Source: Brockia lithotrophica
GTDB taxonomy: Bacteria > Bacillota > Bacilli > Thermicanales > DSM-22653
DNA: 64,000 bases
Direction: 5' to 3'
Assembly: GCF_003633725.1 (NCBI RefSeq)
Contig: NZ_RBIJ01000001.1
Location: forward strand, 193,934 to 257,933
Positions 1 to 64,000 of this stretch are shown here, piece by piece (position 1 is the first letter of the stretch; the number at the start of each line of letters is the position of its first letter). The notes under the pieces are model-generated. The model made no database searches, had not been told where the DNA came from, and was given only the letters and a program-made list of their open reading frames with translations. Position numbers and translations under genes: made by a program.

Positions 1-159
1 CTAAGCGATGAGGCCATTGGCCAGAAACTTTACATCAGCGTCTGGACGGTCCGGACCCATCGGAAGAACATGTATCGAAAACTCGGCGTCAGCACTTTGC
101 GGGAATTAGTAGGGAAGATGAAAAGGTGGGGCGTCGGCGGGGAAAAATACCTCGCTTGA
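1..159 (+). CDS. LuxR-type regulator, C-terminal fragment
   Basis: This open frame runs in from the left edge and stops at 157-159, leaving 53 residues. It reads as the second half of a LuxR/NarL winged helix: an LSDEAIGQKL helix, a turn, the recognition helix TVRTHRKNMYRKLGV and a short tail. These match the family pattern S..TV..H..ni..KLgv. The rest of the protein lies outside the window, so its sensor domain is unknown. It sits directly upstream of the AT-rich bacteriocin-like locus, and two other LuxR-type proteins occur at 4.0 and 10.7 kb. It is less similar to those two than they are to each other. Confidence 0.8.
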   Translation, partial: LSDEAIGQKLYISVWTVRTHRKNMYRKLGVSTLRELVGKMKRWGVGGEKYLA

Positions 160-552
160 GGTATTTACATCTCGATCCGGCTTTGGTAAAAAAAGAAACA
201 GAGAGGCGCCAAATATCTTTTCTTTATGTTAGTTTGGTTGAGTTGTATGTGATATGTTAATGTTTACAATGATTCAAAGTAAGGCAGTCTATCACTGAAA
301 GAGTTAGAAGAAAAATAAATGAAAACAAAAAGAGGTGTTTAAATTAGCCGTGGCTTCGCTAAATATATTTTGATAAAGATAAAAATCAATATATCAAGCG
401 ATTAATCGATACCATAGCGAATATCAGTATGTTGGAAGAGCGTAGTAGTTAAGGAAAACTTTTATAATGTTTATATTTATGTTTATAATTAAATGAAATT
501 GTATTGGGATTCAAAGATAAAGAAATCTTTTACAAGGAGGTCGACATCCATA
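160..552 (+). other. AT-rich intergenic region before the secreted peptide gene
   Basis: About 390 bases with far lower G+C than most of the window and no convincing long gene. It contains two promoter-like pairs (243-270 and 370-397), a 10-base palindrome CGATTAATCG at 399-408 and several A/T runs. The sequence AAGGAGGT at 534-541 is a good ribosome binding site for the following gene. The palindrome lies between the promoter-like elements and the gene, so it is a possible operator for one of the neighbouring LuxR-type regulators, but that is inference. Confidence 0.6.
243..270 (+). promoter_or_regulatory. candidate sigma-A promoter
   Basis: TTGTAT (243-248), a 16-base spacer and TACAAT (265-270). 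It points toward the secreted-peptide operon. A second pair, TTGATA (370-375) with TATCAA (392-397), is also 16 bases apart. In such AT-rich DNA chance matches are likely, so neither is certain. Confidence 0.35.
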
Positions 553-956
553 TTGCATAAACTTAATACCCGGTGGCAGGTGCCCATTGTAACTTGGAAG
601 GGGAGCAAGATCTTTTTAGGGATCGTCGGGATTACAGTTGTTTTTTCATCGCTAGTTCTGTTCAGGCAGGGGGCATGAACTACGCCAAAGCTTGGGAGAC
701 ATTGGGAGGTGCAAGGTGGAACGGGTATGTTCAAATTCAAGCCTGCTATAACGACAACGGAAAACATGCAAAGAGGGGATATCATCGGTTTACGCGTGAA
801 GCGGGCCCGCCACTCGACACAGGGCGTCTCTACACATCGGAGGCGACATCATCGAATGATTGTACTGTCCGGTGGCGGAAGGACTCTGTCTGGGATTCTC
901 CGCTCTGGGGCGACAAGTATACGACCAAGTACTGGTACGGTTTCGAATGGTTCTAA
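553..956 (+). CDS. small secreted peptide, lactococcin-972-like, with a -1 frameshift
   Basis: Two overlapping frames make one plausible gene. From TTG 553, which follows AAGGAGGT, the first frame gives a basic N-terminus and the hydrophobic stretch KIFLGIVGITVV, then loses sense after a T6 run at 641-646. Stepping back one base there continues with FFIASSVQA, a good signal peptidase I site, then a 95-residue mature part rich in Trp, Tyr and Gly and ending KYWYGFEWF. The GG.RW.GY start and aromatic C-terminus recall lactococcin 972, whose mature form begins GTW.HGYG and ends in YYNFW. The following half-permeases and ABC ATPase resemble the partner genes of that family. The family call is tentative. 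The shift may be a base-calling error, transcriptional or ribosomal slippage, or a true lesion. Confidence 0.5.
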
Positions 957-1034
957 GGTCTGGAATAGCTTCCGGCTGATGATTGGAAACTTTATTGACG
1001 TGCATTTTGCGGTGAGGGGGGAAGGGATGCCCGG

Positions 1035-2051
1035 GTGAACCAGCGACTGCGGATGAAATTCAGGCTTGCCTTTACCAGCTTCTTTCTTGGAATACTCACA
1101 GCTTTTATGGTGTGGTCTTTTCAGTGGGTGATGGAATCTTGGAAGGAAGTCACGTTCGACATGCCGGGTGACGTCACCGTTCTTCGGATGATCGAGGGAC
1201 CTCAAATGGTCACGGAAGCGGATGAGGTGGTGGCGCTTGAGGAGTTAAAGGCGTATCTTCGCGAGCGGTCGCTTGCTCTGATCGTGTCCTCAGTCGGAGA
1301 TGGACGGCCCGAAATCCTTCTTTACGATCCGCACGGCGTGGTTTCGTGGTTTCCCCGAGGAAACCCCGAAGACTCTCAACTTGCGGTAGATGAAGTTTAT
1401 CTTTTTGAAGGCACGTACTCGGAGCGCCGGTGGTCGGAATCCCGCATAACCCCCCTTTTGCCAAAGGGAGTCATGGTGAAGGGAGTGATTCGCGCGCCTC
1501 GCCGAGCTAGCGACCTTCAATATGCAAGGCGTATCGGGGGCGATCCACTGCCGCCCGGACAATATACGATAAATACGACGGATCCGGCGCAAGTGCGCCA
1601 GATCCTTGCTTTATTGTACCGAATGGGCCTTATCCCACAGAACGTGCAAATAGTGCCATTTTTTATCTACGCAATGCAAAATCCGTTGCTCGTCATCACA
1701 GTGTTCTTTTGGACAGCGGGATCCGTTGTCGCCGTTTTTTACTGGTCCCTCAACCTTCGCGGGCGCGCCCGGGAGTTCGGCCTTCGAAGCCGCCACGGTG
1801 CACTCCCGCGGGATCTTGTCCGGGAGAACCTGGTGGGCGGTTTGCCCGGCTTGGTGCTGGGCGGCGCCATAGGAGTCCTTTTCGCAGGTGTCTTGCTTGC
1901 CGCAATTGGTCAAATACACCTCGGCCCGGATCATGTCCTTACCTTCGCAGGCGCTGCGGCCGCCTCCGTCGTCAGCGGCATCGCCACCTGGTTTGTTGCC
2001 CTATATCTGACCATTCGCATTGGATACCCCTTCAATCACGTTACGAGGTGA
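1035..2051 (+). CDS. FtsX-like half-permease, bacteriocin-associated (first half)
   Basis: A 338-residue membrane protein starting at GTG after a GGGGGGAAGGG site. The topology is that of MacB/FtsX permeases: one N-terminal helix (about residues 9-31), a roughly 180-residue extracytoplasmic part, then three helices (about 208-235, 258-290 and 300-330). Arginine-rich cytoplasmic loops precede the last helices. It is followed after six bases by a second protein of the same topology and then by an ABC ATPase. In lactococcin 972 loci a single permease of about 650 residues occupies this place, so I infer that this pair is the split equivalent. The job is export of, or immunity to, the upstream peptide. 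No sequence motif fixes the direction of transport. Confidence 0.6.
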   Translation: MNQRLRMKFRLAFTSFFLGILTAFMVWSFQWVMESWKEVTFDMPGDVTVLRMIEGPQMVTEADEVVALEELKAYLRERSLALIVSSVGDGRPEILLYDPHGVVSWFPRGNPEDSQLAVDEVYLFEGTYSERRWSESRITPLLPKGVMVKGVIRAPRRASDLQYARRIGGDPLPPGQYTINTTDPAQVRQILALLYRMGLIPQNVQIVPFFIYAMQNPLLVITVFFWTAGSVVAVFYWSLNLRGRAREFGLRSRHGALPRDLVRENLVGGLPGLVLGGAIGVLFAGVLLAAIGQIHLGPDHVLTFAGAAAASVVSGIATWFVALYLTIRIGYPFNHVTR

Positions 2052-2057
2052 ATCTTC

Positions 2058-3158
2058 TTGTTGCATGAAGTGTGGGGCGGCTTTGGCATGGCGCTCCGGC
2101 GATGGCCAACAGCACTTGCCTTTGCCGGAATGATCGCGGTCGCCAGCACGGTTTTGTCGTTCGCTCTGGTGGACGTGCTGGCCCAGGTTGCTGTCCTTAG
2201 GGGGGCCAAAGAACTCCGCGAACGTCATGCGGTTGTTTTTACCCCCTACTACCCGTATGGCATGGAAAGCAGCGTCGATGACCATATCGTGAAGTCCTTG
2301 AAGGACCTGATCGACCGCCAGGAAGCGTATACCGCGGTCGTGCACAATATGGGCTTGGATGATCCCAATTTCGCTGGTGGGCATCCTACACTGGTCCTAT
2401 TTGGGGACGTCATTTCCAAGTTGTTCCCGGATCTTAAAATTTGTGACCCCGCGCCGTGTGCCTCGCGCGGTGCAAAACTCGCAGGTAAAGAAATCGACTC
2501 GGTGATCATCGCTGGAGAACGCATCCCGGTAGTAAACACTTTACCGCCGGGAACCACTTTTTTCGATCCTGGTGTTGCTGGTTTGCCTTTGGATGACCGC
2601 ATCGTCATCCGTGCCCCAACGAAGCTACTTCCTCTCCTCCATCCGATCGAGCGAGAGGAAGCGCTGGTGCGTGCGGTCCTCCTCGGTCCGTCTGAAGAGG
2701 AGGTCGATGCGTACGTGTCTGGGTGTGCGGAGGGAGGGCTCTTTCTCATTCCCCAGGATGTGGCCGTCGATCAACCGCAAAAGTTTCGCCAGATCATGAT
2801 GACTTCAGCCATGTATATCATCGGCATGCTGGCATTTCTTGCCCTTGTATTTGCAGCATTCATGTCGTCTGCACGTCTGAGGTTACTTGAAGAGCGTCGA
2901 GCATTCAAGATCCGGCAAATGCATGGAGCCACACCGCTTCATATTATGCTTCGCATTGGCGGCTTCTTGGCCGCCGTCCTCTTGGTGCCGCAGGAAATTT
3001 TGCTTTTTCTTATGTGGATGTTTTTCCGAGTGGCGGGCGCCCCTGCACCGGAGGCAGCACTTTGGGTCGGCTTGGCCCTCGTTTTTGTGTTTATTTTCTT
3101 GTGGATCACTTCTGCCCGTGAAGTACTTTCTCGAGAAGAGATAGGGTGGTGGGTGTGA
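2058..3158 (+). CDS. FtsX-like half-permease, bacteriocin-associated (second half)
   Basis: A 366-residue protein starting at TTG 2058, just after the stop of the preceding half-permease. It repeats that topology: an N-terminal helix (about 18-40), a long extracytoplasmic domain (about 45-245), then helices near 252-275, 295-320 and 330-352. The segment ARLRLLEERRAFKIRQMHGA between the first two C-terminal helices is the cytoplasmic coupling loop typical of FtsX and MacB proteins, where the regulator-like R..H/YGA motif contacts the ATPase. Its end overlaps the ATPase gene by 13 bases, so the two are translationally coupled. The substrate is unknown; the adjoining secreted peptide is the best candidate. 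Confidence 0.65.
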   Translation: MLHEVWGGFGMALRRWPTALAFAGMIAVASTVLSFALVDVLAQVAVLRGAKELRERHAVVFTPYYPYGMESSVDDHIVKSLKDLIDRQEAYTAVVHNMGLDDPNFAGGHPTLVLFGDVISKLFPDLKICDPAPCASRGAKLAGKEIDSVIIAGERIPVVNTLPPGTTFFDPGVAGLPLDDRIVIRAPTKLLPLLHPIEREEALVRAVLLGPSEEEVDAYVSGCAEGGLFLIPQDVAVDQPQKFRQIMMTSAMYIIGMLAFLALVFAAFMSSARLRLLEERRAFKIRQMHGATPLHIMLRIGGFLAAVLLVPQEILLFLMWMFFRVAGAPAPEAALWVGLALVFVFIFLWITSAREVLSREEIGWWV

Positions 3159-3829
3159 AACCAATTTTAGAAGCTCGCAATGTGACCAAAGTGTATGGTC
3201 ACGGCCGCACGCAAGTCGTGGCCGTGCGCTCCGTCTCCCTGAATATCTCGGCTGGTGAGTGCGTTGCCTTAATGGGGCCGTCCGGAAGCGGAAAGTCGAC
3301 ATTGCTCAAGGTCCTGGGACTCATTCTTCGACCGACAGAAGGGAGCGTGCTGATCCGAGGAGAAGAAGTGGCCTGTGATGAGTTTTGCCGTGCTCGGTTG
3401 CGGAACAAATTTTTTGGGTATATCGATCAAGAATTTGCGATCATTGAGAGCGAAAGTGTGGAGAGTAATGTCATGATTCCCCTTCAATATGCAAATCACA
3501 AACCTAGTCGGCAGGAAATCCGGGCGAGAATTCGACAGGCGCTGGAAGAGGTCGGCCTTGGTTGGGCTTTGAAGAAAAATGCGTCGCAACTGTCGGGGGG
3601 AGAACGACAGCGCGTCGCCATTGCTCGAGCGCTGGTCAATGATCCGATGGTTATCCTCGCCGATGAGCCAACGGCTGCTCTCGATGGAAAGACCACCCAG
3701 GAGATTATGGCGCTCTTTCTATCCATCAAATCGCGCGGTGCGGCGGTGCTGATAGCGACGCACGATGACCGGGTGGCAAAGCAATGCGACCATATTCTGC
3801 GTATGATCGACGGTCGCCTTGTGGAATGA
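3146..3829 (+). CDS. ABC transporter ATPase, MacB/LolD class, bacteriocin-associated
   Basis: A 227-residue nucleotide-binding subunit with Walker A GPSGSGKST (44-52), signature LSGGERQRVAIARAL, Walker B VILADEPTAALD and the switch His in ATHDD. The Q-loop region GYIDQEFAIIESESV resembles ATPases grouped with lactococcin 972 exporters, which carry a similar ..E(T/S)V..N segment. It starts at GTG 3146 inside the end of the second half-permease. Its stop overlaps the ATG of the next ORF. It presumably dimerises and drives the two half-permeases. The ATPase class is certain; the bacteriocin assignment rests on gene context. Confidence 0.85.
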   Translation: MVGVKPILEARNVTKVYGHGRTQVVAVRSVSLNISAGECVALMGPSGSGKSTLLKVLGLILRPTEGSVLIRGEEVACDEFCRARLRNKFFGYIDQEFAIIESESVESNVMIPLQYANHKPSRQEIRARIRQALEEVGLGWALKKNASQLSGGERQRVAIARALVNDPMVILADEPTAALDGKTTQEIMALFLSIKSRGAAVLIATHDDRVAKQCDHILRMIDGRLVE

Positions 3830-4002
3830 AACTGTCTTGCGAAATGAAAACGTATAAACCTATTTCGACGGATCGAGACCCGCACGGCTACGCGCTTTGG
3901 CTGATCGAAGTGACGGAGCAGATCGGGCGGAAGTTCAGGATGAAGAAGAGCATTCGACTTCGTTGGGAGCGCCTTTGGCCGGACAGGAGGGCGAAGGAGT
4001 GA
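3826..4002 (+). CDS. short ORF, N-terminal piece of a split GAF-LuxR regulator
   Basis: A 58-residue frame whose ATG (3826-3828) overlaps the ATPase stop as ATGA. Residues around GYALWLIEVTEQIGRKF align with the helix GYVGWLAESLHAI that joins the GAF domain to the DNA-binding domain in the complete regulator at 9828. It ends at TGA 4000-4002, which overlaps the GTG start of the HTH ORF that follows. I read it as what is left of the sensor part of a regulator after deletion and frameshift, although translational coupling could still make both pieces. Confidence 0.45.
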   Translation: MKLSCEMKTYKPISTDRDPHGYALWLIEVTEQIGRKFRMKKSIRLRWERLWPDRRAKE

Positions 4003-4286
4003 GCGTTTCATCTTTATCGTGGAAAGTCGTTCGCCCTTCGCTGGCCGTCCGTATTCCGGGTTTTGTGGCGACCAAGCTTTCCGTCCGTGAAAAGGAGGTT
4101 CTGGAACTTTTGGCTGCCGGCGCGAGCACCGGGGAGATCGCCCGAGTGCTCCATCTTAGCCGGTCGACGGTCAAGACGCACCTCGTCCGCATCGCCGAGA
4201 AGTTGGGGATCGAACCGGGCATGAAGTCGATCTTAATGTTTATCGATCGCTTGCTTTCTGAGCAAACGGATGATGGTAAATTTTGA
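3999..4286 (+). CDS. LuxR-family DNA-binding domain protein (split regulator)
   Basis: A 95-residue protein from GTG 3999, preceded by GGAGG at 3986-3990 and overlapping the previous stop as GTGA. Almost all of it is a LuxR winged helix: LSVREKEVLELLAAGAS, IARVLHLSRSTVKTHLVRI and AEKLGIEP. It shares the unusual flanks VVRP..AV.IP..VA and the tail IDRLLSEQ with the C-terminus of the regulator at 9828, so the two are paralogs. Lacking a sensor domain, it could bind DNA constitutively or be inactive. Position at the end of the bacteriocin-like operon makes control of that operon likely. Confidence 0.65.
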   Translation: MSVSSLSWKVVRPSLAVRIPGFVATKLSVREKEVLELLAAGASTGEIARVLHLSRSTVKTHLVRIAEKLGIEPGMKSILMFIDRLLSEQTDDGKF

Positions 4287-4859
4287 CTTTGAAGCTTATG
4301 TCGCCTGAATGTTTGATATAAGAGAGAAATTTCATTTAAAAATCATCTAAATGGATGACAGACAAGAGCGAAATCTTGTAGTATGGCAAACGAAAAATGC
4401 ATACAGCGAAGGCAAGAAAATAATAAACAAACAGCGTAAAAAAAGTAGTTATTAAATCAAGAGAATTTATACTTTAATTAAAGTTGAGATGATGGATCAA
4501 TGGCTGGACGTCCGGTGCGTTCCGAATAAAGAGGGAAGATCTATTCATGGATTACGGAGAAGTCAAAGATGCGATCGGTTTGGCGAAGGATGTGATTTTG
4601 TGGCACGAGGGATTCCATATCAATCGAGTAACGCGGATTGGATTGCCTTTGTAGAAATTGTCACCATCCTCGCACTGATGATAATCGATGCCATCGTCAT
4701 CGGCGATCCGATTCCCATCTTGCTGCTTTCGGTAGAACGACCTAGCCAAGGGCTATTACCGACGCTCAAGAATTGCCCGCCAGGGTTAATATCTTCTCCT
4801 GGACAGTGTCAGTTGGAGCTAGCTGGTGGCCGGTGAAGGGATTTAAGGAGGCAAAGCGA
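4287..4859 (+). other. AT-rich gap with a broken small ORF
   Basis: The first 200 bases are very AT-rich and show no gene. At 4547-4654 an ATG after GAGGGA opens a 35-residue frame (MDYGEVKDAIGLAKDVILWH...) that stops early. One base back in register, the sequence continues as a hydrophobic stretch (DWIAFVEIVTILALM followed by IIDAIVIGDPIPILLL) up to about 4740. This is again the mark of a -1 shift within a small membrane-protein gene. I cannot name a family. Confidence 0.35.
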
Positions 4860-5369
4860 ATGACGATCAGGAAGGGCTATCTTGTTCATGGTTTGCCTGA
4901 GGGTTTATGGCGAGATGTTTTGGATTTTTACCTTAATCGAGCCGAATCCTTTAATGTTCGTTTCCCCAACGACGAGGAGTTGGGTTGTGGAAAGAGCGAT
5001 TTCTTATCATTGGACGGTATCAAAGTTTCGCCATGGCCTGGTATGAAAGAAGCTATTGAGGTTTTCGGGTTGTTGACCCCCGAATCAAGAAAGTTATTCG
5101 TTTCAAATCGCCTTTGGGATTTTGAGTTATTAGTTGGAACTGAGACGTTGCTACATGTGTCTGATTTTATCGTTCGAATGGTCTTTGCGACCTCAGAGGA
5201 GCTACGTGAATTGGAGGAAATCGGGATTGATACCGGTCGATGGGTTCCGGTTGATTTGAATGTGTCACATCCTCCAGTCATTCCGTTTTCGGATCAGGAG
5301 GTTGCGCAATTAAGAGAAATTTTACAAGAAGAATTAAGGGAACTCGGGGAGCGTAACAATGAAGCATAG
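4860..5369 (+). CDS. hypothetical protein, 169 aa
   Basis: A complete frame from ATG 4860, placed well after TTTAAGGAGG (4842-4851). The product is soluble, acidic, and has no signal peptide or membrane helix. It mixes predicted helices and strands and ends in a charged helix (LREILQEELRELGERNNEA). I do not recognise the family. The size, acidity and place beside a bacteriocin-like locus and a transposase remnant would suit an immunity-type or accessory protein, but nothing in the residues demands this. Base use is closer to the AT-rich island than to the rest of the window. Confidence 0.6.
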   Translation: MTIRKGYLVHGLPEGLWRDVLDFYLNRAESFNVRFPNDEELGCGKSDFLSLDGIKVSPWPGMKEAIEVFGLLTPESRKLFVSNRLWDFELLVGTETLLHVSDFIVRMVFATSEELRELEEIGIDTGRWVPVDLNVSHPPVIPFSDQEVAQLREILQEELRELGERNNEA

Positions 5370-5400
5370 GATCTTAACGAAGAGCACCTTCGTTATTGGA

Positions 5401-5704
5401 TGTGCCGTATACATCGGTAACCCATCGGGCGATGAATTGCTCATTCCAGCGGTTAAAGCTCACATCGAAACCTTCGGCTCGGCTCAGCGCCTACGGCTGT
5501 CACGACGAATCGCGGTTTTTCCAGCAGGAAAAACGAAACGGCCGTCATGGCGTTTGGCGTAAGATCAGCCATCTCAAGCGAAAGTACGGTTTAGGTCACA
5601 GCAGGTTTCGGGGGCTTGTCGGCTCCAAAAGCTGGTTTGGGTTCGGAATCCTGACACACAACCTGGACAGAGCGGCCAAAATGCTCGCCAAGGCGTCAAG
5701 ATAA
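5401..5704 (+). pseudogene. degraded DDE transposase remnant
   Basis: Two frames hold fragments of one transposase. The first has the phrase YIGNPSGDELLIPAVKAHIE, like the GNPSD..L..PA...H motif ahead of a catalytic Asp in some IS families. The second, one base off, has WRKISHLKRKYGLGHSRFRG followed by a W.GFGILTHNLDRAA tail, which is the usual C-terminal end of the same proteins. The middle, including most catalytic residues, is missing. No flanking inverted repeats were found. It marks past insertion at the edge of the AT-rich island. Confidence 0.6.
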
Positions 5705-6021
5705 GGAACAATTAAGGCAAATGGGCTATCTTGAATCAGGATAGGGACGGGGCAGTGTTCCGCAAGTGTTCTTTTCCTCTTAGTGGCTCCGCTTTTGGTC
5801 TGGGGGGAAACCCTGCTTCACGAGGAATGAAGGCGGAAAGCGCCCATTCACTTCTGCGAGCTATGCTTTTCTCCCAAAACAGGTCGTGTTGTTGTGTTCT
5901 TGAGGCCTCTCGCACACCTAGCGCCGGTTCGGGATGGTCCTCCGAATCGGCGCCGGTTCATTTTAGGGCGCTGGACGCTGGAGGTTTCGTTTTGGCCATA
6001 TTGCCAAAGCCGAGTGTCCCG

Positions 6022-6050
6022 TTGACCGATCATTTTTTTCATGCTATCCT
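6022..6050 (+). promoter_or_regulatory. candidate sigma-A promoter
   Basis: TTGACC (6022-6027), a 17-base spacer containing a T7 run, and TATCCT (6045-6050). It points toward the small ORFs and ABC exporter gene. Spacing is ideal and the -35 is near consensus. Confidence 0.5.
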
Positions 6051-6149
6051 GGTCGTAAATTCCGCCAAACCCAAAAACTTAGCGCAGAAGACGGAGTCGA
6101 GGAGGCGAGCGAACGAAACGGGAGATTGAACGGCGCAGGAGGGAGGACC

Positions 6150-6383
6150 GTGGGAAGCCCCTCGGAGAAGCGGATTCCGGTCCGGGAACCAGCGATCCGG
6201 GCAGCGGATGAGGAGATCGCGGAGGTGCTCGGCGATCTTCGCAGGCGGAACATTCGCCCTCATTGCGGAAGCCGGTATGATCGGTCGCTGAATGTTCCCG
6301 TTCTGAACTCGGGACGCCTCTTTTCGTTCGTCGCTTGCCTTCGCCGACGGCATCGGCGTTACGAAACGCTCGGAATGTTCTAG
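6150..6383 (+). CDS. small ORF of unknown function, 77 aa
   Basis: It begins at GTG 6150, closely after GGAGGGAGG (6138-6146) and 100 bases downstream of the promoter-like element. The product starts with a charged helical half (EPAIRAADEEIAEVLGDL) and ends in a basic part with one Cys pair far apart. No family is recognised. A second frame over the same bases encodes a CSAIFAGGTFALIAEAGMIG stretch, so the true reading is unclear. A real peptide gene and decayed DNA are both possible. Confidence 0.25.
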   Translation: MGSPSEKRIPVREPAIRAADEEIAEVLGDLRRRNIRPHCGSRYDRSLNVPVLNSGRLFSFVACLRRRHRRYETLGMF

Positions 6384-6537
6384 CCCAACGTCGGGCTCAT
6401 CGTAACAGATTTTGATCTCCGCGTCGTTTCGGACATGCATCCGGCGCCGGGAGGAAGAGGCGGGGAACAAGGAGGCGAAAGCGCACGGTCGCCTTCCATG
6501 AGCGCAAATCCGGAATTCAAGCCCGGAGATTTGCTCG

Positions 6538-6684
6538 ATGAGGCGTCTTATGGGCTCAACGCTTTCTCAAGGCAAAGAGCAATTGGAAGGAAGCGGACTT
6601 TCAAACCTTTCAAACGTGGAGGCTGGTACTCAAGCGAGCCTTGAGTTCACCAGCGCAGAGCTTCGAGGAATTCGTCGAGCTTGA
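6538..6684 (+). CDS. small ORF coupled to the ABC exporter, 48 aa
   Basis: ATG 6538 follows GGAGAT with about nine bases spacing, and the stop TGA (6682-6684) overlaps the TTG start of the exporter gene as TTGA. The product is Ser/Leu/Glu rich (LEGSGLSNLSNVEAGTQ) with no Cys and no membrane helix. The overlap favours a genuine coupled peptide, possibly an export substrate or precursor. A competing frame from ATG 6498 covers the same bases, giving a Lys/Arg-rich 48-residue peptide, and has no good ribosome site. Confidence 0.3.
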   Translation: MRRLMGSTLSQGKEQLEGSGLSNLSNVEAGTQASLEFTSAELRGIRRA

Positions 6685-8312
6685 GAGGCAGGACCACTCA
6701 TATGAGTGAGGTCGCGAAATCCTACATAAATGAAGTCGCGAAGAGTATCGGTGGAGCGAAAGTCGCGTCCTACCTGTGCCTTACCGTCGTCCTCTACTCG
6801 TTGTACAGCCTGCAACCCTATTTCTTTTCGAGGCTGCTGAGCGATTCGGCGATGAACCTCGGCTACCTCGCCGGGGTTGCTGCTTCTTTTTTGTCGATTT
6901 CGCTTGTGAACTACCCCAACAATTGGATGCTCCAAGCCGTGAGGATGCACTCGAAACGAGTGGTTTGGGCCGCGAATCAGAAGAAAGATTACGCCTACTT
7001 CATAGACAGGAGCGTAGGCGAGTACCAGAACCTGATGAATGAGATTTCGTTCGCGATGAGATCCTTGCAGTACGAGGGTCTGCAATTACTGTTGCAATCT
7101 TTAATCATCTTTGTCGTCTACTCCGTCCTTTTGTTCCGATATCACTGGCTTGTGGGTTTCCTTTACCTGATCACGTACGGCTCCTATCTATATCTGTCGA
7201 TAAGGCTCTCGAGGCAAAACGAAACCGGGATTCGTCGCGTCCTGGACACGACCTCTGACTTGAACTCATATATAATCGACTTTTTCAAGAACATCTCCAC
7301 CATTCTCACCGCGGGATCGACCGCCCTGGAGAACCGCAACTTCGATAAGCTGCTGAATAAGGAGCGGGAAGCCTACTTCAACCAGCAGAAGCAGATCGAC
7401 CATTCCCATCTCATCACGCAGCTGTGGATGACGCTCGGCACGGTCGCCCTCGTGGCCGTGAGCTTTGCCCTCCGGCCGGGCGAGTCGTTCGACGCTTCGC
7501 TGGTGCTCGTTCTCATCTATTCGGCCTTCCACCTCACTGGGTTCGGCAAGCGGTTCCTCGCCCTCCTGGAGCTTTTGGGAAGACTCGACGTCGCTCTCAG
7601 GAAAATCGGGTACGGCGACCCGCCCCGCGTCCGTCCGGTTCAAGTTGTCTCGCTCCCCGATCCCGTGATCATCGCCGTCGAGGACGTATCCTTTTCCTAC
7701 AAAAAAGGCGAGCCCGTGCTCCAGCAGGTGTCTTTCGACATCCGTCAGCGCGAGAAGCTGCTTATCGTGGGCAGGAACGGCAGCGGGAAGTCGACGTTGG
7801 TCAAGCTGATCGCCGGGCTCCTAAGCCCGGACCAGGGGCGCGTGCTGTACAACCGCAAGTACTTGCACAGCGCTGCCGACATCGGCTACTACTCCCAGCA
7901 TATGGAGTTGTTCGACCGGAGCATTTACGAGAACATGATCTACCCGCGCGAGTCTTACAACGTCGGCGCGATCTGGAAGCTCGTCGACCTTCTCAAGCTG
8001 AACACACTCATCGAGGACGAGGAGGATCTGTTTCACAAACGCCCAGGAGATTTCGGCGCCAGGTTTTCGGGCGGGGAGAAGCAGAAGCTGCTCATCGCCC
8101 GCTCGCTCCTGAACAAGAAACCGGTGATGATTTACGATGAGGTCAACTCGGCGCTGGACCGGGAAGCCGTAGAGATCTTTGCCGATTTGATCGAAAGCGA
8201 GCTTCGGGACAGCACCGTGATCCTGGTGTCGCACCGGACCGAAGGGATACGCGGCTTCGAAAGAGTCGCGGAAATCTCCGATGGACGGCTCTCGCTCGAC
8301 CTTATAGATTAG
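6681..8312 (+). CDS. ABC exporter with fused membrane and ATPase domains
   Basis: A 543-residue type IV ABC exporter. About residues 25-310 form the membrane domain with helices near 30-50, 65-85, 140-160, 165-185, 255-275 and 285-305. The ATPase domain follows with Walker A GRNGSGKST (364-372), signature RFSGGEKQK, Walker B MIYDEVNSALD and the switch SHR. There is no peptidase C39 domain and no substrate-binding partner. The start may be TTG 6681, coupled to the small ORF, or ATG 6702. Such half-size exporters act as homodimers and move peptides, lipids or drugs outward. The small frames upstream make a peptide substrate attractive, but this is inference. Confidence 0.85.
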   Translation: MRGRTTHMSEVAKSYINEVAKSIGGAKVASYLCLTVVLYSLYSLQPYFFSRLLSDSAMNLGYLAGVAASFLSISLVNYPNNWMLQAVRMHSKRVVWAANQKKDYAYFIDRSVGEYQNLMNEISFAMRSLQYEGLQLLLQSLIIFVVYSVLLFRYHWLVGFLYLITYGSYLYLSIRLSRQNETGIRRVLDTTSDLNSYIIDFFKNISTILTAGSTALENRNFDKLLNKEREAYFNQQKQIDHSHLITQLWMTLGTVALVAVSFALRPGESFDASLVLVLIYSAFHLTGFGKRFLALLELLGRLDVALRKIGYGDPPRVRPVQVVSLPDPVIIAVEDVSFSYKKGEPVLQQVSFDIRQREKLLIVGRNGSGKSTLVKLIAGLLSPDQGRVLYNRKYLHSAADIGYYSQHMELFDRSIYENMIYPRESYNVGAIWKLVDLLKLNTLIEDEEDLFHKRPGDFGARFSGGEKQKLLIARSLLNKKPVMIYDEVNSALDREAVEIFADLIESELRDSTVILVSHRTEGIRGFERVAEISDGRLSLDLID

Positions 8313-8649
8313 GCTTATTTCACAGCCCTGCGGTTTCTGTAAGGTCCCCGATCTAATTTAAAGATAGGGGGGTTGTGGAAAATTGGACAGACATTAGGCC
8401 CGTGCGCCTCGCCGAAATATGCATTTGGTCTTTTGTTTTATGCGAGGGAGAAAAGGGGCCCAGGCTATCGCTCTCCCTTGACGGTAGCCGACTCGTGGCC
8501 TATGCTTTGGACGACTGTATTGGGGGCTAAGGTTAGCCGGTCAGCGTGTCTATAAAGCGGAGGGCCTGTTCACCAAACGCTGGGGGCTGCAGTTCCCGGT
8601 TTTCGGGTGGGAAAACAAAAGCTGTCCATCGGAAGGAGGCGGACCGTGC
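8313..8649 (+). other. intergenic, 337 bases
   Basis: No gene is supported. An imperfect hairpin at 8346-8370 (CCCCGATCT and AGATAGGGG with a 7-base loop) follows the exporter gene but lacks a U-tract on the + strand. A ribosome site AAGGAGG near 8632-8638 belongs to the next gene. Confidence 0.6.
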
Positions 8650-9207
8650 ATGTCTCGTCGTGCTCTTATCGTGGTAGACTACCTGAACGACTTTGCCCAT
8701 CCGGAAGGAGCGCTCACCGCCGGCGCTCCTGCTCAGGCGATCGATGAAACCGTACGTAGGGCCGTAGAGGCGTTTCACGGGCGAGGAGACGTCGTCGTCT
8801 TTGCCTCGGACGCGCATACACCGGACGATCCGGAATTTGCCCTTTGGCCGCCGCATGCCGTAAAGGGAACCTGGGGACAGGAGATCTACGGGACCACGGG
8901 CGAACTTGCCCGAAGCTTGCGCGGCCGAAAAGGAGTGTACTTCGTGGACAAGACGAAGTACGACGCATTTTTCCGCACCGACTTGGAAGACATCTTGCGT
9001 GCGGAGGGCGTGAATTCCGTGTACCTGGCGGGGATCAATACGTCGATCTGCGTGATGGCCACGGCTCAGGGAGCGTATTTCCGCGGGTTTCGCGTGTACG
9101 TCCTCCGCGACGCCGTTGCCGACATGTCGCGGGAAGCCCACGACTTTGCCCTACGGCACATGGAGGCGATCTTTCGGGCGGAACTGGTGGATACGGAAAG
9201 CGCGTAG
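8650..9207 (+). CDS. isochorismatase-family cysteine hydrolase (nicotinamidase-like)
   Basis: A 185-residue cytoplasmic enzyme of the usual size for the family. The catalytic triad is visible: Asp10 in VVDYLNDF, Lys101 in DKTKYDAF and Cys134 in INTSICVM, with the cis-peptide region just before it. The segment SDAHTPDDPEF..WPPHAVKGT carries the Asp/His residues that bind metal in nicotinamidases, so nicotinamide-to-nicotinate hydrolysis (NAD salvage) is more likely than isochorismate or ureidoacrylate cleavage. It starts at ATG after AAGGAGG and is followed by a strong terminator, so it is probably a single-gene transcript. Confidence 0.85.
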   Translation: MSRRALIVVDYLNDFAHPEGALTAGAPAQAIDETVRRAVEAFHGRGDVVVFASDAHTPDDPEFALWPPHAVKGTWGQEIYGTTGELARSLRGRKGVYFVDKTKYDAFFRTDLEDILRAEGVNSVYLAGINTSICVMATAQGAYFRGFRVYVLRDAVADMSREAHDFALRHMEAIFRAELVDTESA

Positions 9208-9320
9208 GGTAGGCGGGAAGGACGGTTCGCGTCGACTTCCGGGAAGGTAGGACTTGCGTTGGGGGCGTTTCTCGCCGCGCATCCAAAGCGCGTTTCCAAA
9301 GAGAAAAAGGTCGGGGAGGT

Positions 9321-9359
9321 CGGGACACGTACGGACGGTGCGTGATCCCGCCTTTTTTT
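9321..9359 (+). terminator. intrinsic terminator after the hydrolase gene
   Basis: CGGGACACG (9321-9329) pairs with CGTGATCCCG (9341-9350) with one bulged A and an 11-base loop, then CC and a T7 run (9353-9359). Confidence 0.75.
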
Positions 9360-9827
9360 CTGTTTCTGCCTTGTGAATCGTATGGCGGAACGACGGGGGA
9401 TCCTTATGGGCTCGGATCTCGCGATCGGCCTTCTGGAACCGCGCGTGCGTTCTTCTGCCGAAATGGGAACGTCAAAGGGAATACGCGTCTCATAAGGAAG
9501 ATTTTTGTGCGGAGCGCGGTCGACGAGTTCCGCATCTATCGGCCCGGTATTTTTTGCTAAAGTGAACATACTCGTCGTTCACCGCAAATTTCGAATACCG
9601 AGAAGCGGTCGCGGTTCGGTGTATCCGAACGGGTGCGGCATGGGAACCCCGTTTGTCTTGAGAGAGTGCCGGAATCGGACCGTGGCCGGTCACCCGAATG
9701 CGGATCCCGTCGAGCGGTTACGTCGATTTGCAGCCAAGGGGAGGAAAGCAGAGCTCCCGGTTTTGCCCGTTTTTCGGACGTGTGTCCGGGATCAGGGCAA
9801 TCGAGTTAGAGACGGGGGGACGGGGGA
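9360..9827 (+). other. intergenic region with hairpins, before a GAF-LuxR regulator
   Basis: About 470 bases without a supported gene. It holds a 6-bp hairpin GTGAAC/GTTCAC (9562-9567 and 9577-9582) just after a T6 run, and GTTCGG/CCGAAC (9614-9619 and 9625-9630) followed by a GGG..CCCC pairing. These could form a structured 5' leader or operators. I compared it with the c-di-AMP riboswitch and rejected that match. No riboswitch class is assigned. Confidence 0.4.
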
Positions 9828-10844
9828 GTGGGCGTGAACCGGAAGATCAGGGATCGGAGGGGGCGGAGTCCACTGTGCATAACCGCCGAAGAGCGCGATC
9901 TCCTTCTTCGCGATCTCGGGCGGGGAGGAGTGCCACCCCCTTGTGGGCCTTTGGACAGGGGTGGCGCTTCTTTGGGGGAAAATTCGGCGGACGTCCGTTC
10001 GACGGCACGAGCTCACCAAGGCGCCTCTGCCGCATGCACTCAGACATCCGAGCGGGTTTTGGTTGTCTCTGAGGTGGAGAGCGCGGGGTCTTTGTCCGTG
10101 ACGCGTCTGGTCGAACGCTTCCGGACCACGGTGCGCGATATGCGGGAACGGTACGGGATTTTTCGGAAGGTTTCGTTCGTCGTTTCCACGCCCGATCTTG
10201 CGGTGGTGGGATTTATATCCGCCGAGGAAGGGGGTGCGCGTGAGGGCGTCGATCTCCGGCTTCTCTTCCCCACGGGGGTCCGGGCGGACGAGCGTTCCTA
10301 CGGTGTGCACGCCCTCGCATGTGCGCGTCGGCGCGGGGATTTTTGCGCCGTGTGGGGCTGGGAGCACACCTGTCCTGCACTTCATCCCTTTTGGTCGCTT
10401 GCTGCCCCTGTTTTCGTGGATGGCCTCCGTGGAGACCGGATTCTGGGGTATGTGGGGCTTTTTGCGGACCGGCGGGAGGAGCTCGAAGGATACGTTGGGT
10501 GGCTCGCGGAAAGCCTTCACGCCATCCGGAGAGACGTGGAGGAAGGCTTGGAGAGGAGTTCCGCCCTTCGGTGGGTTCGTCCGACGGTTGCGGTGTACAT
10601 CCCGGCCGCCGTCGCCCGCCTCCTCACGCCAAGAGAGCACGAGGTTCTCGCAGCTTTTCTTGCGGGGCTCAGCCTCGATGCCGTCGCGCGGGAGTTCTAC
10701 CTGACCCGGTCGTCCGTCCGTACGTACCTCGAACGGGTGGCGGCAAAATTGGGCGTCGAGCCCCGCCTCTCCGAGCTTCGCGCCTACATCGACCGGATGG
10801 CCCAAAGTTGCGAGGTGCCTTGTCCTCCGCGCCGAACGACATAA
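9828..10844 (+). CDS. GAF-domain LuxR-family transcriptional regulator
   Basis: A 338-residue regulator starting at GTG (9828 or the in-frame GTG at 9834). Residues about 75-240 resemble the GAF sensor of AcoR-type activators: VSTPDLAVVGFIS, SYGVHALACA, VWGWEHTCPALHPFWSLAAP and a G..LGYVGL strand in the expected order. The C-terminus (about 255-335) is a LuxR winged helix, LTPREHEVLAAFLAG...TRSSVRTYLERVAAKLGVEP. AcoR proteins usually carry a sigma-54 AAA+ domain; here GAF is joined directly to LuxR HTH. The first 70 residues are low-complexity and may be mis-started. It lies upstream of the protease gene and could control it. The paralogous split copy is at 3.8-4.3 kb. Confidence 0.75.
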   Translation: MGVNRKIRDRRGRSPLCITAEERDLLLRDLGRGGVPPPCGPLDRGGASLGENSADVRSTARAHQGASAACTQTSERVLVVSEVESAGSLSVTRLVERFRTTVRDMRERYGIFRKVSFVVSTPDLAVVGFISAEEGGAREGVDLRLLFPTGVRADERSYGVHALACARRRGDFCAVWGWEHTCPALHPFWSLAAPVFVDGLRGDRILGYVGLFADRREELEGYVGWLAESLHAIRRDVEEGLERSSALRWVRPTVAVYIPAAVARLLTPREHEVLAAFLAGLSLDAVAREFYLTRSSVRTYLERVAAKLGVEPRLSELRAYIDRMAQSCEVPCPPRRTT

Positions 10845-11097
10845 CCGCGATCTTGGACCGGATGTCCCCTCTTTTGTCCGACAGATCGGCAAAGTACCCA
10901 TGGTGTATGTTTACTTTCGATCCGGAAGCGTGTTACGAGTTGTGCGAAGGATTCGGGAGATTTTCTGTGCCCGGTTCTTATGGTTCTCTCGGCGTTCTTC
11001 TGATGTGCCTTGCGTTCTCCCGGTACTCCGGATGTTGGGACAATGCGGCTTGGAGCAGACGCGGGACGATTTCGGAAATGCGAGGAGGGAATTCAGA

Positions 11098-14000
11098 ATG
11101 CACAGACGCCCCCCTACTTTCCGGAAAGCGCTTCTTTGGACCGTGGCGTTTCTCCTTTGGCTTTCGAGCGTGTCTCCGGCGTTTGCCGGTCCGGAGCAAA
11201 CGGATATGCGCGCGGGGAAGGAAAGCCGCCCCGCCTTGAGTGCCCGCGACCAAGTCCTTATGCGCAAGGTCGCTCCGGAAGTACTGGATGCCTTTGCCAA
11301 GGGCGACATGGTCACGTACCTCGTGCGGCTGAGGGAACAGGTGGACGTATCGGCGGTGGCGGACTCGGCGCGAAAACGGGCAGTGATGCAAAAGGAAAGC
11401 CCCGCAGGCCAAAAGGTTGCCGTACGCCAGGCCGTCGCCTCCGCGCTACGTGAGACGGCCCTTCGCACCCAGGCGCCTTTGGTCGGCCTCCTCGAGGCGG
11501 AGAAGCACCGGGGTAACGTACGCGAGTACGAGTCGTTTTTCGTCGTCAACGCCCTTGCGGTGACTTCGACGAAAGACGTTTTGGACGAGCTCGCCCTCCG
11601 TCCGGAAGTGGAGAAGATCCTCCCCAACGCCGAGGTGCGCCTCATCGGCGGCCCCCTTGGTGTTTCTCTCGAACCGACGGAAGGTGGAGCGGCCTCGCCC
11701 GCCTCGACGACGCAGGAAATAGAAGGGGGGCGGACTACAGCGCCCTCGGCGGTGCTTCCCGCGCCCCATCTCGGAGAGGCGCTCGCGGAGGGCGTGGAAT
11801 GGAACGTCGCCCACGTGCGGGCGCCTCAGGTGTGGGCGATGGGCATCGACGGTACGGGGGTCGTCGTCGCCAATTTGGACACGGGCGTGGACGGAGAGCA
11901 TCCGGCCCTTGCGCGGAAGTGGCGGGGTCGGACGGGCGATCCGGCTCTGAGTTGGTTTGACGCCACTTACGAGCGGCGGCCGCGGCCGGTGGACACGAAC
12001 GGACACGGGACGCACGTCATGGGTACTATGGTCGGCTCCGAGGAAAGCGGAGAAAACCGGGTAGGCGTGGCCACGGGAGCGACGTGGATCGCTGTCCGCG
12101 TATTCGTCGGCAATTCGACGACCACGGACGTCCTCCTCCGCGGGGGAGAGTGGGTCCTTGCGCCCCGCGACTCCCAAGGGAATCTCCATCCGGAGATGGC
12201 GCCCGACGTCGTGAACAACTCCTGGGGTGCGGGTCCCGGGATGGACGAGTTCTACCGCGATATGGTTCGGGCGTGGCGGGCGGCGGGAATTTTCCCGGTC
12301 TTCGCCAACGGCAACAGCGGCCCAGGGGCGGGCACCGTCGGTCCTCCGGCAAACTATCCGGAATCCTTCGGCGTAGGTGCCGTAAACGCGCGCAACGAAG
12401 TGGCATCCTTTTCCAGCCGCGGGCCTTCTCCCTACGGCGAGATCAAACCCGACGTGGCCGCTCCGGGGGTAAACATCCGCTCCAGCGTGCCGGGAGGCGG
12501 GTATCAGGGCGGGTGGAGCGGGACCTCCATGGCCGCTCCGCACGTGGCGGGCGTCGTAGCGCTCCTTTTGCAGGCCAACGCCTCGCTTACGGTGGACGAG
12601 CTCGTCACCGTCTTGCGCGAGACGGCAGTTCCCCTCACAGATGACCAGTACCCGGATGTTCCCAACAACGGCTACGGGTACGGGCTTATCGACGCGTATG
12701 CTGCGGTGAACTCTGTCATCGCCGGCTTCGGGACCGTGGAGGGGCGCGTGACGGCGGAAGGCGAGGACCGCGAACCCCCGGTTGTTGAGCCCGAAACGCT
12801 CGGCGGGGTGTTCGTCGGGGACGAGGTTGAAGTCCGCGCGCGCGTGACGGACGACGTGGCCGTGACGAACGTAGAGCTCTTCGTCCGCGCTCCTGGAGCG
12901 GAGGAGTGGACGAGCTTTCCCATGCGGCGTGTCGAGGGCGACCACCGTTCGGGGACGTATGCGGCGACCATACCCGCATCGTCTACCCGTCCCCCTGCCG
13001 TGGAATACCGTATACGCGCCGAAGACTACGGAGGGCACGTGACCGAAACGCCCGTCTACGAAATCCCCGTCTCTACGGGTGTGAAGCCGGGCTACGTTCA
13101 GGATTTCGAGCACGACTGGTACGGATTCCGCACGGGCGGGGAACAAAACACCTGGGCTCGCGGCAAACCGAATACGGGACCTATGGGCGCCCACAGCGGC
13201 GAATACGTCCTCGCTTCCAACCTCACGGGGACCTACCTTCCGAACGCGAACAGCTGGGTCCGCATGCCGCCGATCGACCTCACGGACCACGAGGGGATGG
13301 CACTTCTCACCTTTTGGCATTGGTACGACCTCGAACCCCGGTACGACTTCGGGCGCGTGTACGTGGTCGCCGAATCGACGGGTGGGGAGCCTGTCTTGGC
13401 GGCTGAATTCACGGGCCGCGACCGAACGTGGCGGCAGGTGGTCATCGACCTCACGCCGTACCGCGGTCAGGTCGTCACGGTGCTGTGGAATCTCGTAAGC
13501 GACTATTCCGTCCAGTACGACGGGTGGTTCGTCGACGACGTCGCGCTCGTGGGGCCTGCGGAAGCTCCGCCCCCAGCGCCCGAAGGATTGCGCGCCTCGG
13601 CAAATGATCTGGGACAGGTGACCCTCGCGTGGGATCCCGTGGATGACGTACACGTAAAGGACTACGTCCTCTATCGGGCTCGGACGGATGGCGTATGGGA
13701 GGAGGTCGGGTATAGCCGTACGACGTCCGCCTTCCACATCCCCACCGAAAGCGGTACGTATTCCTTTGCCGTCGCCGCCCGCACGTACGACGGCACCGTT
13801 GGCGAACGATCGCAGCCGGTGGAGATCGCCGTGACGGTTCCGCCCGTGCTCTTCTTGGATGACTTTAACGGACCGGACGACAACGGGTGGACGCACGGCG
13901 GGCGCAACGACATTTGGGCCCGCGGGGAGCCGCGCAAGGGGCCGATGGCAGCGCTCATCCCCCCGAACGTGTGGGCGACCGGTCTTTCGGGGAACTACGA

Positions 14001-16767
14001 AAACAACATGGACGCTTCCCTATACGCCCCTCCGATCGACCTGCGGAATGCGGAGCACGCCGGACTTACGTTTGCCCACTGGTACGAGATCGAACGGTAC
14101 TGGGACAAGGCCCGCGTGGAGATCTCGCGCGACGGCGGCCAGAATTGGGAGGAACTCGCCGCGTATTCGGACCGCGAGGTGGGGAAACGTTGGTCGTTCG
14201 TGCGCGTAGACCTCGATCCGTACGTGGGTCACGTCGTCCAACTTCGCTTTCGCTTCACGAGCGATTCATCGGTGACGTACCAGGGGTGGCTCCTCGACCA
14301 CGTCGTCGTCTACGCCACACACGTAGATACGGACCTCGGTCCGCACGAAGAGGCGTTTTTCCCCGAGGAGAAGCCCTCCCGGGACGTACCTGACTCCCCC
14401 CCTCCGAGGCTTTCCCGCGAGTCGTCTCCTATAGCTCCGGATCCGGGCCTCAAGGGAGGGGAGGGCCGTACCCTTCCAATGCCCGGGGCGGGCCTCGTGG
14501 ATGCACGCACGGGTGCCATCCCCCTGGCAGCGACCGTGACCTCGCTCGAAACGGGGCGTTCTACCCGATCGGACCCGGTGACGGGTGCCTACCGCCTGCG
14601 CCTGCCCGCCGGCGAGCACACGCTTCGGGCGGAGGCCTACGGCTACTTCCCCGCGGAGCGGCGCGTGCGCGTAGAGGACGGTCAGACTGTACAGGTGGAC
14701 TTCCACCTCCTCCCGCGCCCACGCGGCTGGATTGAGGGGCAAGTGGTGGACGAACGGTCGGGTGCTCCCCTTTCCGGAGCCCGCATCCTCGTGCTCGAGG
14801 ACGCTCAAGTTCCTCCGGCGACGAGCGATGGGGAGGGGAACTTCCGCCTCGAGGTTTACGCCGGCCGCTACACGCTTTCCGTCTCCCACCCCGAATACCA
14901 CCCGCTGCGGACGGAAGTGGAGGTTGCAGGCGGCGAAACGGTCTCTGTAACGCTCCGTCTCAAGCCGTTTATCGGTATCGAGGACACGATCGCCTACGAC
15001 GGAGGAACTGCGGACAACGCGTGGGCGTTCTACCGGGCGGGGAACGGCTTTGCCGTACGCATGTCCCCCCGAAGCACCCCCGTGCAAGTGGTGGGCGGCC
15101 TCTTCCGTTTTTGGGACACCAGCTGGCCTGTACCCGGGGGGACGGACTTCCGCGTGGCGGTCTTTGACGCGAGCGGCCCAGGCGGAGCCCCTGGAAAGCT
15201 CCTGTTGGGTCCCCTGCCGGCGCAGGCCAAGCGCGACGGAACGTGGACGGAAGTCCGCTTCGACGAACCAATCCTTGTAGAGGGAGACTTTTACCTCGCG
15301 GCGATCCAGGCGGCGGATTACCCGTATACGCCCGGTCTGGCGACGGATGAGACGTCTCCGAACTCGGGCCGCAATTGGCTCTACGTGGACGGAGACTGGT
15401 CCCAGGCTGAGCGCGAGAAGGGGAACTTCCTCATCCGCGCCCTCGTCCGGTACCCGGTAGAAGCGCCGACGATCCTCGAACCCGAAGACGGATCCTTTAC
15501 GAATCGGGAGGACGTCCTCGTCCGCGGTACCTTTGCCGTCGAGGGGGCGAGGGTACGCGTATTCAACGGCGGAGATCTTGCGGGCGAAACTACCATTCGA
15601 GACGGCGGTTTCTCCCTTACGGTGCACCTCCGGGAAGGAGAAAACGTACTTACGGCCGTGGGCGTGGTGGGGGACAAGCTCACGGATCCGTCGGCCCCCG
15701 TTCGGGTGATCGTAAAGCTCACGCCGCCCGTGCTCGCTCTTGAAGAACCACCTGATGGACTAAGGACCAACCGCGACGCCGTCGGAGTTCGGGGAACGGT
15801 CCGGGATTCGTACCTCGCCTCGCTCACGGTGAACGGACAAGGAGTCGTCGTCCGGGAGGATGGCACCTTCGCCCACCGCGTGCTTTTGGACGAAGGAGAA
15901 AATCGGATCGTCGTGGTAGCCACGGACCGCGCGGGGAACGAGGCGAGGGTAGAGCGTACGGTGTACATGTCGCAGAGGTTGCCGGAGTACGAAGTCGTCG
16001 CGCCGGCAGAGGACGTAACCCTCGGCGAGGGTGAGGAACTCGTCGTGCGGGCAGAAGGGGACGGCGGACTCCTTATGACCTTCCGGTTGGAACTCCCACT
16101 CGTGGCGGAGACGGCGGAAGGCTCCGTACTCCCCATGCCGGAAATCTCTCCAGGGGTGTACGAAGGGCGCTGGCGGGTGCCCGCGGGGCTTCAGGCAGAA
16201 GGCGTCCGCGTCCGCGTGGAAGGCGTAGATGCTTACGGAAACGTCGCCGTCCGCTACGCGCCTGGGCGCGTGAATTTCCGCGCGGGAGAACCTTTCGTCG
16301 TGGTGGGCGGGAATCTCCGTGCCCAAGCCTTCGGTCCTGAGGTTCGTTACGACGAAGTATGGTACGCAGGACCGGACGGCGTGCTTTGCGTCGAGGTTCG
16401 GGCGTACGACGGGCGCGGCGCCGTGGCCGCGGAGGGCAAGGTGTACGCGGACGGGAGATTCGAGCTCGCGCTCCCGCGCGGGGCGACGTACACCGTGGAA
16501 GTCCGCGTTCCCGGACACCTTTCCTACCGCACGCAGGTCTTTGTGGACGGAGATCGCTACCTGGAAGTTCCGCTCCTTTTGGCAGGTGACGTGAACGGAG
16601 ACGGAAGAATCGACGCCCGCGATCTCGCGGAGATCACCCGTCACCTGGGGAAGCGCGCCCCCTGGAAATCGCTTGCCGAGGCGCGCGCGGACCTCAACCG
16701 AGACGGCGTCGTCGACTACCGCGACCTCGCGTACGTGCTCAAAAACCTCGGGAAGCGGAGCAGGTGA
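11098..16767 (+). CDS. giant secreted subtilase, bacillopeptidase F-like, with dockerin-like C-terminus
   Basis: ATG 11098 follows GAGGAGG (11082-11088) and gives 1889 residues. Order: signal peptide ending SVSPAFA; I9-like propeptide (about 45-190); S8 peptidase with Asp261 in NLDTGVD, His303 in NGHGTH, the NNSWG oxyanion region and Ser477 in GTSMAAP; a first MAM-like jelly roll (about 668-822); an Fn3-like domain (825-915); a second MAM-like unit (920-1077); two carboxypeptidase-regulatory-like beta domains (1127-1297); a beta domain (1297-1455); two bacterial Ig-like repeats (1456-1625). It ends with paired calcium loops DVNGDGRIDARDLA (from Asp1831) and DLNRDGVVDYRDLA (from Asp1865), like type I dockerin. 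B. subtilis Bpr is shorter, about 1430 residues. It should be an exported protease with adhesive repeats. No sortase motif or S-layer domain is seen. Confidence 0.9.
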   Translation: MHRRPPTFRKALLWTVAFLLWLSSVSPAFAGPEQTDMRAGKESRPALSARDQVLMRKVAPEVLDAFAKGDMVTYLVRLREQVDVSAVADSARKRAVMQKESPAGQKVAVRQAVASALRETALRTQAPLVGLLEAEKHRGNVREYESFFVVNALAVTSTKDVLDELALRPEVEKILPNAEVRLIGGPLGVSLEPTEGGAASPASTTQEIEGGRTTAPSAVLPAPHLGEALAEGVEWNVAHVRAPQVWAMGIDGTGVVVANLDTGVDGEHPALARKWRGRTGDPALSWFDATYERRPRPVDTNGHGTHVMGTMVGSEESGENRVGVATGATWIAVRVFVGNSTTTDVLLRGGEWVLAPRDSQGNLHPEMAPDVVNNSWGAGPGMDEFYRDMVRAWRAAGIFPVFANGNSGPGAGTVGPPANYPESFGVGAVNARNEVASFSSRGPSPYGEIKPDVAAPGVNIRSSVPGGGYQGGWSGTSMAAPHVAGVVALLLQANASLTVDELVTVLRETAVPLTDDQYPDVPNNGYGYGLIDAYAAVNSVIAGFGTVEGRVTAEGEDREPPVVEPETLGGVFVGDEVEVRARVTDDVAVTNVELFVRAPGAEEWTSFPMRRVEGDHRSGTYAATIPASSTRPPAVEYRIRAEDYGGHVTETPVYEIPVSTGVKPGYVQDFEHDWYGFRTGGEQNTWARGKPNTGPMGAHSGEYVLASNLTGTYLPNANSWVRMPPIDLTDHEGMALLTFWHWYDLEPRYDFGRVYVVAESTGGEPVLAAEFTGRDRTWRQVVIDLTPYRGQVVTVLWNLVSDYSVQYDGWFVDDVALVGPAEAPPPAPEGLRASANDLGQVTLAWDPVDDVHVKDYVLYRARTDGVWEEVGYSRTTSAFHIPTESGTYSFAVAARTYDGTVGERSQPVEIAVTVPPVLFLDDFNGPDDNGWTHGGRNDIWARGEPRKGPMAALIPPNVWATGLSGNYENNMDASLYAPPIDLRNAEHAGLTFAHWYEIERYWDKARVEISRDGGQNWEELAAYSDREVGKRWSFVRVDLDPYVGHVVQLRFRFTSDSSVTYQGWLLDHVVVYATHVDTDLGPHEEAFFPEEKPSRDVPDSPPPRLSRESSPIAPDPGLKGGEGRTLPMPGAGLVDARTGAIPLAATVTSLETGRSTRSDPVTGAYRLRLPAGEHTLRAEAYGYFPAERRVRVEDGQTVQVDFHLLPRPRGWIEGQVVDERSGAPLSGARILVLEDAQVPPATSDGEGNFRLEVYAGRYTLSVSHPEYHPLRTEVEVAGGETVSVTLRLKPFIGIEDTIAYDGGTADNAWAFYRAGNGFAVRMSPRSTPVQVVGGLFRFWDTSWPVPGGTDFRVAVFDASGPGGAPGKLLLGPLPAQAKRDGTWTEVRFDEPILVEGDFYLAAIQAADYPYTPGLATDETSPNSGRNWLYVDGDWSQAEREKGNFLIRALVRYPVEAPTILEPEDGSFTNREDVLVRGTFAVEGARVRVFNGGDLAGETTIRDGGFSLTVHLREGENVLTAVGVVGDKLTDPSAPVRVIVKLTPPVLALEEPPDGLRTNRDAVGVRGTVRDSYLASLTVNGQGVVVREDGTFAHRVLLDEGENRIVVVATDRAGNEARVERTVYMSQRLPEYEVVAPAEDVTLGEGEELVVRAEGDGGLLMTFRLELPLVAETAEGSVLPMPEISPGVYEGRWRVPAGLQAEGVRVRVEGVDAYGNVAVRYAPGRVNFRAGEPFVVVGGNLRAQAFGPEVRYDEVWYAGPDGVLCVEVRAYDGRGAVAAEGKVYADGRFELALPRGATYTVEVRVPGHLSYRTQVFVDGDRYLEVPLLLAGDVNGDGRIDARDLAEITRHLGKRAPWKSLAEARADLNRDGVVDYRDLAYVLKNLGKRSR

Positions 16768-16962
16768 GGCGAATCGACCTTTCCATCCCCTTGGAAGGCG
16801 GGCGGGCGGTCCGCATCCGCACGTGAGAGCGGTGGACAAACGGCCGAAAGGGTGGTGTAATGAAAGCAGAGAGTTGCGGCGTAGGGCGGCCGTAGGCCGC
16901 ACGGCCTCCGCGTCTCCTTCGCCGCACACCTCCGCAAGCTCAGAAAGAGGGGGAAGTTTCCC

Positions 16963-17670
16963 TTGGTGGACGAAGGCCGACGCACCGCCCGCGTGCTCCG
17001 CATAGAAGGAGGAGGCCTCCTCGTCGCCCTGGACGACGGGCGCGAGGGGGTCGTTCCTTGGGAAGAAGCGGCGCTTCCGGAAGTCAACTTCGCCTACGCC
17101 CTCGAACTCGTCGGTCAGGAGGTTGCCGTCGTCCCCCTCGGAGAAGGGCGCTGGAGCCGCCTGCGGGCCCTCGATCCGCTTCCGCTCGCCGCGGGTGACG
17201 TCCGGCCTGGCGTCGTCCGCCACGTGGAGGACCGGAGGCTGTGGGTAGAAGTGGACGGCCATCTTCTCGACGTCCCTCCCAAGGAGGCCGCCTGGGGGTA
17301 TGTTCCGGGGACGCTGCGCGACCTCTTTTCTCCGGGAGAGCGGGTGGACGTCCGGGTTCTTCGGGCGGAGCCGCCCCGCGTGAGCGTCCGGCAGGCGATT
17401 CTCGACCCCTTTGGCGGCAGGGACAAGAACGTCTTTGCTCCGGGGGAAGAGGTCTTCGGCTACGTGACGGACGTAGATTTCGGCACCGGAGAACTCCTCG
17501 TCGTCTTTGCACCGCGCGTCCTGGGGTACGTGGCCGTACCGGACCCGCCGGAATCCGGTTCGTCGCTCGTAGCTCGCGTTGTGGCCTTTCGCGAGCCTAC
17601 GCCGCTGTGGGATACGGTATTTACGGGAGAGTTCGTCCGCTGGGTGCGTCGACGTGAGAAACGCGCGTAG
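16963..17670 (+). CDS. S1-like RNA-binding domain protein
   Basis: A 235-residue protein from TTG 16963, preceded by GAGGGGGAAG. It looks like repeated OB folds of the CvfB/S1 kind. The middle unit (about 78-145) has RPGVVRHVEDRRLWVEVDG, then VPGTLRDLFSPGERVDVRVL and RVSVRQA, in the order seen in S1 domains. A further unit begins at VFGYVTDVDFGTGELLVVF. The exact family is uncertain and no catalytic residues are seen. The gene lies about 60 bases before rtcB, so an RNA-related role for the pair is plausible but unproved. Confidence 0.55.
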   Translation: MVDEGRRTARVLRIEGGGLLVALDDGREGVVPWEEAALPEVNFAYALELVGQEVAVVPLGEGRWSRLRALDPLPLAAGDVRPGVVRHVEDRRLWVEVDGHLLDVPPKEAAWGYVPGTLRDLFSPGERVDVRVLRAEPPRVSVRQAILDPFGGRDKNVFAPGEEVFGYVTDVDFGTGELLVVFAPRVLGYVAVPDPPESGSSLVARVVAFREPTPLWDTVFTGEFVRWVRRREKRA

Positions 17671-17730
17671 TGAAGGGTCTCGTCGGAAGCGGGCCTTTCT
17701 CCTCAACGCACACCGCAAAAGGGGAAGGAG

Positions 17731-18969
17731 GTGGTAGAGGTGGCTTCCCGTCAAGCGATCCGCGAACGGATTTTCGTTTTCGGACGCCACGACGAGGAAA
17801 CGCTCAGGCAAATCGAGGACGTCGCCCGTCACGCCGTCCGTGCGGCGCTCATGGCGGACGGCCACGTGGGCTACGTGATGCCCATAGGCGGCGTTGCCGC
17901 CTTTGAACATGCCGTAAGCGTGGCGGGCGTGGGCTTCGACATCGCCTGCGGCAACGCGGCGATCCTCACGGACCTTTATCTGGACGACCTGAAGGACCAC
18001 CTCGAAGAAATCGCCGACGAAATTCAGGCGACGATCTCCTTTGGCCTTGGGCGGACGAACCGGGCACCGGACGCTCCCGTGGATCACCCCCTGTTCGAGT
18101 CCGAGGCGTGGGACGCCATTCCCGCGCCGCGTTCGGAGCGGGAGGAGCTTCGCGAAAAGGCGCGCATGCAGCTCGGAACGGTAGGCGGCGGAAACCACTA
18201 CGTCGACGTCTTTGCCGACGAAGAGGACCGCATTTGGGTCGGCGTGCACTTCGGATCGAGGGGGCTCGGGTACACGATCGCCCGGGGTTTCCTCGCCCTC
18301 GCTGCCGGGAAGAAGTGGGGCGATTCCGTACCCGAGCACCTCGCCCTCCTCGACTTGGGGAGCGAGCTCGGGCAGAGGTACTGGGCGCTCATGACGCTGG
18401 CGGGCGAGTACGCCTACGTTGGGCGCGAGTGGGTGGCGCGCAAAGTCGTTAGCATCTTGGGTGGCCAAGAGCTCGACCTTGTCCACAACCACCACAACTT
18501 CGCCTGGCGGGAAGTCCACGACGGCCGCGAACTCATCGTGGTGCGCAAAGGTGCGACTCCGGCGTGGCCGGGACAGAGGAGCTTCGTGGGCGGAAGCATG
18601 GGGGACCTCTCAGTAATCCTTCGCGGCACTGAATCGGAAAATCCAGAAGTTGTAGAGCTTCAGCGTTCTGCTCTCTACTCCACAGTGCACGGTGCTGGCC
18701 GGATTATGAGCCGCACAGAAGCTAAGGGCAAAATCCGTAAGGGTAAAGTAGTTCAGCCCGGGCGTGTGCGACGGGAGGAAATGCTCGAAGCTCTCAAGAG
18801 CCGCGGTGTAATCCTCCGCGGCGGTGACGTGGACGAGGCACCGCAGGTGTATCGCCCACTCGAAGAAGTTCTCGCCGCCCAAGGCCCCACGATCGAGATC
18901 CTCCACCGTCTGCGGCCGCTCGTGGTCGTGATGGCCGGCCCCGAAGACTTTGATCCGTACAAGGACTGA
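17731..18969 (+). CDS. rtcB: RNA-splicing ligase RtcB
   Basis: A 412-residue RtcB ligase, which joins 2',3'-cyclic phosphate (or 3'-phosphate) and 5'-OH RNA ends with GTP and Mn2+. Visible family motifs are MADGHVGYVMPIGGV, the metal-binding Cys in VGFDIACGNAA, GTVGGGNHYVDV, VHFGSRGLG, HNHHNFAW, RKGATPAWPG and the guanylated His in TVHGAGRIMSR. It starts at GTG 17731 after AAGGAGGTG. No archease gene is adjacent. The 3' portion (about 18615-18770) uses markedly fewer G/C third positions than the flanks although the protein motifs continue intact. Confidence 0.92.
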   Translation: MVEVASRQAIRERIFVFGRHDEETLRQIEDVARHAVRAALMADGHVGYVMPIGGVAAFEHAVSVAGVGFDIACGNAAILTDLYLDDLKDHLEEIADEIQATISFGLGRTNRAPDAPVDHPLFESEAWDAIPAPRSEREELREKARMQLGTVGGGNHYVDVFADEEDRIWVGVHFGSRGLGYTIARGFLALAAGKKWGDSVPEHLALLDLGSELGQRYWALMTLAGEYAYVGREWVARKVVSILGGQELDLVHNHHNFAWREVHDGRELIVVRKGATPAWPGQRSFVGGSMGDLSVILRGTESENPEVVELQRSALYSTVHGAGRIMSRTEAKGKIRKGKVVQPGRVRREEMLEALKSRGVILRGGDVDEAPQVYRPLEEVLAAQGPTIEILHRLRPLVVVMAGPEDFDPYKD

Positions 18970-19009
18970 TCCTCGAATCCGGGAACGCGGAGGCGGTGCG
19001 AATTTTCTC

Positions 19010-19038
19010 TTGACACGGGGAAAGATCTCCCGTACAAT
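19010..19038 (+). promoter_or_regulatory. sigma-A promoter for the met operon
   Basis: Consensus TTGACA (19010-19015), a 17-base spacer and TACAAT (19033-19038). It lies about 120 bases before the SAM-I aptamer, so the transcript starts near 19045. It is among the best promoter matches in the window. Confidence 0.85.
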
Positions 19039-19085
19039 ACGGTCAACGCGGAACTCTGCGGGCGCCCGGACGTTTCGGCCCGTGG

Positions 19086-19118
19086 CTACGACGACGCCGC
19101 ACGCGCCCGTCGTCGTAG
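19086..19118 (+). promoter_or_regulatory. leader hairpin between promoter and riboswitch
   Basis: A perfect 11-bp inverted repeat, CTACGACGACG (19086-19096) and CGTCGTCGTAG (19108-19118), with an 11-base loop. A tight CCGTTG/CAACGG hairpin follows at 19138-19150. Neither is part of the SAM-I core. They may stabilise or insulate the leader. Confidence 0.6.
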
Positions 19119-19157
19119 GGTCGAAATTGTGCCGGTCGGCCGTTGACAACGGATTCA

Positions 19158-19281
19158 CCCTCTTATCGCGAGCGGCGGAGGGACTGGCCCGATGAAGCCC
19201 GGCAACCTGCCCCGTGTACGGCGCGGCGGGGCGAGGTGCTAAATCCTGCAGGAGAGGCGTTCTCCTGGGAGATAAGAGGGG
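19158..19281 (+). ncRNA. SAM-I (S-box) riboswitch
   Basis: Helix P1 forms from CCCTCTTATC (19158-19167) and GATAAGAGGG (19271-19280). Between them lie the S-box signatures in order: GCGGAGGGACTGGCCC, GATGAAGCCCGGCAACC and GGTGCTAAATCCTGCAG. With S-adenosylmethionine bound, P1 forms and lets the terminator at 19331 fold, stopping transcription of metX. The placement between a consensus promoter and a methionine gene is exactly that of known S-box leaders. Confidence 0.95.
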
Positions 19282-19330
19282 TTTGCTTCGGCGAACCCTT
19301 CCGGATGTGCCCGCTTCGGGTGCTCCGTTT

Positions 19331-19362
19331 CCCCCTTCCTGCAGGAAGGGGGTTGTTTTTTT
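19331..19362 (+). terminator. S-box-controlled intrinsic terminator
   Basis: CCCCCTTCCTG (19331-19341) is followed at once by its reverse complement CAGGAAGGGGG (to 19352) and a T-rich run TTGTTTTTTT. It is the off-switch of the SAM-I riboswitch. Confidence 0.9.
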
Positions 19363-19428
19363 GCGTGGGATACGTGCAAAAAGGAAGGATTGTCGGCGCG
19401 CACTGCGCTGCGGGAAAGGAGGAGGGGG

Positions 19429-20613
19429 ATGGGCGAAAGCATTCGCCGCGTCGAGGGCCGCGTACGCCTCGGACCGCTTACTTTGGAGTCGGGGGAGGTC
19501 CTCCCCGAAGTGGAGCTCGCGTACGAAGACGTCGGCCCTGCGGAGGCCCCCGTCGTCCTCGTCTGCCACGCCCTTACGGGGAGCCACCGCACGGTGGGGA
19601 CTTCCGCGGCCCCGGGGTGGTGGCATCCGCTCGTCGGGGTGGGGAAGGCCGTCGACCCCCGCCGTCTTCGCGTGATCACGTTCAACGTGCTCGGGGGGCA
19701 GGACGGCTCTACCGGCCCGCGGAGCATTGACCCTCGCAATGGAAGGCCGTACCGAGCTCGGTTTCCTTTCGTCACGATTCGCGACATGGTGCGGGCGCAG
19801 CGTCTGGGTCTCATCGAGCTCGGCGTAAACCACGTCGTTGCGGTCATCGGCGGGTCGATGGGGGGGATGCAGGTACTCGAGTGGGGGCTCATGTACCCGG
19901 ATTTCATGGACCTCCTCGTCCCCTTGGCCGTCACGCCTGCAACATCTGCCTTTGCCATCGCCTTTAACGCCGTAGGGCGTCTGGCAATCACCTCCGATCC
20001 CGCCTGGCGCGAGGGGGAGTACCCGGAAGACGACCCGCCAGCGGTCGGACTCTCCCTCGCGCGCATGATCGGGGTTCTCACCTACCGCACCCCCGAACAG
20101 TTCGCGCGCCGCTTTGGCCGTTCCCTCAAGCACGGATGGGGCCACGACCACCGGGAGGTGGCCTTCCAGGTGGAGAGCTATCTCCTCTACCAAGGGGAGA
20201 AGCTCGTCGAGCGCTTTGACGCGAACAGCTACCTCTACCTCCTCAAGGCGGTGGATTCCCACGACATCGGCCGCGGGCGAGGAGGGTGGCGGGAGGCCGC
20301 CCGCGGGTACCGCGCCCGCATCGTCGCCGTAGGCTTCCGCGGAGACCTCCTCTACCCGCCCGAAGAGATTCGAAGCTTCGTCGAACACCTGCGTGCCCTC
20401 GGAAAGGACGCGATCTACGCGGAGGTCGCATCCGAATACGGCCACGACGCCTTTCTCGTCGAAGGAGAGCAGGTGGGCGAAATCCTCCGTCGCCACGCCC
20501 CCGAGCTCTTTCCCGATCCCGCGCCCGCCTCGGCGGATCCCGAAGGGGCCGCGCTTCTGGCCGCATCTCGGAGCGCCTCCGAGAAAACCGTGCCGTCGCC
20601 CATCTCCGGCTGA
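19429..20613 (+). CDS. metX: homoserine O-acetyltransferase
   Basis: ATG 19429 lies after AAAGGAGGAGGGG and gives 394 residues. It is an alpha/beta-hydrolase fold acyltransferase that acetylates homoserine with acetyl-CoA, the first committed step to methionine. The nucleophile is Ser143 in GGSMGGMQ; ALTGSH provides the oxyanion region and EYGHDAFLVE the catalytic His near the C-terminus. Similarity to succinyl-specific enzymes cannot be excluded by eye. It is the first gene behind the SAM-I riboswitch, so excess SAM should shut it off. A 150-base gap separates it from metY, which it probably shares a transcript with. Confidence 0.92.
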   Translation: MGESIRRVEGRVRLGPLTLESGEVLPEVELAYEDVGPAEAPVVLVCHALTGSHRTVGTSAAPGWWHPLVGVGKAVDPRRLRVITFNVLGGQDGSTGPRSIDPRNGRPYRARFPFVTIRDMVRAQRLGLIELGVNHVVAVIGGSMGGMQVLEWGLMYPDFMDLLVPLAVTPATSAFAIAFNAVGRLAITSDPAWREGEYPEDDPPAVGLSLARMIGVLTYRTPEQFARRFGRSLKHGWGHDHREVAFQVESYLLYQGEKLVERFDANSYLYLLKAVDSHDIGRGRGGWREAARGYRARIVAVGFRGDLLYPPEEIRSFVEHLRALGKDAIYAEVASEYGHDAFLVEGEQVGEILRRHAPELFPDPAPASADPEGAALLAASRSASEKTVPSPISG

Positions 20614-20763
20614 AAAACGGTGCGGAACCCTGCCCTTGTCGCTTTTGTCCGACAGACCGCGTTGCAAAACAAGGACTGGAGGTTTTCTTTTCCCCGCAGT
20701 TGCCCGATCCCGCAAATGAGAATTCGTCCGATGCCGTAAGCGAGGAAGAGAGGTCGAAGTTCG

Positions 20764-22080
20764 ATGCATCCCGAAGGCGTTCCCCCTTCCGAGCCCCCGC
20801 GCCGCTACGGATTTGCCACGCTTGCAATTCACGGAGGCACGGAACCGGACCCCGCAACTGGAGCACGGGCAATCCCCGTATACCTCTCGAGTTCCTTCGT
20901 CTTTCGGAGCCCGGAACACTCCGCCCGCCTCTTTTCCCTGGAGGAAGAAGGGTTCATCTACTCGCGCATTTCCAATCCCACGGTGCGCGCCATCGAACGC
21001 CGTCTCGCCCTCCTCGAGGGCGGCGTAGACGCGGTGCTCACCGCCAGCGGGCAGTCCGCGCTCGCCCTCGCCCTTCTCACCCTTGCCCGGGCGGGGGACG
21101 AGATCGTAGCCTCGCCGTTTTTGTACGGAGGGACCTACAGCCTCCTAGCCAACCTCCTTCCGCGCTACGGGATTCAGACGCGCTTTACGAAAAGCCTCGA
21201 CCCCGAGGAGTTCGCTGCGCAGATCACCCCTCGGACAAAAGCGGTCCTTTTGGAGTCGGTGGGGAATCCGTCGCTCCTTCTTCCGGACCTTCGGGAAATT
21301 GCCGCCGTCGCCCACGCCCAAGGCGTACCCGTCGTCGTGGACAACACCTTTCCCACACCTTACCTCTACCGTCCCCTGGAGTTCGGCGCCGACGTCGTCG
21401 TCCATTCGGCGACGAAGTGGCTGTCGGGCAACGGGACGATCCTCGCCGGTGCGGTGGTGGACGGCGGGCGCTTTTCCTGGCCGGAGGAGCGGTTCCCCGA
21501 ATTCCACACCCCCGACGCTTCTTACCACGGGCTCGTCTTTGCCCGGGCCTTTGGCGCCGCCGCCTTTTCCGCCCGACTGCGGGCGGTCGCGCTGCGCGAC
21601 TTCGGACCGTCGATAAGCCCCGTAAACGCCTTTCTCCTCGGATTGGGGATGGAAACGCTCCCCCTCCGTATGGAACGCCACGTGGCCAACGCCCGTGCCG
21701 TGGCCGCCTTTTTGCGCGAACACCCCGACGTGGCCTGGGTGAACTTTCCGGAGTTTCCCGAACACCCGTCACACGCGATCCAGCAGCGCGACTTTCCCCG
21801 CGGTGCGACGTCCGTGGTCACCTTCGGGCTACGGGGAGGGAAGCGGCACGCCGAGGAGTTCCTCCGCCACGTCCGGTTGCACTCGCACCTCGCCAACGTG
21901 GGAGACGCCAAGAGCCTTCTCATCCATCCGGCGTCCACGACCCACGGCCAGCTTTCCGAAGAGGAGTTGCGCTCCGCCGGGGTGCTTCCGGAAATGATTC
22001 GCCTTTCTGTAGGTCTCGAAGACGTGGACGACATCCTCTGGGACCTCGCCCAAGCCCTTCAGAAGGCGCGTGGGGCGTAG
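20764..22080 (+). CDS. metY: O-acetylhomoserine sulfhydrylase (PLP)
   Basis: A 438-residue PLP enzyme of the Cys/Met metabolism family. The Schiff-base lysine is Lys218 in HSATKWLSGNGT. Other family landmarks are FATLAIHGG, SRISNPTVRAIE, the GQSA and PFLYGGTY cofactor segments, VVVDNTF and SLLIHPASTTH. Length and the inserted segments fit O-acetylhomoserine sulfhydrylase, which makes homocysteine directly from O-acetylhomoserine and sulfide, rather than the roughly 390-residue cystathionine synthases. Pairing with metX supports direct sulfhydrylation. A hairpin terminator follows at 22296. Confidence 0.9.
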   Translation: MHPEGVPPSEPPRRYGFATLAIHGGTEPDPATGARAIPVYLSSSFVFRSPEHSARLFSLEEEGFIYSRISNPTVRAIERRLALLEGGVDAVLTASGQSALALALLTLARAGDEIVASPFLYGGTYSLLANLLPRYGIQTRFTKSLDPEEFAAQITPRTKAVLLESVGNPSLLLPDLREIAAVAHAQGVPVVVDNTFPTPYLYRPLEFGADVVVHSATKWLSGNGTILAGAVVDGGRFSWPEERFPEFHTPDASYHGLVFARAFGAAAFSARLRAVALRDFGPSISPVNAFLLGLGMETLPLRMERHVANARAVAAFLREHPDVAWVNFPEFPEHPSHAIQQRDFPRGATSVVTFGLRGGKRHAEEFLRHVRLHSHLANVGDAKSLLIHPASTTHGQLSEEELRSAGVLPEMIRLSVGLEDVDDILWDLAQALQKARGA

Positions 22081-22295
22081 ACCGCCGGCAGGGCCGAAGG
22101 CCGCATCGGCGGTGCGCGCCGGTAGGCCTCGTACCCTTTTGGCGTCTTGGCGGGCGAACGGATCGCGGGCCGTCGGTACAAAGGGAAGGCGCCTCCACAC
22201 TTTTGTAACAACTCCCCGGATTCCCGGAAAATACGGGAGTGAAAGCGGATTCAAGCTTTCCTCGTCGTTTCCAAACACGCGAAAACGCGGCGTCC

Positions 22296-22326
22296 GCCCC
22301 CTTGCAATTTTCACAAGGGGGCTTTA
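22296..22326 (+). terminator. terminator-like hairpin after metY
   Basis: GCCCCCTTG (22296-22304) pairs perfectly with CAAGGGGGC (22314-22322) around a 9-base loop, then TTTAG. The U-tract is short. The same bases also carry the next promoter. Confidence 0.5.
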
Positions 22327-22330
22327 GAAT
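22302..22330 (+). promoter_or_regulatory. sigma-A promoter for the ilv-leu operon
   Basis: TTGCAA (22302-22307), a 17-base spacer and TAGAAT (22325-22330). The predicted start near 22337 coincides with the first bases of a long folded leader. The -35 box lies inside the hairpin that ends metY. Confidence 0.65.
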
Positions 22331-22336
22331 ACTCAG

Positions 22337-22675
22337 CAAAACCTAGGGGCTCTCAGCTGAAAACGCGTGAAACGCTCCTTCTGCCGGGTGTCGAACGGGG
22401 TAGAAGGTGCACAGGAGGGGATCTAGGGTTCCGCTTTCCCCGGCATGCAGGCGGGGTGGGGTTACGAGCCGTCGGGGAAGGGTCTGGACCGAGCGATCCC
22501 GGCGGGCCGTGTCGGCGGTGGGCAGCGCGGCGAACGGAAATGCGGACCGTCGACAGGGCGGATGCGAACCCGAGTCAGAGGACCTCCGCATTCTCGGAGG
22601 AGGTCTCCCTATCGGCGGTCGACTCCCAGAGTGGTGCGCGGATGCTCAGCCGGCTTCGGGCCGTACACCGTAGGG
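22337..22675 (+). ncRNA. structured leader of the ilv-leu operon, candidate T-box
   Basis: From the predicted transcript start, AACCTAG (about 22341) pairs with CTAGGGTT (about 22425-22432), closing a roughly 90-base domain of the size of T-box Stem I, with an inner CCTTCT/AGAAGG helix and a GGGGTAGAAGG segment. Further on are ACCTCCG/CGGAGG (22582-22600) and AGAGTGGTGCGCGG (near 22628-22641). The last resembles the T-box core AGGGTGGTACCGCG and keeps TGGT, which would pair with an ACCA tRNA end, but differs in the usually invariant ACC. An attenuator hairpin follows. The regulated-leader reading is well supported; the T-box class is tentative. Confidence 0.45.
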
Positions 22676-22730
22676 ACAAAAGCCCTTGCGGCAGGTCCTG
22701 TGCGGACGTGTGCTGCAGGGCTTTTGTTGT
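22676..22730 (+). terminator. attenuator hairpin in front of ilvE
   Basis: ACAAAAGCCCT (22676-22686) pairs perfectly with AGGGCTTTTGT (22717-22727), enclosing a GC-rich inner arm (GCAG..CTGC), with U-rich CTTTTGTTGT at the 3' side. Placed 60 bases before the first gene of the operon, it should act as a conditional terminator. Confidence 0.65.
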
Positions 22731-22788
22731 ACCCGCAGTTTTCGAACTCGTCCACAAATCGCGAAAACAGGGGACGGTGGATTGTGCC

Positions 22789-23679
22789 ATGGCCTGGGTC
22801 TTCGTCGATGGGGATTTCGTGTCGAAAGAAGAGGCCAAACTTTCCGTCTACGACCACGGGCTTTTGTACGGGGACGGCGTGTTCGAGGGCATTCGCGCCT
22901 ACGAAGGGAAGGTCTTTCGCCTGCGCGAACACATGGAGCGCCTGTACGCGTCCGCCCACGCAATCCTCCTCGAAGTGCCCTACTCGCTCGAGGACTTCGA
23001 AGAGATCGTCCTCGAGACGCTCCGGCGCAACGAACTCGCGACCGGGTACATCCGCATCGTCGTCACGCGCGGTCGGGGAGATCTCGGCCTCGATCCGCGG
23101 TCTTGCCCGCGTGCGAGCGTCGTCGTGATCGCGGAGCCCCTCGCCCTTTTCCCCAAGGAACTTTACGAAAAGGGGATCCGCCTCTTTACGGTCGCCGTTC
23201 GCCGCCCGCGTCAGGACATCCTTCCCCCGCAGGTGAAGTCTCTGAACTACCTGAACAACGTGTACGCCAAGGTGCAGGCGCGCCGCGCCGGCTACGACGA
23301 GGCGCTCCTCCTCAACACCGAAGGGTACGTCACGGAAGGGTCGGGCGAAAACATCTTCGTGGTGAAGGACGGCGCCCTCCTCACGCCGCCCCCGTGGGTG
23401 GGGATTTTGAAGGGGATAACGCGGGCCGCAGTGCTCGAACTCGCCAAGGAGCGGGGGATTCCGGCGCGGGAGGAGGTCCTTACGCTTACGGACGTCTACA
23501 CCGCGGACGAAGTGTTCCTCACGGGGACGGCGGCGGAAATCGTCCCTGTCGTCGAGGTAGACGGTCGGACGATCGGCGCGGGGAAGCCGGGGCCGATCAC
23601 GGGCGAACTCCTCGAGGCCTTCCGCGCGCTCACGCGCACAGAAGGGGTGCCCATCGCACCTTCCGGCCGTCGGGTGTGA
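22789..23679 (+). CDS. ilvE: branched-chain amino acid aminotransferase
   Basis: ATG 22789 gives 296 residues, normal for class IV PLP transaminases. The protein opens with [19 protein letters not shown], as family members do. It has the phosphate-binding FEGIRAY segment, the PLP lysine Lys150 in [22 protein letters not shown] and [10 protein letters not shown]. It catalyses the last step of valine, leucine and isoleucine synthesis, from the keto acid and glutamate. It is the first gene after the attenuator leader. Its ribosome site is weak (GGGGACGGTGG), and longer in-frame starts reach back into the leader but lack support. Confidence 0.92.
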
Positions 23680-23728
23680 GGAGAAACAGAAATCCCCGAA
23701 GGCGAATACGACCAAGGGGGGAAGCGGT

Positions 23729-25483
23729 TTGCACGGCGCCGACGGAGCATCGGAACGAGAAACCGCAGCGCAGGGATCGGGAACGGAGGTCGCGGAGCGG
23801 CCGCGCCTTCGGAGTGAGACGATCAAGTTCGGCGTGGAACGGGCGCCGCATCGGAGCCTCCTCTACGCCACGGGGAAGGTAACGCCTAAGGATCTCGACA
23901 AGCCGTTCATCGGCGTGGCGAACTCCTTCGTGGAGATCGTGCCCGGACACGTCCACCTCAAAGAGTACGCGGAAATCGTGAAGGAGGAGATCGTCCGGGC
24001 GGGAGGCATTCCCTTTGAGTTCAACACGATCGGCGTCGACGACGGAATCGCCATGGGGCACATCGGGATGCGCTATTCGCTCCCGAGCCGGGAACTCATC
24101 GCCGATGCGGTGGAGACGGTGGTCACCGCCCATTGGTTCGACGGGGTGTTCTTCATCCCGAACTGCGACAAGATCACGCCGGGAATGATCATGGCCGCCG
24201 TCCGCCTCGACATCCCTTCCGTGTTCGTCACGGGCGGTCCCATGGAGGCGGGGGTTCACCCGTGTACGGGGGAAAAACTCTCCCTCGTCGACGTCTTCGA
24301 AGGGGTAGGGCGCTACCAGACGGGGGAAATCGACGACCGCGAACTTCAGATCCTCGAAGAAAACGCCTGTCCGACGTACGGATCGTGCTCGGGGATGTTT
24401 ACGGCGAACTCGATGAACACGCTCCTCGAGGTCATGGGGCTCGCCCCCTTCGGCAACGGGACGATCGTCGCCACGTCCCCCCGCCGCCGCAAGCTCATCC
24501 GCGAGGCGGTGGAGCACCTCATGCGCATGATCCGCGAGGGCCTCACGCCGCGTAAGATCGTCACGGAAGAGACGATCGACGACGTCTTCGCCCTGGACAT
24601 GGCCATGGGGGGATCGACAAACACCGTTCTCCACACGCTCGCCATCGCCCACGAGGCGGGGATCCGTTACGACCTCGACCGGATCAACCGCATCGCCGAC
24701 CGGACGCCGTACCTCGCGAAGCTCGCCCCCGCTTCCCGCTACACGATGGACGATTTGGACCGCGCCGGCGGGGTGCGGGCGATCGTGCGCGAGCTCATCC
24801 GCATCGGGGCAATCCGCGGAGAACGGCCGACGATCGCCGGCCGTACGCTCAAGGAGCTCGTGGCCGACGCGGAAATCCGCGACCCCGAGGTGATCCGTCC
24901 GGCGGAGCGGGCGTACAGCCCGCGCGGTGGCCTGGCGGTGCTCTTCGGCAACCTCGCGCCGGACGGCGGCGTGATCAAGGTGGGAGCCGTGGATCCGTCC
25001 GTGCGCCGCTTCCGCGGGCGGGCGATTGTCTACAACTCGGAGGAGGAAGCCATCCGCGGGATCTCCTCCGGAGAGGTGCAGCCCGGCCACGTGGTCGTCA
25101 TCCGCTACGAGGGACCGCGGGGCGGTCCGGGAATGCCGGAGATGCTCACGCCTACGTCGCTCATCGTCGGTCGGGGACTGGGCACGCAGGTGGCGCTCAT
25201 CACGGACGGGCGGTTTTCTGGCGCCACGCGGGGGATCGCCGTCGGGCACATCTCGCCGGAGGCAGCGGCGGGCGGACCCATCGCCTACGTCGAGGACGGG
25301 GACGTGATCGAGATCGACCTCGACGCCCGCAGGATTTCCTGGGAAATTTCGCCAGAAGAATTTGAAGCGCGCAAGGCGCGCGTGCGTCCGCTGCCGCCCA
25401 AGATCAACCGCGGGTACCTCGCGCGCTACTCCCGACTCGTGACCTCGGCCAACACAGGGGCCGTCCTTCGGGAGACGTGGTGA
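23729..25483 (+). CDS. ilvD: dihydroxyacid dehydratase
   Basis: A 584-residue Fe-S dehydratase that converts dihydroxy-isovalerate and dihydroxy-methylvalerate to the keto acids. The cluster cysteines are seen in [11 protein letters not shown] and [14 protein letters not shown]. The C-terminal [11 protein letters not shown] and [12 protein letters not shown] are signatures of the family. The TTG start at 23729 follows AGGGGGGAAG; the first 30 residues are a non-conserved Ala/Glu-rich extension. It is 49 bases downstream of ilvE in the same operon. Confidence 0.93.
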
Positions 25484-25590
25484 GGCGATTCTCCGGGGTC
25501 CCCAATTAGGCCGAGGCGAAATCTCGAGCCGTCTCGTCTTTGGGCAAGCACAAACACCGGCGAGGCCGGAATTCGGGGAGGGTGAAGGAG

Positions 25591-27399
25591 ATGTCTTTTG
25601 AAGGACCGGAAGGCGCACGCGCCGAGGCGCTTTCTCCCGATGCGGCTGCGCCGGTCGGGACGGAAGCGCCCGAAGGAGGAAGTTCCGGACGGGAGGGCGA
25701 ACCTCAGCCTGAGCCGCCTCCCGTCTACCGCGGAGCCGACCTCCTCGTCGAAGTGCTCAAGGAAGAGGGCGCGGAGATGCTCTTCGGGATTCCCGGCGGG
25801 GCTACGATCAACTTCTACGACGCCCTGTACAACTCCGGGATCCCCTACGTGCTGGCCCGCCACGAACAGGGGGCCATCCACGCCGCCGACGGCTACGCCC
25901 GGATCAGCGGCAAGGTCCCTGTGGTTACGGGAACGAGCGGCCCTGGCTCGACCAACCTCATGACGGGAATCGCCAACGCCTGGTTCGATTCGGTCCCCAT
26001 GGTGATCATCGCCGGTCAGGTGTCCACGAGCGTCATGGGAACGGACGCCTTTCAGGAATCTCCCATCTTCAGCATGACCATGGGGATCACAAAGCACAAC
26101 TACCAACTCATGCGCGGAGAAGATATGCCGCGCGTGGTCAAGGAGTCGTTTTACCTCGCGCGCACGGGCCGTAAAGGTCCCGTCCTCATCGAACTTCCCA
26201 AGGACATGACGTCGAACGAGATTCCTTACCGGAAACCCGTAGAGATGCAACTTCGCGCCTACAACCCCAAGCCCAAGATCGACCGGGCGCTCGTGGAAAA
26301 GGTGAAGCGCGACCTCGCCCGGGCCAAACGTCCGGTGATCGTCGCGGGCGCGGGGATCGTCCACGCCGGCGCTTCGGAACTTTTGCGCGCCTTCGTGGAA
26401 AAGGCCCGGGTTCCCGTCGTGCACACGCTCCTCGGGCTTGGGACGCTTCCTTCCGACCATCCTCTCTCCCTCGGGATGGGCGGGATGCACGGAACCGTGT
26501 GGGCGAACATGGCCCTCCACGAGTGCGACTTCCTTCTGAATATCGGGTCGCGCTTCGACGACCGCCTTACGGGGGCACTTGAGCACTTCGCGCCGCGGGC
26601 GCGGATCGCCCACGTGGACATCGACGAGGCGGAGCTCGGCAAGGTCATCGCCGAGGACTACCCGATCCACGGAGATGCCCGAGAGGCCCTGGAGATCCTC
26701 CTGGACGGGGCCGTAGATCCGAGCCCTTCGGAAGAATGGCTCGCCTACCTCGAGTCGCTTCGGCGGGAGTACCCGCTTTGGTACCGGACGGATCGGCCTT
26801 ACCTCCAGCCGCAGCGCGTCGTGCAAATCGCTTCCGAGCTCGCCTCGGACGACGTGATCGTCGTGACGGACGTCGGGCAGCACCAGATGTGGGTGGCCCA
26901 GTTCTTCCGCTTCCGCCGTCCCGGGCGTTTCGTCACCTCCGGCGGATTGGGGGCCATGGGGTTCGGCCTTCCCGCGGCGATCGGCGCCCAGATCGCCGAC
27001 CGCGACGCCCTCGTCCTCGCCTTCGTAGGGGACGGCGGCTTCCAGATGACCGTACAGGAACTCATCCTCCTCCGCGAATACGACCTCCCGGTCAAGGTCC
27101 TCCTCTTCAACAACAATTCCCTCGGCATGGTGCGTCAGTGGCAGGAACTCTTTTACGAAGAGCGCTACTCGGCGACGCTCTTCAACATCCAACCCGACTT
27201 CATGCGCCTGGCGGATGCCTACGGGGTCGTCGGTCGGCGGGTAAAGACCGAAGAGGAGGCCCGCGCGGTGCTCGAAGAGGCCTTCCGCACGCGTGCGCCG
27301 TACCTCATCGAGTTCGTGATCGATCCCATGGCCAACGTCCTCCCCATGGTCCCCCCGGGCAACGGCGTTCACGAGATGGAAGGGGTGAAGCCGCAATGA
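25591..27399 (+). CDS. ilvB: acetolactate synthase large subunit
   Basis: ATG 25591 follows GGGGAGGG and gives 602 residues. It is a thiamine-diphosphate, FAD enzyme condensing pyruvate to acetolactate (or with ketobutyrate to acetohydroxybutyrate). The catalytic Glu is in LARHEQGAIHAADGYA, the ThDP/Mg motif is GDGGFQMTVQEL...NNNSLGMV, and FGIPGG and SGPGSTNL are intact. The first 45 residues are a low-complexity Pro/Glu/Ala extension not usual in the family. Its stop overlaps the ATG of the regulatory subunit. Confidence 0.94.
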   Translation: MSFEGPEGARAEALSPDAAAPVGTEAPEGGSSGREGEPQPEPPPVYRGADLLVEVLKEEGAEMLFGIPGGATINFYDALYNSGIPYVLARHEQGAIHAADGYARISGKVPVVTGTSGPGSTNLMTGIANAWFDSVPMVIIAGQVSTSVMGTDAFQESPIFSMTMGITKHNYQLMRGEDMPRVVKESFYLARTGRKGPVLIELPKDMTSNEIPYRKPVEMQLRAYNPKPKIDRALVEKVKRDLARAKRPVIVAGAGIVHAGASELLRAFVEKARVPVVHTLLGLGTLPSDHPLSLGMGGMHGTVWANMALHECDFLLNIGSRFDDRLTGALEHFAPRARIAHVDIDEAELGKVIAEDYPIHGDAREALEILLDGAVDPSPSEEWLAYLESLRREYPLWYRTDRPYLQPQRVVQIASELASDDVIVVTDVGQHQMWVAQFFRFRRPGRFVTSGGLGAMGFGLPAAIGAQIADRDALVLAFVGDGGFQMTVQELILLREYDLPVKVLLFNNNSLGMVRQWQELFYEERYSATLFNIQPDFMRLADAYGVVGRRVKTEEEARAVLEEAFRTRAPYLIEFVIDPMANVLPMVPPGNGVHEMEGVKPQ

Positions 27400-27926
27400 A
27401 ACAGCTCCTCGCCCTCAAGGTGAACGACCACCCCGGTGTCCTCCACCGAATCACGGGGCTCTTCCTCCGTCGGGGGTTCAACATTGCGACGATCACCGTG
27501 GGCGCCTGCGAGGAACCCGGGGTGTCGCGGATGACGATCCTCCTCGAGGTTGCCGACGAGCGGGTCAAGGATCAGGTGCGCAAGCAGCTCGCCAAGCAGG
27601 TGGACGTCCTCGAGGTCGAAGATCTCACGGAGCGCGACGCGGTGACGCGCGAGCTCTGCCTCGTCCGCGTGGAGGCACCGCTCAAGATGCGGAGCGACCT
27701 CCAGAGCCTCATCCAACCGTTCCGCGCCCAGCTCATCGACGTGGGGTTTGAAACGGTCGTCGTCGAGGTGACGGGGAGCCCGGCGAAGATCGACGCCCTC
27801 CTCGACCTCCTCCGTCCTTTTGGGGTTTTGGAAATCGTCCGGACGGGTCTCGCCGCGCTCCCGCGCGAGCGCCAGACGGGAAACGGCCGTGCGGCACTTA
27901 AGGAAGGCCGAGGCGTGGAGGTGTAG
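27396..27926 (+). CDS. ilvH: acetolactate synthase small (regulatory) subunit
   Basis: ATG 27396 overlaps the ilvB stop as ATGA, so the subunits are coupled. The 176 residues start with an ACT domain (LLALKVNDHPGVLHRITGLF, RRGFNIATITVG) that binds valine for feedback control, followed by the second half that contacts the catalytic subunit (ELCLVRVEAP, VVEVTGSPAKIDALLDLLRPFG). The size matches the usual 160-175 residues. Confidence 0.93.
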   Translation: MKQLLALKVNDHPGVLHRITGLFLRRGFNIATITVGACEEPGVSRMTILLEVADERVKDQVRKQLAKQVDVLEVEDLTERDAVTRELCLVRVEAPLKMRSDLQSLIQPFRAQLIDVGFETVVVEVTGSPAKIDALLDLLRPFGVLEIVRTGLAALPRERQTGNGRAALKEGRGVEV

Positions 27927-28130
27927 GTTTCTCCCCCGCCCGCAGCGGAAGTCCGCCGATGGGTTCCTCGGGATCGCGTTTGCCACAGTTTCTCCCCCGG
28001 CTGGGGTGGGACTCCGCCCCTTGGGGGGCGCCCCAGTCTTAGCGTTCCCGGCGGCGGAAGGGGGCGTCGTCTTCTTGCCCAAGGCCCGTGTGAAGGATCG
28101 GTCGTGCACGCGACGAAAGGAGCGATTCGG

Positions 28131-29123
28131 ATGGCCCAGATGTACTTCGACGAAGACCTCTCCCTCGAGCCGCTCGTAGGTCGCACGGTGGCAATCCTCG
28201 GCTACGGTTCCCAGGGCCACGCCCACGCCCAAAATCTCCGCGACTCGGGGCTCGACGTGCTCGTCGGCCTGAGGCCCGGGAATTCTTGGGATCGGGCGGT
28301 AGAGGACGGCTTCGACGTTCGTCCCGTAGCCGACGTCGTGCGCGAGGCGGACCTCGTCATGTTCCTCCTTCCTGACGAGGTACAGCCCAAGGTGTACGAA
28401 CAGGAAGTCCGACCCAACCTCCGGGCGGGGCAGGTCCTCGCCTTCGCCCACGGGTTCAACATCCACTTCGGGCAAATTCGTCCGCCCTCGGACGTCGACG
28501 TGATCCTCGTCGCGCCCAAGGGCCCGGGACACCTCGTGCGCCGCGTGTACACGGAGGGCGGCGGAGTTCCCGCCCTCGTCGCCGTCCACCAGGACGCGAG
28601 CGGTCGCGCCATGGACACGGCCCTTGCGTACGCCAAGGCCCTCGGGGCGGGGCGCGCCGCCGTACTTACGACGACGTTCCGCGAGGAGACGGAAACGGAC
28701 CTCTTCGGCGAGCAGGCGGTCCTCTGCGGCGGCGTGAGCCACCTCATCCAAGCGGGGTTTGAGACGCTCGTCGAGGCTGGCTACCAGCCGGAAGTCGCCT
28801 ACTTCGAGGTGCTTCACGAGCTCAAGCTCATCGTCGACCTCATCTACGAAAAGGGACTGTCGGGCATGCGCGAGTCCATCTCCGACACGGCGGAATTCGG
28901 AGACTACGTGAGCGGCCCCAAGGTCATCGGAGAGGCCTCGCGCAAGGCGATGCGGGAAATCCTCGCGGATATCCAAAGCGGACGCTTCGCCCGGGAGTGG
29001 ATCTTAGAAAACGCCTTGGGTCGTCCCATGTTTTCTGCGATGCGCGCCCGCGAGCGTACCCATCCCGTAGAGGTCGTCGGGGAGGCGCTGCGGGAAAAAA
29101 TGCCCTTTATTCGGAGGAGGTAA
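28131..29123 (+). CDS. ilvC: ketol-acid reductoisomerase
   Basis: ATG 28131 follows AAAGGAGCG and gives 330 residues, a class I enzyme. It isomerises and reduces acetolactate with NAD(P)H and Mg2+. The Rossmann motif is [20 protein letters not shown]; the metal-binding region includes [12 protein letters not shown] and [18 protein letters not shown]. Cofactor choice cannot be settled by eye. It lies 204 bases after ilvH, a gap holding a GC-rich hairpin (CTGGGG.../CCCCAG near 28002-28037), and four bases before leuA. Confidence 0.94.
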
Positions 29124-29127
29124 GAGG

Positions 29128-30774
29128 ATGCGGCGGGTGGAGATCTTCGACACGACGCTCCGCGACGGCGAGCAGTCGGCGGGGGTCAACCTGCACCTCC
29201 CGGAAAAGCTCGAAATCGCCAGAGCCCTCGTCGCCTACGGCGTGGACACGATCGAGGCGGGATTTCCCGCCTCCTCGCCGGAAGACTTCCGCTCCGTTCA
29301 GGCGATCGCCCGCGAAGTGCGGGGCGTACGCGTCGCCGCCCTCGCCCGCTCGCTCCCCGCTGACATCGACGCCGCGTACGAGGCCCTTCGGGAGGCAGAA
29401 GAACCGCGGATCCACGTCTTCATCGCCACTTCTCCGATCCACATGGAATACAAGCTGCGCTTAAGCCCGGATGCCGTCGTCGAACGCGCCGTGGCGAGCG
29501 TCCTTCACGCGAAGCGATACGTCTCCGACGTGGAGTGGTCTGCGGAAGATGCCACGCGGAGCGACTGGGATTTTCTCGTCCGAATCGTCTCCGCGGTGAT
29601 CGCCGCCGGGGCGACGGTCGTCAACCTCCCGGACACGGTCGGCTACGTGCAGCCGGAAGAGTATGCGGCGATGTTCCGCTACATCATGGAGCGCGTACCT
29701 GGGGCGGAGCGCGTGAAGTTTTCCACCCACTGCCACGACGACCTCGGCCTCGCCGTCGCAAATTCCCTTGCCGCCGTGCGCGCGGGGGCGACGCAGGTGG
29801 AGGGAACGATCAACGGGATCGGGGAACGCGCGGGCAACGCCGCGCTCGAGGAGATCGGCGTTGCCCTCCACGTCCGCCGCGACTTCTACGGCGTGGAGAC
29901 GGGGCTCAACTTGCGGGAGACCGTGCGCGTCTCTAAGCTCGTGAGCCGCCTCACGGGGTTCCCCGTCCCGCCGAACAAGGCGGTGGTCGGGGCCAACGCC
30001 TTTGCCCACGAGTCCGGAATCCACCAGGACGGCGTGCTCAAGCACGCGGCGACGTACGAGATCATGTCTCCGGAGCTTGTCGGTCTGAGCTCCAACCGCC
30101 TCGTCCTCGGCAAGCACTCGGGGCGACATGCCTTCCGGGAGAAGCTTGCGGAGTTGGGGCTCTCGGTTACGGAAGCAGAGTTTGAAGAGCTCTTCCGTGC
30201 GTTCAAAGAGCTCACCGGCAAGAAAAAGACGATCACCGACGACGACATCCTCGCCCTCGCCTTCGACATGGCGCACGACGGCGAGCGCCTCGAAATCGCC
30301 TCCCTTCAGTGTTCTTTCGGTTCGCACGTGATTCCCACGGCGACCGTCTCCCTTCGCGTCCCCGGGGAGGCGCCCCGCCTCGAGTCGGCAACGGGGAAGG
30401 GGATCGTCGAGGCCGTGTACAACGCCATCGAACGCCTCGTAGGCGGGCCGATCGAGCTTTTGGACTACCGCCTGCAGTCGACCTCTGAGGGGCCCGACGC
30501 CTTGGGCGAGGTGTTCGTCAAGGTGCGCTGGCACGGGCTCGTCTCCACAGGCCGCGGCGTCGATTCCGACGTCGTCCTCGCTTCTGCAAAGGCCTACGTC
30601 GACGCGCTGAACCGCATCCTCATCCGCGAGAAGACCCTCGGCGATCGGGCAAACACCCTCAATGAAGCCGGGGTGGAAGTCGCTGCCCTCGCACCTTCCT
30701 CGGATGCGCGCGCCGGCGATGCGGAAGGTACGGGTACGCGCGCCGAAGATTCCCCGGCATCGGGTCCGGCATAG
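29128..30774 (+). CDS. leuA: 2-isopropylmalate synthase
   Basis: A 548-residue enzyme that joins acetyl-CoA to ketoisovalerate. The TIM barrel opens with IFDTTLRDGEQSAG and has the metal motif STHCHDDLGLAVANS and VEGTINGIGERAGN. A linker (KHSGRHAF) is followed by the C-terminal allosteric domain (about 390-520) that binds leucine. The length is slightly over the usual 510-520 because of an Ala/Ser-rich tail of about 25 residues. AGGAGGTAAGAGG in front is a strong ribosome site overlapping the end of ilvC. Confidence 0.93.
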   Translation: MRRVEIFDTTLRDGEQSAGVNLHLPEKLEIARALVAYGVDTIEAGFPASSPEDFRSVQAIAREVRGVRVAALARSLPADIDAAYEALREAEEPRIHVFIATSPIHMEYKLRLSPDAVVERAVASVLHAKRYVSDVEWSAEDATRSDWDFLVRIVSAVIAAGATVVNLPDTVGYVQPEEYAAMFRYIMERVPGAERVKFSTHCHDDLGLAVANSLAAVRAGATQVEGTINGIGERAGNAALEEIGVALHVRRDFYGVETGLNLRETVRVSKLVSRLTGFPVPPNKAVVGANAFAHESGIHQDGVLKHAATYEIMSPELVGLSSNRLVLGKHSGRHAFREKLAELGLSVTEAEFEELFRAFKELTGKKKTITDDDILALAFDMAHDGERLEIASLQCSFGSHVIPTATVSLRVPGEAPRLESATGKGIVEAVYNAIERLVGGPIELLDYRLQSTSEGPDALGEVFVKVRWHGLVSTGRGVDSDVVLASAKAYVDALNRILIREKTLGDRANTLNEAGVEVAALAPSSDARAGDAEGTGTRAEDSPASGPA

Positions 30775-30787
30775 GTAGGGTGATCTC

Positions 30788-31975
30788 ATGCTTTCGTACG
30801 GTTCTTCCGGTCCGGATGCACCCCAGACATCTGCCCGTCCCCGCCTCGACCTTCTCGTTTTGCCCGGAGACGGCATCGGTCCCGAGGTCGTGCGGGAAGG
30901 CGTGCTCCTCCTTCGGGAACTCGAACCTTCCTTACCCGCAGAGCTTCACATCCGCGAGGGCGCGATCGGCGGTGCCGCCGTCGACGAGGTCGGGGATCCC
31001 CTTCCCGCCGACACCCTCTCCGCCGCTCTGTCGGCGGGAGCCGTCTTTCTCGGCGCCGTCGGGGGGCCGCGCTGGGAAAACTTGCCCGCCGAAAGGCGCC
31101 CGGAGCAGGGGCTTCTCCGCCTCCGCAAGGAGATGCGCGTCTTTGCCAACCTTCGCCCGCTCCGGCTCCCTCCGGAACTTTCCTTCCTTTCCCCCCTTCG
31201 TCTTGAAATCCTCGGCGAAGGCGGCCTCGACGTCCTCATCGTCCGCGAACTCGTGGGAGGGATTTACTTCGGCGAACCGCGGGGGATCTTCGTCGAAGGG
31301 GGCGAGCGTGTGGCCGTGGACACGCTCCGCTACCGGGAGGAGGAAATCGCCCGCGTCGTCGACGTCGCCTTCCGCATCGCCCGCACGCAGGGGAAGCCCC
31401 TCGCTTCCGTGGACAAGGCAAACGTCCTCGCCTCGAGCCGCCTGTGGCGGGAAGTCGTCGAAGCGAAGCGGGCGGAGTATCCAGACGTACCCGTGCGGCA
31501 CGTGCTCGTCGACGCCTTTGCCATGGACCTCGTCCGAAGGCCTACGGCCTACGGCGTCGTCGTCACGGAAAACCTCTTCGGCGACATCTTGAGCGACCTC
31601 GGGGGTGCACTCGTCGGTTCCCTCGGGCTTCTGCCGTCGGCGAGTCTGAGCGAGGGTGGACCTCACCTCTACGAACCCGTGCACGGTTCCGCACCGGACA
31701 TCGCCGGCCAAGGAATCGCAAACCCTGCGGGAATGCTCCTCACCGTGGCGATGTTCCTGCGGCACACGCTTGCGGCGGAGGATGCAGCGTCGGCCGTAGA
31801 GGCGGCTGTCTTCGCCACCATCGCCCGTGGACGGGTGACGCCGGACCTCGCGGAGGCCTGTCGGCGGGCACACGCCTCGGGCCGGTGCCCCGCTCCCGAA
31901 GTCCTTTCGACGGCGGAATTCGGGGCCGCCGTACGCGAAGAAGTCCTGCGCAGGGTCATGCGAGAACGGGGGTGA
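30788..31975 (+). CDS. leuB: 3-isopropylmalate dehydrogenase
   Basis: A 395-residue NAD-dependent enzyme. [13 protein letters not shown] opens the fold, followed by [19 protein letters not shown].., the substrate region [13 protein letters not shown], catalytic [17 protein letters not shown] and the NAD-binding [17 protein letters not shown]. It oxidises and decarboxylates 3-isopropylmalate in leucine synthesis. The N-terminal 20 residues are a Ser/Pro extension. It is 13 bases after leuA and 4 bases before leuC. Confidence 0.93.
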
Positions 31976-31979
31976 GCGC

Positions 31980-33407
31980 GTGGCGGCAAAGAACATCGTC
32001 GACAAGATCTGGGAGGCACACACGGTCGTCCACGGAGAGGGTGGCGTCGACCTCCTCTACATCGACCTCCACCTCGTGCACGAGGTCACGTCGCCCCAGG
32101 CGTTTGAAGGCCTTCGCCTCGCGGGGCGGCGCGTGCGGCGGCCGGACCGCACGTTTGCCACGATCGACCACAACGTCCCGACGGACGACCCGCACACCTT
32201 TACGGACGAAATCGCCAAGCGTCAGGTGGAGGCGTTGCGGGAAAACGCCCGGACCTTTGGAATCACGCTTTTCGACCTCGACGATCCGCGTCGGGGAATC
32301 GTACACGTGATCGGCCCCGAGCTCGGCCTCACTTGGCCGGGGATGACCGTCGTGTGCGGCGACAGCCACACGTCCACCCACGGAGCCTTCGGCGCCCTCG
32401 CCTTTGGCATCGGGACGAGCGAAGTGGAACACGTGCTCGCCACCCAAACGCTCTGGCAGAAGCGCCCCAAGACGATGGAAGTTCGCCTCGTAGGGAAGCG
32501 CCGTCCCGGGGTGACGGCAAAGGACATCATCCTCGCCTTCATCGCCCGCTTCGGTCCCGACGTCGGGCAGGGGTACGCCATCGAGTACACGGGCGAGGTC
32601 GTCCGGGCGATGAGCATGGAGGAACGGATGACCCTCTGCAACATGAGCATCGAGGCGGGTGCGCGCGCCGGCCTCGTCTCCCCCGACGCGACGACCGTGG
32701 AGTACCTGCGGGGACGGCCGTACGTCCCCTCGGGAGCGGCGTTCGAGGAGCTCGCCCGGATCTGGCTCTCCTTCGCTTCCGATCCCGGTGCGACGTACGA
32801 TCGCGTCCTCGAGTTCGACGTTTCCGACGTGCGCCCGTTCGTGACGTGGGGGACGCATCCGGGGCTGGGGGTTCCCTTGGGGGCAGTGGTGCCTGAGCCC
32901 TCTCAGGACCCTGCCCGTCGCCCGCAGGAGCTCCGCGCCCTCGAGTACATGGGCCTCGAACCGGGGACACCCCTTTCCGAGGTGGGGGTCGACGTCGTGT
33001 TCATCGGTTCGTGCACGAACGGCCGTCTAGAAGACCTGCGCCTGGCCGCGCAGGTCGTGCGCGGCCGCAAGGTGCACCCAGGTGTGCGGGCGCTCGTCGT
33101 CCCGGGGTCCATGGGCGTCAAGCTTCGCGCGGAGGCGGAAGGGCTCGACCGCATCTTCCGCGAGGCCGGATTCGAGTGGCGTTACCCGGGCTGCAGCATG
33201 TGCCTGGGGATGAACCCCGACATCGTCCCGCCCAAAAAGCGCGCCGTCTCCACGTCCAACCGAAACTTCGAAGGACGCCAAGGCCGCGACGCCCGCACGC
33301 ACCTCGCAAGCCCCCCTGTCGCAGCTCTCGCCGCGATTCTCGGGCGGATTCCCACCGAAGAAGAGCTCCTCGAGGCCCTCGGGCTTGCGGAACGGGAGGG
33401 CGCCTAA
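31980..33407 (+). CDS. leuC: isopropylmalate isomerase large subunit
   Basis: A 475-residue aconitase-family subunit starting at GTG 31980. Family landmarks include [45 protein letters not shown] and [11 protein letters not shown]. The [4Fe-4S] cysteines are in [13 protein letters not shown] and [13 protein letters not shown], with [12 protein letters not shown] after. With LeuD it interconverts 2- and 3-isopropylmalate. The length is usual for bacterial LeuC. Confidence 0.93.
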
Positions 33408-33497
33408 TCTGCGGGTGCAGAACGCCTTTTGCCGCCGGGCGTCCCGCGGCCCGGCAAGACGAGGCCGTTCGCTACGTGCGCGAGAGGAGGAGAGATT

Positions 33498-34145
33498 GTG
33501 GAACCCTTTCTCCGGCATACGGGGCACGTGCTGCCCGTCGACCGCGCCCACGTGGACACGGACCAGATCGTGCCCAAGCAGTTTTTAAAGCGCATCGAGC
33601 GGACGGGGTACGGCGCCTTCCTCTTTTACAATTGGCGGTACCGCGCCGACGGTACGCCCGACCCTTCCTGTCTTCTCAACGATCCGGCATACGCCGGGGC
33701 TTCGATCCTCCTCGCGCGGGAGAACTTCGGGAGCGGGTCTTCGCGCGAGCACGCCGTGTGGGCGATTCGCGACTACGGCTTTCGCGCGGTGATCGCCCCC
33801 TCCTTTGCCGACATCTTCTACACGAACGCCGTAAAGAACGGCCTTCTTCCCGTACGGCTTGCGCCCGAGGAGGTGGACGAGCTCTTTCGCCTTGCGCGCC
33901 GCGGCCGCCTCACCCTCACCGTGGACTTGGTGGCGCAGAAGGTCCACGTCGTGCGCGTCGGGGACGAGGCGCCGGTGGAACCCCGCTCGTTTTCGTTTGC
34001 GATTTCTCCCGTGGAAAAGGACCGCCTCACGAGCGGACTCGACGACATCGCCCTTACGGAGCGCCATCTCGCCGCCATCGAACGCTTCGAGCGCGAACGG
34101 GACGTCTACCGGAATTTCGCCTATCCGACGCCGCCCGTATCGTGA
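33498..34145 (+). CDS. leuD: isopropylmalate isomerase small subunit
   Basis: GTG 33498 follows GAGAGGAGGAGAG and gives 215 residues. The swivel-domain signatures are VDTDQIVPKQFLK, ENFGSGSSREHAVWAI and FADIFYTNAVKNGLLP. It pairs with LeuC directly upstream. The size matches bacterial LeuD (about 200 residues). Confidence 0.93.
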   Translation: MEPFLRHTGHVLPVDRAHVDTDQIVPKQFLKRIERTGYGAFLFYNWRYRADGTPDPSCLLNDPAYAGASILLARENFGSGSSREHAVWAIRDYGFRAVIAPSFADIFYTNAVKNGLLPVRLAPEEVDELFRLARRGRLTLTVDLVAQKVHVVRVGDEAPVEPRSFSFAISPVEKDRLTSGLDDIALTERHLAAIERFERERDVYRNFAYPTPPVS

Positions 34146-34157
34146 GCGACGGTTCCG

Positions 34158-35270
34158 GTGTACAATGAAGGGGAAAGACTCGAGGACGGTGATGGCGGAG
34201 ATGGGGATTACGCGGTAACGCCGCAGGACGTCTTTGCTGCCCGCGCGCGGCTCGCGGGCGTCGTCCACCGGACGCCCTTCAAGGGGTCGCGCACGCTTTC
34301 GGAGCGCTTCGGCGCGTCGATCTACCTGAAGCTGGAGAACCTCCAGCGCACGGGGTCGTACAAGATCCGCGGCGCCTACAACAAGCTCGCGACGCTGCCC
34401 GAGCCCCAGCGCGCCCGCGGGGTGATCGCCGCCTCGGCAGGGAACCACGCCCAAGGCGTAGCCTGGAGTGCCCGTACCTTTGGCGTACCCTGCATCATCG
34501 TGATGCCCGAGACCGCCCCCCTTGCCAAGATCCAGGCGACGGAGTCCTACGGGGCGCGCGTTGTCCTGCACGGGAAGGGGTACGACGACGCCTACGAGCA
34601 CGCCCTGCGCCTCGCGGAACGCGAAGGGTATACGTTTGTCCACGCCTTCGACGACCCGGCGGTGATCGCCGGACAGGGAACGGTTGCCGTGGAGATGTGG
34701 GAGGACGTCAAGGACCTCGACCTCGTCCTCGTTCCCGTCGGCGGAGGCGGGCTCATTTCCGGCATCGCCGTCGCCCTCAAGTTTTTGCGCCCGGATGTGC
34801 GCGTCGTCGGCGTACAGGCGCAAGGAGCGCCCGCCTTGGCCCTTTCCTTTCGCGCCGGGCGCCGCATCGTGCTTTCGGACGTACACACGATTGCGGACGG
34901 GATCGCCGTGCGCGCGCCGGGGGAGATCACCTTTCGCCTGATTCGCGACCTGGTCGACGACTTCGTCGTCGTCCGCGAGACGGACATCGTCCGGGCGATA
35001 TCCTTTGCCCTCGAGCGCGAGAAGCTCCTCCTCGAAGGAGCGGGGGCGGTCACCCTCGCCGCCCTCCTCGCCGCCGCCGACGCCCTGGGTGTGCGGGGCA
35101 AGACGGTCGGGCTCGTCTTGAGTGGCGGCAACATCGATTTGACCCGTCTGTCCACGCTCCTCGCCCGTGCCGCGCAGGACGAAGAGGAGCGCAAGGGCGA
35201 AACGCCGCCTTCCCCGGCACCGGAGCGTACTTCCCGGGACGCTCCGGAGGTTCACGAGATTTCTCCGTAG
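34158..35270 (+). CDS. ilvA: threonine deaminase, short form
   Basis: A 370-residue PLP enzyme that makes 2-ketobutyrate and ammonia from threonine. PLP lysine is Lys69 in GSYKIRGAYNK; the phosphate loop is VPVGGGGLISG, and SAGNHAQGVAW is intact. The catalytic fold ends near residue 335 and is followed only by a charged Pro/Glu-rich tail. The C-terminal ACT-like regulatory domain of classical IlvA (400-514 residues) is absent. Its place at the end of the ilv-leu operon argues for biosynthesis rather than catabolism. The GTG start overlaps a GTGTACAATG sequence and has no clear ribosome site, so the first residues are uncertain. Confidence 0.88.
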   Translation: MYNEGERLEDGDGGDGDYAVTPQDVFAARARLAGVVHRTPFKGSRTLSERFGASIYLKLENLQRTGSYKIRGAYNKLATLPEPQRARGVIAASAGNHAQGVAWSARTFGVPCIIVMPETAPLAKIQATESYGARVVLHGKGYDDAYEHALRLAEREGYTFVHAFDDPAVIAGQGTVAVEMWEDVKDLDLVLVPVGGGGLISGIAVALKFLRPDVRVVGVQAQGAPALALSFRAGRRIVLSDVHTIADGIAVRAPGEITFRLIRDLVDDFVVVRETDIVRAISFALEREKLLLEGAGAVTLAALLAAADALGVRGKTVGLVLSGGNIDLTRLSTLLARAAQDEEERKGETPPSPAPERTSRDAPEVHEISP

Positions 35271-35381
35271 GCAACGGACGAGCGCCGTTTTCCTCCCTTC
35301 GCCATACATGCCCACCGCCTACGTGCGCACGCTAGAGAAAGGCACCCCGGTGGGGCGCCGTGGCGAAGGAGGTGATCACGC

Positions 35382-35609
35382 GTGCGCACGGCGGTGCTCA
35401 TCCTCCTCATCATCGGAGGGTTGAACTGGCTTCTGTACGGGCTCTTTCAGTGGGATCTCGTGGGCGGCCTCTTGGGCGGAATGACGTCGTGGTGGGCGCG
35501 GGCCGTGTACGTCCTCGTCGGCTTGGCGGCCCTCTACGCCTTTTCCTTCCTCGCCGAAGAGCCGCGGGAGCGGCGCGAGGAAGGCCGCCATGCGGCCGGT
35601 ACCGCCTAA
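35382..35609 (+). CDS. DUF378 family small membrane protein
   Basis: A 75-residue protein starting at GTG after GAAGGAGGTG. Two membrane helices (about 4-20 and 38-58) flank a GG-rich turn. The opening LILLIIGGLNWLLYGLFQWDLV is the hallmark of DUF378 (YuzA-like) proteins, whose function is unknown. A hydrophilic tail follows. Confidence 0.85.
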   Translation: MRTAVLILLIIGGLNWLLYGLFQWDLVGGLLGGMTSWWARAVYVLVGLAALYAFSFLAEEPRERREEGRHAAGTA

Positions 35610-35665
35610 CCGCCGTCCGACCCTTGTCGGGACTGCCCGAAGGGGCTCCCAACGTCGGAACTCTC

Positions 35666-35691
35666 GACCCTGCGTCCTTTGGCGCAGGGTC
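35666..35691 (+). repeat. perfect inverted repeat
   Basis: GACCCTGCG (35666-35674) and CGCAGGGTC (35683-35691), 9 bp with an 8-base loop, before the methyltransferase gene. There is no U-tract, so it is a possible leader hairpin rather than a terminator. Confidence 0.6.
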
Positions 35692-35757
35692 GAAGTATTG
35701 GCCGAAGCGCCCTTTCGGGCGCCGCATGCGCCCCAGGAAACGGAAGGTTGTGAACGC

Positions 35758-36984
35758 ATGCCGTACGCCAAGCGTCCCTTTCCCCGCGTGACGCTTAAGC
35801 GCGAGCGGCGCCGCCGCCTCGAACAAGGTCACCCGTGGGTATTCCGCACCGAAGTTGCACGCGTAGAGGGCGATCCCGCCCCCGGAGACCTCGTCGACGT
35901 CGTAAACCACGAGGGCGTCTTCCTCGCCCACGGATTCATCAACCCCCTTGCCCCGCAGATCCTCGTGCGCATCCTCACCTACGATCCCGCCGAGGCGGTA
36001 GACGAGGGCTTTTTCCTCCGCCGGATCCGCGAAGCGCTGCGGTATCGCGAGCGCCTCTTCGGCGACCTCCACGCCGCGCGCATCGTCTTCGGCGAAGCGG
36101 ACTTCCTCCCCGGCCTCGTGGTGGACAAGTTCGCCGACGTCCTGTCGGTGCAGATCCTCGCCTATGGGATGGAGGTGCGGAAGGAGTACATCCGAGGGGC
36201 ACTCGTCGAGCTCCTCCGTCCGCGAGGGATCTACCTCCGGAACGACGTTCCCGTGCGCGCGGTGGAGGGCCTGCCGCTGGAGACCGGGGTGTGGTACGGC
36301 GAAGTGCCGGAGCGCGTGGAGATCCGCGAACACGGCCTTCGCTTTCTCGTGGACGTCCAAAGCGGGCACAAGACCGGATACTTTCTCGATCAGCGGGAAA
36401 ACCGAGCGGCGATCGCACCCTTCATGCGCGGACCGGATGGGGAGGGGGCCGAGGTGCTCGACTGCTTTTCCCATACGGGCGCCTTTGCCGTGCACGCCGC
36501 CCATTTCGGCGCGCGTCGCGTCCTCGCTGTGGACGTGTCGGAAGCGTCCCTCGCCCTGGCGCGCGAAAACGCCCGCATAAACGGCGTAGACGGCCGCGTC
36601 GAGTTTCGCCGGGCAAACTGCTTCGACGAACTGCGACGGCTCGAGGCGGAGGGCGCCCGTTTCGACGTCGTCATCCTCGACCCGCCCGCGTTTGCCAAGC
36701 ATCGCCGCGCGCTCGAAGGGGCGCTTCGCGGGTACAAGGAGATCAACCTGCGGGCCCTCCGCCTCCTGCGCGACGGCGGCTTTCTCATCACCGCTTCATG
36801 CTCTCAGCCTGTGTCTCGGGAGACGTTCCTCGCCACGATTCTCGCGGCTGCCCAGGATGCGCGGAAACTCCTCCGCCTCGTGGAATTCCGCACCGCCGCG
36901 CGCGATCATCCCGTCCTCCTCGGAGCCGAGGAGACGAATTACCTCAAATTTGCCGTCTTCGAGGTACGGAATCGTGGTGCGTGA
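35758..36984 (+). CDS. RlmI-like class I rRNA methyltransferase
   Basis: ATG 35758 after GGAAGG gives 408 residues. An N-terminal PUA domain (RVTLKRERRRRLEQGHPWVF, GDLVDVVNHEGVFLAHGFI) is joined to a Rossmann methyltransferase domain with EVLDCFSHTGAFAVHAA (SAM site), an acidic loop ALAREN, VVILDPPAFAKH and ITASCSQPVSRETF. This layout is that of E. coli RlmI (23S rRNA m5C1962) and B. subtilis YwbD. The exact target is inferred. The single Cys in the catalytic tail matches the family. Confidence 0.85.
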   Translation: MPYAKRPFPRVTLKRERRRRLEQGHPWVFRTEVARVEGDPAPGDLVDVVNHEGVFLAHGFINPLAPQILVRILTYDPAEAVDEGFFLRRIREALRYRERLFGDLHAARIVFGEADFLPGLVVDKFADVLSVQILAYGMEVRKEYIRGALVELLRPRGIYLRNDVPVRAVEGLPLETGVWYGEVPERVEIREHGLRFLVDVQSGHKTGYFLDQRENRAAIAPFMRGPDGEGAEVLDCFSHTGAFAVHAAHFGARRVLAVDVSEASLALARENARINGVDGRVEFRRANCFDELRRLEAEGARFDVVILDPPAFAKHRRALEGALRGYKEINLRALRLLRDGGFLITASCSQPVSRETFLATILAAAQDARKLLRLVEFRTAARDHPVLLGAEETNYLKFAVFEVRNRGA

Positions 36985-37016
36985 CCCGGGTTCCTCGGCG
37001 TTTCGGACCTTTGGGG

Positions 37017-37046
37017 TTGTCCTTGCCCGCGAGTTCTTGGTATACT
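37017..37046 (+). promoter_or_regulatory. sigma-A promoter before the HIT gene
   Basis: TTGTCC (37017-37022), an 18-base spacer and TATACT (37041-37046) with an extended -10 TGG just before it. Confidence 0.6.
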
Positions 37047-37154
37047 TACCCACACGTGTGTAGCGATCGAGATTCTTCGTACGTCCGTGCCTTGAGGGGA
37101 ATGCGCTTTTGTTCGGCCTTACGGCGGCTTGGGGCCGAAGAGGAGGGAAAACCC

Positions 37155-37502
37155 GTGAGCCAAGATTGCATCTTCTGCAAGATCGCCCGCAAGGAAGCTC
37201 CGGCTACGGTGGTCTACGAAGACGAAGACGTGCTCGCCTTTCGCGACATCAATCCCATCGCCCCCGTACACGTCCTCGTCATCCCTAAGAAACACGTCGA
37301 GAAGCTGAGCGACTTCGACCCTGAGGCAGAACGGGATCTCTGGGCAAAGCTCCTTCGCGCCGTGCAGAAGGTCGCCGAACTTACAGGAGTGAAGGACTCC
37401 GGCTACCGCGTTGTGATCAACGAAGGCCCCCACGGGCAACAGACCGTGTTTCACCTCCACCTCCACGTGATCGGCGGCCGGCAGCTTCGCTGGACGATGT
37501 AG
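37155..37502 (+). CDS. HIT-family nucleotide hydrolase/transferase
   Basis: GTG 37155 after AGGAGGGAAA gives 115 residues. It has CIFCKIARKEAPA at the start (Zn-type Cys pair), FRDINPIAPVHVLVIPK and the catalytic histidine triad HLHLHVIGGRQL. It belongs to the Hint/PKCI branch that hydrolyses nucleoside phosphoramidates. It has its own promoter and terminator. Confidence 0.92.
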   Translation: MSQDCIFCKIARKEAPATVVYEDEDVLAFRDINPIAPVHVLVIPKKHVEKLSDFDPEAERDLWAKLLRAVQKVAELTGVKDSGYRVVINEGPHGQQTVFHLHLHVIGGRQLRWTM

Positions 37503-37548
37503 GGATCGCACCCGAAAAAGCTGCGGCGTCGTCCGAACGGCGCGGAAG

Positions 37549-37577
37549 GCGTCCGTCGCGAAGGGCGGACGCTTTTT
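37549..37577 (+). terminator. intrinsic terminator after the HIT gene
   Basis: GCGTCCG (37549-37555) and CGGACGC (37566-37572), a 10-base loop, then T5 (37573-37577). Confidence 0.75.
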
Positions 37578-37837
37578 CATGTGCTTCACTGGTTCTCGGA
37601 GCGTCCGGTTGTTTCGGCGAGCGCGGGGGCTTTGCCGCCTAGGTGCGAATCCTTTCCCGCGCCTTCCGCGCCCGAATGCGGAGTTTCGGGGGCGCCACAC
37701 TTGGCGCATTCTGTCGAAGTCGATCTCCTCGGCGGTGCTCGGGAAAAAACTCCTTTTACCTTGAGGTAGGAAGAAAGAAGGAATTCCCGCCTTTGCGTCG
37801 AAGAAAAATGCGAGGCGAGAGAGCGGGAGGGGTGGCC

Positions 37838-39805
37838 ATGCCCCTGTCTCCGGAGTTCGTCGAACGGGTGCGCGCTGCCAACCCCATCGAAGAAGTGGTG
37901 GGGGAGTACGTGCAGCTCAAACGCCAGGGGAAGAACCTCATGGGCCTCTGCCCATTCCACGAGGAAAAGACGCCGTCCTTTTCCGTCTCTCCGGACAAGC
38001 AGCTCTTCTACTGCTTTGGCTGCCACCGTGGGGGGGACGTGGTGAAGTTTCTCATGGAGCTGGAGGGTCTCACGTACGTAGAGGCCCTGCGCAAGCTCGC
38101 GGCACGGGCAGGAATTCCCTGGCCCGAAGACGAAGGGGTACGTAGCGATCCGGAAGCCGAAAGGCGTGCACGCCTCTTCGCCCTTCTCGACCTCGCGGGG
38201 GAGTATTACCACCGCGTTTTAGTGAACACCCGTTGTGGAAAGACTGCAAGGGAATATCTCCAAGGGCGCGGCCTTTCTCCGGAAACGTGGCGGCGGTACC
38301 GCCTGGGCTATGCCCCTCCCGCGGAAGGTTGTCCTGCAGAAAGGATCCCTTCCCTCGTAGATTTTCTCCGTCGGCGGGGATACCGGGACGACGAGATGCG
38401 GGCGGCCGGCCTCGTGACGGGTGGAGAAGAGGGAGAAGGGTCCGACGGAGAAGGACGCGGGGGTTCTCCGCTGCGGGACCGCATGTCCGGTCGCGTCGTG
38501 CTCCCCCTTCAGGATCTCGAAGGTCGGATCGTCGCCTTCAGCGGACGCCTCCTCGGGGATCGGCCGCGACAGCCCAAGTATCTCAACACCCCAGAGACGG
38601 AGCTCTTTCGCAAGGGAAACTTCCTCTTCCACCTCTTCCACGCCCGCGGAAAGATCCGCCGAGAGGGCTACGCGGTGCTCGTCGAGGGTCCGATGGACGC
38701 CCTCACCTTGGCGCAGGCGGGTCTCGAAAACGTCGTCGCCTCGCAGGGTACGGCGTTTACGGAGGAAATGCTTCGGCTCCTCCGGCGGTTCGCCCCCCGC
38801 GTGGTCCTCGTTTATGACGGCGACGATTCGGGAAGGGAGGCGGCCGCCTCGGTGGGTCGGGACCTCGCCCGGGCGGGGTTCGACGTGCGCATCGCCCTCC
38901 TTCCGGACGGGCTCGACCCGGACGAATTCGTCCGGCGCTTCGGGATCGAGCGCTTTCGGGAGGAGGCGATCGGGCGGGCCGAAGGGTACGTGGCGTTTCG
39001 GCTCCGCCTTTTGGAGCGCGGGCACGACCTCCGCGACCCGCAGGACCGAGTGGCCTACCTGCGGGCGGCGCTTGCGGTTTTGGCGGAGCTGGGGGACTCC
39101 TTTTTGGCGGAAGAGACCGCCCGCGACCTCGCGGCGCGCCTCGGCCGTCCTGTGGAAGAGGTTCTCGGCATGTTGCACGAAGCGCGGCGCGCGCTTTCCT
39201 CTGCCCGCGAGAGGCGCTCCTCGGCCTTCTTTGGGCCGGGAGTTCGCTTGGCGGGCAAGCATAGGGAAACGCGCCCGCGCATAGGAACGACTGAACCTCC
39301 GCCGGGTGTGGCCCCCTTGCGGGCGGAGACGCTTCTCATGCGGGCCCTTCTCGAGGCCCCTGCGCGCATCCCCGAGGTTTTGGAAGCGCTCGGAATGCGC
39401 CTCCTCCTTCCGGAGGACGAAATCCTCCTTGCAGAACTCCACGCCCTCGACGCCGAAGAAGGAGAACGCGCGGTGGCGTCGACCGCCGTGGAGCGGGCTG
39501 CCCGACTTTTGGGCCGGCTTTCGGAGGAGAAGGCGCGCGAGCGGCTTCTCGAACTCATGCGCCGGGAAGACGTGCGGGAGCCGATAAACGAAGAGGTGTT
39601 TTGGGATTGGGTGGAACGCGTACGGGAAGAGCTCGACGTGCGCACGCGATTGCCCGCATTGGAGGCGGCTTACCGGGAGGCGGTCGCCTCGGGCAACGCG
39701 GTCGAGGCCTCCCGTTTGGCCAAAGAGATCCTCGCGCTCAGGCGCAAACACGCGAGCGGGAAAGGCGTAGCCGTAGGACGGCAGTTCCCGCGAAGGGAGG
39801 GATGA
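37838..39805 (+). CDS. dnaG: DNA primase
   Basis: ATG 37838 after GGGAGGGG gives 655 residues. A CHC2 zinc finger begins at Cys38 ([11 protein letters not shown]...[10 protein letters not shown]). The TOPRIM catalytic core has [14 protein letters not shown] and [14 protein letters not shown], and the C-terminal helicase-binding domain covers the last 200 residues. It makes RNA primers for replication. An upstream in-frame ATG at 37808 is possible. The 335-base gap before it, after the HIT terminator, shows no other gene. The stop overlaps the rpoD start region, the classic dnaG-rpoD order of Firmicutes. Confidence 0.94.
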
Positions 39806-39807
39806 AG

Positions 39808-40962
39808 ATGTCCGAGACGCTCGGAACGTCCGGAGATTCCGCTCGGGAAACGGTATCCGAGCTGCAGGGCGACCTCGAACGGGCAAAGGCCGAGCTCATC
39901 GAGCTCGGAAAGGAGCAGGGGTACCTCACGATTCAGGCCATCACGGAAAAACTCGCCCCCTTCGACATCTCGAGCGAAGCCCTCGACGAGTTTTACGAAA
40001 AGCTCGCCGATCTCGGAATCGAGGTCGTCCACACGGCGGACGAGCGCGACCTCTTCACCGACTTCGACCCCGACGACCTCGATACGCTGCAGAGGGAGCT
40101 CGAAGATCCCGAGCTCGCCCTGCCGCCGGGATTTAAGATCAACGATCCCGTGCGGATGTACCTCAAGGAAATCGGGCGCGTTCCCCTCCTCACCCCCGAA
40201 GAGGAGGTCGAGCTCGCCAAGCGGATCGAGCAGGGAGACGAAGAGGCGAAGCGCCGCCTTACGGAGGCAAACCTCCGCCTCGTCGTGAGCATCGCCAAGC
40301 GCTACGTCGGCCGAGGGATGCTCTTCCTCGACCTCATTCAGGAGGGGAACCTCGGCCTCCTCAAGGCGGTGGAGAAGTTCGACTACCGCAAGGGGTACAA
40401 GTTCTCCACCTACGCCACGTGGTGGATTCGCCAGGCGATCACGCGGGCGATTGCCGATCAGGCGCGGACGATCCGCATCCCCGTGCACATGGTGGAGACG
40501 ATCAACAAGATGGTCCGGGTGTCGCGTCAACTCCTCCAAGAGCTCGGACGCGAGCCGACGGCGGAGGAAATCGCCCGGGAAATGGGGATCACGCCGGAGC
40601 GGGTGCGGGAAATCCAAAAGATCGCCCAAGAACCCGTTTCTCTGGAAACCCCAATCGGCGAGGAAGACGACTCCCACCTGGGGGACTTCATCGAAGACCA
40701 AGACGCCGTCTCGCCCGTGGACGCGGCGTCCTACGAGCTCCTCAAGGAACAACTCGAAAAGGTGCTCGACGAGCTTTCCGAACGCGAAGAAAACGTCCTC
40801 CGCCTCCGCTTCGGCCTCGACGACGGGAAGATGCGGACGCTCGAGGAGGTGGGGAAGGTCTTCGGCGTAACGCGGGAGCGGATCCGTCAGATCGAGGCCA
40901 AGGCCTTGCGGAAGCTGCGGCATCCGAGCCGAAGCAAAAAGCTTCGGGACTTCCTCGAATGA
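39808..40962 (+). CDS. rpoD: primary sigma factor (sigma-70/sigma-A)
   Basis: 384 residues from ATG 39808, seven bases after GGAGG; the upstream ATG 39802, inside the dnaG stop overlap, is also possible. Region 1.1-like N-terminus ([12 protein letters not shown]), region 1.2 ([16 protein letters not shown]), region 2 ([35 protein letters not shown]), region 3 and region 4 HTH ([17 protein letters not shown]) are complete. The -10 and -35 reading residues match B. subtilis SigA, which agrees with the promoters seen here. Confidence 0.95.
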
Positions 40963-41077
40963 GGCGGGTTTGGATCCGGGAATATCCGTGCGAGGGGCAA
41001 GGTCCGCTCTTCGGACGGGTACCCTCGCGACGGTTGCGCAGGCGGCTCGCCCAATAGGGCTCGGCCGCCGTTTGGTT

Positions 41078-41083
41078 TATAAT
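41078..41083 (+). promoter_or_regulatory. -10-like box just before trmK
   Basis: TATAAT at 41078-41083 ends only six bases before the ATG. There is no clear -35. If used, the transcript would begin at or next to the start codon (leaderless). Confidence 0.3.
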
Positions 41084-41089
41084 GAAAGC

Positions 41090-41851
41090 ATGGGCCGACT
41101 ATCTCCGCGTCTGTCTGCCCTTGTGCGGTGGATCGAGCCGGGTTCGCGCCTCGCCGACGTCGGAACGGATCACGCCCTACTCCCGCGCGCTCTCCTCCGA
41201 AGCGGTCGCATCGTTCGCGCCGTGGGCATAGACGTGTTGCCCCACGTGGTGCGGGATTTACAAGGAGAACTTCGGCGCGAGGGGTTCGGTGAGGAGCTGG
41301 AAGTGCGCAGAGGCAGCGGCCTTTCCCCCCTGGCCCCCGGGGAGGTCGACATCGTCGTAATCGCGGGACTCGGCGCGGAAACCGTGCGCGCGATCCTCGA
41401 GGAAGCGGGGGAGAAGCTTGCGACATACCGCCGTCTCCTCGTCGTGCCGACGGACGAAGCCGGTCCGCTTCGGCGCTGGTTTTACCGCCACGACATTCCT
41501 CTCATCGACGAGGAGGTCGTCTGGGACGGAGGCCGCGGGTATGAAATCCTCGTAGCCTCCCTTGCCGAGTTCGGCGATCGCACGGCGGCTCGCGCGCCGT
41601 ACGATGCGCTCCTCCCCCATCCGCTTCACCTCCTGTTCGCCCTCGGGCCCCATCTCTACGTTCGCCGTCCGAAGGCGTGGTGTGCCCTGTGGAAGGTTCG
41701 GCTTTCCCGTAGGGCCGCCCGCCTCGCCTCTACGGCGCGTGCGCGAACCCCAGAGGGCGTGCGCAGGCATCGGCGCTTCCGCGCCGCCTACGATCTCCTC
41801 CGGCGCGCCCTCGGTACGGAAAACTTTTCCTGCGAGTCTTCCGATACGTGA
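41090..41851 (+). CDS. trmK: tRNA (adenine22-N1)-methyltransferase TrmK
   Basis: 253 residues from ATG 41090. The SAM-binding motif ADVGTDHALLPRALL, AVGIDVLPHVV, the family-specific IVVIAGLGAETVRAILEE and VVPTDEAGPLRRWF identify TrmK/YqfN, which methylates A22 of tRNA in Gram-positive bacteria. It has no Shine-Dalgarno site. Its place between rpoD and nif3 is the usual Firmicute order. Confidence 0.9.
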   Translation: MGRLSPRLSALVRWIEPGSRLADVGTDHALLPRALLRSGRIVRAVGIDVLPHVVRDLQGELRREGFGEELEVRRGSGLSPLAPGEVDIVVIAGLGAETVRAILEEAGEKLATYRRLLVVPTDEAGPLRRWFYRHDIPLIDEEVVWDGGRGYEILVASLAEFGDRTAARAPYDALLPHPLHLLFALGPHLYVRRPKAWCALWKVRLSRRAARLASTARARTPEGVRRHRRFRAAYDLLRRALGTENFSCESSDT

Positions 41852-41941
41852 GGGAAAGGAGGATGCCCGAGCCAGATCGGGCACCTCCTTTCTTCGCCGG
41901 GTCGTGGAGAGAGGACGGGGCCGATGGAAGGAGGGGAATCC

Positions 41942-43063
41942 TTGGTACGCGTTCGCGACATCGTGGACGTGCTGGAAGAACTCGCGCCGCGGGCGTTCGC
42001 CCTTCGCGACGACTCGGTTGGTCTCATGATCGGACGTTCGGATAAGCCCGTTCGCCGCCTCCTCGTCGCCCTGGAGGTCGACCGGTGGGTGCTCGCGGAG
42101 GCCGAGGCGGAGGAAGCCGACCTCCTCGTCGTCCACCACCCGCCGATCTTTCGCCCGTTGGCCGATCTTCGCACGGACCGCGGCAACGTTGCCGTCCTCG
42201 CGCGCCTTCTCTCCGAGGACCGTTCCGTGTACGCGATGCACACGAACTACGATGCCGCTCCGGGCGGGATGAACGACGTGCTCGCCCGGCGGATCGGGCT
42301 TGTGAACGTGCGCCCCTTCGGACCGGGCAGCGAAGTGGGCTACGTCAAGGTCGTCGTCTTCGTCCCTGAAGGCCATGCCCGCGAGGTGCTGCGGGCGATG
42401 GCGGAGGCCGGGGCGGGGCACATCGGAAATTACGACCACGCGGCCTTTCTAGGGCGGGGGACCGGCACCTTTCGCCCCCTTCCCGGGGCCGATCCCTTCG
42501 TGGGAGAGGTGGGGCGGCTCGAAGAGGTCGAGGAGCGCCGCCTGGAGACGATCGTCCCGGAAGAACGTCTGTCCCGCGTCCTTGCGGCCATGCGGCGGGT
42601 TCACCCGTACGAAGAGGTCGCCTACGACGTGTACCCGCTTCGGGAGCCTCGGCGCGAAGTCGGTCTCGGCCGCATCGGGGAACTCGAAACTCCCACCCCC
42701 CTCGGCGAATTCGCCCGCGAGGTGAAGCGACGTCTCGCACGGCCAACCGTCCGCGTCGTGGGCCCTCTCGAACGGGAGGTGCGCCGTGTCGCCGTCGTGG
42801 GCGGGTCGGGAAGCTCTTGGGCAGTTGCGGCGCGCGAGGCGGGGGCAGACGTCCTCGTCACGGGAGACGTGGGGTACCACCGCGCGCGCGAAGCTTTGGA
42901 TATGGGCATCGCCCTTCTCGACGTAGGACATGACGTAGAGGCGGTGTTCGTTCCCGAGGTAGCCGCGTACCTCCGGCGGGCGTTTGCCGAGCGGGAGTGG
43001 GAAGTCGAGGTGCGGGAAAGCGGCGTGACGTGGGATCCGTTCGTGACGATCGGGTGCGGATGA
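41942..43063 (+). CDS. Nif3-like dinuclear metal protein (YqfO)
   Basis: 373 residues from TTG 41942, close behind GGAAGGAGGGG; ATG 41924 would add six residues. The N-terminal half has the metal-binding HHPPIFRPL and HTNYDAAPGGMND; the C-terminal half repeats the fold with TGDVGYHRAREALDMG and DVGHDVEA. Between them lies the PII-like insert (about 135-230: VKVVVFVPEGHAREVL..., HPYEEVAYDVYPL) found in the Bacillus YqfO form. The biochemical role is unsettled. It follows trmK in the common order. Confidence 0.88.
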   Translation: MVRVRDIVDVLEELAPRAFALRDDSVGLMIGRSDKPVRRLLVALEVDRWVLAEAEAEEADLLVVHHPPIFRPLADLRTDRGNVAVLARLLSEDRSVYAMHTNYDAAPGGMNDVLARRIGLVNVRPFGPGSEVGYVKVVVFVPEGHAREVLRAMAEAGAGHIGNYDHAAFLGRGTGTFRPLPGADPFVGEVGRLEEVEERRLETIVPEERLSRVLAAMRRVHPYEEVAYDVYPLREPRREVGLGRIGELETPTPLGEFAREVKRRLARPTVRVVGPLEREVRRVAVVGGSGSSWAVAAREAGADVLVTGDVGYHRAREALDMGIALLDVGHDVEAVFVPEVAAYLRRAFAEREWEVEVRESGVTWDPFVTIGCG

Positions 43064-43209
43064 AGCCGAAAGGCGCACCGTACCGAACCTGCCGCCAAGG
43101 GAAGGGGCTTTGGGGGGGCGCCGGCAGGGCGCACACCGGCTTCGGCATGTGGGCTTTGCGTTGCACTACGGGGAAGTCCGGGGGCCGACGGGGAAAGAGG
43201 TGGGTTGCG

Positions 43210-44379
43210 GTGTCTTGGAAGCCGGTGAACGGGGGTCGTAAGTCGGCGTCGGAAGTTGCGCGTACGGGCATCATCCTCTTTCTTCTCGTATCTTTTTCCG
43301 CGGCCGCGGGGTACGGCGTAGCGTGGCTCAAGGCGAACCATGCCCACTCTTTTTCCCCCGGAGATCCGAGCGGAACGCCCGGGGCTTTCCCTTCGTTTGA
43401 CCATGCGGCGGCCGTCACCGACGGCACCGTGGTGAGCATTGTCGGAAAGCGAAAGGGGGAGGCAGGCCGAGAGGAGGAGTACTACGCTTCCGGGGTGTTC
43501 GTCGCCCGGGAAGGCGGGATGGCCTTCATCGCTACGAACGCCCACGTCGTCGAAGGGGCGACTTCGCTCGAAGTTCGCGTAGGCGGAAACGAGGGGCAGA
43601 AGGTGGTCGCTGAGGTCGTCGGCTACGACCCACTCACCGACCTCGCGGTGCTCCGCGTCCCGATTCGCTACGCGCAAAACGTCGCCGTTTGGGGCGATTC
43701 CGACGCGCTGCGCAAGGGCGAGTGGGTCATGGCCCGCGGCTCTGCCCTCGGGCGGTACCTGGATACGGTGACGCACGGGATCGTCTCCAATCCCGCGCAG
43801 CCGCTTCCGGTGTACCTGGGTCCCGAGGATCGGGGACCGGATTGGGAACTCAAGGTGATCCAGGTGGACGCCCCGATGAACCGAGGGTACTCCGGAGGTG
43901 CGCTCATCAACCTGAGCGGGCAGCTCGTGGGAATCAACGCCTCCAAGGTGATCGAACAGGGGGTGGAGGGCATCGCCTTCGCCATCCCGAGCAACGTCGC
44001 CCGGCCCGTCATCGAGGACATCATCGCGTACGGGTACGTACGGCGGCCGTACATCGGCCTCGTTGTCGACAACCTCATGAACCTCTCCGAGGACAACTTT
44101 CGCAACCTCCACCTCCCGGCGTCCGTATACCAGGGGGTGTACATCAAAGAACCTCCGCAAAAGCCGGCGGAAGATGCCGGACTCAAGCCCTTTGACGTGA
44201 TCGTCGCCGTGGACGACACGCCCGTCACGGACAAGTTGCGGTTTCGCCAAGTCTTGTACACGAAGCGCATCGGGGACACCGTGACGCTCACCTTCTACCG
44301 CGGCAAGGTAAAGCTGACGACACAGGTCCACCTCCTGGAACCCCCGCAAAACTGGGTGCAGAAGAAGGAACGCATGTGA
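43210..44379 (+). CDS. HtrA-like membrane-anchored serine protease with PDZ
   Basis: 389 residues from GTG 43210 after AAAGAGGTGGG. One N-terminal anchor helix (about 16-37) puts the protease outside. The trypsin-like triad is His112 (ATNAHVV), Asp144 (DPLTDLAVL) and Ser228 (NRGYSGGALIN). The usual GNSGG reads GYSGG here, so the Asn is replaced. A C-terminal PDZ domain (about 280-375) has IGLVVDN and AGLKPFDVIVAVDDTPV. It is a DegP/HtrA-class quality-control protease. Its stop overlaps the GTG of the next gene. Confidence 0.85.
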   Translation: MSWKPVNGGRKSASEVARTGIILFLLVSFSAAAGYGVAWLKANHAHSFSPGDPSGTPGAFPSFDHAAAVTDGTVVSIVGKRKGEAGREEEYYASGVFVAREGGMAFIATNAHVVEGATSLEVRVGGNEGQKVVAEVVGYDPLTDLAVLRVPIRYAQNVAVWGDSDALRKGEWVMARGSALGRYLDTVTHGIVSNPAQPLPVYLGPEDRGPDWELKVIQVDAPMNRGYSGGALINLSGQLVGINASKVIEQGVEGIAFAIPSNVARPVIEDIIAYGYVRRPYIGLVVDNLMNLSEDNFRNLHLPASVYQGVYIKEPPQKPAEDAGLKPFDVIVAVDDTPVTDKLRFRQVLYTKRIGDTVTLTFYRGKVKLTTQVHLLEPPQNWVQKKERM

Positions 44380-45391
44380 ACCGCGATATGCGGGCGTTCG
44401 TCCCCGGAGTTTCGTTTCGGGTGAGCGCGTGGGAGGCGGGGAAGGACGTCCGCGCCTTCCTTCGCGGGAGGGGGTTTTCCAGGCGGCTCGTGCGTCAGCT
44501 TGCGGAGACGGGGGGTGTCCGCGTAGACGACCGCCCCTGGACGCCGGGAGGTCGGCCGTTCGTTTTGGCTTCGGGGCAACGCGTGGAGGTCGTCTTTCCG
44601 CCGCCGCCCGAAAGGCGCGTAGAGCCGGTTTCGCGTCCCGTGACCGTAGCCTACGAAGACGCGGACGTTCTCGTGGTCGATAAACCTCCGGGGCTCCTCG
44701 TTCATCCCCTCCCGTGGGAACGCGGGGACAGCCTCCTCGCCCGCGTCTACGCGTATTTGGTGTCGACCCGCGGTCCCGCGTGGTACCCGCACCTCGTGCA
44801 TCGGCTCGACCGCCCAACATCCGGGCTCGTCCTCGTCGCACTGCACCCGTGGGCAAAGTACGCCCTTTCGCGCGCCCTTGCCGCAGGTCGGGTGCGTCGG
44901 GTCTACGCCGCCCTGTTGGCTGGAGACCTACCCGCCGATGCGGGGACGATCGAAGGGGGGATTCGCCGCCGGGAAGACTCCCTCCTCGTGCGCGAGGTGC
45001 ACCCCCAAGGTCGGCCGGCGCAGACGTCTTTCCGGGTCGTACGGCGTTGCGGTCGGGCCACGTGGGTGCGGGCGGTCTTGGGAAGCGGCCGAACGCACCA
45101 AATTCGCGTCCACTTTTCCTCCTTGGGGCATCCCGTACTCGGGGACAGCCTGTACGGGGAGGCGATGGAGGCGGAGGGAACCGCCTCGTCCCCGAGGATC
45201 TCGGGGACGAAGGGTCGGGGGGAAGGCCCCCGGGATCCTTTCGCATCGCCCTGCACGCAGAGATCCTCCGCTTTCCCGACCTCCGCGGACGGGGGGAACA
45301 CGCGGTCGTGTCGCCGGTGCCGGGCGATTTGCGCGCCCTCTGGGAGGAAATCTGCGGGCACGTGCCCGCGCCGGGGGAGGGTGGTGCGTGA
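44376..45391 (+). CDS. RluA-family pseudouridine synthase, frameshifted
   Basis: The first frame gives an S4-like N-terminus (VRAFLRGRGFSRRLVRQL), PVTVAYEDADVLVVDKPPG, catalytic Asp145 in LVHRLDRPTSGLVL and GSGRTHQIRVHFSSLGHPVLGD. After G6 at 45217-45222 it turns into unrelated Arg/Gly-rich sequence. One base back, the expected ending appears: FRIALHAEILRFPDL, then a short tail to TGA 45389-45391. That stop overlaps the GTG of the next gene, as operon genes here do. I therefore give 45391 as the true end. A missing G in the read or a genuine lesion are both possible. It modifies uridines in rRNA or tRNA; the target is not known. Confidence 0.75.
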
Positions 45392-45795
45392 GCGCCGAGG
45401 GAATGGGGATGCCGCTTCGCTTTTCCTGCGGCGATGGACCGTACCGCGTGGAGGCGCTTCTCGTCCATGCGGGCGAGGACGTGGTGATCGTGGTGGGCGG
45501 CGGAACCCGACCTCACGTAGGGGCCTTGGGAATTTTCGTTCCGGAAGAACCCGAGTCTTCGGGGAAGCCTTTCGTGCGGAAGGGACACCGGGAAGACGAG
45601 GTGGTGCGGCGTATCCTCCGGGCCGTCGAGAGTCGCGTGCGCGGCGCCGCGGTCGTGACGGCGGGGATCCACATCGACGCCGCCACACCCGGGGAAATTC
45701 GCCGCCTTCTCGCGCACGTAGATTGCCTTGCGGAGGACATCGCGCGCTATCTGGAGAGGAACCTCCGTGCGGCGGACAATCGAAAGGGGAGGTGA
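45388..45795 (+). CDS. LpdD-like protein (prenylated flavin chaperone family)
   Basis: 135 residues from GTG 45388. The order VVIVVGGGTRPHVGALGIF, then GHREDEVVRRILR and VVTAGIHIDAATPGEI matches the small LpdD-type proteins that accompany UbiD-like decarboxylases and are proposed to chaperone prenylated FMN. No ubiD or ubiX gene is in the window. It lies between the pseudouridine synthase and moaC, with both junctions overlapping or close. The family match is by eye. Confidence 0.6.
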   Translation: MSAEGMGMPLRFSCGDGPYRVEALLVHAGEDVVIVVGGGTRPHVGALGIFVPEEPESSGKPFVRKGHREDEVVRRILRAVESRVRGAAVVTAGIHIDAATPGEIRRLLAHVDCLAEDIARYLERNLRAADNRKGR

Positions 45796-45832
45796 ACTCC
45801 GTCCCCGCGCCTACGGCGGGACGGGTTCGAGC

Positions 45833-46336
45833 ATGGAGCACGAACTGAGCCACATCGGAGAACACGGAAGGGCGCGCATGGTGGACGTCAGCGCGAAGCC
45901 GGAAACCGAGCGCGTTGCCGTTGCCGTGGCCCGCGTACAGATGCAGGCAGAAACCTTGCAAAGGATCCGAGAAGGGGGGATCGCCAAAGGGGACGTCCTC
46001 GCCGTCGCGCAGGTTGCGGGCATCTTGGCCGCCAAACGCACCTGGGAACTCATTCCCATGTGCCACCCCCTGCCCATCACCTCCGTGGACATCGATTTCG
46101 CCTTCTTTCCCGAGGAGCGCGTTCTCGAAATCCGCGCCGAGGTAAAGACGACGGCGAAGACGGGCGTGGAAATGGAAGCGCTTACGGCCGTGCAGGTCGC
46201 GGCGCTTACGGTGTATGATATGGTCAAGGCCGTCGACCGGACGCTCGTCCTCGGCCCCGCGTACCTTCTCGAGAAGCGGGGGGGAAAGTCCGGGGACTAC
46301 AAGAGGACTGAGCCTCTTCCGCGCACGTGCGTCTAG
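45833..46336 (+). CDS. moaC: cyclic pyranopterin monophosphate synthase MoaC
   Basis: 167 residues from ATG 45833. LSHIGEHGRARMVDVSAK, the active-site IPMCHPLPITSVDIDF and KTGVEMEALTAVQVAALTVYDM(V)KA are MoaC signatures. It forms cyclic pyranopterin monophosphate, the second half of the first molybdopterin step. The ribosome site is poor, so an earlier start inside the previous gene is possible. moaA is not in the window. Confidence 0.92.
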   Translation: MEHELSHIGEHGRARMVDVSAKPETERVAVAVARVQMQAETLQRIREGGIAKGDVLAVAQVAGILAAKRTWELIPMCHPLPITSVDIDFAFFPEERVLEIRAEVKTTAKTGVEMEALTAVQVAALTVYDMVKAVDRTLVLGPAYLLEKRGGKSGDYKRTEPLPRTCV

Positions 46337-46437
46337 AGCGAACAGCCTTCGGCCGCGTCGCGACGTTTGCCGGCAAAAGCCGAGGCGAGAGAATCGCTGC
46401 GCGGGAGGGGGCGCCAGCCAATCCAGCAGGAAGAGGG

Positions 46438-47691
46438 GTGTACCTTTTGCCCGTTACCGAACGTACGCCGATTCCCTACGAAGAAGCCCTCGCGAGGATC
46501 GTGGCCCACGTTCCTCCGCCAAAACCCGTAGAGGTACCGCTGGCGGAGGCGGCGGGCCGCGTGTTCCTCGATACCCTTGTGGCGGACTTTTCCCTTCCGC
46601 CGTTTCGCCGTGCCGGCGCCGATGGGTTTGCCCTCCGGAGCCGAGACGTCGAAAAGGCTTCTCCGGATCGTCCCGTTCGCCTGCGCATCGTGGCAGAACT
46701 CGCCGCGGGAAGGACGTACGATGCCCCGCTCGGTGCGGGAGAAGCCGTGCGCCTCATGACCGGCACGGCCTTTCCCGAAGGCGCCGACACCCTCCTGCGC
46801 CTCGAGGACGGAGAGGTCGAAGGCGACACGCTCGTCGTCCGCCGCCCGCTTCCCCCGGGACGCGATGTGTTTGAGGCGGGGGAGGACATCCGTCAAGGAG
46901 AAGTCCTCCTCCGTCCCGGCGATTTCCTCACTCCGGGGGCGATTTCCGTTCTTGCGACGTTCGGCCGAACGCGCGTGCGTGTAGGGCGCCGCCCCCGCAT
47001 TGGAATTCTCGTCACGGGCGACGAACTTCTCGCCCCCGACGAACCGCTCGTCCTGGGCAAGATCCGCGAGTCCAACTCCTTCATGCTCGGGGCCCAAGTC
47101 GCTATGTTGGGTATGGGCGCCCACGTCTACGGTGTCGTTCCCGACGAACGGGAGCTCCTCTACGCCCGCGTCCGCTCGGCCCTCGAGGAAGTCGACGTGC
47201 TCATTACGACGGGGGGCGTTGCCGTCGGGGACTACGACTTGATCCCCGAGACGTTTCGGCGCGTGGGCGGAGAAATCCTCTTCGACCGCCTCGCCTTTCG
47301 TCCGGGACAACTCACGACGGTCGCGCACGTCGACGGGCGCATGCTCTTTGGGCTTTCGGGCAATCCCGGGGCCGCCTTCGTCGGTTTTTACATCTTCGTC
47401 CGCCCTTACGTCCTCGCGTATATGGGCCTTTCTCCGGAACGCGCCCTCCATCCCCGCGTTCCCGCCGTACTCGAGGAGGCGATCCCCGGACGCAGGCGCC
47501 TTCCCGTGTACGCCCGCGGGTGCTACCGCTGGGAGGGCGGTCGCATCGTAGCGCGAACGCTCGGGCCCGATTCCTCTTCGTACCTCTCCACCCTCGTTCG
47601 CGCCAACGCCCTTCTCTACCTGCCCGCGGGGGAAGACCTTCCCGCAGGGACGGAGGTGGAAACCGTCCTCCTCGACGTGGCGCCGCACTAA
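46438..47691 (+). CDS. moeA: molybdopterin molybdenumtransferase MoeA (copy 1)
   Basis: 417 residues from GTG 46438; TTG 46447 has better spacing from GGAAGAGG. Domains run in the MoeA order: helical/extended N-terminus with PPFRRAGADGFALR, EGADTLLRLE, the MPT-binding domain with GILVTGDELL, ESNSFML, ITTGGVAVGDYDL and LFGLSGNPGAAF, then a C-terminal beta barrel. In the usual MDGYA motif, Met is replaced by Ala-(A)DGFA. It inserts metal into adenylated molybdopterin. Two further MoeA genes lie at 61.7 and 63.0 kb. Confidence 0.9.
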   Translation: MYLLPVTERTPIPYEEALARIVAHVPPPKPVEVPLAEAAGRVFLDTLVADFSLPPFRRAGADGFALRSRDVEKASPDRPVRLRIVAELAAGRTYDAPLGAGEAVRLMTGTAFPEGADTLLRLEDGEVEGDTLVVRRPLPPGRDVFEAGEDIRQGEVLLRPGDFLTPGAISVLATFGRTRVRVGRRPRIGILVTGDELLAPDEPLVLGKIRESNSFMLGAQVAMLGMGAHVYGVVPDERELLYARVRSALEEVDVLITTGGVAVGDYDLIPETFRRVGGEILFDRLAFRPGQLTTVAHVDGRMLFGLSGNPGAAFVGFYIFVRPYVLAYMGLSPERALHPRVPAVLEEAIPGRRRLPVYARGCYRWEGGRIVARTLGPDSSSYLSTLVRANALLYLPAGEDLPAGTEVETVLLDVAPH

Positions 47692-47839
47692 TCGCCGACG
47701 GCGTACGCCGCCTGGACCGCAAAATGGCGGGATTCGGGCGGCGAACGTACGAGCTTTCCGGTTCGTCCGCTCGGTGAAAAGGGGTTTTCGCCCCGGGATC
47801 GACCACGGGCGAAGATGCGGAAAGGAGAGATCTGCGACG

Positions 47840-48337
47840 ATGGAACGCCGGGAAACGGGAGGGGATGGGGAACTCCCCCTCTGGCGGGAGGTGGAATGGG
47901 GGCGCTTCGGGCTCGTTCGGGAGCCGATCGACCCCGGACCGCTCCTCGAATTCGTGACCCGTCCGGAGATGGGGGCGGTAGTCCTCTTTTTGGGCGTCGG
48001 CCGGGAATGGACGGAAGGGAAGCGCACGTTATCCCTCTCCTACGAGGCGTACGAGTCTATGGCGCTCAAGACCCTCGAGGAAATTGGCCAAGAGGTGCGC
48101 GCGCGTTGGCCGGAGGTACGGGTGGCCGTCGTCCATCGCCTCGGCCCGATCGCGATTTCCGAAGCCTCCGTCGCGATCGCCACGGCCTCACCCCACCGCG
48201 CGGAGGCGTATGCGGCCAACCGCTACGTGATCGACCGGGTGAAGGAAATCACGCCGATTTGGAAGAAGGAACACCGGGAGGACGGGGAGGCTTGGATTTT
48301 GGGGCACACTCCGGACGTGTCCCCAAAGGGCAGGTGA
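47840..48337 (+). CDS. moaE: molybdopterin synthase catalytic subunit MoaE
   Basis: 165 residues from ATG 47840 after AAAGGAGAGA. GAVVLFLGVGREWTEGK, LSYEAYESMA, VAVVHRLGPIAISEASVAIA and the catalytic PIWKKEHREDGEAW (Lys-Lys) are in place. With MoaD thiocarboxylate it adds sulfur to the pterin precursor. It is the normal size plus a short N-terminal extension. Confidence 0.9.
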   Translation: MERRETGGDGELPLWREVEWGRFGLVREPIDPGPLLEFVTRPEMGAVVLFLGVGREWTEGKRTLSLSYEAYESMALKTLEEIGQEVRARWPEVRVAVVHRLGPIAISEASVAIATASPHRAEAYAANRYVIDRVKEITPIWKKEHREDGEAWILGHTPDVSPKGR

Positions 48338-48343
48338 GGCGTC

Positions 48344-49231
48344 GTGTTTCGCAAACGCGAGGATCCCTACGGGCCGGAAAAGCGGATGACCCTCACGGAG
48401 CACTTGGGTGAGCTCAGGCAACGGCTCATCCGCATCCTCTTTTTCTTTCTCTTTTCCGCGCTTCTCGGGATTTTTCTCTCCAGCAAGATTCTCCCGCTTC
48501 TAAACCCCGTGGGGATTCAATGGTACGCCTTTGCCCCTTCGGACGCGATCGTCCTCTACCTCAAGGTGGGGATTTACTTCGCCCTGTTCGTGACCATTCC
48601 GTACGCCCTTTGGGAAATCTACCTCTTCGTCCGCCCGGGGCTCACGGAGGAAGAAGCGAGGATCGCCGTCCGCTACATCCCCCTCACGGTCCTCGCGTTC
48701 CTCGTGGGGATCCTCTTCACCTATGCGATCCTCTTTCCCGTCCTCTTTGACGTGCTCACCTGGTTCAACAACCTCCTCGATTTGCCCCTCCTCTTGAGCG
48801 CCAACGCGTACATCAGCTTCTTCTTCCGGCTCGCCTTACCGGTGTCGCTCATCTTCGAAGTTCCCGTAATTGTCCTCTTCCTCGGGCAGATCGGCGTCTT
48901 CGACCACGCCTCCCTCGTACGCCTCCGGCCTTACGTGTACTTTGCCGGGGCTCTCCTCGTCGTCTTCGGCTTCCGCGGCGATCTCCTGTCCAGCTTCTTT
49001 GCCCTCCTTCCGTTTCTCTTCCTCTACGAGTTGAGCGTCTTCGTCGCCTGGGTCGCCGAAAAGCTCCACCTGTACCGGGGAAAGACTCCTCCTCCTGCGG
49101 CGGGTGGGGGAGCGGCGCCCGAGGCGATGGGAGAAAGCGTCGGGCAGGAAAGGGGAGGGGGACCGGTCGGGAATACGCCTTCCGCTTCCTCGACTACGGA
49201 AGTCGTCTCTGATCCTACTCCTCGCCTGTGA
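48344..49231 (+). CDS. tatC: Tat protein translocase subunit TatC
   Basis: 295 residues from GTG 48344. MTLTEHLGELRQRLIRIL opens the family; six helices follow (about 30-50, 75-95, 110-135, 155-185, 195-212, 215-235), with FEVPVIVLFLGQIG and LRPYVYFAGALL. A polar, low-complexity tail of about 50 residues is added. It is the receptor for twin-arginine signals. Its neighbour formate dehydrogenase has such a signal. No tatA-like gene is in the window. Confidence 0.88.
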   Translation: MFRKREDPYGPEKRMTLTEHLGELRQRLIRILFFFLFSALLGIFLSSKILPLLNPVGIQWYAFAPSDAIVLYLKVGIYFALFVTIPYALWEIYLFVRPGLTEEEARIAVRYIPLTVLAFLVGILFTYAILFPVLFDVLTWFNNLLDLPLLLSANAYISFFFRLALPVSLIFEVPVIVLFLGQIGVFDHASLVRLRPYVYFAGALLVVFGFRGDLLSSFFALLPFLFLYELSVFVAWVAEKLHLYRGKTPPPAAGGGAAPEAMGESVGQERGGGPVGNTPSASSTTEVVSDPTPRL

Positions 49232-49276
49232 CGTTTCGCTTTTCCGCCCCGGTTTTCGTGAGGAGGTGGGGGCTCC

Positions 49277-49531
49277 GTGTCCGCTTCTTCGGTCCGCGTT
49301 CGCCTCTTTTCCGCCGTCGCGGAGCGCGTCGGCGCACGCGAGGTCGAAGTTCCCTACCGGGAAGGAATCACCGTAGGCGAAATCCGCTCCGCCCTCGCCG
49401 AGCGGTATCCCGAAGCTCGGGACCTTTGGGAGGTTTCCGCGTTTGCCGTAGACGAAGCCTACGCTTCGGACGAAGATCCGGTTTCTCCGGGGTCGCTCGT
49501 GGCCGTAATTCCGCCGGTGAGCGGGGGTTGA
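49277..49531 (+). CDS. moaD: molybdopterin synthase sulfur carrier MoaD
   Basis: 84 residues from GTG 49277 after GAGGAGGTGGGG. It is a ubiquitin-like fold (VRVRLFSAVAERVGAREVEV, VGEIRSALAERYPE) ending VAVIPPVSGG; the C-terminal Gly-Gly is the thiocarboxylated sulfur donor. It partners MoaE two genes upstream. Confidence 0.9.
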   Translation: MSASSVRVRLFSAVAERVGAREVEVPYREGITVGEIRSALAERYPEARDLWEVSAFAVDEAYASDEDPVSPGSLVAVIPPVSGG

Positions 49532-49928
49532 GCCCGGGCCGAGCGGCTTTTTTGTTTTTCGCATGTTTTTCATCCTTTCCGTCGCGGCGGGCACGAAGGT
49601 GCCTGCCGCGTTTTCGCGTTTTGGGGTTGTTTCTGGCAAAGGCGGGCGGGGTTGCTTTCCTTGCGCGTGGGCGGCGGTCGAGACTTTGTGAAAGGACGTT
49701 CATGAGAACGTTTCTCAGGTAGAATCCCCTCTCCTCTGTTCTTTTACAGGATGTACTTTTCTTCTCAATCCCGCAAGCCCGACTTTGTGTCCCGTTTTTG
49801 CGTACCTATTGTCGAACAAGGGGAGAAAAGGTAGAGTAAGGCTGAAGACGTGAAAGCGGTTACATTTCATTCGCTTTCCACTATGCCTATAGGGGTATTC
49901 TCGGTGCCCGCGGAGGAGGTGAAGGGCG
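49532..49928 (+). other. regulatory gap before the formate dehydrogenase operon
   Basis: About 400 bases, AT-richer toward the end. Inverted repeats are ACGTTC/GAACGT (49696-49711, 4-base loop) and GAAAGCG/CGCTTTC (49852-49878, 13-base loop). A promoter-like pair TTGTCG (49809-49814) and TAGAGT (49832-49837) is 17 bases apart and lies between the two repeats. The strong ribosome site AGGAGGT (49914-49920) serves fdhD. No gene is seen. Confidence 0.55.
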
Positions 49929-50702
49929 ATGAAGGGCATGCCCGAGGAGTACACGCTGGAGCTCGTCGTAGAGGGGGTCGCCGCGGGGTCGTTTCAAATT
50001 ACGCCGGAGGATCTCGAGGATTGGCTTGCCGGCTTTTTGTACGCCAACCGGATGATCGAAACGGCTGAGGACATTCGGGACGTGGAATTCGTGCGCCGCG
50101 GGTTCGTCCTCGAAGCCCGCGTGGCGCTTCGCGACCCGCTTCGTGCGCGGCGCGCCTGGGAGCGGGCGGGGCAAGAGCTCGCCCGGTTCATCGGCATCGG
50201 GGACGGGTGCGAAAGCTTGCGCTCGGCTTTGCGGGCATCGGAGATCTACCCCGTGCGCGGTGCCTGGCGCGGTACGATCGCCGAGATCAAGGACTACATG
50301 ACGGCGATGGTGCGTTCCATGGAAAAGTACAAGGCCACGGGTGGGGTCCACGGGGCGGCCATCGTCACCCAGGGAGGGGAACTCATCCTTCGGGAAGACG
50401 TGGGACGACACAACGCGGTGGACAAGGTGATCGGCTACGCCCTGCGGCACGGGATTCCTGGGGAGGAAATTCTCCTCCTCGGAACGGGGAGGCTCACGCT
50501 TCAGATGATCCTCAAGGCGGCTCGCTATGGCATCGGGGTCGCGGCTTCGCGCAGTGCGGCGACGCATCAGGCGGTCCTCCTCGCAGGAGAACTCGGGATG
50601 GACGTCCTCGGCTACGTCCGCGGCGGCAACGCGATCCTCTACACCTCGGGCGGCCGGCTCGAGGGGGACAAGGTGGGAAGCGAGCTCGCCAGCTCACTCT
50701 AA
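49929..50702 (+). CDS. fdhD: FdhD-family sulfurtransferase for formate dehydrogenase
   Basis: 257 residues from ATG 49929. The family core is clear: GGVHGAAIVTQGGELILREDVGRHNAVDKVIG, LTLQMILKAARYGIGVAASRSAAT and LGYVRGGNAILYT. FdhD moves sulfur from the cysteine desulfurase to the molybdenum or tungsten cofactor before it enters formate dehydrogenase. The conserved Cys-x2-Cys loop is altered: Cys94 in GDGCESLRSALRA is the only cysteine in the protein. It is the first gene of the fdh operon, 23 bases before the catalytic subunit. Confidence 0.85.
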   Translation: MKGMPEEYTLELVVEGVAAGSFQITPEDLEDWLAGFLYANRMIETAEDIRDVEFVRRGFVLEARVALRDPLRARRAWERAGQELARFIGIGDGCESLRSALRASEIYPVRGAWRGTIAEIKDYMTAMVRSMEKYKATGGVHGAAIVTQGGELILREDVGRHNAVDKVIGYALRHGIPGEEILLLGTGRLTLQMILKAARYGIGVAASRSAATHQAVLLAGELGMDVLGYVRGGNAILYTSGGRLEGDKVGSELASSL

Positions 50703-50725
50703 ACGCGACTTGAGGGGGGAGTTCC

Positions 50726-53700
50726 ATGGCCGTCATCACGCGGCGCGAATTTTTGAAGCGTGCGGGATTTGCCGTGACCGCCGCATCGATCTTTGGCCTT
50801 TCGGGAGCGCAGAAGGCCTTTGCCCGAACGGCGAAGATCCAGCTCGACATCAAGAAGGGCAAGACGTACCCGACGGTGTGCCCCTACTGCTCCGTAGGAT
50901 GCGGAATGCTCGCCACGTCCGTGGACGGGAAGATCGTCCACATCGAGGGCAACCCCGACAGCCCGATCAACCGCGGCGCCCTGTGTTCGAAAGGGTCGGC
51001 CGCCCTCCAGCTCGTGAACAACCCCGCGCGCAATACGAAGGTTCTCTACCGCCGCCCCGGGGGGACGGAGTGGGAAGAGAAGCCGTACGATTGGGCCCTC
51101 GACCGCGTCGCCCAGCTCATCAAGGAAACGCGCGACCGCACGTTCGTCGAGAAGGACAAGGACGGAAACCTCATCATGGCCACGCCGGCCATCGCCCACC
51201 TCGGCGGTTCGACGAACGAAAACGAGTGGCTCTACCTTCACATCAAGCTCCTGCGCGCCCTCGGACTCGTAAACGTCGACGACAACGCCCGCCTCTGCCA
51301 CGCCTCCACCGTTCCCGCCCTCGCGGCTTCCTTTGGACGCGGGGCGATGACCCTCGCCGTGCAGGACCTCTACAACAGCGACGTAGTCGTCATCATGGGG
51401 TCGAACATGGCAGAGAACCACCCCGTGGGCTTCCGCTGGGTGCTCAAGGCCAAGGAGGAGCGCGGGGCTAAGCTCATCGTCGTCGACCCGCGCTTTACGC
51501 GCACCGCTTCCGCGGCGGACAAGTATGTGCCCATCCGGCCGGGGACAGACATCGTCTTCCTCGGGGCGCTCGTGAACTACATCTTGCAAAACGACCTGTA
51601 CTTCAAGGAATACGTCGTGAACTACACGAACGCCCCCTTCCTCGTGAACGAGAACTTTAAGGATACGGAAGACCTGGAAGGGCTTTTCGTCGGCTACGAT
51701 CCGGAGAAGGGCGCCTACAACCAGAAGCTCTGGGACTTCGAGCGCGAGGAGCTCGTGCCCTCCTCTCAAGAGCCCAAGACGCTCACGGAGCGCGTCGCGC
51801 AAAAGCTCCGCGTCGGGCGGCCGAAGCGTGACGATACCTTACAGCATCCGCGCACGGTCTTCCAGATCTTGAAGCGCCACTACAGCCGCTACACGCCAGA
51901 AATGGTGGAAAAGATCTGCGGAGTATCCAAAGAGGATTTCCTCTACGTCGCCAAGACGCTCGCGGAGGTAGGTCGGCCGGACAAGACGGCGGCATTCGTC
52001 TACTCCATGGGCTGGACGCAGCACACGGTAGGCGCGCAGATCATCCGGACCTCGACGATCCTCCTCGGACTCTTGGGGAGCATCGGGCGCCCCGGCGGGG
52101 GGATTGCCGCGATGCGCGGGCACTCCAACGTACAGGGCGCCTCGGATTTCCCACTTCTCGCCAACTACCTCATGGGGTACATCGCCTTCCCGCAGAAGGG
52201 TGCCAACAGCCTCGAGGAGTACCTCCTCAAGGTGACGAAGCCCACGGGGTGGTGGGCGAACACGCCGAAGTACGTCGTGAGCCTTCTGAAGGCGTGGTTC
52301 GGCGAACACGCGACGGCCGAAAACGACTTCGGCTTCAACTCGCTCCCGCGGGCCTTCGGAGACCACACGATCTTCGGGATCCTCGACCAGATGCGCCAGG
52401 GGATCGTCGAGGGTCTCATCCAGATGGGGCAAAACATCGCCACGAGCGGGCAGCACGCCTCGTTCATTCGCACGGACGCCCTGCCTAAGCTCAAGTGGAT
52501 GGTGATCGTCGACCCGTTCCTCACGGAGTCGGCGACCTTCTGGAAGGACGCGCCAGAGGTCAAAGAAGGGAAGCTCAAGCCCGAAGAAATCCAGACGGAG
52601 ATCTTCGTCTTCCCTGCGGCCGCCTTCGCCGAAAAGTCCGGGAGCATCACGAACACTGGGCGCACGGCGCAGTGGCGAGAAAAGGCCGGCAGGTCGCCGG
52701 GAGACGCCCGCGGCGATCTGTACTTCACGTACGAACTCGGGAAGCGGCTCAAGAAGCTCTACGCGAACAGCACGAACCCGCGCGATTGGGCGATCCAGCA
52801 CCTCACGTGGGACTACGAGGGGAGCGACCCGAACGAAGGGCCGGACATCCTCAAAATTCTCAAGGAGATCAACGGCTACAACGTGGCCGACGGCTCCCAC
52901 GTGAAGAGTTTCCTCGAGCTCAAGGACGACGGCTCCACGGCGTGCGGGAACTGGATCTACGCGGGGATCTACCCCGACCCCAAGACGAACCGCGCCGCCT
53001 CCCGCGATCCCCAGGGGCGCTACGCCTTGAACTGGGGCTTTACATGGCCGGCAAACCGCCACATCCTCTACAACCGCGCCTCCGCCGACCCGAACGGGCG
53101 TCCGTGGGCGGAAAACAAGAAGCTCATCTGGTGGGACGAGGCGCAAAAGAAGTGGGTCGGAGACGACGTTCCGGACTTCCCGGCGGCCAAGGCGCCCACC
53201 GCCGAGGCGAAGCCCGACGGGATCGGCCTCGACGCCCATTCCGGACGCGATCCATTCATCATGATGGCCGACGGACGTTTGGGGATCTTTGCCCCGCTTG
53301 CCGACGGACCGCTTCCGACGCACTACGAACCCGTGGAGACGCCCGTGGGGAACCTCCTGTATCCCAAGTACCCGCACAACCCCGTGACCGTCTACTACAA
53401 AAAGATCCCGCGGAACGTCCTCCACGGCGTGGCGAACGAGAAGTACCCGTACATCATCTCGACGTACCGCCTCACGGAACACTGGCACGGAGGCGCCATG
53501 TCACGCAACCTCCCGTGGCTTTCGGAGCTCATGCCCGAGCTCTTCGCGGAGATTTCGCCGGAACTCGCCAAGACAATCGGGGTGAAGAGCGGCGACTGGG
53601 TGGAGATCACCACCGAACGCGGCCGCGTGCGCGCCCGTGTCCTCGTCACGCGGCGCATCCGCCCCTACGTCGTCGACGGCCGAGTCTACCAGGTCGTGGG

Positions 53701-53842
53701 GCTTCCGATCCACTGGGGGTACGCCGGAGCGGTGGTGAAGGGCGACATCACGAACAACCTGACGGCAATCGTCGGCGAGCCGAACTCGCGCATCCACGAA
53801 TCCAAGGTCTTCACGTGCAACATCCGCAAGGTCGAAGGCTAA
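50726..53842 (+). CDS. fdhA: membrane formate dehydrogenase catalytic subunit, Tat-exported
   Basis: 1038 residues, the size of FDH-N/FDH-O alpha. A twin-arginine signal (TRREFLKRAG then a hydrophobic stretch) is followed by a [4Fe-4S] site CPYCSVGCGM...GALCSKG and the pterin domains. The metal ligand sits in NARLCHASTVPALAASFGRG: Cys191, codon TGC, replaces the selenocysteine of the E. coli enzymes. The active-site His follows it. The C-terminal domain closes the cofactor (VYQVVGLPIHWGY). It oxidises formate (or reduces CO2) on the outer face of the membrane, with electrons passing to the next two subunits. With tungstate uptake genes nearby, tungsten is the likely metal. Confidence 0.94.
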   Translation: MAVITRREFLKRAGFAVTAASIFGLSGAQKAFARTAKIQLDIKKGKTYPTVCPYCSVGCGMLATSVDGKIVHIEGNPDSPINRGALCSKGSAALQLVNNPARNTKVLYRRPGGTEWEEKPYDWALDRVAQLIKETRDRTFVEKDKDGNLIMATPAIAHLGGSTNENEWLYLHIKLLRALGLVNVDDNARLCHASTVPALAASFGRGAMTLAVQDLYNSDVVVIMGSNMAENHPVGFRWVLKAKEERGAKLIVVDPRFTRTASAADKYVPIRPGTDIVFLGALVNYILQNDLYFKEYVVNYTNAPFLVNENFKDTEDLEGLFVGYDPEKGAYNQKLWDFEREELVPSSQEPKTLTERVAQKLRVGRPKRDDTLQHPRTVFQILKRHYSRYTPEMVEKICGVSKEDFLYVAKTLAEVGRPDKTAAFVYSMGWTQHTVGAQIIRTSTILLGLLGSIGRPGGGIAAMRGHSNVQGASDFPLLANYLMGYIAFPQKGANSLEEYLLKVTKPTGWWANTPKYVVSLLKAWFGEHATAENDFGFNSLPRAFGDHTIFGILDQMRQGIVEGLIQMGQNIATSGQHASFIRTDALPKLKWMVIVDPFLTESATFWKDAPEVKEGKLKPEEIQTEIFVFPAAAFAEKSGSITNTGRTAQWREKAGRSPGDARGDLYFTYELGKRLKKLYANSTNPRDWAIQHLTWDYEGSDPNEGPDILKILKEINGYNVADGSHVKSFLELKDDGSTACGNWIYAGIYPDPKTNRAASRDPQGRYALNWGFTWPANRHILYNRASADPNGRPWAENKKLIWWDEAQKKWVGDDVPDFPAAKAPTAEAKPDGIGLDAHSGRDPFIMMADGRLGIFAPLADGPLPTHYEPVETPVGNLLYPKYPHNPVTVYYKKIPRNVLHGVANEKYPYIISTYRLTEHWHGGAMSRNLPWLSELMPELFAEISPELAKTIGVKSGDWVEITTERGRVRARVLVTRRIRPYVVDGRVYQVVGLPIHWGYAGAVVKGDITNNLTAIVGEPNSRIHESKVFTCNIRKVEG

Positions 53843-53860
53843 ACGCGGGAGCACGAGGGG

Positions 53861-54652
53861 GTGTCGGCGTTGGGAGCTAAGGGGATGCTCATCGATACGT
53901 CGTTGTGCATCGGATGTAAAGCGTGTCAGGTGGCCTGTAAGGAGTGGAACGACCTCCCCATGGAAGAGCACATCGGCTTTTCCGGGGACAGCTACGACAA
54001 CACGCTCCGCCTTACGGCGACCACCTGGCGCCACGTGAAGTTCATCGAGCAGTTCGACGAAAACCACAACGGACGCTGGCTCTTCCTTTCCGATTCCTGC
54101 AAGCACTGTACGGACGCCGCGTGTATGAATGTCTGCCCGACCGGCGCCATCGTGCGCACGGAGTTCGGATCGGTGTACGTGCAGGAGGACGTGTGCATCG
54201 GCTGCGGTTCGTGCGAGCGGGCCTGCCCCTTTGGCGTGATTCACGTAGACGCCAAAAAGCACGTGGCGCAAAAGTGCACGCTCTGCTACGACCGACTGCA
54301 ACACGGGATGCAGCCGGCGTGCGCCCAAGCCTGTCCAACGGACGCGATCCAGTTCGGCGACGTGGACGAGCTCCGGAAGCACGCCCGCGAACGCGTGGCC
54401 CAGCTTCAGGCGCGCGGCGAGGACAAGGCGCGCGTGTACGGCGAGGACATCGCCGGCGGGCTGAACGTCTTCTACATCCTGTTGGACGAGCCCAAGGTGT
54501 ACGGCCTGCCGGAAGAGGTTTCCGTGCCGAACCGCGAAAACGAACTTCCCGTCCTCGGCGTCGTCGGTGCCGTGGCGGCGGGACTCGTCGGCCTCGCCGC
54601 CCTCGCGGACGCGCGGACGGATGCGCCGACGATTAAGGAAGAAAGCGAGTGA
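53861..54652 (+). CDS. fdhB: formate dehydrogenase iron-sulfur subunit
   Basis: 263 residues from GTG 53861. Four ferredoxin-like cysteine clusters are visible: CIGCKACQVACKEWND, CKHCTDAACMNVCPTG, CIGCGSCERACPFGV and CTLCYDRLQHG..ACAQACPTDA. They wire electrons from the catalytic subunit. A C-terminal membrane helix (about 228-248, LPVLGVVGAVAAGLVGLAAL) anchors it, as in FdnH. The protein is exported as a complex with the Tat-signal subunit. Confidence 0.93.
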   Translation: MSALGAKGMLIDTSLCIGCKACQVACKEWNDLPMEEHIGFSGDSYDNTLRLTATTWRHVKFIEQFDENHNGRWLFLSDSCKHCTDAACMNVCPTGAIVRTEFGSVYVQEDVCIGCGSCERACPFGVIHVDAKKHVAQKCTLCYDRLQHGMQPACAQACPTDAIQFGDVDELRKHARERVAQLQARGEDKARVYGEDIAGGLNVFYILLDEPKVYGLPEEVSVPNRENELPVLGVVGAVAAGLVGLAALADARTDAPTIKEESE

Positions 54653-54707
54653 GCGCGGAAGGCGGTAAACCCGCACGAAAACGCGGTGGAAACGGGGGTG
54701 GCGGCCA

Positions 54708-55412
54708 ATGGCCGAGACGCGGCGGTGGATTCTCAAGCATCGCCTGCCGAGTCAGACGATGCACTTTCTCCTCCTTCTCTCTTGGTTTACGCTTGCGGTA
54801 ACGGGGTTTGGGGTAAAATTCGGGTGGGTGAGCGGACCTACGGCGGTGTCCTTCATCCAGTGGCACGTATACGCCGGGGCGCTTCTCACCTTTGCGTCTC
54901 TCGGGTACGTTCTCTTTGCCTGGCGGAGCTTTACCGCCCTCGTGCGCGAGATGTTCACCTGGGATCGCGATACGTGGCTGTGGTGGACGAACCTGGGCGG
55001 GTACCCGCAGAAGATCCTCCGCCTTGGGAAGCCCAAAGAATACCCGCAGACGAAGTACAACGCAGGCCAAAAGTTCTTCGGGGTCGTCGTTCTTTTGGCC
55101 ATTCCCACCGTGATCGTTACGGGGTGGCAGATGTACTTCTTCCCCGGCGCGTTGCCGCACGTGTGGAATAAGATCTTCTTCGACGTACACGTGTGGTTTA
55201 CCCTCTTCGTGACGCTCTTCGTGCTCGTAGTCCACATTCCCCTGGCTCTCTACCTCTTCGACGACTTCAAGGGGATGTTCCGGTTCGGAGCAGGGTACGT
55301 TCCTTTGGAGTTTGCCGAGGAGCACAGTCCGAAGTGGGTGAAGCAGGTGCTCGCCCGAGAAGAAGTCCCGCATACCCGGGGAACCGGCGGGAAGGTCGCA
55401 GGAGAGGCGTAA
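54708..55412 (+). CDS. fdhC: formate dehydrogenase cytochrome b subunit
   Basis: 234 residues with four membrane helices (about 17-37, 48-70, 118-137, 155-178) and histidines placed for two hemes: QTMHFLLLLSW, FIQWHVYAGALL, DVHVWFTLFVT and VVHIPLALYLF. It passes electrons to quinone, like FdnI/FdoI. It starts at ATG 54708; the region upstream gives GGAAACGGGGGTGG. Confidence 0.9.
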   Translation: MAETRRWILKHRLPSQTMHFLLLLSWFTLAVTGFGVKFGWVSGPTAVSFIQWHVYAGALLTFASLGYVLFAWRSFTALVREMFTWDRDTWLWWTNLGGYPQKILRLGKPKEYPQTKYNAGQKFFGVVVLLAIPTVIVTGWQMYFFPGALPHVWNKIFFDVHVWFTLFVTLFVLVVHIPLALYLFDDFKGMFRFGAGYVPLEFAEEHSPKWVKQVLAREEVPHTRGTGGKVAGEA

Positions 55413-55456
55413 CCTCGTCCTCTTAAGGAGCAAAGGGAAAAAGACGATTCCCCAAA

Positions 55457-55512
55457 GGGGCTCCTCGTCTACCGGACGGGCGAAGGAGACGGAGGAGCCC
55501 CGCCCTTCTCTC
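55457..55512 (+). terminator. hairpin after the fdh structural genes
   Basis: GGGGCTCCTC (55457-55466) pairs with GAGGAGCCCC (55492-55501) and the inner GTCT with AGAC, followed by a pyrimidine-rich run GCCCTTCTCTCTCT. It could terminate or attenuate transcription before fdhE, lowering the amount of the accessory protein. Confidence 0.45.
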
Positions 55513-55577
55513 TCTGCGGGAGGCGCGTCGGGGCGATTTCCGGGTCGAGTGAGTAAGCGTCTAAAGGAGCGACGGAC

Positions 55578-56456
55578 GTGGACGTACAGCGCATTGTGCA
55601 GATGTGGGAGACGATGCCCTTTCCCGAAGAAATCAAGGAAGACGAAGGTTTTGCAAAGCTTCGGGAAGCGTACGTCGACCTTCTCGGGGTGTATGCGGCA
55701 CACCCGTTTGCCGCTTCGGTTCCCCGGGTGCCCGAAGAAGAAGTTCAAGCGCACCTTCGGGCGGGAACGCCACTTCTTCGGGCGATCGAAGCCTCGGTCG
55801 ATTTCTCCCACGCGGAAAGTCTGCTTCCGCTCGTAGCCGCCTGGGAAGGGTTTTCCGAAGAAGTGCGCGCTTCGCTTTGGGAGGTCCTGGAGAAGACTTT
55901 ACCCGCGGAGCGCCTTGCGCTCCTCGCCGCGGCGTGGGCGGGGGAGGGAGCTGCCGTTCACGAAGCGGCAGAACGCCTGGAAGTGCAGCCTAAGGCGCTC
56001 GAGGCGTGGCTCTTCTTCGCCTTGTACCCGACGCGTGTGGCCGTACGGGAGGCGTGGCTGGGCAAAGATCGGGTACCCCTCGAGGTTTGGGGCCACGGGA
56101 GCTGCCCCTTCTGCGGCGCCCTTCCGCACTTGGGAGAGTTCGTGGGGGACCGAGGCGAACGGGTTCTCCGTTGTCCGAGCTGCGGCGCCGCGTGGGAGTT
56201 TCCGCGGCTTCGCTGTCCCGCCTGCGGCGAGGACGACCCAAATCATTTGGAAGTCCTCTTCTTTGACGTGGATCGCGACAGGGTTCGCGTCGACGTGTGC
56301 GATCGCTGCGGCCATTACGTAAAGGGGATTCCCGCGCTCGAACTCTCCGACCCGTTCGAGCTCCTCCTCCTGGACGCCTTTACCTACCCCTTAGACGTCG
56401 CCGCCGAAGAGGAGGGTTACGGGAGGCCCCAGGCGGAGGAAGGTCGAGATCGGTAG
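55578..56456 (+). CDS. fdhE: formate dehydrogenase accessory protein FdhE
   Basis: 292 residues from GTG 55578. The N-terminal two thirds are helical; the C-terminus has rubredoxin-like Cys pairs GSCPFCGALP, LRCPSCGAAWEF, LRCPACGEDD and VDVCDRCGHYVKG. FdhE binds the catalytic subunit and is needed for active membrane formate dehydrogenase. The order after fdhABC is the usual one. Confidence 0.9.
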   Translation: MDVQRIVQMWETMPFPEEIKEDEGFAKLREAYVDLLGVYAAHPFAASVPRVPEEEVQAHLRAGTPLLRAIEASVDFSHAESLLPLVAAWEGFSEEVRASLWEVLEKTLPAERLALLAAAWAGEGAAVHEAAERLEVQPKALEAWLFFALYPTRVAVREAWLGKDRVPLEVWGHGSCPFCGALPHLGEFVGDRGERVLRCPSCGAAWEFPRLRCPACGEDDPNHLEVLFFDVDRDRVRVDVCDRCGHYVKGIPALELSDPFELLLLDAFTYPLDVAAEEEGYGRPQAEEGRDR

Positions 56457-56494
56457 GGATCTCGCCCTCCAAAGTTCGAGAAGGAGGGAGGCGC

Positions 56495-57097
56495 GTGCGG
56501 AGCGCGTGCATCTTGTCCGGCGGCAAATCTTCGCGCATGGGGCGCAACAAGGCGTTTCTCCCCGTCGCCGGGCTTCCCAACATCCGCCGCATCGTGGAGA
56601 CCTTGCGCCCGCACTTTCCGGACGTCTGTCTGGTCACCAACGATCCGGAAGCTTACGAAGACCTCGGCCTTCCCATGACACGCGACCGCTACCCGGGACA
56701 GGGTCCTGTAGCCGGCGTACACGCGGGACTCCTTCTCGCCCGCTTCGATCGCGTCTTCGTCGTGGCAAACGACATGCCCTTCGTCTCCGCGGAGGTCGCC
56801 CTTCGCCTGGTGGAGCTTTCTGAAGGATACGACGCCGCGGTCCCCGAAGTGGGCGGTCAGGTGCACACCCTATATGCGGTGTACCGCAAAGAAACGGCGC
56901 CGCACTTCGAAGCCGTGCTCCTCGAAGGGCGGCGGCGCATGGTCGACGTGTACGAACGAATCCGTGTGCGCTACGTCCGGGCGGAAGAGCTCGGGCTCAC
57001 TCCGGAGGAGGCGGAACGCATCTTCTTCAACATGAACACGCCCGAGGAGTACGCCCGCGCCCTCGCGTGGACGGAAGAGGGGGAAGTCCAGAAGTAA
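56495..57097 (+). CDS. mobA: molybdenum cofactor guanylyltransferase MobA
   Basis: 200 residues from GTG 56495 after AAGGAGGGAGG. SACILSGGKSSRMGRNKAFL is the GTP-binding loop, PGQGPVAGVHAGLL and VVANDMPFVS (metal Asp) follow, and FFNMNTPEEYARAL closes. It adds GMP to form the bis-MGD cofactor required by the formate dehydrogenase. No mobB is adjacent. Confidence 0.92.
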   Translation: MRSACILSGGKSSRMGRNKAFLPVAGLPNIRRIVETLRPHFPDVCLVTNDPEAYEDLGLPMTRDRYPGQGPVAGVHAGLLLARFDRVFVVANDMPFVSAEVALRLVELSEGYDAAVPEVGGQVHTLYAVYRKETAPHFEAVLLEGRRRMVDVYERIRVRYVRAEELGLTPEEAERIFFNMNTPEEYARALAWTEEGEVQK

Positions 57098-57173
57098 CCC
57101 GCGTTTGGGATTCTGGGTGTCGGGGAGTTTTGTTGTCTAAGTCCCGCAGGAAGGCTCCCGCCGCGGACAAGAT

Positions 57174-57185
57174 GTAGGGTCCTAC
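57174..57185 (+). repeat. small inverted repeat before tupA
   Basis: GTAGG-GT-CCTAC lies about 50 bases before tupA. It may be an operator for a metal-sensing regulator. The motif is short. Confidence 0.25.
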
Positions 57186-57237
57186 TACAAGTATTCCGAC
57201 GAAAAGAGGCACACAAACGACGAATAGGGGGTTCCGC

Positions 57238-58158
57238 ATGTTCCGAACGATCGCGGGCAAGCGCCGCTGGGCGGTCGCCGCCCTTGTCTTCTGGTTTGCC
57301 GTCTTTGGAGCCCTTGCCGGCTGCGGCAAGTCGGCCCCTGCCGGGACATCCCCGGAAACGAAGGCTCCGTCCGCGGAAACGCCGCAACCGGCGCCCGCCG
57401 TGCGGGACGTCGTCCTCGCGACGACCACGAGCACGCAGGACACGGGCCTTCTCGACTACCTCGTACCGATCTTCGAAAAGCAAACGGGCTACAAGGTCAA
57501 GGTCGTCGCCGTCGGCACGGGGCAGGCGCTTGAGATGGGGAAGCGGGGCGAAGCCGACGTCCTCCTCACGCACGCTCCCGCCTCCGAAAAGCCGCTCGTG
57601 GACGACGGCACGGTGACGAACTACCGCCTCGTCATGCACAACGACTTCGTCCTCGTCGGTCCCCCTAACGACCCGGCCAAGGTCAAGGAAGCCCAAGACC
57701 TGAAGGCCGCCATGAAGGCAATCGCCGCCTCCGGCGCGGGCTTCGTCTCCCGGGGCGACGATTCGGGTACGCACAAGAAAGAACTCGTCCTCTGGAAGGC
57801 GGCCGGCGTCGATCCTAAGGGACAGGCGTGGTACAGAGAAAGCGGTACGGGGATGGGGCAGACGCTCCTCATCGCCAACGAAAAGCGCGCGTACACCTTG
57901 ACGGACCGCGGTACGTACCTCGCCTACAAGAACAAGCTCGACCTCGCCATCGTCCGCGAGGGCGACAAGGACCTCCTCAACATCTACCACGTCATGCAGG
58001 TGAACCCCGAAAAGTACCCCAAGGTGAATGCGGAGGGTGCCAAGGCCTTTGTCGAGTTTCTCGTGTCGCCCGAGACGCAAAAGCTCATTGGCGAGTTCGG
58101 CGTCGACAAGTACGGGCAGCCCCTCTTCTTCCCCGACGCGAAAGAGGGGAAGGAGTAA
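57238..58158 (+). CDS. tupA: tungstate ABC transporter substrate-binding lipoprotein
   Basis: 306 residues with a lipoprotein signal (helix, then ALAGC) and a Pro/Thr-rich linker. The mature domain begins VVLATTTSTQDTGLLDYLVP, the TupA signature in which TTTS and neighbouring residues bind the oxyanion. VGTGQALEMG, RGDDSGTHKKE and RESGTGMGQTL match TupA/WtpA-like proteins rather than ModA. It should deliver tungstate to TupBC. Some members bind molybdate as well. Confidence 0.92.
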   Translation: MFRTIAGKRRWAVAALVFWFAVFGALAGCGKSAPAGTSPETKAPSAETPQPAPAVRDVVLATTTSTQDTGLLDYLVPIFEKQTGYKVKVVAVGTGQALEMGKRGEADVLLTHAPASEKPLVDDGTVTNYRLVMHNDFVLVGPPNDPAKVKEAQDLKAAMKAIAASGAGFVSRGDDSGTHKKELVLWKAAGVDPKGQAWYRESGTGMGQTLLIANEKRAYTLTDRGTYLAYKNKLDLAIVREGDKDLLNIYHVMQVNPEKYPKVNAEGAKAFVEFLVSPETQKLIGEFGVDKYGQPLFFPDAKEGKE

Positions 58159-58164
58159 AACGCT

Positions 58165-58863
58165 GTGGATCTCGTGTGGTCGGGACTCCGCGAGGCGGTG
58201 CGGATTCTCTTGGCCCGAGACCCGGAAATCTTCGCGATCTTCGGGCTCTCTCTCCGCATCGCGGTTTGGGCGCTCGGGATCAGCCTCCTCATCGGCCTTC
58301 CGCTGGGCGTCCTCCTCGGCGTCGTGCACTTTCGCGGCCGCGGGGTGCTCCTAAGCATCTTTAACGCCGGAATGGGGCTTCCGCCCACGGTCGTCGGGCT
58401 GTGGGTGGCCCTTTTTCTCTGGCGGAACGGGCCTTTGGGCGCCCTGCGCCTCATCTACACGCCTGCGGCCATCGTCATCGCCGAGGTGATCCTCACGACG
58501 CCGATCCTCGTCGCCCTCGTCGCGGCGGCGGCTGCGGGTGCCAAAGAGCGGCTACACGAGTTCTTCCTCTCCTTGGGGACGACGCCGCCGACGTACCTCT
58601 ACCTCCTCTTGCGGGAAATTCGCATGCCGCTTCTCGCTGCGGTGATTGCCGGCTTCGGACGGGTGATTTCCGAAGTGGGGGCGGCGATGATCGTCGGCGG
58701 CAACATCCGCGGGGAAACGCGGACGCTCACGACGGCGATCGTACTCGAGGTGTCGAAGGGGGCATTCGACCGGGCGCTGGCAATCAGCTTTCTCCTTCTC
58801 GCCCTGTCTTTCGCCGTCACCGCATTCCTCACCTACCTCCAGCACCGCGTCCGGGAAGGTTGA
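58165..58863 (+). CDS. tupB: tungstate ABC transporter permease
   Basis: 232 residues, five to six helices, starting with GTG 58165 six bases after tupA. The EAA loop is in FLSLGTTPPTYLYLLLREIRMPLLAAVIAGFGRVISEVGAAMIVGGNI. It forms the homodimeric channel of TupABC. Its stop region overlaps a possible TTG start of the ATPase gene. Confidence 0.9.
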   Translation: MDLVWSGLREAVRILLARDPEIFAIFGLSLRIAVWALGISLLIGLPLGVLLGVVHFRGRGVLLSIFNAGMGLPPTVVGLWVALFLWRNGPLGALRLIYTPAAIVIAEVILTTPILVALVAAAAAGAKERLHEFFLSLGTTPPTYLYLLLREIRMPLLAAVIAGFGRVISEVGAAMIVGGNIRGETRTLTTAIVLEVSKGAFDRALAISFLLLALSFAVTAFLTYLQHRVREG

Positions 58864-58907
58864 TCGCGGAATCCGGGTTGCGAGGCGTTGCCGAAGGGGG
58901 GATCGCC

Positions 58908-59615
58908 GTGGGAGACGTCCTCCGCGTGCGCGGGGTGCGCGTCGTACGCGCCGGACGTGCCATCTTGGACGGAATCGACCTCCACCTCGCCGCGGGGGAG
59001 CGTCTCGGTCTTGCGGGCCCAAACGGATCGGGAAAGACGACGCTCCTCAAGGTCCTCGCCCTTCTTCTTACGCCGACGGAAGGGGAACGCGAGGTGTTCG
59101 GCGTACCCGTAAGCCGCACCGTTCCGACAGAACTCCGCCGGCGCATGGCCGTCGTCTTTCAGGATCCGCCGCTTCTTACGGGTAGTGTGCTGGCGAACAT
59201 CTACCTCCCTTTGCGCATTCGCGGCCTGGGCCGGAACAAGGCAAGGGAAGAGGCGTACGCCTGGCTCGAGCGTTTTGGGCTGGAAGTCTTTGCGGGACGA
59301 AGCGCCCGCTCCCTCTCGGGTGGGGAGCGGGCGCGCCTCGCCCTCGCCCGCGCGCTGGCGCTGCGGCCGGAGGTGCTCTTTTTAGACGAACCCTTTGCCG
59401 CCGTAGACGTCACGTCGCGTGCGCCCCTCAAGGCGACCCTCCGGGAGATCCTGCGAGATCAGGGGACGAGCCTCCTCCTCATCAGCCACGACTACCGCGA
59501 CTTGGAAGACCTCACGGAGCGCACGGTCGTCCTCGTGCGCGGTCGCGTGCTCGCCGCCGGCCCGACGGCAACCTTACGGCGAGAACATCCTCTCGTGCGC
59601 GAGCTCTTTCCCTGA
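58908..59615 (+). CDS. tupC: tungstate ABC transporter ATPase
   Basis: 235 residues from GTG 58908 after AAGGGGGGA; TTG 58860 coupled to the tupB stop is an alternative. Walker A is GPNGSGKTT, the Q-loop VVFQDPPLL, signature LSGGERARLALARAL, Walker B VLFLDEPFAAVD and switch SHDYRD. No C-terminal oxyanion-sensing domain is present, unlike ModC. Confidence 0.9.
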   Translation: MGDVLRVRGVRVVRAGRAILDGIDLHLAAGERLGLAGPNGSGKTTLLKVLALLLTPTEGEREVFGVPVSRTVPTELRRRMAVVFQDPPLLTGSVLANIYLPLRIRGLGRNKAREEAYAWLERFGLEVFAGRSARSLSGGERARLALARALALRPEVLFLDEPFAAVDVTSRAPLKATLREILRDQGTSLLLISHDYRDLEDLTERTVVLVRGRVLAAGPTATLRREHPLVRELFP

Positions 59616-59681
59616 AGCCGAGGCGGTGCCGAACGATCGAAACGGTTCTCACCGAGTAAACGCTTTCAGGAAGAAATAGGG

Positions 59682-59687
59682 TATAAT
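59682..59687 (+). promoter_or_regulatory. -10-like box before the AOR gene
   Basis: TATAAT at 59682-59687, about 95 bases before the AOR start. The -35 region has no good match, so an activator or chance is possible. Confidence 0.35.
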
Positions 59688-59779
59688 GGCAAAGAGAAAC
59701 ACCCCCACCCGTATTGCGGCTTTCGACGTCCCGGCACCCGTTTCCTCGAAACTTGTCTTAAAAGGGAGGCGTGGGTACG

Positions 59780-61603
59780 ATGCTGCGCGGGTACAACAAC
59801 CGCGAACTCCTTGTGGACCTCACGCGGGGCACGGTAGAAGAACGGCCGCTCGACTGGGAACTCGTTCGGAAGTACATCGGCGGCCGCGGCCTCGGCGTAA
59901 AGTACGTGTTCGACAACGGGCCGCACGTAGAGCCTTTCTCGCCCGAAAACCTACTCGCGATCATGACGGGCCCGCTCACGGGGACGCGCTCGCCCATGAG
60001 CGGACGGTTGGCCGTCGTCACGAAGTCCCCCCTCACGGGGACGGTGACGGATTCGCACATGGGCGGATGGACGGCCGCCCGGATCAAGTGGGCGGGTGTG
60101 GACAACATCCTCATCCGCGGACGGAGCGAAAAGCCGGTCTACCTGTACATTGAAAATGGGCGAGCGGAAATCCGCGACGCGTCGGACATTTGGGGCCTCG
60201 GCGTGCGGGAGACCGTGCGGGTCTTGCGGGAACGCCACGGGGGCAGTCGTCCGGAGGACGTAAGCGTGATGGCCATAGGTCCGGCGGGCGAGCGGCTCGT
60301 GCGCTTTGCCTCGTTCATCAACGAGGACGATCGCGCGGCGGGGCGCGGCGGCACCGGGGCCGTAGCCGGCTACAAGCGGCTCAAGGCGATCGTCGTCAAG
60401 GGGTCGGCCCGCGACCGCGACTTCGTCGCCTACGATGAGACCGCCTACCACAAGGCGAACCAAGACGGGCTGCGGGCGATCCTTCACGGGGCGGTTACGG
60501 CGCCCAAGAAGGGCGGCCTCTCCGTGTACGGGACGAACGTGCTCATGAACATCATCGACGGCGTGAGCGGCCTCCCCGTGTACAACGCCAAGACGACGGT
60601 GATCGAAGGGGCGGCGGAGATCGGCGGAGAACGCGTGCGGGAGACGATCCTCTACCGCGACCACACCTGCCACGCCTGCCCCGTAGGCTGCAAAAAGGAC
60701 GTCGTCGTGCGGGAGGGGAAGTATCGGACGACGGTCCCCGCCGGGAGCATGGAGTACGAGTCCGCCTGGGCCCTCGGGGCGCTCATCGGCGTCACCAACC
60801 GCGAAGCGGTGGCGCGCATGATCGACCTCGCAAACGACTTCGGCATGGACACCATCGAGACGGGGAACGCCATCGCCGTGGCGATGGAGGCCTACGAGCG
60901 CGGGCTCATCGGGTACGCGATCCGCTGGGGAGACGCCGACCGCGCGATTGAACTCCTCCGCTCGATCGCCGAGCGAAGCGGGGTAGGCGACGACCTCGCC
61001 GAGGGGCCGGCCCGCTTCGCCAAGTCCCTCGGGGCGCCCGAGATCTCCATGTCCGTAAAGGGGCAGTCCATCCCCGCCTACGACCCGCGGGCCATTCAGG
61101 GGATTGGCCTTGGGTACGCGACGAGCAACCGCGGTGCCTGCCACCTCCGTGGCTACACGATCAGCGCCGAGATCCTCGGGATTCCCTACCCTGTGGACCG
61201 TACGGCCGTGGCCGGGAAGGGCGAACTCCAAAAGTGGTTTCAGGACCTCTTCGCCTTCACGGACTCCCTCGACGTGTGCAAGTTCTCGACGTTTTCCGAG
61301 ACGCCGGAGCACTACGCGCGGCAGTTTTCCGCACTCACGGGCATGGAGATCACGGAAGAGGAACTCTTCCGCATCGGGGAGCGCATTTACAATCTCGAGC
61401 GCTACTACAACAACCTCGCCGGCTTCAACCGGCGTGAGGACGACCACCTGCCGGAACGCTTCCTGAAGGAGCCGGCGGCGGGGAAGTCCGAGGGCATGGT
61501 GAGCCATCTCGACGAAATGCTCGACGAGTACTACCGCGTCCGCGGCTGGCGGGACGGCGTCGTGCCCGAGGAAAAGCTCCGCGAGCTCGAGATCATCGCC
61601 TGA
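59780..61603 (+). CDS. aor: tungsten aldehyde:ferredoxin oxidoreductase
   Basis: 607 residues from ATG 59780 after GGGAGG; GTG 59771 is too close to that site. YIGGRGLGVKYVFDN, MTGPLTGTRSPMSGR and GGWTAARIKWAG begin the AOR fold. The [4Fe-4S] ligands are Cys297, Cys300 and Cys304 in CHACPVGCKK and Cys500 in SLDVCKFS. These enzymes hold a tungsten bis-pterin and interconvert aldehydes and acids with ferredoxin. The size matches archaeal and bacterial AOR. The location between tungstate uptake and two moeA genes fits. Confidence 0.92.
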   Translation: MLRGYNNRELLVDLTRGTVEERPLDWELVRKYIGGRGLGVKYVFDNGPHVEPFSPENLLAIMTGPLTGTRSPMSGRLAVVTKSPLTGTVTDSHMGGWTAARIKWAGVDNILIRGRSEKPVYLYIENGRAEIRDASDIWGLGVRETVRVLRERHGGSRPEDVSVMAIGPAGERLVRFASFINEDDRAAGRGGTGAVAGYKRLKAIVVKGSARDRDFVAYDETAYHKANQDGLRAILHGAVTAPKKGGLSVYGTNVLMNIIDGVSGLPVYNAKTTVIEGAAEIGGERVRETILYRDHTCHACPVGCKKDVVVREGKYRTTVPAGSMEYESAWALGALIGVTNREAVARMIDLANDFGMDTIETGNAIAVAMEAYERGLIGYAIRWGDADRAIELLRSIAERSGVGDDLAEGPARFAKSLGAPEISMSVKGQSIPAYDPRAIQGIGLGYATSNRGACHLRGYTISAEILGIPYPVDRTAVAGKGELQKWFQDLFAFTDSLDVCKFSTFSETPEHYARQFSALTGMEITEEELFRIGERIYNLERYYNNLAGFNRREDDHLPERFLKEPAAGKSEGMVSHLDEMLDEYYRVRGWRDGVVPEEKLRELEIIA

Positions 61604-61622
61604 CGGCTGCGGGTTCGGCAAC

Positions 61623-61656
61623 GGAGACGCCGCCGGGGCAACTCGGCGCCGTCTCC
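61623..61656 (+). repeat. hairpin between AOR and moeA
   Basis: GGAGACG (61623-61629) pairs with CGTCTCC (61650-61656), with further GC pairing inside. There is no U-tract, so it may be a processing or stability element. Confidence 0.45.
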
Positions 61657-61673
61657 ACGAGGAAGGGGTGCGC

Positions 61674-62981
61674 GTGGTGGAACTCTTTCGCGTCCTGTCC
61701 GTCGCCGACGTCCGAAAGCTCCTCGACTCGCTTCCCGTACCTTCGCGCCGGGTAGAGGAAGTCCCCCTCCTCCGGGCGGCGGGACGCGTTCTCGCGCGCG
61801 GCGTGCGCGCTCCGGAGGACGTTCCCGCGTTTTCCCGTTCTACGGTGGACGGCTACGCCGTGATCGCCCGAGAGACTTTCGGCGCGGGGGAATCCACCCC
61901 CACGCTCCTCGACGTCGTCGGCGAGGTGCGCATGGGCGAGACTCCCGGGCGTCGTCTCTCCGAGGGGGAGGCGATGTACGTTCCCACGGGAGGAATGCTC
62001 CCCGAGGGGGCGGACGCCGTCGTCGCCGTGGAGCACGTGGAAGTCATGGGGACTCTCCTCAACGTCTACCGCGCCGTCTCACCGGGACAGAACGTGATCT
62101 TCCGCGGGGAGGACGCCCTTGCCGGGGAGGAGGTCCTCGGCCCGGGAATGCGGCTTCGCCCTTACGAAATTGCCTACCTCGCTGGCCTCGGGGTGCGCGA
62201 GGTGCCCGTGTACGCGCCTCCTATCGCGACCGTTCTTTCCACGGGAGACGAACTCGTCCCACACGAGACGCGCGACCTCCGGTTGGGGCAGGTGCGCGAC
62301 ACGAACGCCCCGGCGATCTGCCTCCTTGCCGAGGAGTTCGGCGCACGTGTCCGCTGCGGTGGCATCGTGCGTGACGACGAAGACGCCTTTGCCCGGGCGA
62401 TCGGTGCCGCCCTCGAAGACTCCGACCTCGTGATCCTTTCCGGCGGAAGCTCCGTCGGGGTGCGCGACCTCACGCTGCGGGTGCTTGAGGAGCGCTTCCG
62501 CGCGGAAGTCTTCTTCCACGGGATTTCTCTCCATCCGGGGAAGCCCACCTTGCTCGCGCGCGTGGGGGAACGCTTCGTCCTCGGCCTCCCCGGGAATCCT
62601 ACCTCCGCCACGGTCGTCTTTTTCCTCTTCGGGCGCCACCTCCTCGCGCGCCTGGCCGGGGAGGCGGTTTTCGCCCCGATCGCCCTCGAGGCGAAGCTCC
62701 GGCGTCCCCTCGCCTCCGTTGCCGGCCGTACGGACTACTACCGCGTGCGCCTCGTGCGCGAGGCGGACGGTTGGTGGGCGGAGCCGGTGCTCGGAAAGTC
62801 GGGTCTCCTCTTTACGCTCCTGGGGAGCGACGGGCTCGCGGAGGTGCCCGAAGAAAAGGAAGGGTACCTCGCCGGGGAGTCGGTCCGCGTGTACCTGTTG
62901 GACACGCGGCAAGTAGCCGTTCCGCCCCCCCGCAAGCCGCGAGAAGGTCTCGCAGCCCGTTGGACGGAAAAGGAGGAGTGA
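61674..62981 (+). CDS. moeA: molybdopterin molybdenumtransferase MoeA (copy 2)
   Basis: About 435 residues from one of three closely spaced GTG codons (61668, 61674, 61677) after GAGGAAGGGG. It keeps the full motif FSRSTVDGYAV, PEGADAVVAVEHVE, LSTGDELVPHE, VRDTNAPAI, LSGGSSVGVRDL and VLGLPGNPTSA. The C-terminal barrel is complete. Lying directly after the AOR gene, it may favour tungsten insertion, but the sequence alone does not show metal choice. Confidence 0.92.
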   Translation: MVELFRVLSVADVRKLLDSLPVPSRRVEEVPLLRAAGRVLARGVRAPEDVPAFSRSTVDGYAVIARETFGAGESTPTLLDVVGEVRMGETPGRRLSEGEAMYVPTGGMLPEGADAVVAVEHVEVMGTLLNVYRAVSPGQNVIFRGEDALAGEEVLGPGMRLRPYEIAYLAGLGVREVPVYAPPIATVLSTGDELVPHETRDLRLGQVRDTNAPAICLLAEEFGARVRCGGIVRDDEDAFARAIGAALEDSDLVILSGGSSVGVRDLTLRVLEERFRAEVFFHGISLHPGKPTLLARVGERFVLGLPGNPTSATVVFFLFGRHLLARLAGEAVFAPIALEAKLRRPLASVAGRTDYYRVRLVREADGWWAEPVLGKSGLLFTLLGSDGLAEVPEEKEGYLAGESVRVYLLDTRQVAVPPPRKPREGLAARWTEKEE

Positions 62982-62983
62982 CC

Positions 62984-64000
62984 GTGGGGCGCAAGGTGTT
63001 TCTCGACGAAGAGCCCCTCGACGACGTTCGCCGGCGTTGGCTCTCCCGCGCGAACATCCCCCGTCGCACGGAACGAATTCCTACGGCGGAGGCCCTGAAT
63101 CGCGTCGCCGCCGTAGACCTCTACGCCCGCGTCTCCATGCCCAACTACAACGCGGCGGCAATGGACGGGTTTGCCGTACGCGCAGAACGGACGTTTTTCG
63201 CCTCGGAGACCAACCCCGTGCGCCTGCGCGTCGGGGAGGAGGCGATCGTCGTCGACACCGGCGATCCCCTTCCCGAAGGGACGGACGCCGTAATCGCCGT
63301 CGAGCGCGTCCACATCCTCGACGACGGACGGACCATCGAGGTCCTCGCCCCCGTGGCCCCGTGGCAGGACGTACGGCCGATCGGCGAAGACGTGGTGGTG
63401 GGGGAGATGATCCTCCCGGCCTTCCGCCGCCTTCGCCCGTACGACCTGGGGGCACTCCTCGCCGGCGGCGTCCTCGAGGTGGAGGTGCTCGCGCGTCCGC
63501 GCGTGGCCGTGCTTCCCACGGGCGACGAGCTCGTCCCTCCCAAGGAAGACATCGGCCTCGGGGAAATCCCTGAGTTCAACGGCGCCATGCTCCGCGGCCT
63601 CGCGGAGTCCTGGGGGGCGGTCGCCGACGTGTTCCCGATCACACCCGACGATCCAGGGTTCCTTCGGGAGCGCGTGGCCGCCGCCCTCGAACGCTACGAC
63701 GTCGTGGTCTTGAACGCCGGCTCGAGTGCCGGGCGCGACGACTACACCGCCGACATCCTCGGGTCCTTCGGCGAGATCGTCGCCCACGGCGTCGCCACCC
63801 GGCCGGGGAAGCCCGTCGTCCTCGCGGTGACTCCGGAAGGTCGTCCCCTTCTCGGCATCCCGGGCTTTCCCGTCTCCGCCTTTCTCGCCATGGAGTGGTT
63901 CTTGAAACCCCTCCTCGACCGCTATTTTGGGGAGGGGGCGCCCCCGCGGCCGCGCGTGCGCGCGCTCCTCGGGCGACGCCTCGTGTCCGCCGTCGGCCGC
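62984..64000 (+). CDS. moeA: molybdopterin molybdenumtransferase MoeA (copy 3, cut by window edge)
   Basis: GTG 62984 after AGGAGGAGTG opens a frame with 339 codons to the window edge. It has ALNRVAAVDL, NYNAAAMDGFAVR, PEGTDAVIAVERVH, LPTGDELVPP, EFNGAMLRG, LNAGSSAGRDDYT and LGIPGFPVSAFL, a MoeA of the longer type. In this type a periplasmic-binding-like domain is often fused at the C-terminus; that part would be beyond the edge. It is three bases from copy 2, so they form one operon. Confidence 0.9.
   Translation, partial: MGRKVFLDEEPLDDVRRRWLSRANIPRRTERIPTAEALNRVAAVDLYARVSMPNYNAAAMDGFAVRAERTFFASETNPVRLRVGEEAIVVDTGDPLPEGTDAVIAVERVHILDDGRTIEVLAPVAPWQDVRPIGEDVVVGEMILPAFRRLRPYDLGALLAGGVLEVEVLARPRVAVLPTGDELVPPKEDIGLGEIPEFNGAMLRGLAESWGAVADVFPITPDDPGFLRERVAAALERYDVVVLNAGSSAGRDDYTADILGSFGEIVAHGVATRPGKPVVLAVTPEGRPLLGIPGFPVSAFLAMEWFLKPLLDRYFGEGAPPRPRVRALLGRRLVSAVGR

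Follow-up and report, generated by a model that had tools for sequence, protein, structure and literature searches.

A type II-like dockerin on a secreted subtilase, probably orphaned from a cohesin-SLH anchoring pair of related Bacilli

A secreted subtilase encoded at 11098-16767 of the window (the whole 64,000-nt stretch of DNA that was analysed) ends in a dockerin, and the match of this tail to the dockerin family is far beyond chance. The best explanation, held at a probability of roughly 60%, is that the tail is an orphan dockerin from a surface-anchoring pair and is now probably a calcium-stabilised C-terminal cap. This type II-like X-dockerin would descend from a dedicated system of two proteins for display at the cell surface.

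Layout of the window protease and identity of its tail

The reading frame of the window protease is open from 10900 (1955 codons). A start at this position, giving 1955 residues, was dropped in favour of the ATG at 11098, because AGGAGGG sits 8 bases upstream of the latter and the product then begins with a typical signal peptide. The original prediction of a subtilase of 1889 residues with a dockerin-like end agrees with this start and with the PF00082 and PF00404 matches. The protein belongs to subtilase family S8, having both the S8 domain and the catalytic motifs DTGVD, HGTH and GTSMA (D261, H303 and S477). Residues 669-816 form a first MAM / choice-of-anchor-J-like domain, and the other features of the gene are as follows.

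11098-16767, forward strand: secreted subtilase with a C-terminal X-dockerin, 1889 residues (ORF, Pfam, ribosome-binding site, signal peptide)
11083-11089, forward strand: ribosome-binding site AGGAGGG, 8 bases ahead of ATG 11098 (sequence)
11098-11187, forward strand: probable signal peptide, residues 1-30, KALLWTVAFLLWLSSVSPAFA (by eye)
11386-11643, forward strand: inhibitor I9-like prodomain, residues 97-182 (Pfam PF05922, E=1.7e-4)
11851-12684, forward strand: Peptidase_S8 catalytic domain (Pfam PF00082, E=1.3e-59)
13999-14310, forward strand: second MAM / choice-of-anchor-J-like domain (Pfam PF20773; NCBIfam NF038128)
14731-14961, forward strand: carboxypeptidase regulatory-like domain (Pfam PF13620)
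15727-15969, forward strand: glucodextranase-B-like Ig domain (Pfam PF09136)
16282-16299, forward strand: junction at which the orthologues of G002 and G004 have an internal cohesin and GDD-rich linkers, absent from the window protease (alignment)
16300-16578, forward strand: X-like module, residues 1735-1827, 43-48% identical to the orthologues (alignment; match to XDoc structures in the PDB)
16582-16749, forward strand: dockerin domain, residues 1829-1884 (Pfam PF00404)
16588-16623, forward strand: calcium loop 1, DVNGDGRIDARD (sequence)
16690-16725, forward strand: calcium loop 2, DLNRDGVVDYRD (sequence)

The G+C content is even along the gene (65.4% for residues 1-1728, 66.3% for the X module and 66.1% for the dockerin); therefore, by that measure, the tail is not a recent import. 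A LuxR-type HTH protein is encoded just upstream (9828-10844) and an RtcB-family protein downstream (17731-18969), both unrelated to anchoring.

The original prediction had proposed an HMM test of the C-terminus for a type I dockerin, and the Dockerin_1 model (PF00404) was clearly passed, with 49.7 bits against a cut-off of 22.9 over model positions 1-56 of 57 (residues 1829-1884; E=4.3e-13 in a single-protein search and 6.8e-15 in the genome scan). This is the top dockerin score among the 48 genomes with a match in the 398 genomes of the class. Generic EF-hand models were much weaker on the tail (best E 6.8e-4), and a chance EF-hand match was ruled out, the dockerin profile scoring 30 bits above the best of them. 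The predicted calcium ligands at positions 1, 3, 5, 9 and 12 read DNDDD in both loops, so that all ten are canonical, and the two F-hand loops with acidic or amide ligands place the tail, by sequence, among the dockerins.

The tail also appears to be a type II X-dockerin dyad, with an X module directly before the dockerin that resembles solved XDoc structures. A profile built from five X-dockerin tails (A3) matched 4wi0_B (2.2e-10) and 4u3s_B (4.7e-10) best, followed by 2b59_B, all annotated as cellulosomal scaffoldins; we take these three chains to be type II X-dockerins that anchor scaffoldins. The first two were again the leading matches when the window tail was the lone query, the match covering the second half of the X module and the entire dockerin. 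The X module and dockerin of the window protease are thus closest in sequence to the type II X-dockerins of cellulosomal scaffoldins. PDB entries 8x39 and 8x3a, named 'Serine protease', match the dockerin weakly, and a literature search for 8X39 gave no relevant paper among the matches listed. AlphaFold on the tail alone, from a single sequence, gave a poor model (mean pLDDT 54), and the predicted secondary structure of strands followed by strand-helix repeats is at most compatible with a dockerin fold.

The protease and cohesin-SLH gene pair in related Bacilli

A gene for a cohesin with three SLH repeats lies beside a dockerin-ended subtilase in seven genomes (G002, G004, G005, G034, G043, G065 and G079), which represent seven genera and four families among the 398 class members searched. 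They were found by inspecting stretches of 14 genomes picked for strong matches (G001 not counted), seven of which show the pair. The cohesin-SLH proteins are 395-438 residues long and each consist of a single cohesin plus three SLH repeats. The paired genes run in the same direction, with a gap of 62-180 bp in six genomes; in the seventh the gap is 796 bp and holds a small dockerin gene. In six of the seven, the dockerin of the protease is the sole Dockerin_1 match of the genome, and G005 has two matches, both within the pair cluster.

G002 and G004 belong to the family of the window species, and their proteases are orthologues of the window protease (58-63% identical over the main matched stretch, 47-50% in the tails). 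Directly upstream of each is a gene for a cohesin-3xSLH protein of 433-438 residues, at 77 and 93 bp. Both proteases carry an internal cohesin between the last Ig domain and the X module, which the window protease is without. In G005, from the same order and another family, three genes form the cluster: they encode a PA-domain subtilase that contains an internal cohesin and ends in an X-dockerin, an X-dockerin protein of 248 residues and a cohesin-SLH protein of 407 residues. Within the window's family the proteases are of the Bpr-like kind, and those of G005, G043, G065 and G034 contain a PA domain. With a custom profile, an internal cohesin together with a terminal dockerin was found in the proteases of G002, G004, G005 and G043; those of G065 and G034 gave weaker cohesin matches. 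The internal cohesins are 15-19% identical to the first SLH-borne cohesin.

This custom profile, A2, was made from six cohesins of the relatives. Among solved cohesins it matched 3l8q_A (scaffoldin adaptor B, 1.2e-10) and 5g5d_A (an anchoring-protein cohesin, 2.8e-6). Together with the A3 matches, this means that dockerin and cohesin were matched independently to opposite sides of one kind of complex. Both profiles were built without G043 and the three genomes of family f8 (G065, G079 and G034). In the f8 genomes, the SLH-borne cohesin is recognized by Pfam in three of three cases (E 5e-11 to 6e-10); the one of G043 escapes Pfam and was found only by A2 (2e-28). Across the 398 genomes, 48 have Dockerin_1, 39 a PF00963 cohesin, 17 an A2 cohesin and 44 either kind of cohesin. 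A cohesin accompanies the dockerin in 35 of the 48 (Fisher p=5e-31, uncorrected for kinship among the 398), and 13 of the 48 are without a cohesin match.

In these relatives, the secreted subtilase would attach through its calcium-folded dockerin to the cohesin of the small SLH protein, and the SLH repeats would fix that protein on the cell wall and keep the protease at the surface. Both the domains and the adjacency of the genes are directly observed. The docking is supported by analogy, because the ScaP2 XDoc binds type II cohesins in C. alkalicellulosi, according to the available part of PMC6780208. The sequences suggest that the pair is a dedicated two-gene protease display system and not a cellulosome.

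Several neighbouring arrangements were recorded. In G004 (L025 7802-11310), an oligopeptide-type ABC transporter, with two permeases and a binding protein recognized by eye, adjoins the pair on the opposite strand and would fit peptide uptake. In G322 (L130 4029-15125), a cohesin-SLH gene precedes genes for GH101 (endo-alpha-N-acetylgalactosaminidase), for a cohesin-dockerin protein of 239 residues and for GH95; GH101 and GH95 each have a cohesin and a dockerin, and the set looks like surface glycan degradation. In G169 (L122 1619-8658), two gamma-glutamyltranspeptidase-like proteins with near-cut-off dockerin ends flank a 229-residue cohesin protein. A single protein of G144 (L129 4429-9351) combines an S8 match, a dockerin-like stretch and three SLH repeats, anchor and protease being fused. 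Dockerin matches of G074 and G109 (L170, L179) fall inside ORFs of 930-942 residues whose ends resemble SLH repeats. Dockerin-like ends with a short conserved tail (GKTLE/GxKGL...LG) occur at L169, L172, L175, L126 and L127, in some cases in genomes without a cohesin match, and this class consists of subtilases where tested (L126, L127).

The missing partner and the state of the window dockerin

The original prediction had called for a search of the genome for cohesin domains and for other proteins with the same C-terminus. In the 1.87-Mb window genome, the dockerin of the window protease is the only one by Pfam genome scan. No cohesin was found there by Pfam, nor by A2 even at E<=1. No SLH domain was found in the window genome or in that of its congener, G001. 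With one dockerin protein and no cohesin found, the window genome falls short of a cellulosome, which takes a multi-cohesin scaffoldin and many glycosidases bearing dockerins. A dockerin on a secreted enzyme is present (signal peptide by eye), and the cohesin on an SLH protein of the same genome, seen in the seven relatives, is absent. The prediction that the dockerin implies a cohesin partner therefore holds for the relatives, in which the partner lies beside the protease fused to SLH repeats, and fails in the window genome. The second option offered, a stand-alone calcium-stabilised cap, is the likelier present state there, because the cohesin searches found nothing.

A cohesin hidden within the window protease was sought and rejected, none being found by Pfam and no room being left at the site of the relatives' internal cohesin. 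A remnant of the anchor gene was also rejected, since tblastn of the window with the relatives' cohesin-SLH proteins gave no match at E<=0.1 outside the protease gene. Strongly diverged cohesins can escape profiles, as those of G004 are missed by the Pfam genome scan and found by A2. The window assembly consists of 12 contigs at 99.07% completeness, and a gene could be absent from it.

Of the five genomes of the family that were compared, the complete pair is present in G002 and G004, both protease and cohesin are missing from G003, and the window genome has the protease without a cohesin. G001, the only other genome of the window's genus, has neither protease nor cohesin and holds a 55-bp relic of the X module alone (contig C7; L027 2597-2651), 80% identical and directly after an isochorismatase gene; the system is therefore being lost in this genus. 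The simplest history would be that the anchor was lost first and then the protease. The window lineage would have lost its SLH proteins, the anchoring cohesin and the internal cohesin of the protease, which is probably now free or held in another way, and the likeliest present role of its dockerin would be that of a folding and stability cap. The earlier statement that Bpr-like enzymes do not usually end in this manner is borne out by the distant homologues of Sporosarcina and Fictibacillus (no such tail in two of two) and is contradicted within the family, where both orthologues found have it. The prediction had named as a counter-case that many Bpr proteins outside cellulosomes, with a different known function, would have identical tails; this did not appear, and the closest tails found adjoin cohesin-SLH genes.

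The window dockerin is well preserved in its calcium loops. In segment 2, the calcium ligands show one departure in G002, three in G004 and none in the window protease. A three-way alignment gave 14 changes unique to the window dockerin, one to G002 and eight to G004. Compared with the remainder of the protein, the window dockerin has not changed significantly faster (p=0.21). Accelerated decay was thus rejected, and there is no visible sign that the dockerin is degenerating. The 14 window-specific changes all lie outside the calcium ligands (P=0.06 by chance). From type I work, we take positions 10, 11, 17 and 18 to be the cohesin-contact positions. Five of the 14 changes fall there against 1.8 expected (p=0.011), in a post hoc test of one sequence at positions taken over from type I dockerins; p becomes 0.038 with position 22 added, and 0.0006, with seven changes, when position 14 is added. 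At positions 10/11 of segment 2, the window dockerin has YR, and the dockerins of the genomes with the cohesin-SLH and subtilase genes have LL, VI or IL. These residues are hydrophobic in all eight dockerins of the seven paired genomes, the rows being related, and in none of the four others tabulated (YR of the window, EK of G020, ET and EA of G276). G276 has internal cohesins. Hydrophobic residues here are not a general mark of partnered dockerins, because three dockerins next to the cohesin-SLH gene of G322 break the rule with LE, IS and IM. The changes at the contact positions are a hint, at sequence level, of a lost interface and not proof of it.

It is unlikely that the window dockerin still docks, whether with a cohesin too diverged to be recognized, with one missing from the assembly or with one displayed by a neighbouring species of its community. 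Its calcium loops are closer to the canonical form than those of G002 and G004, it shows no significant rate excess, and its top score in the class may just as well reflect continued selection by a partner. The available part of a 2024 survey (PMC11557425) raises the idea that scaffoldins pick up dockerin proteins from other microbes. Against this, neither Pfam nor A2 finds a cohesin in the window genome, no SLH domain is there to anchor one, and the contact positions are altered, with a charge at position 11 of segment 2. Very improbable is the proposal that the tail never served for docking in this line of proteases and is a calcium-binding cap, the cohesin-SLH genes of the relatives being coincidental or later recruits. 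The second class of dockerin-like ends with a short extra tail (G055, G192, G267, G276 and G020) and the 13 dockerin genomes of the class without a cohesin match are in keeping with it. However, the orthologues in two sister genera have the cohesin-SLH gene immediately upstream and an internal cohesin, and more distant genomes carry the same pair with a different type of subtilase.

An orphan dockerin, probably retained as a cap, remains the preferred reading, and it could take one addition rather than an alternative. Each internal cohesin of the relatives may bind the dockerin of a further protease copy, so that proteases join into chains or rings on one cohesin-SLH protein, and the window form would be monomeric. 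This is doubtful, if less so than continued docking. Proteases that combine an internal cohesin with a dockerin at the end, seen in G002, G004, G005 and G043 and with weaker cohesin matches in G065 and G034, speak for it, but the low identity of the internal cohesins to the first SLH-borne one indicates that they may differ in specificity.

Relation to known systems and significance

Dockerins are usually taken as a sign of cellulosomes; non-cellulosomal cohesins and dockerins have also been reviewed. Known type II pairings are those of C. thermocellum CipA with SdbA, OlpB and Orf2p and of A. cellulolyticus ScaA with ScaB. The present system is like the type II anchoring of cellulosomes by X-dockerin and cohesin-SLH in its nearest structures on both sides, in the X module before the dockerin and in a partner cohesin on an SLH anchor. 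It differs in that the dockerin is on a protease and not on a scaffoldin, there are one or two dockerins per genome, the partner genes are adjacent and the partner is absent from the window genome. The Bpr-like subtilases of Sporosarcina (L002) and Fictibacillus (L003) are homologous to the window protease over residues 3-1728 and 17-1728, respectively (best segments 43-44%), but are without the X module and the dockerin.

Peptidase scaffoldins with a cohesin and a dockerin are known in cellulosome makers, according to the available parts of PMC6780208, PMC3413522 and PMC11557425. In the first of these, ScaO2 has the layout Peptidase-Coh2-Doc1 and ScaP2 carries XDoc2 (C. alkalicellulosi; ScaO/ScaP of A. 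cellulolyticus), and C. alkalicellulosi has 142 dockerin proteins. The orthologues in G002 and G004 likewise combine peptidase, cohesin and dockerin in one chain, which the window protease does not. As far as the available text of PMC6780208 goes, ScaO/ScaP are accessories of full cellulosomes, whereas in the genomes treated here few or no dockerins occur besides that of the protease, and nothing points to a cellulosome. In the accessible part of PMC11557425, Paenibacillus guangzhouensis has SLH-anchoring cohesins and glycosidase-cohesin-dockerin proteins, with 35 cohesin proteins. This too is a non-classical way for Bacilli to display enzymes, by means of SLH-cohesin and enzyme-cohesin-dockerin proteins, but it involves glycosidases and many cohesin proteins where the present system has a single protease and an anchor. 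The architecture of a subtilase with a dockerin is already on record in a 2008 domain survey, whose available text lists Sub_N-Subt-PA-Dockerin (NP_691157.1) and Subt-(Dockerin_1)2 from Halobacterium, with the role given in the table as cellulose degradation, metabolism (PMC2605481). Unlike the present pair, these entries come with no SLH partner or gene pair, and the word cohesin has no occurrence in that available text. No description of a protease-only cohesin-SLH pair or of an orphaned one was found in the literature, most subscription journals lying outside the search. Subtilase-dockerin proteins and peptidase scaffoldins are thus already known, while the protease-only pair and the orphaned dockerin seem to be new.

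It is proposed tentatively, with belief slightly short of even, that Bacilli outside the cellulosome makers pin one subtilase on an SLH surface by a minimal cohesin-dockerin pair, with two subtilase types (Bpr-like and PA-domain Vpr-like), and that the window dockerin outlived its partners and was re-used with a retained calcium fold and a remodelled contact face. A dockerin on a protease, the sole one in six of seven genomes with an adjacent SLH-cohesin gene, would be a simple natural display pair that is both testable and usable. The window species would offer a clean case of one half of a high-affinity pair after the loss of the other half.
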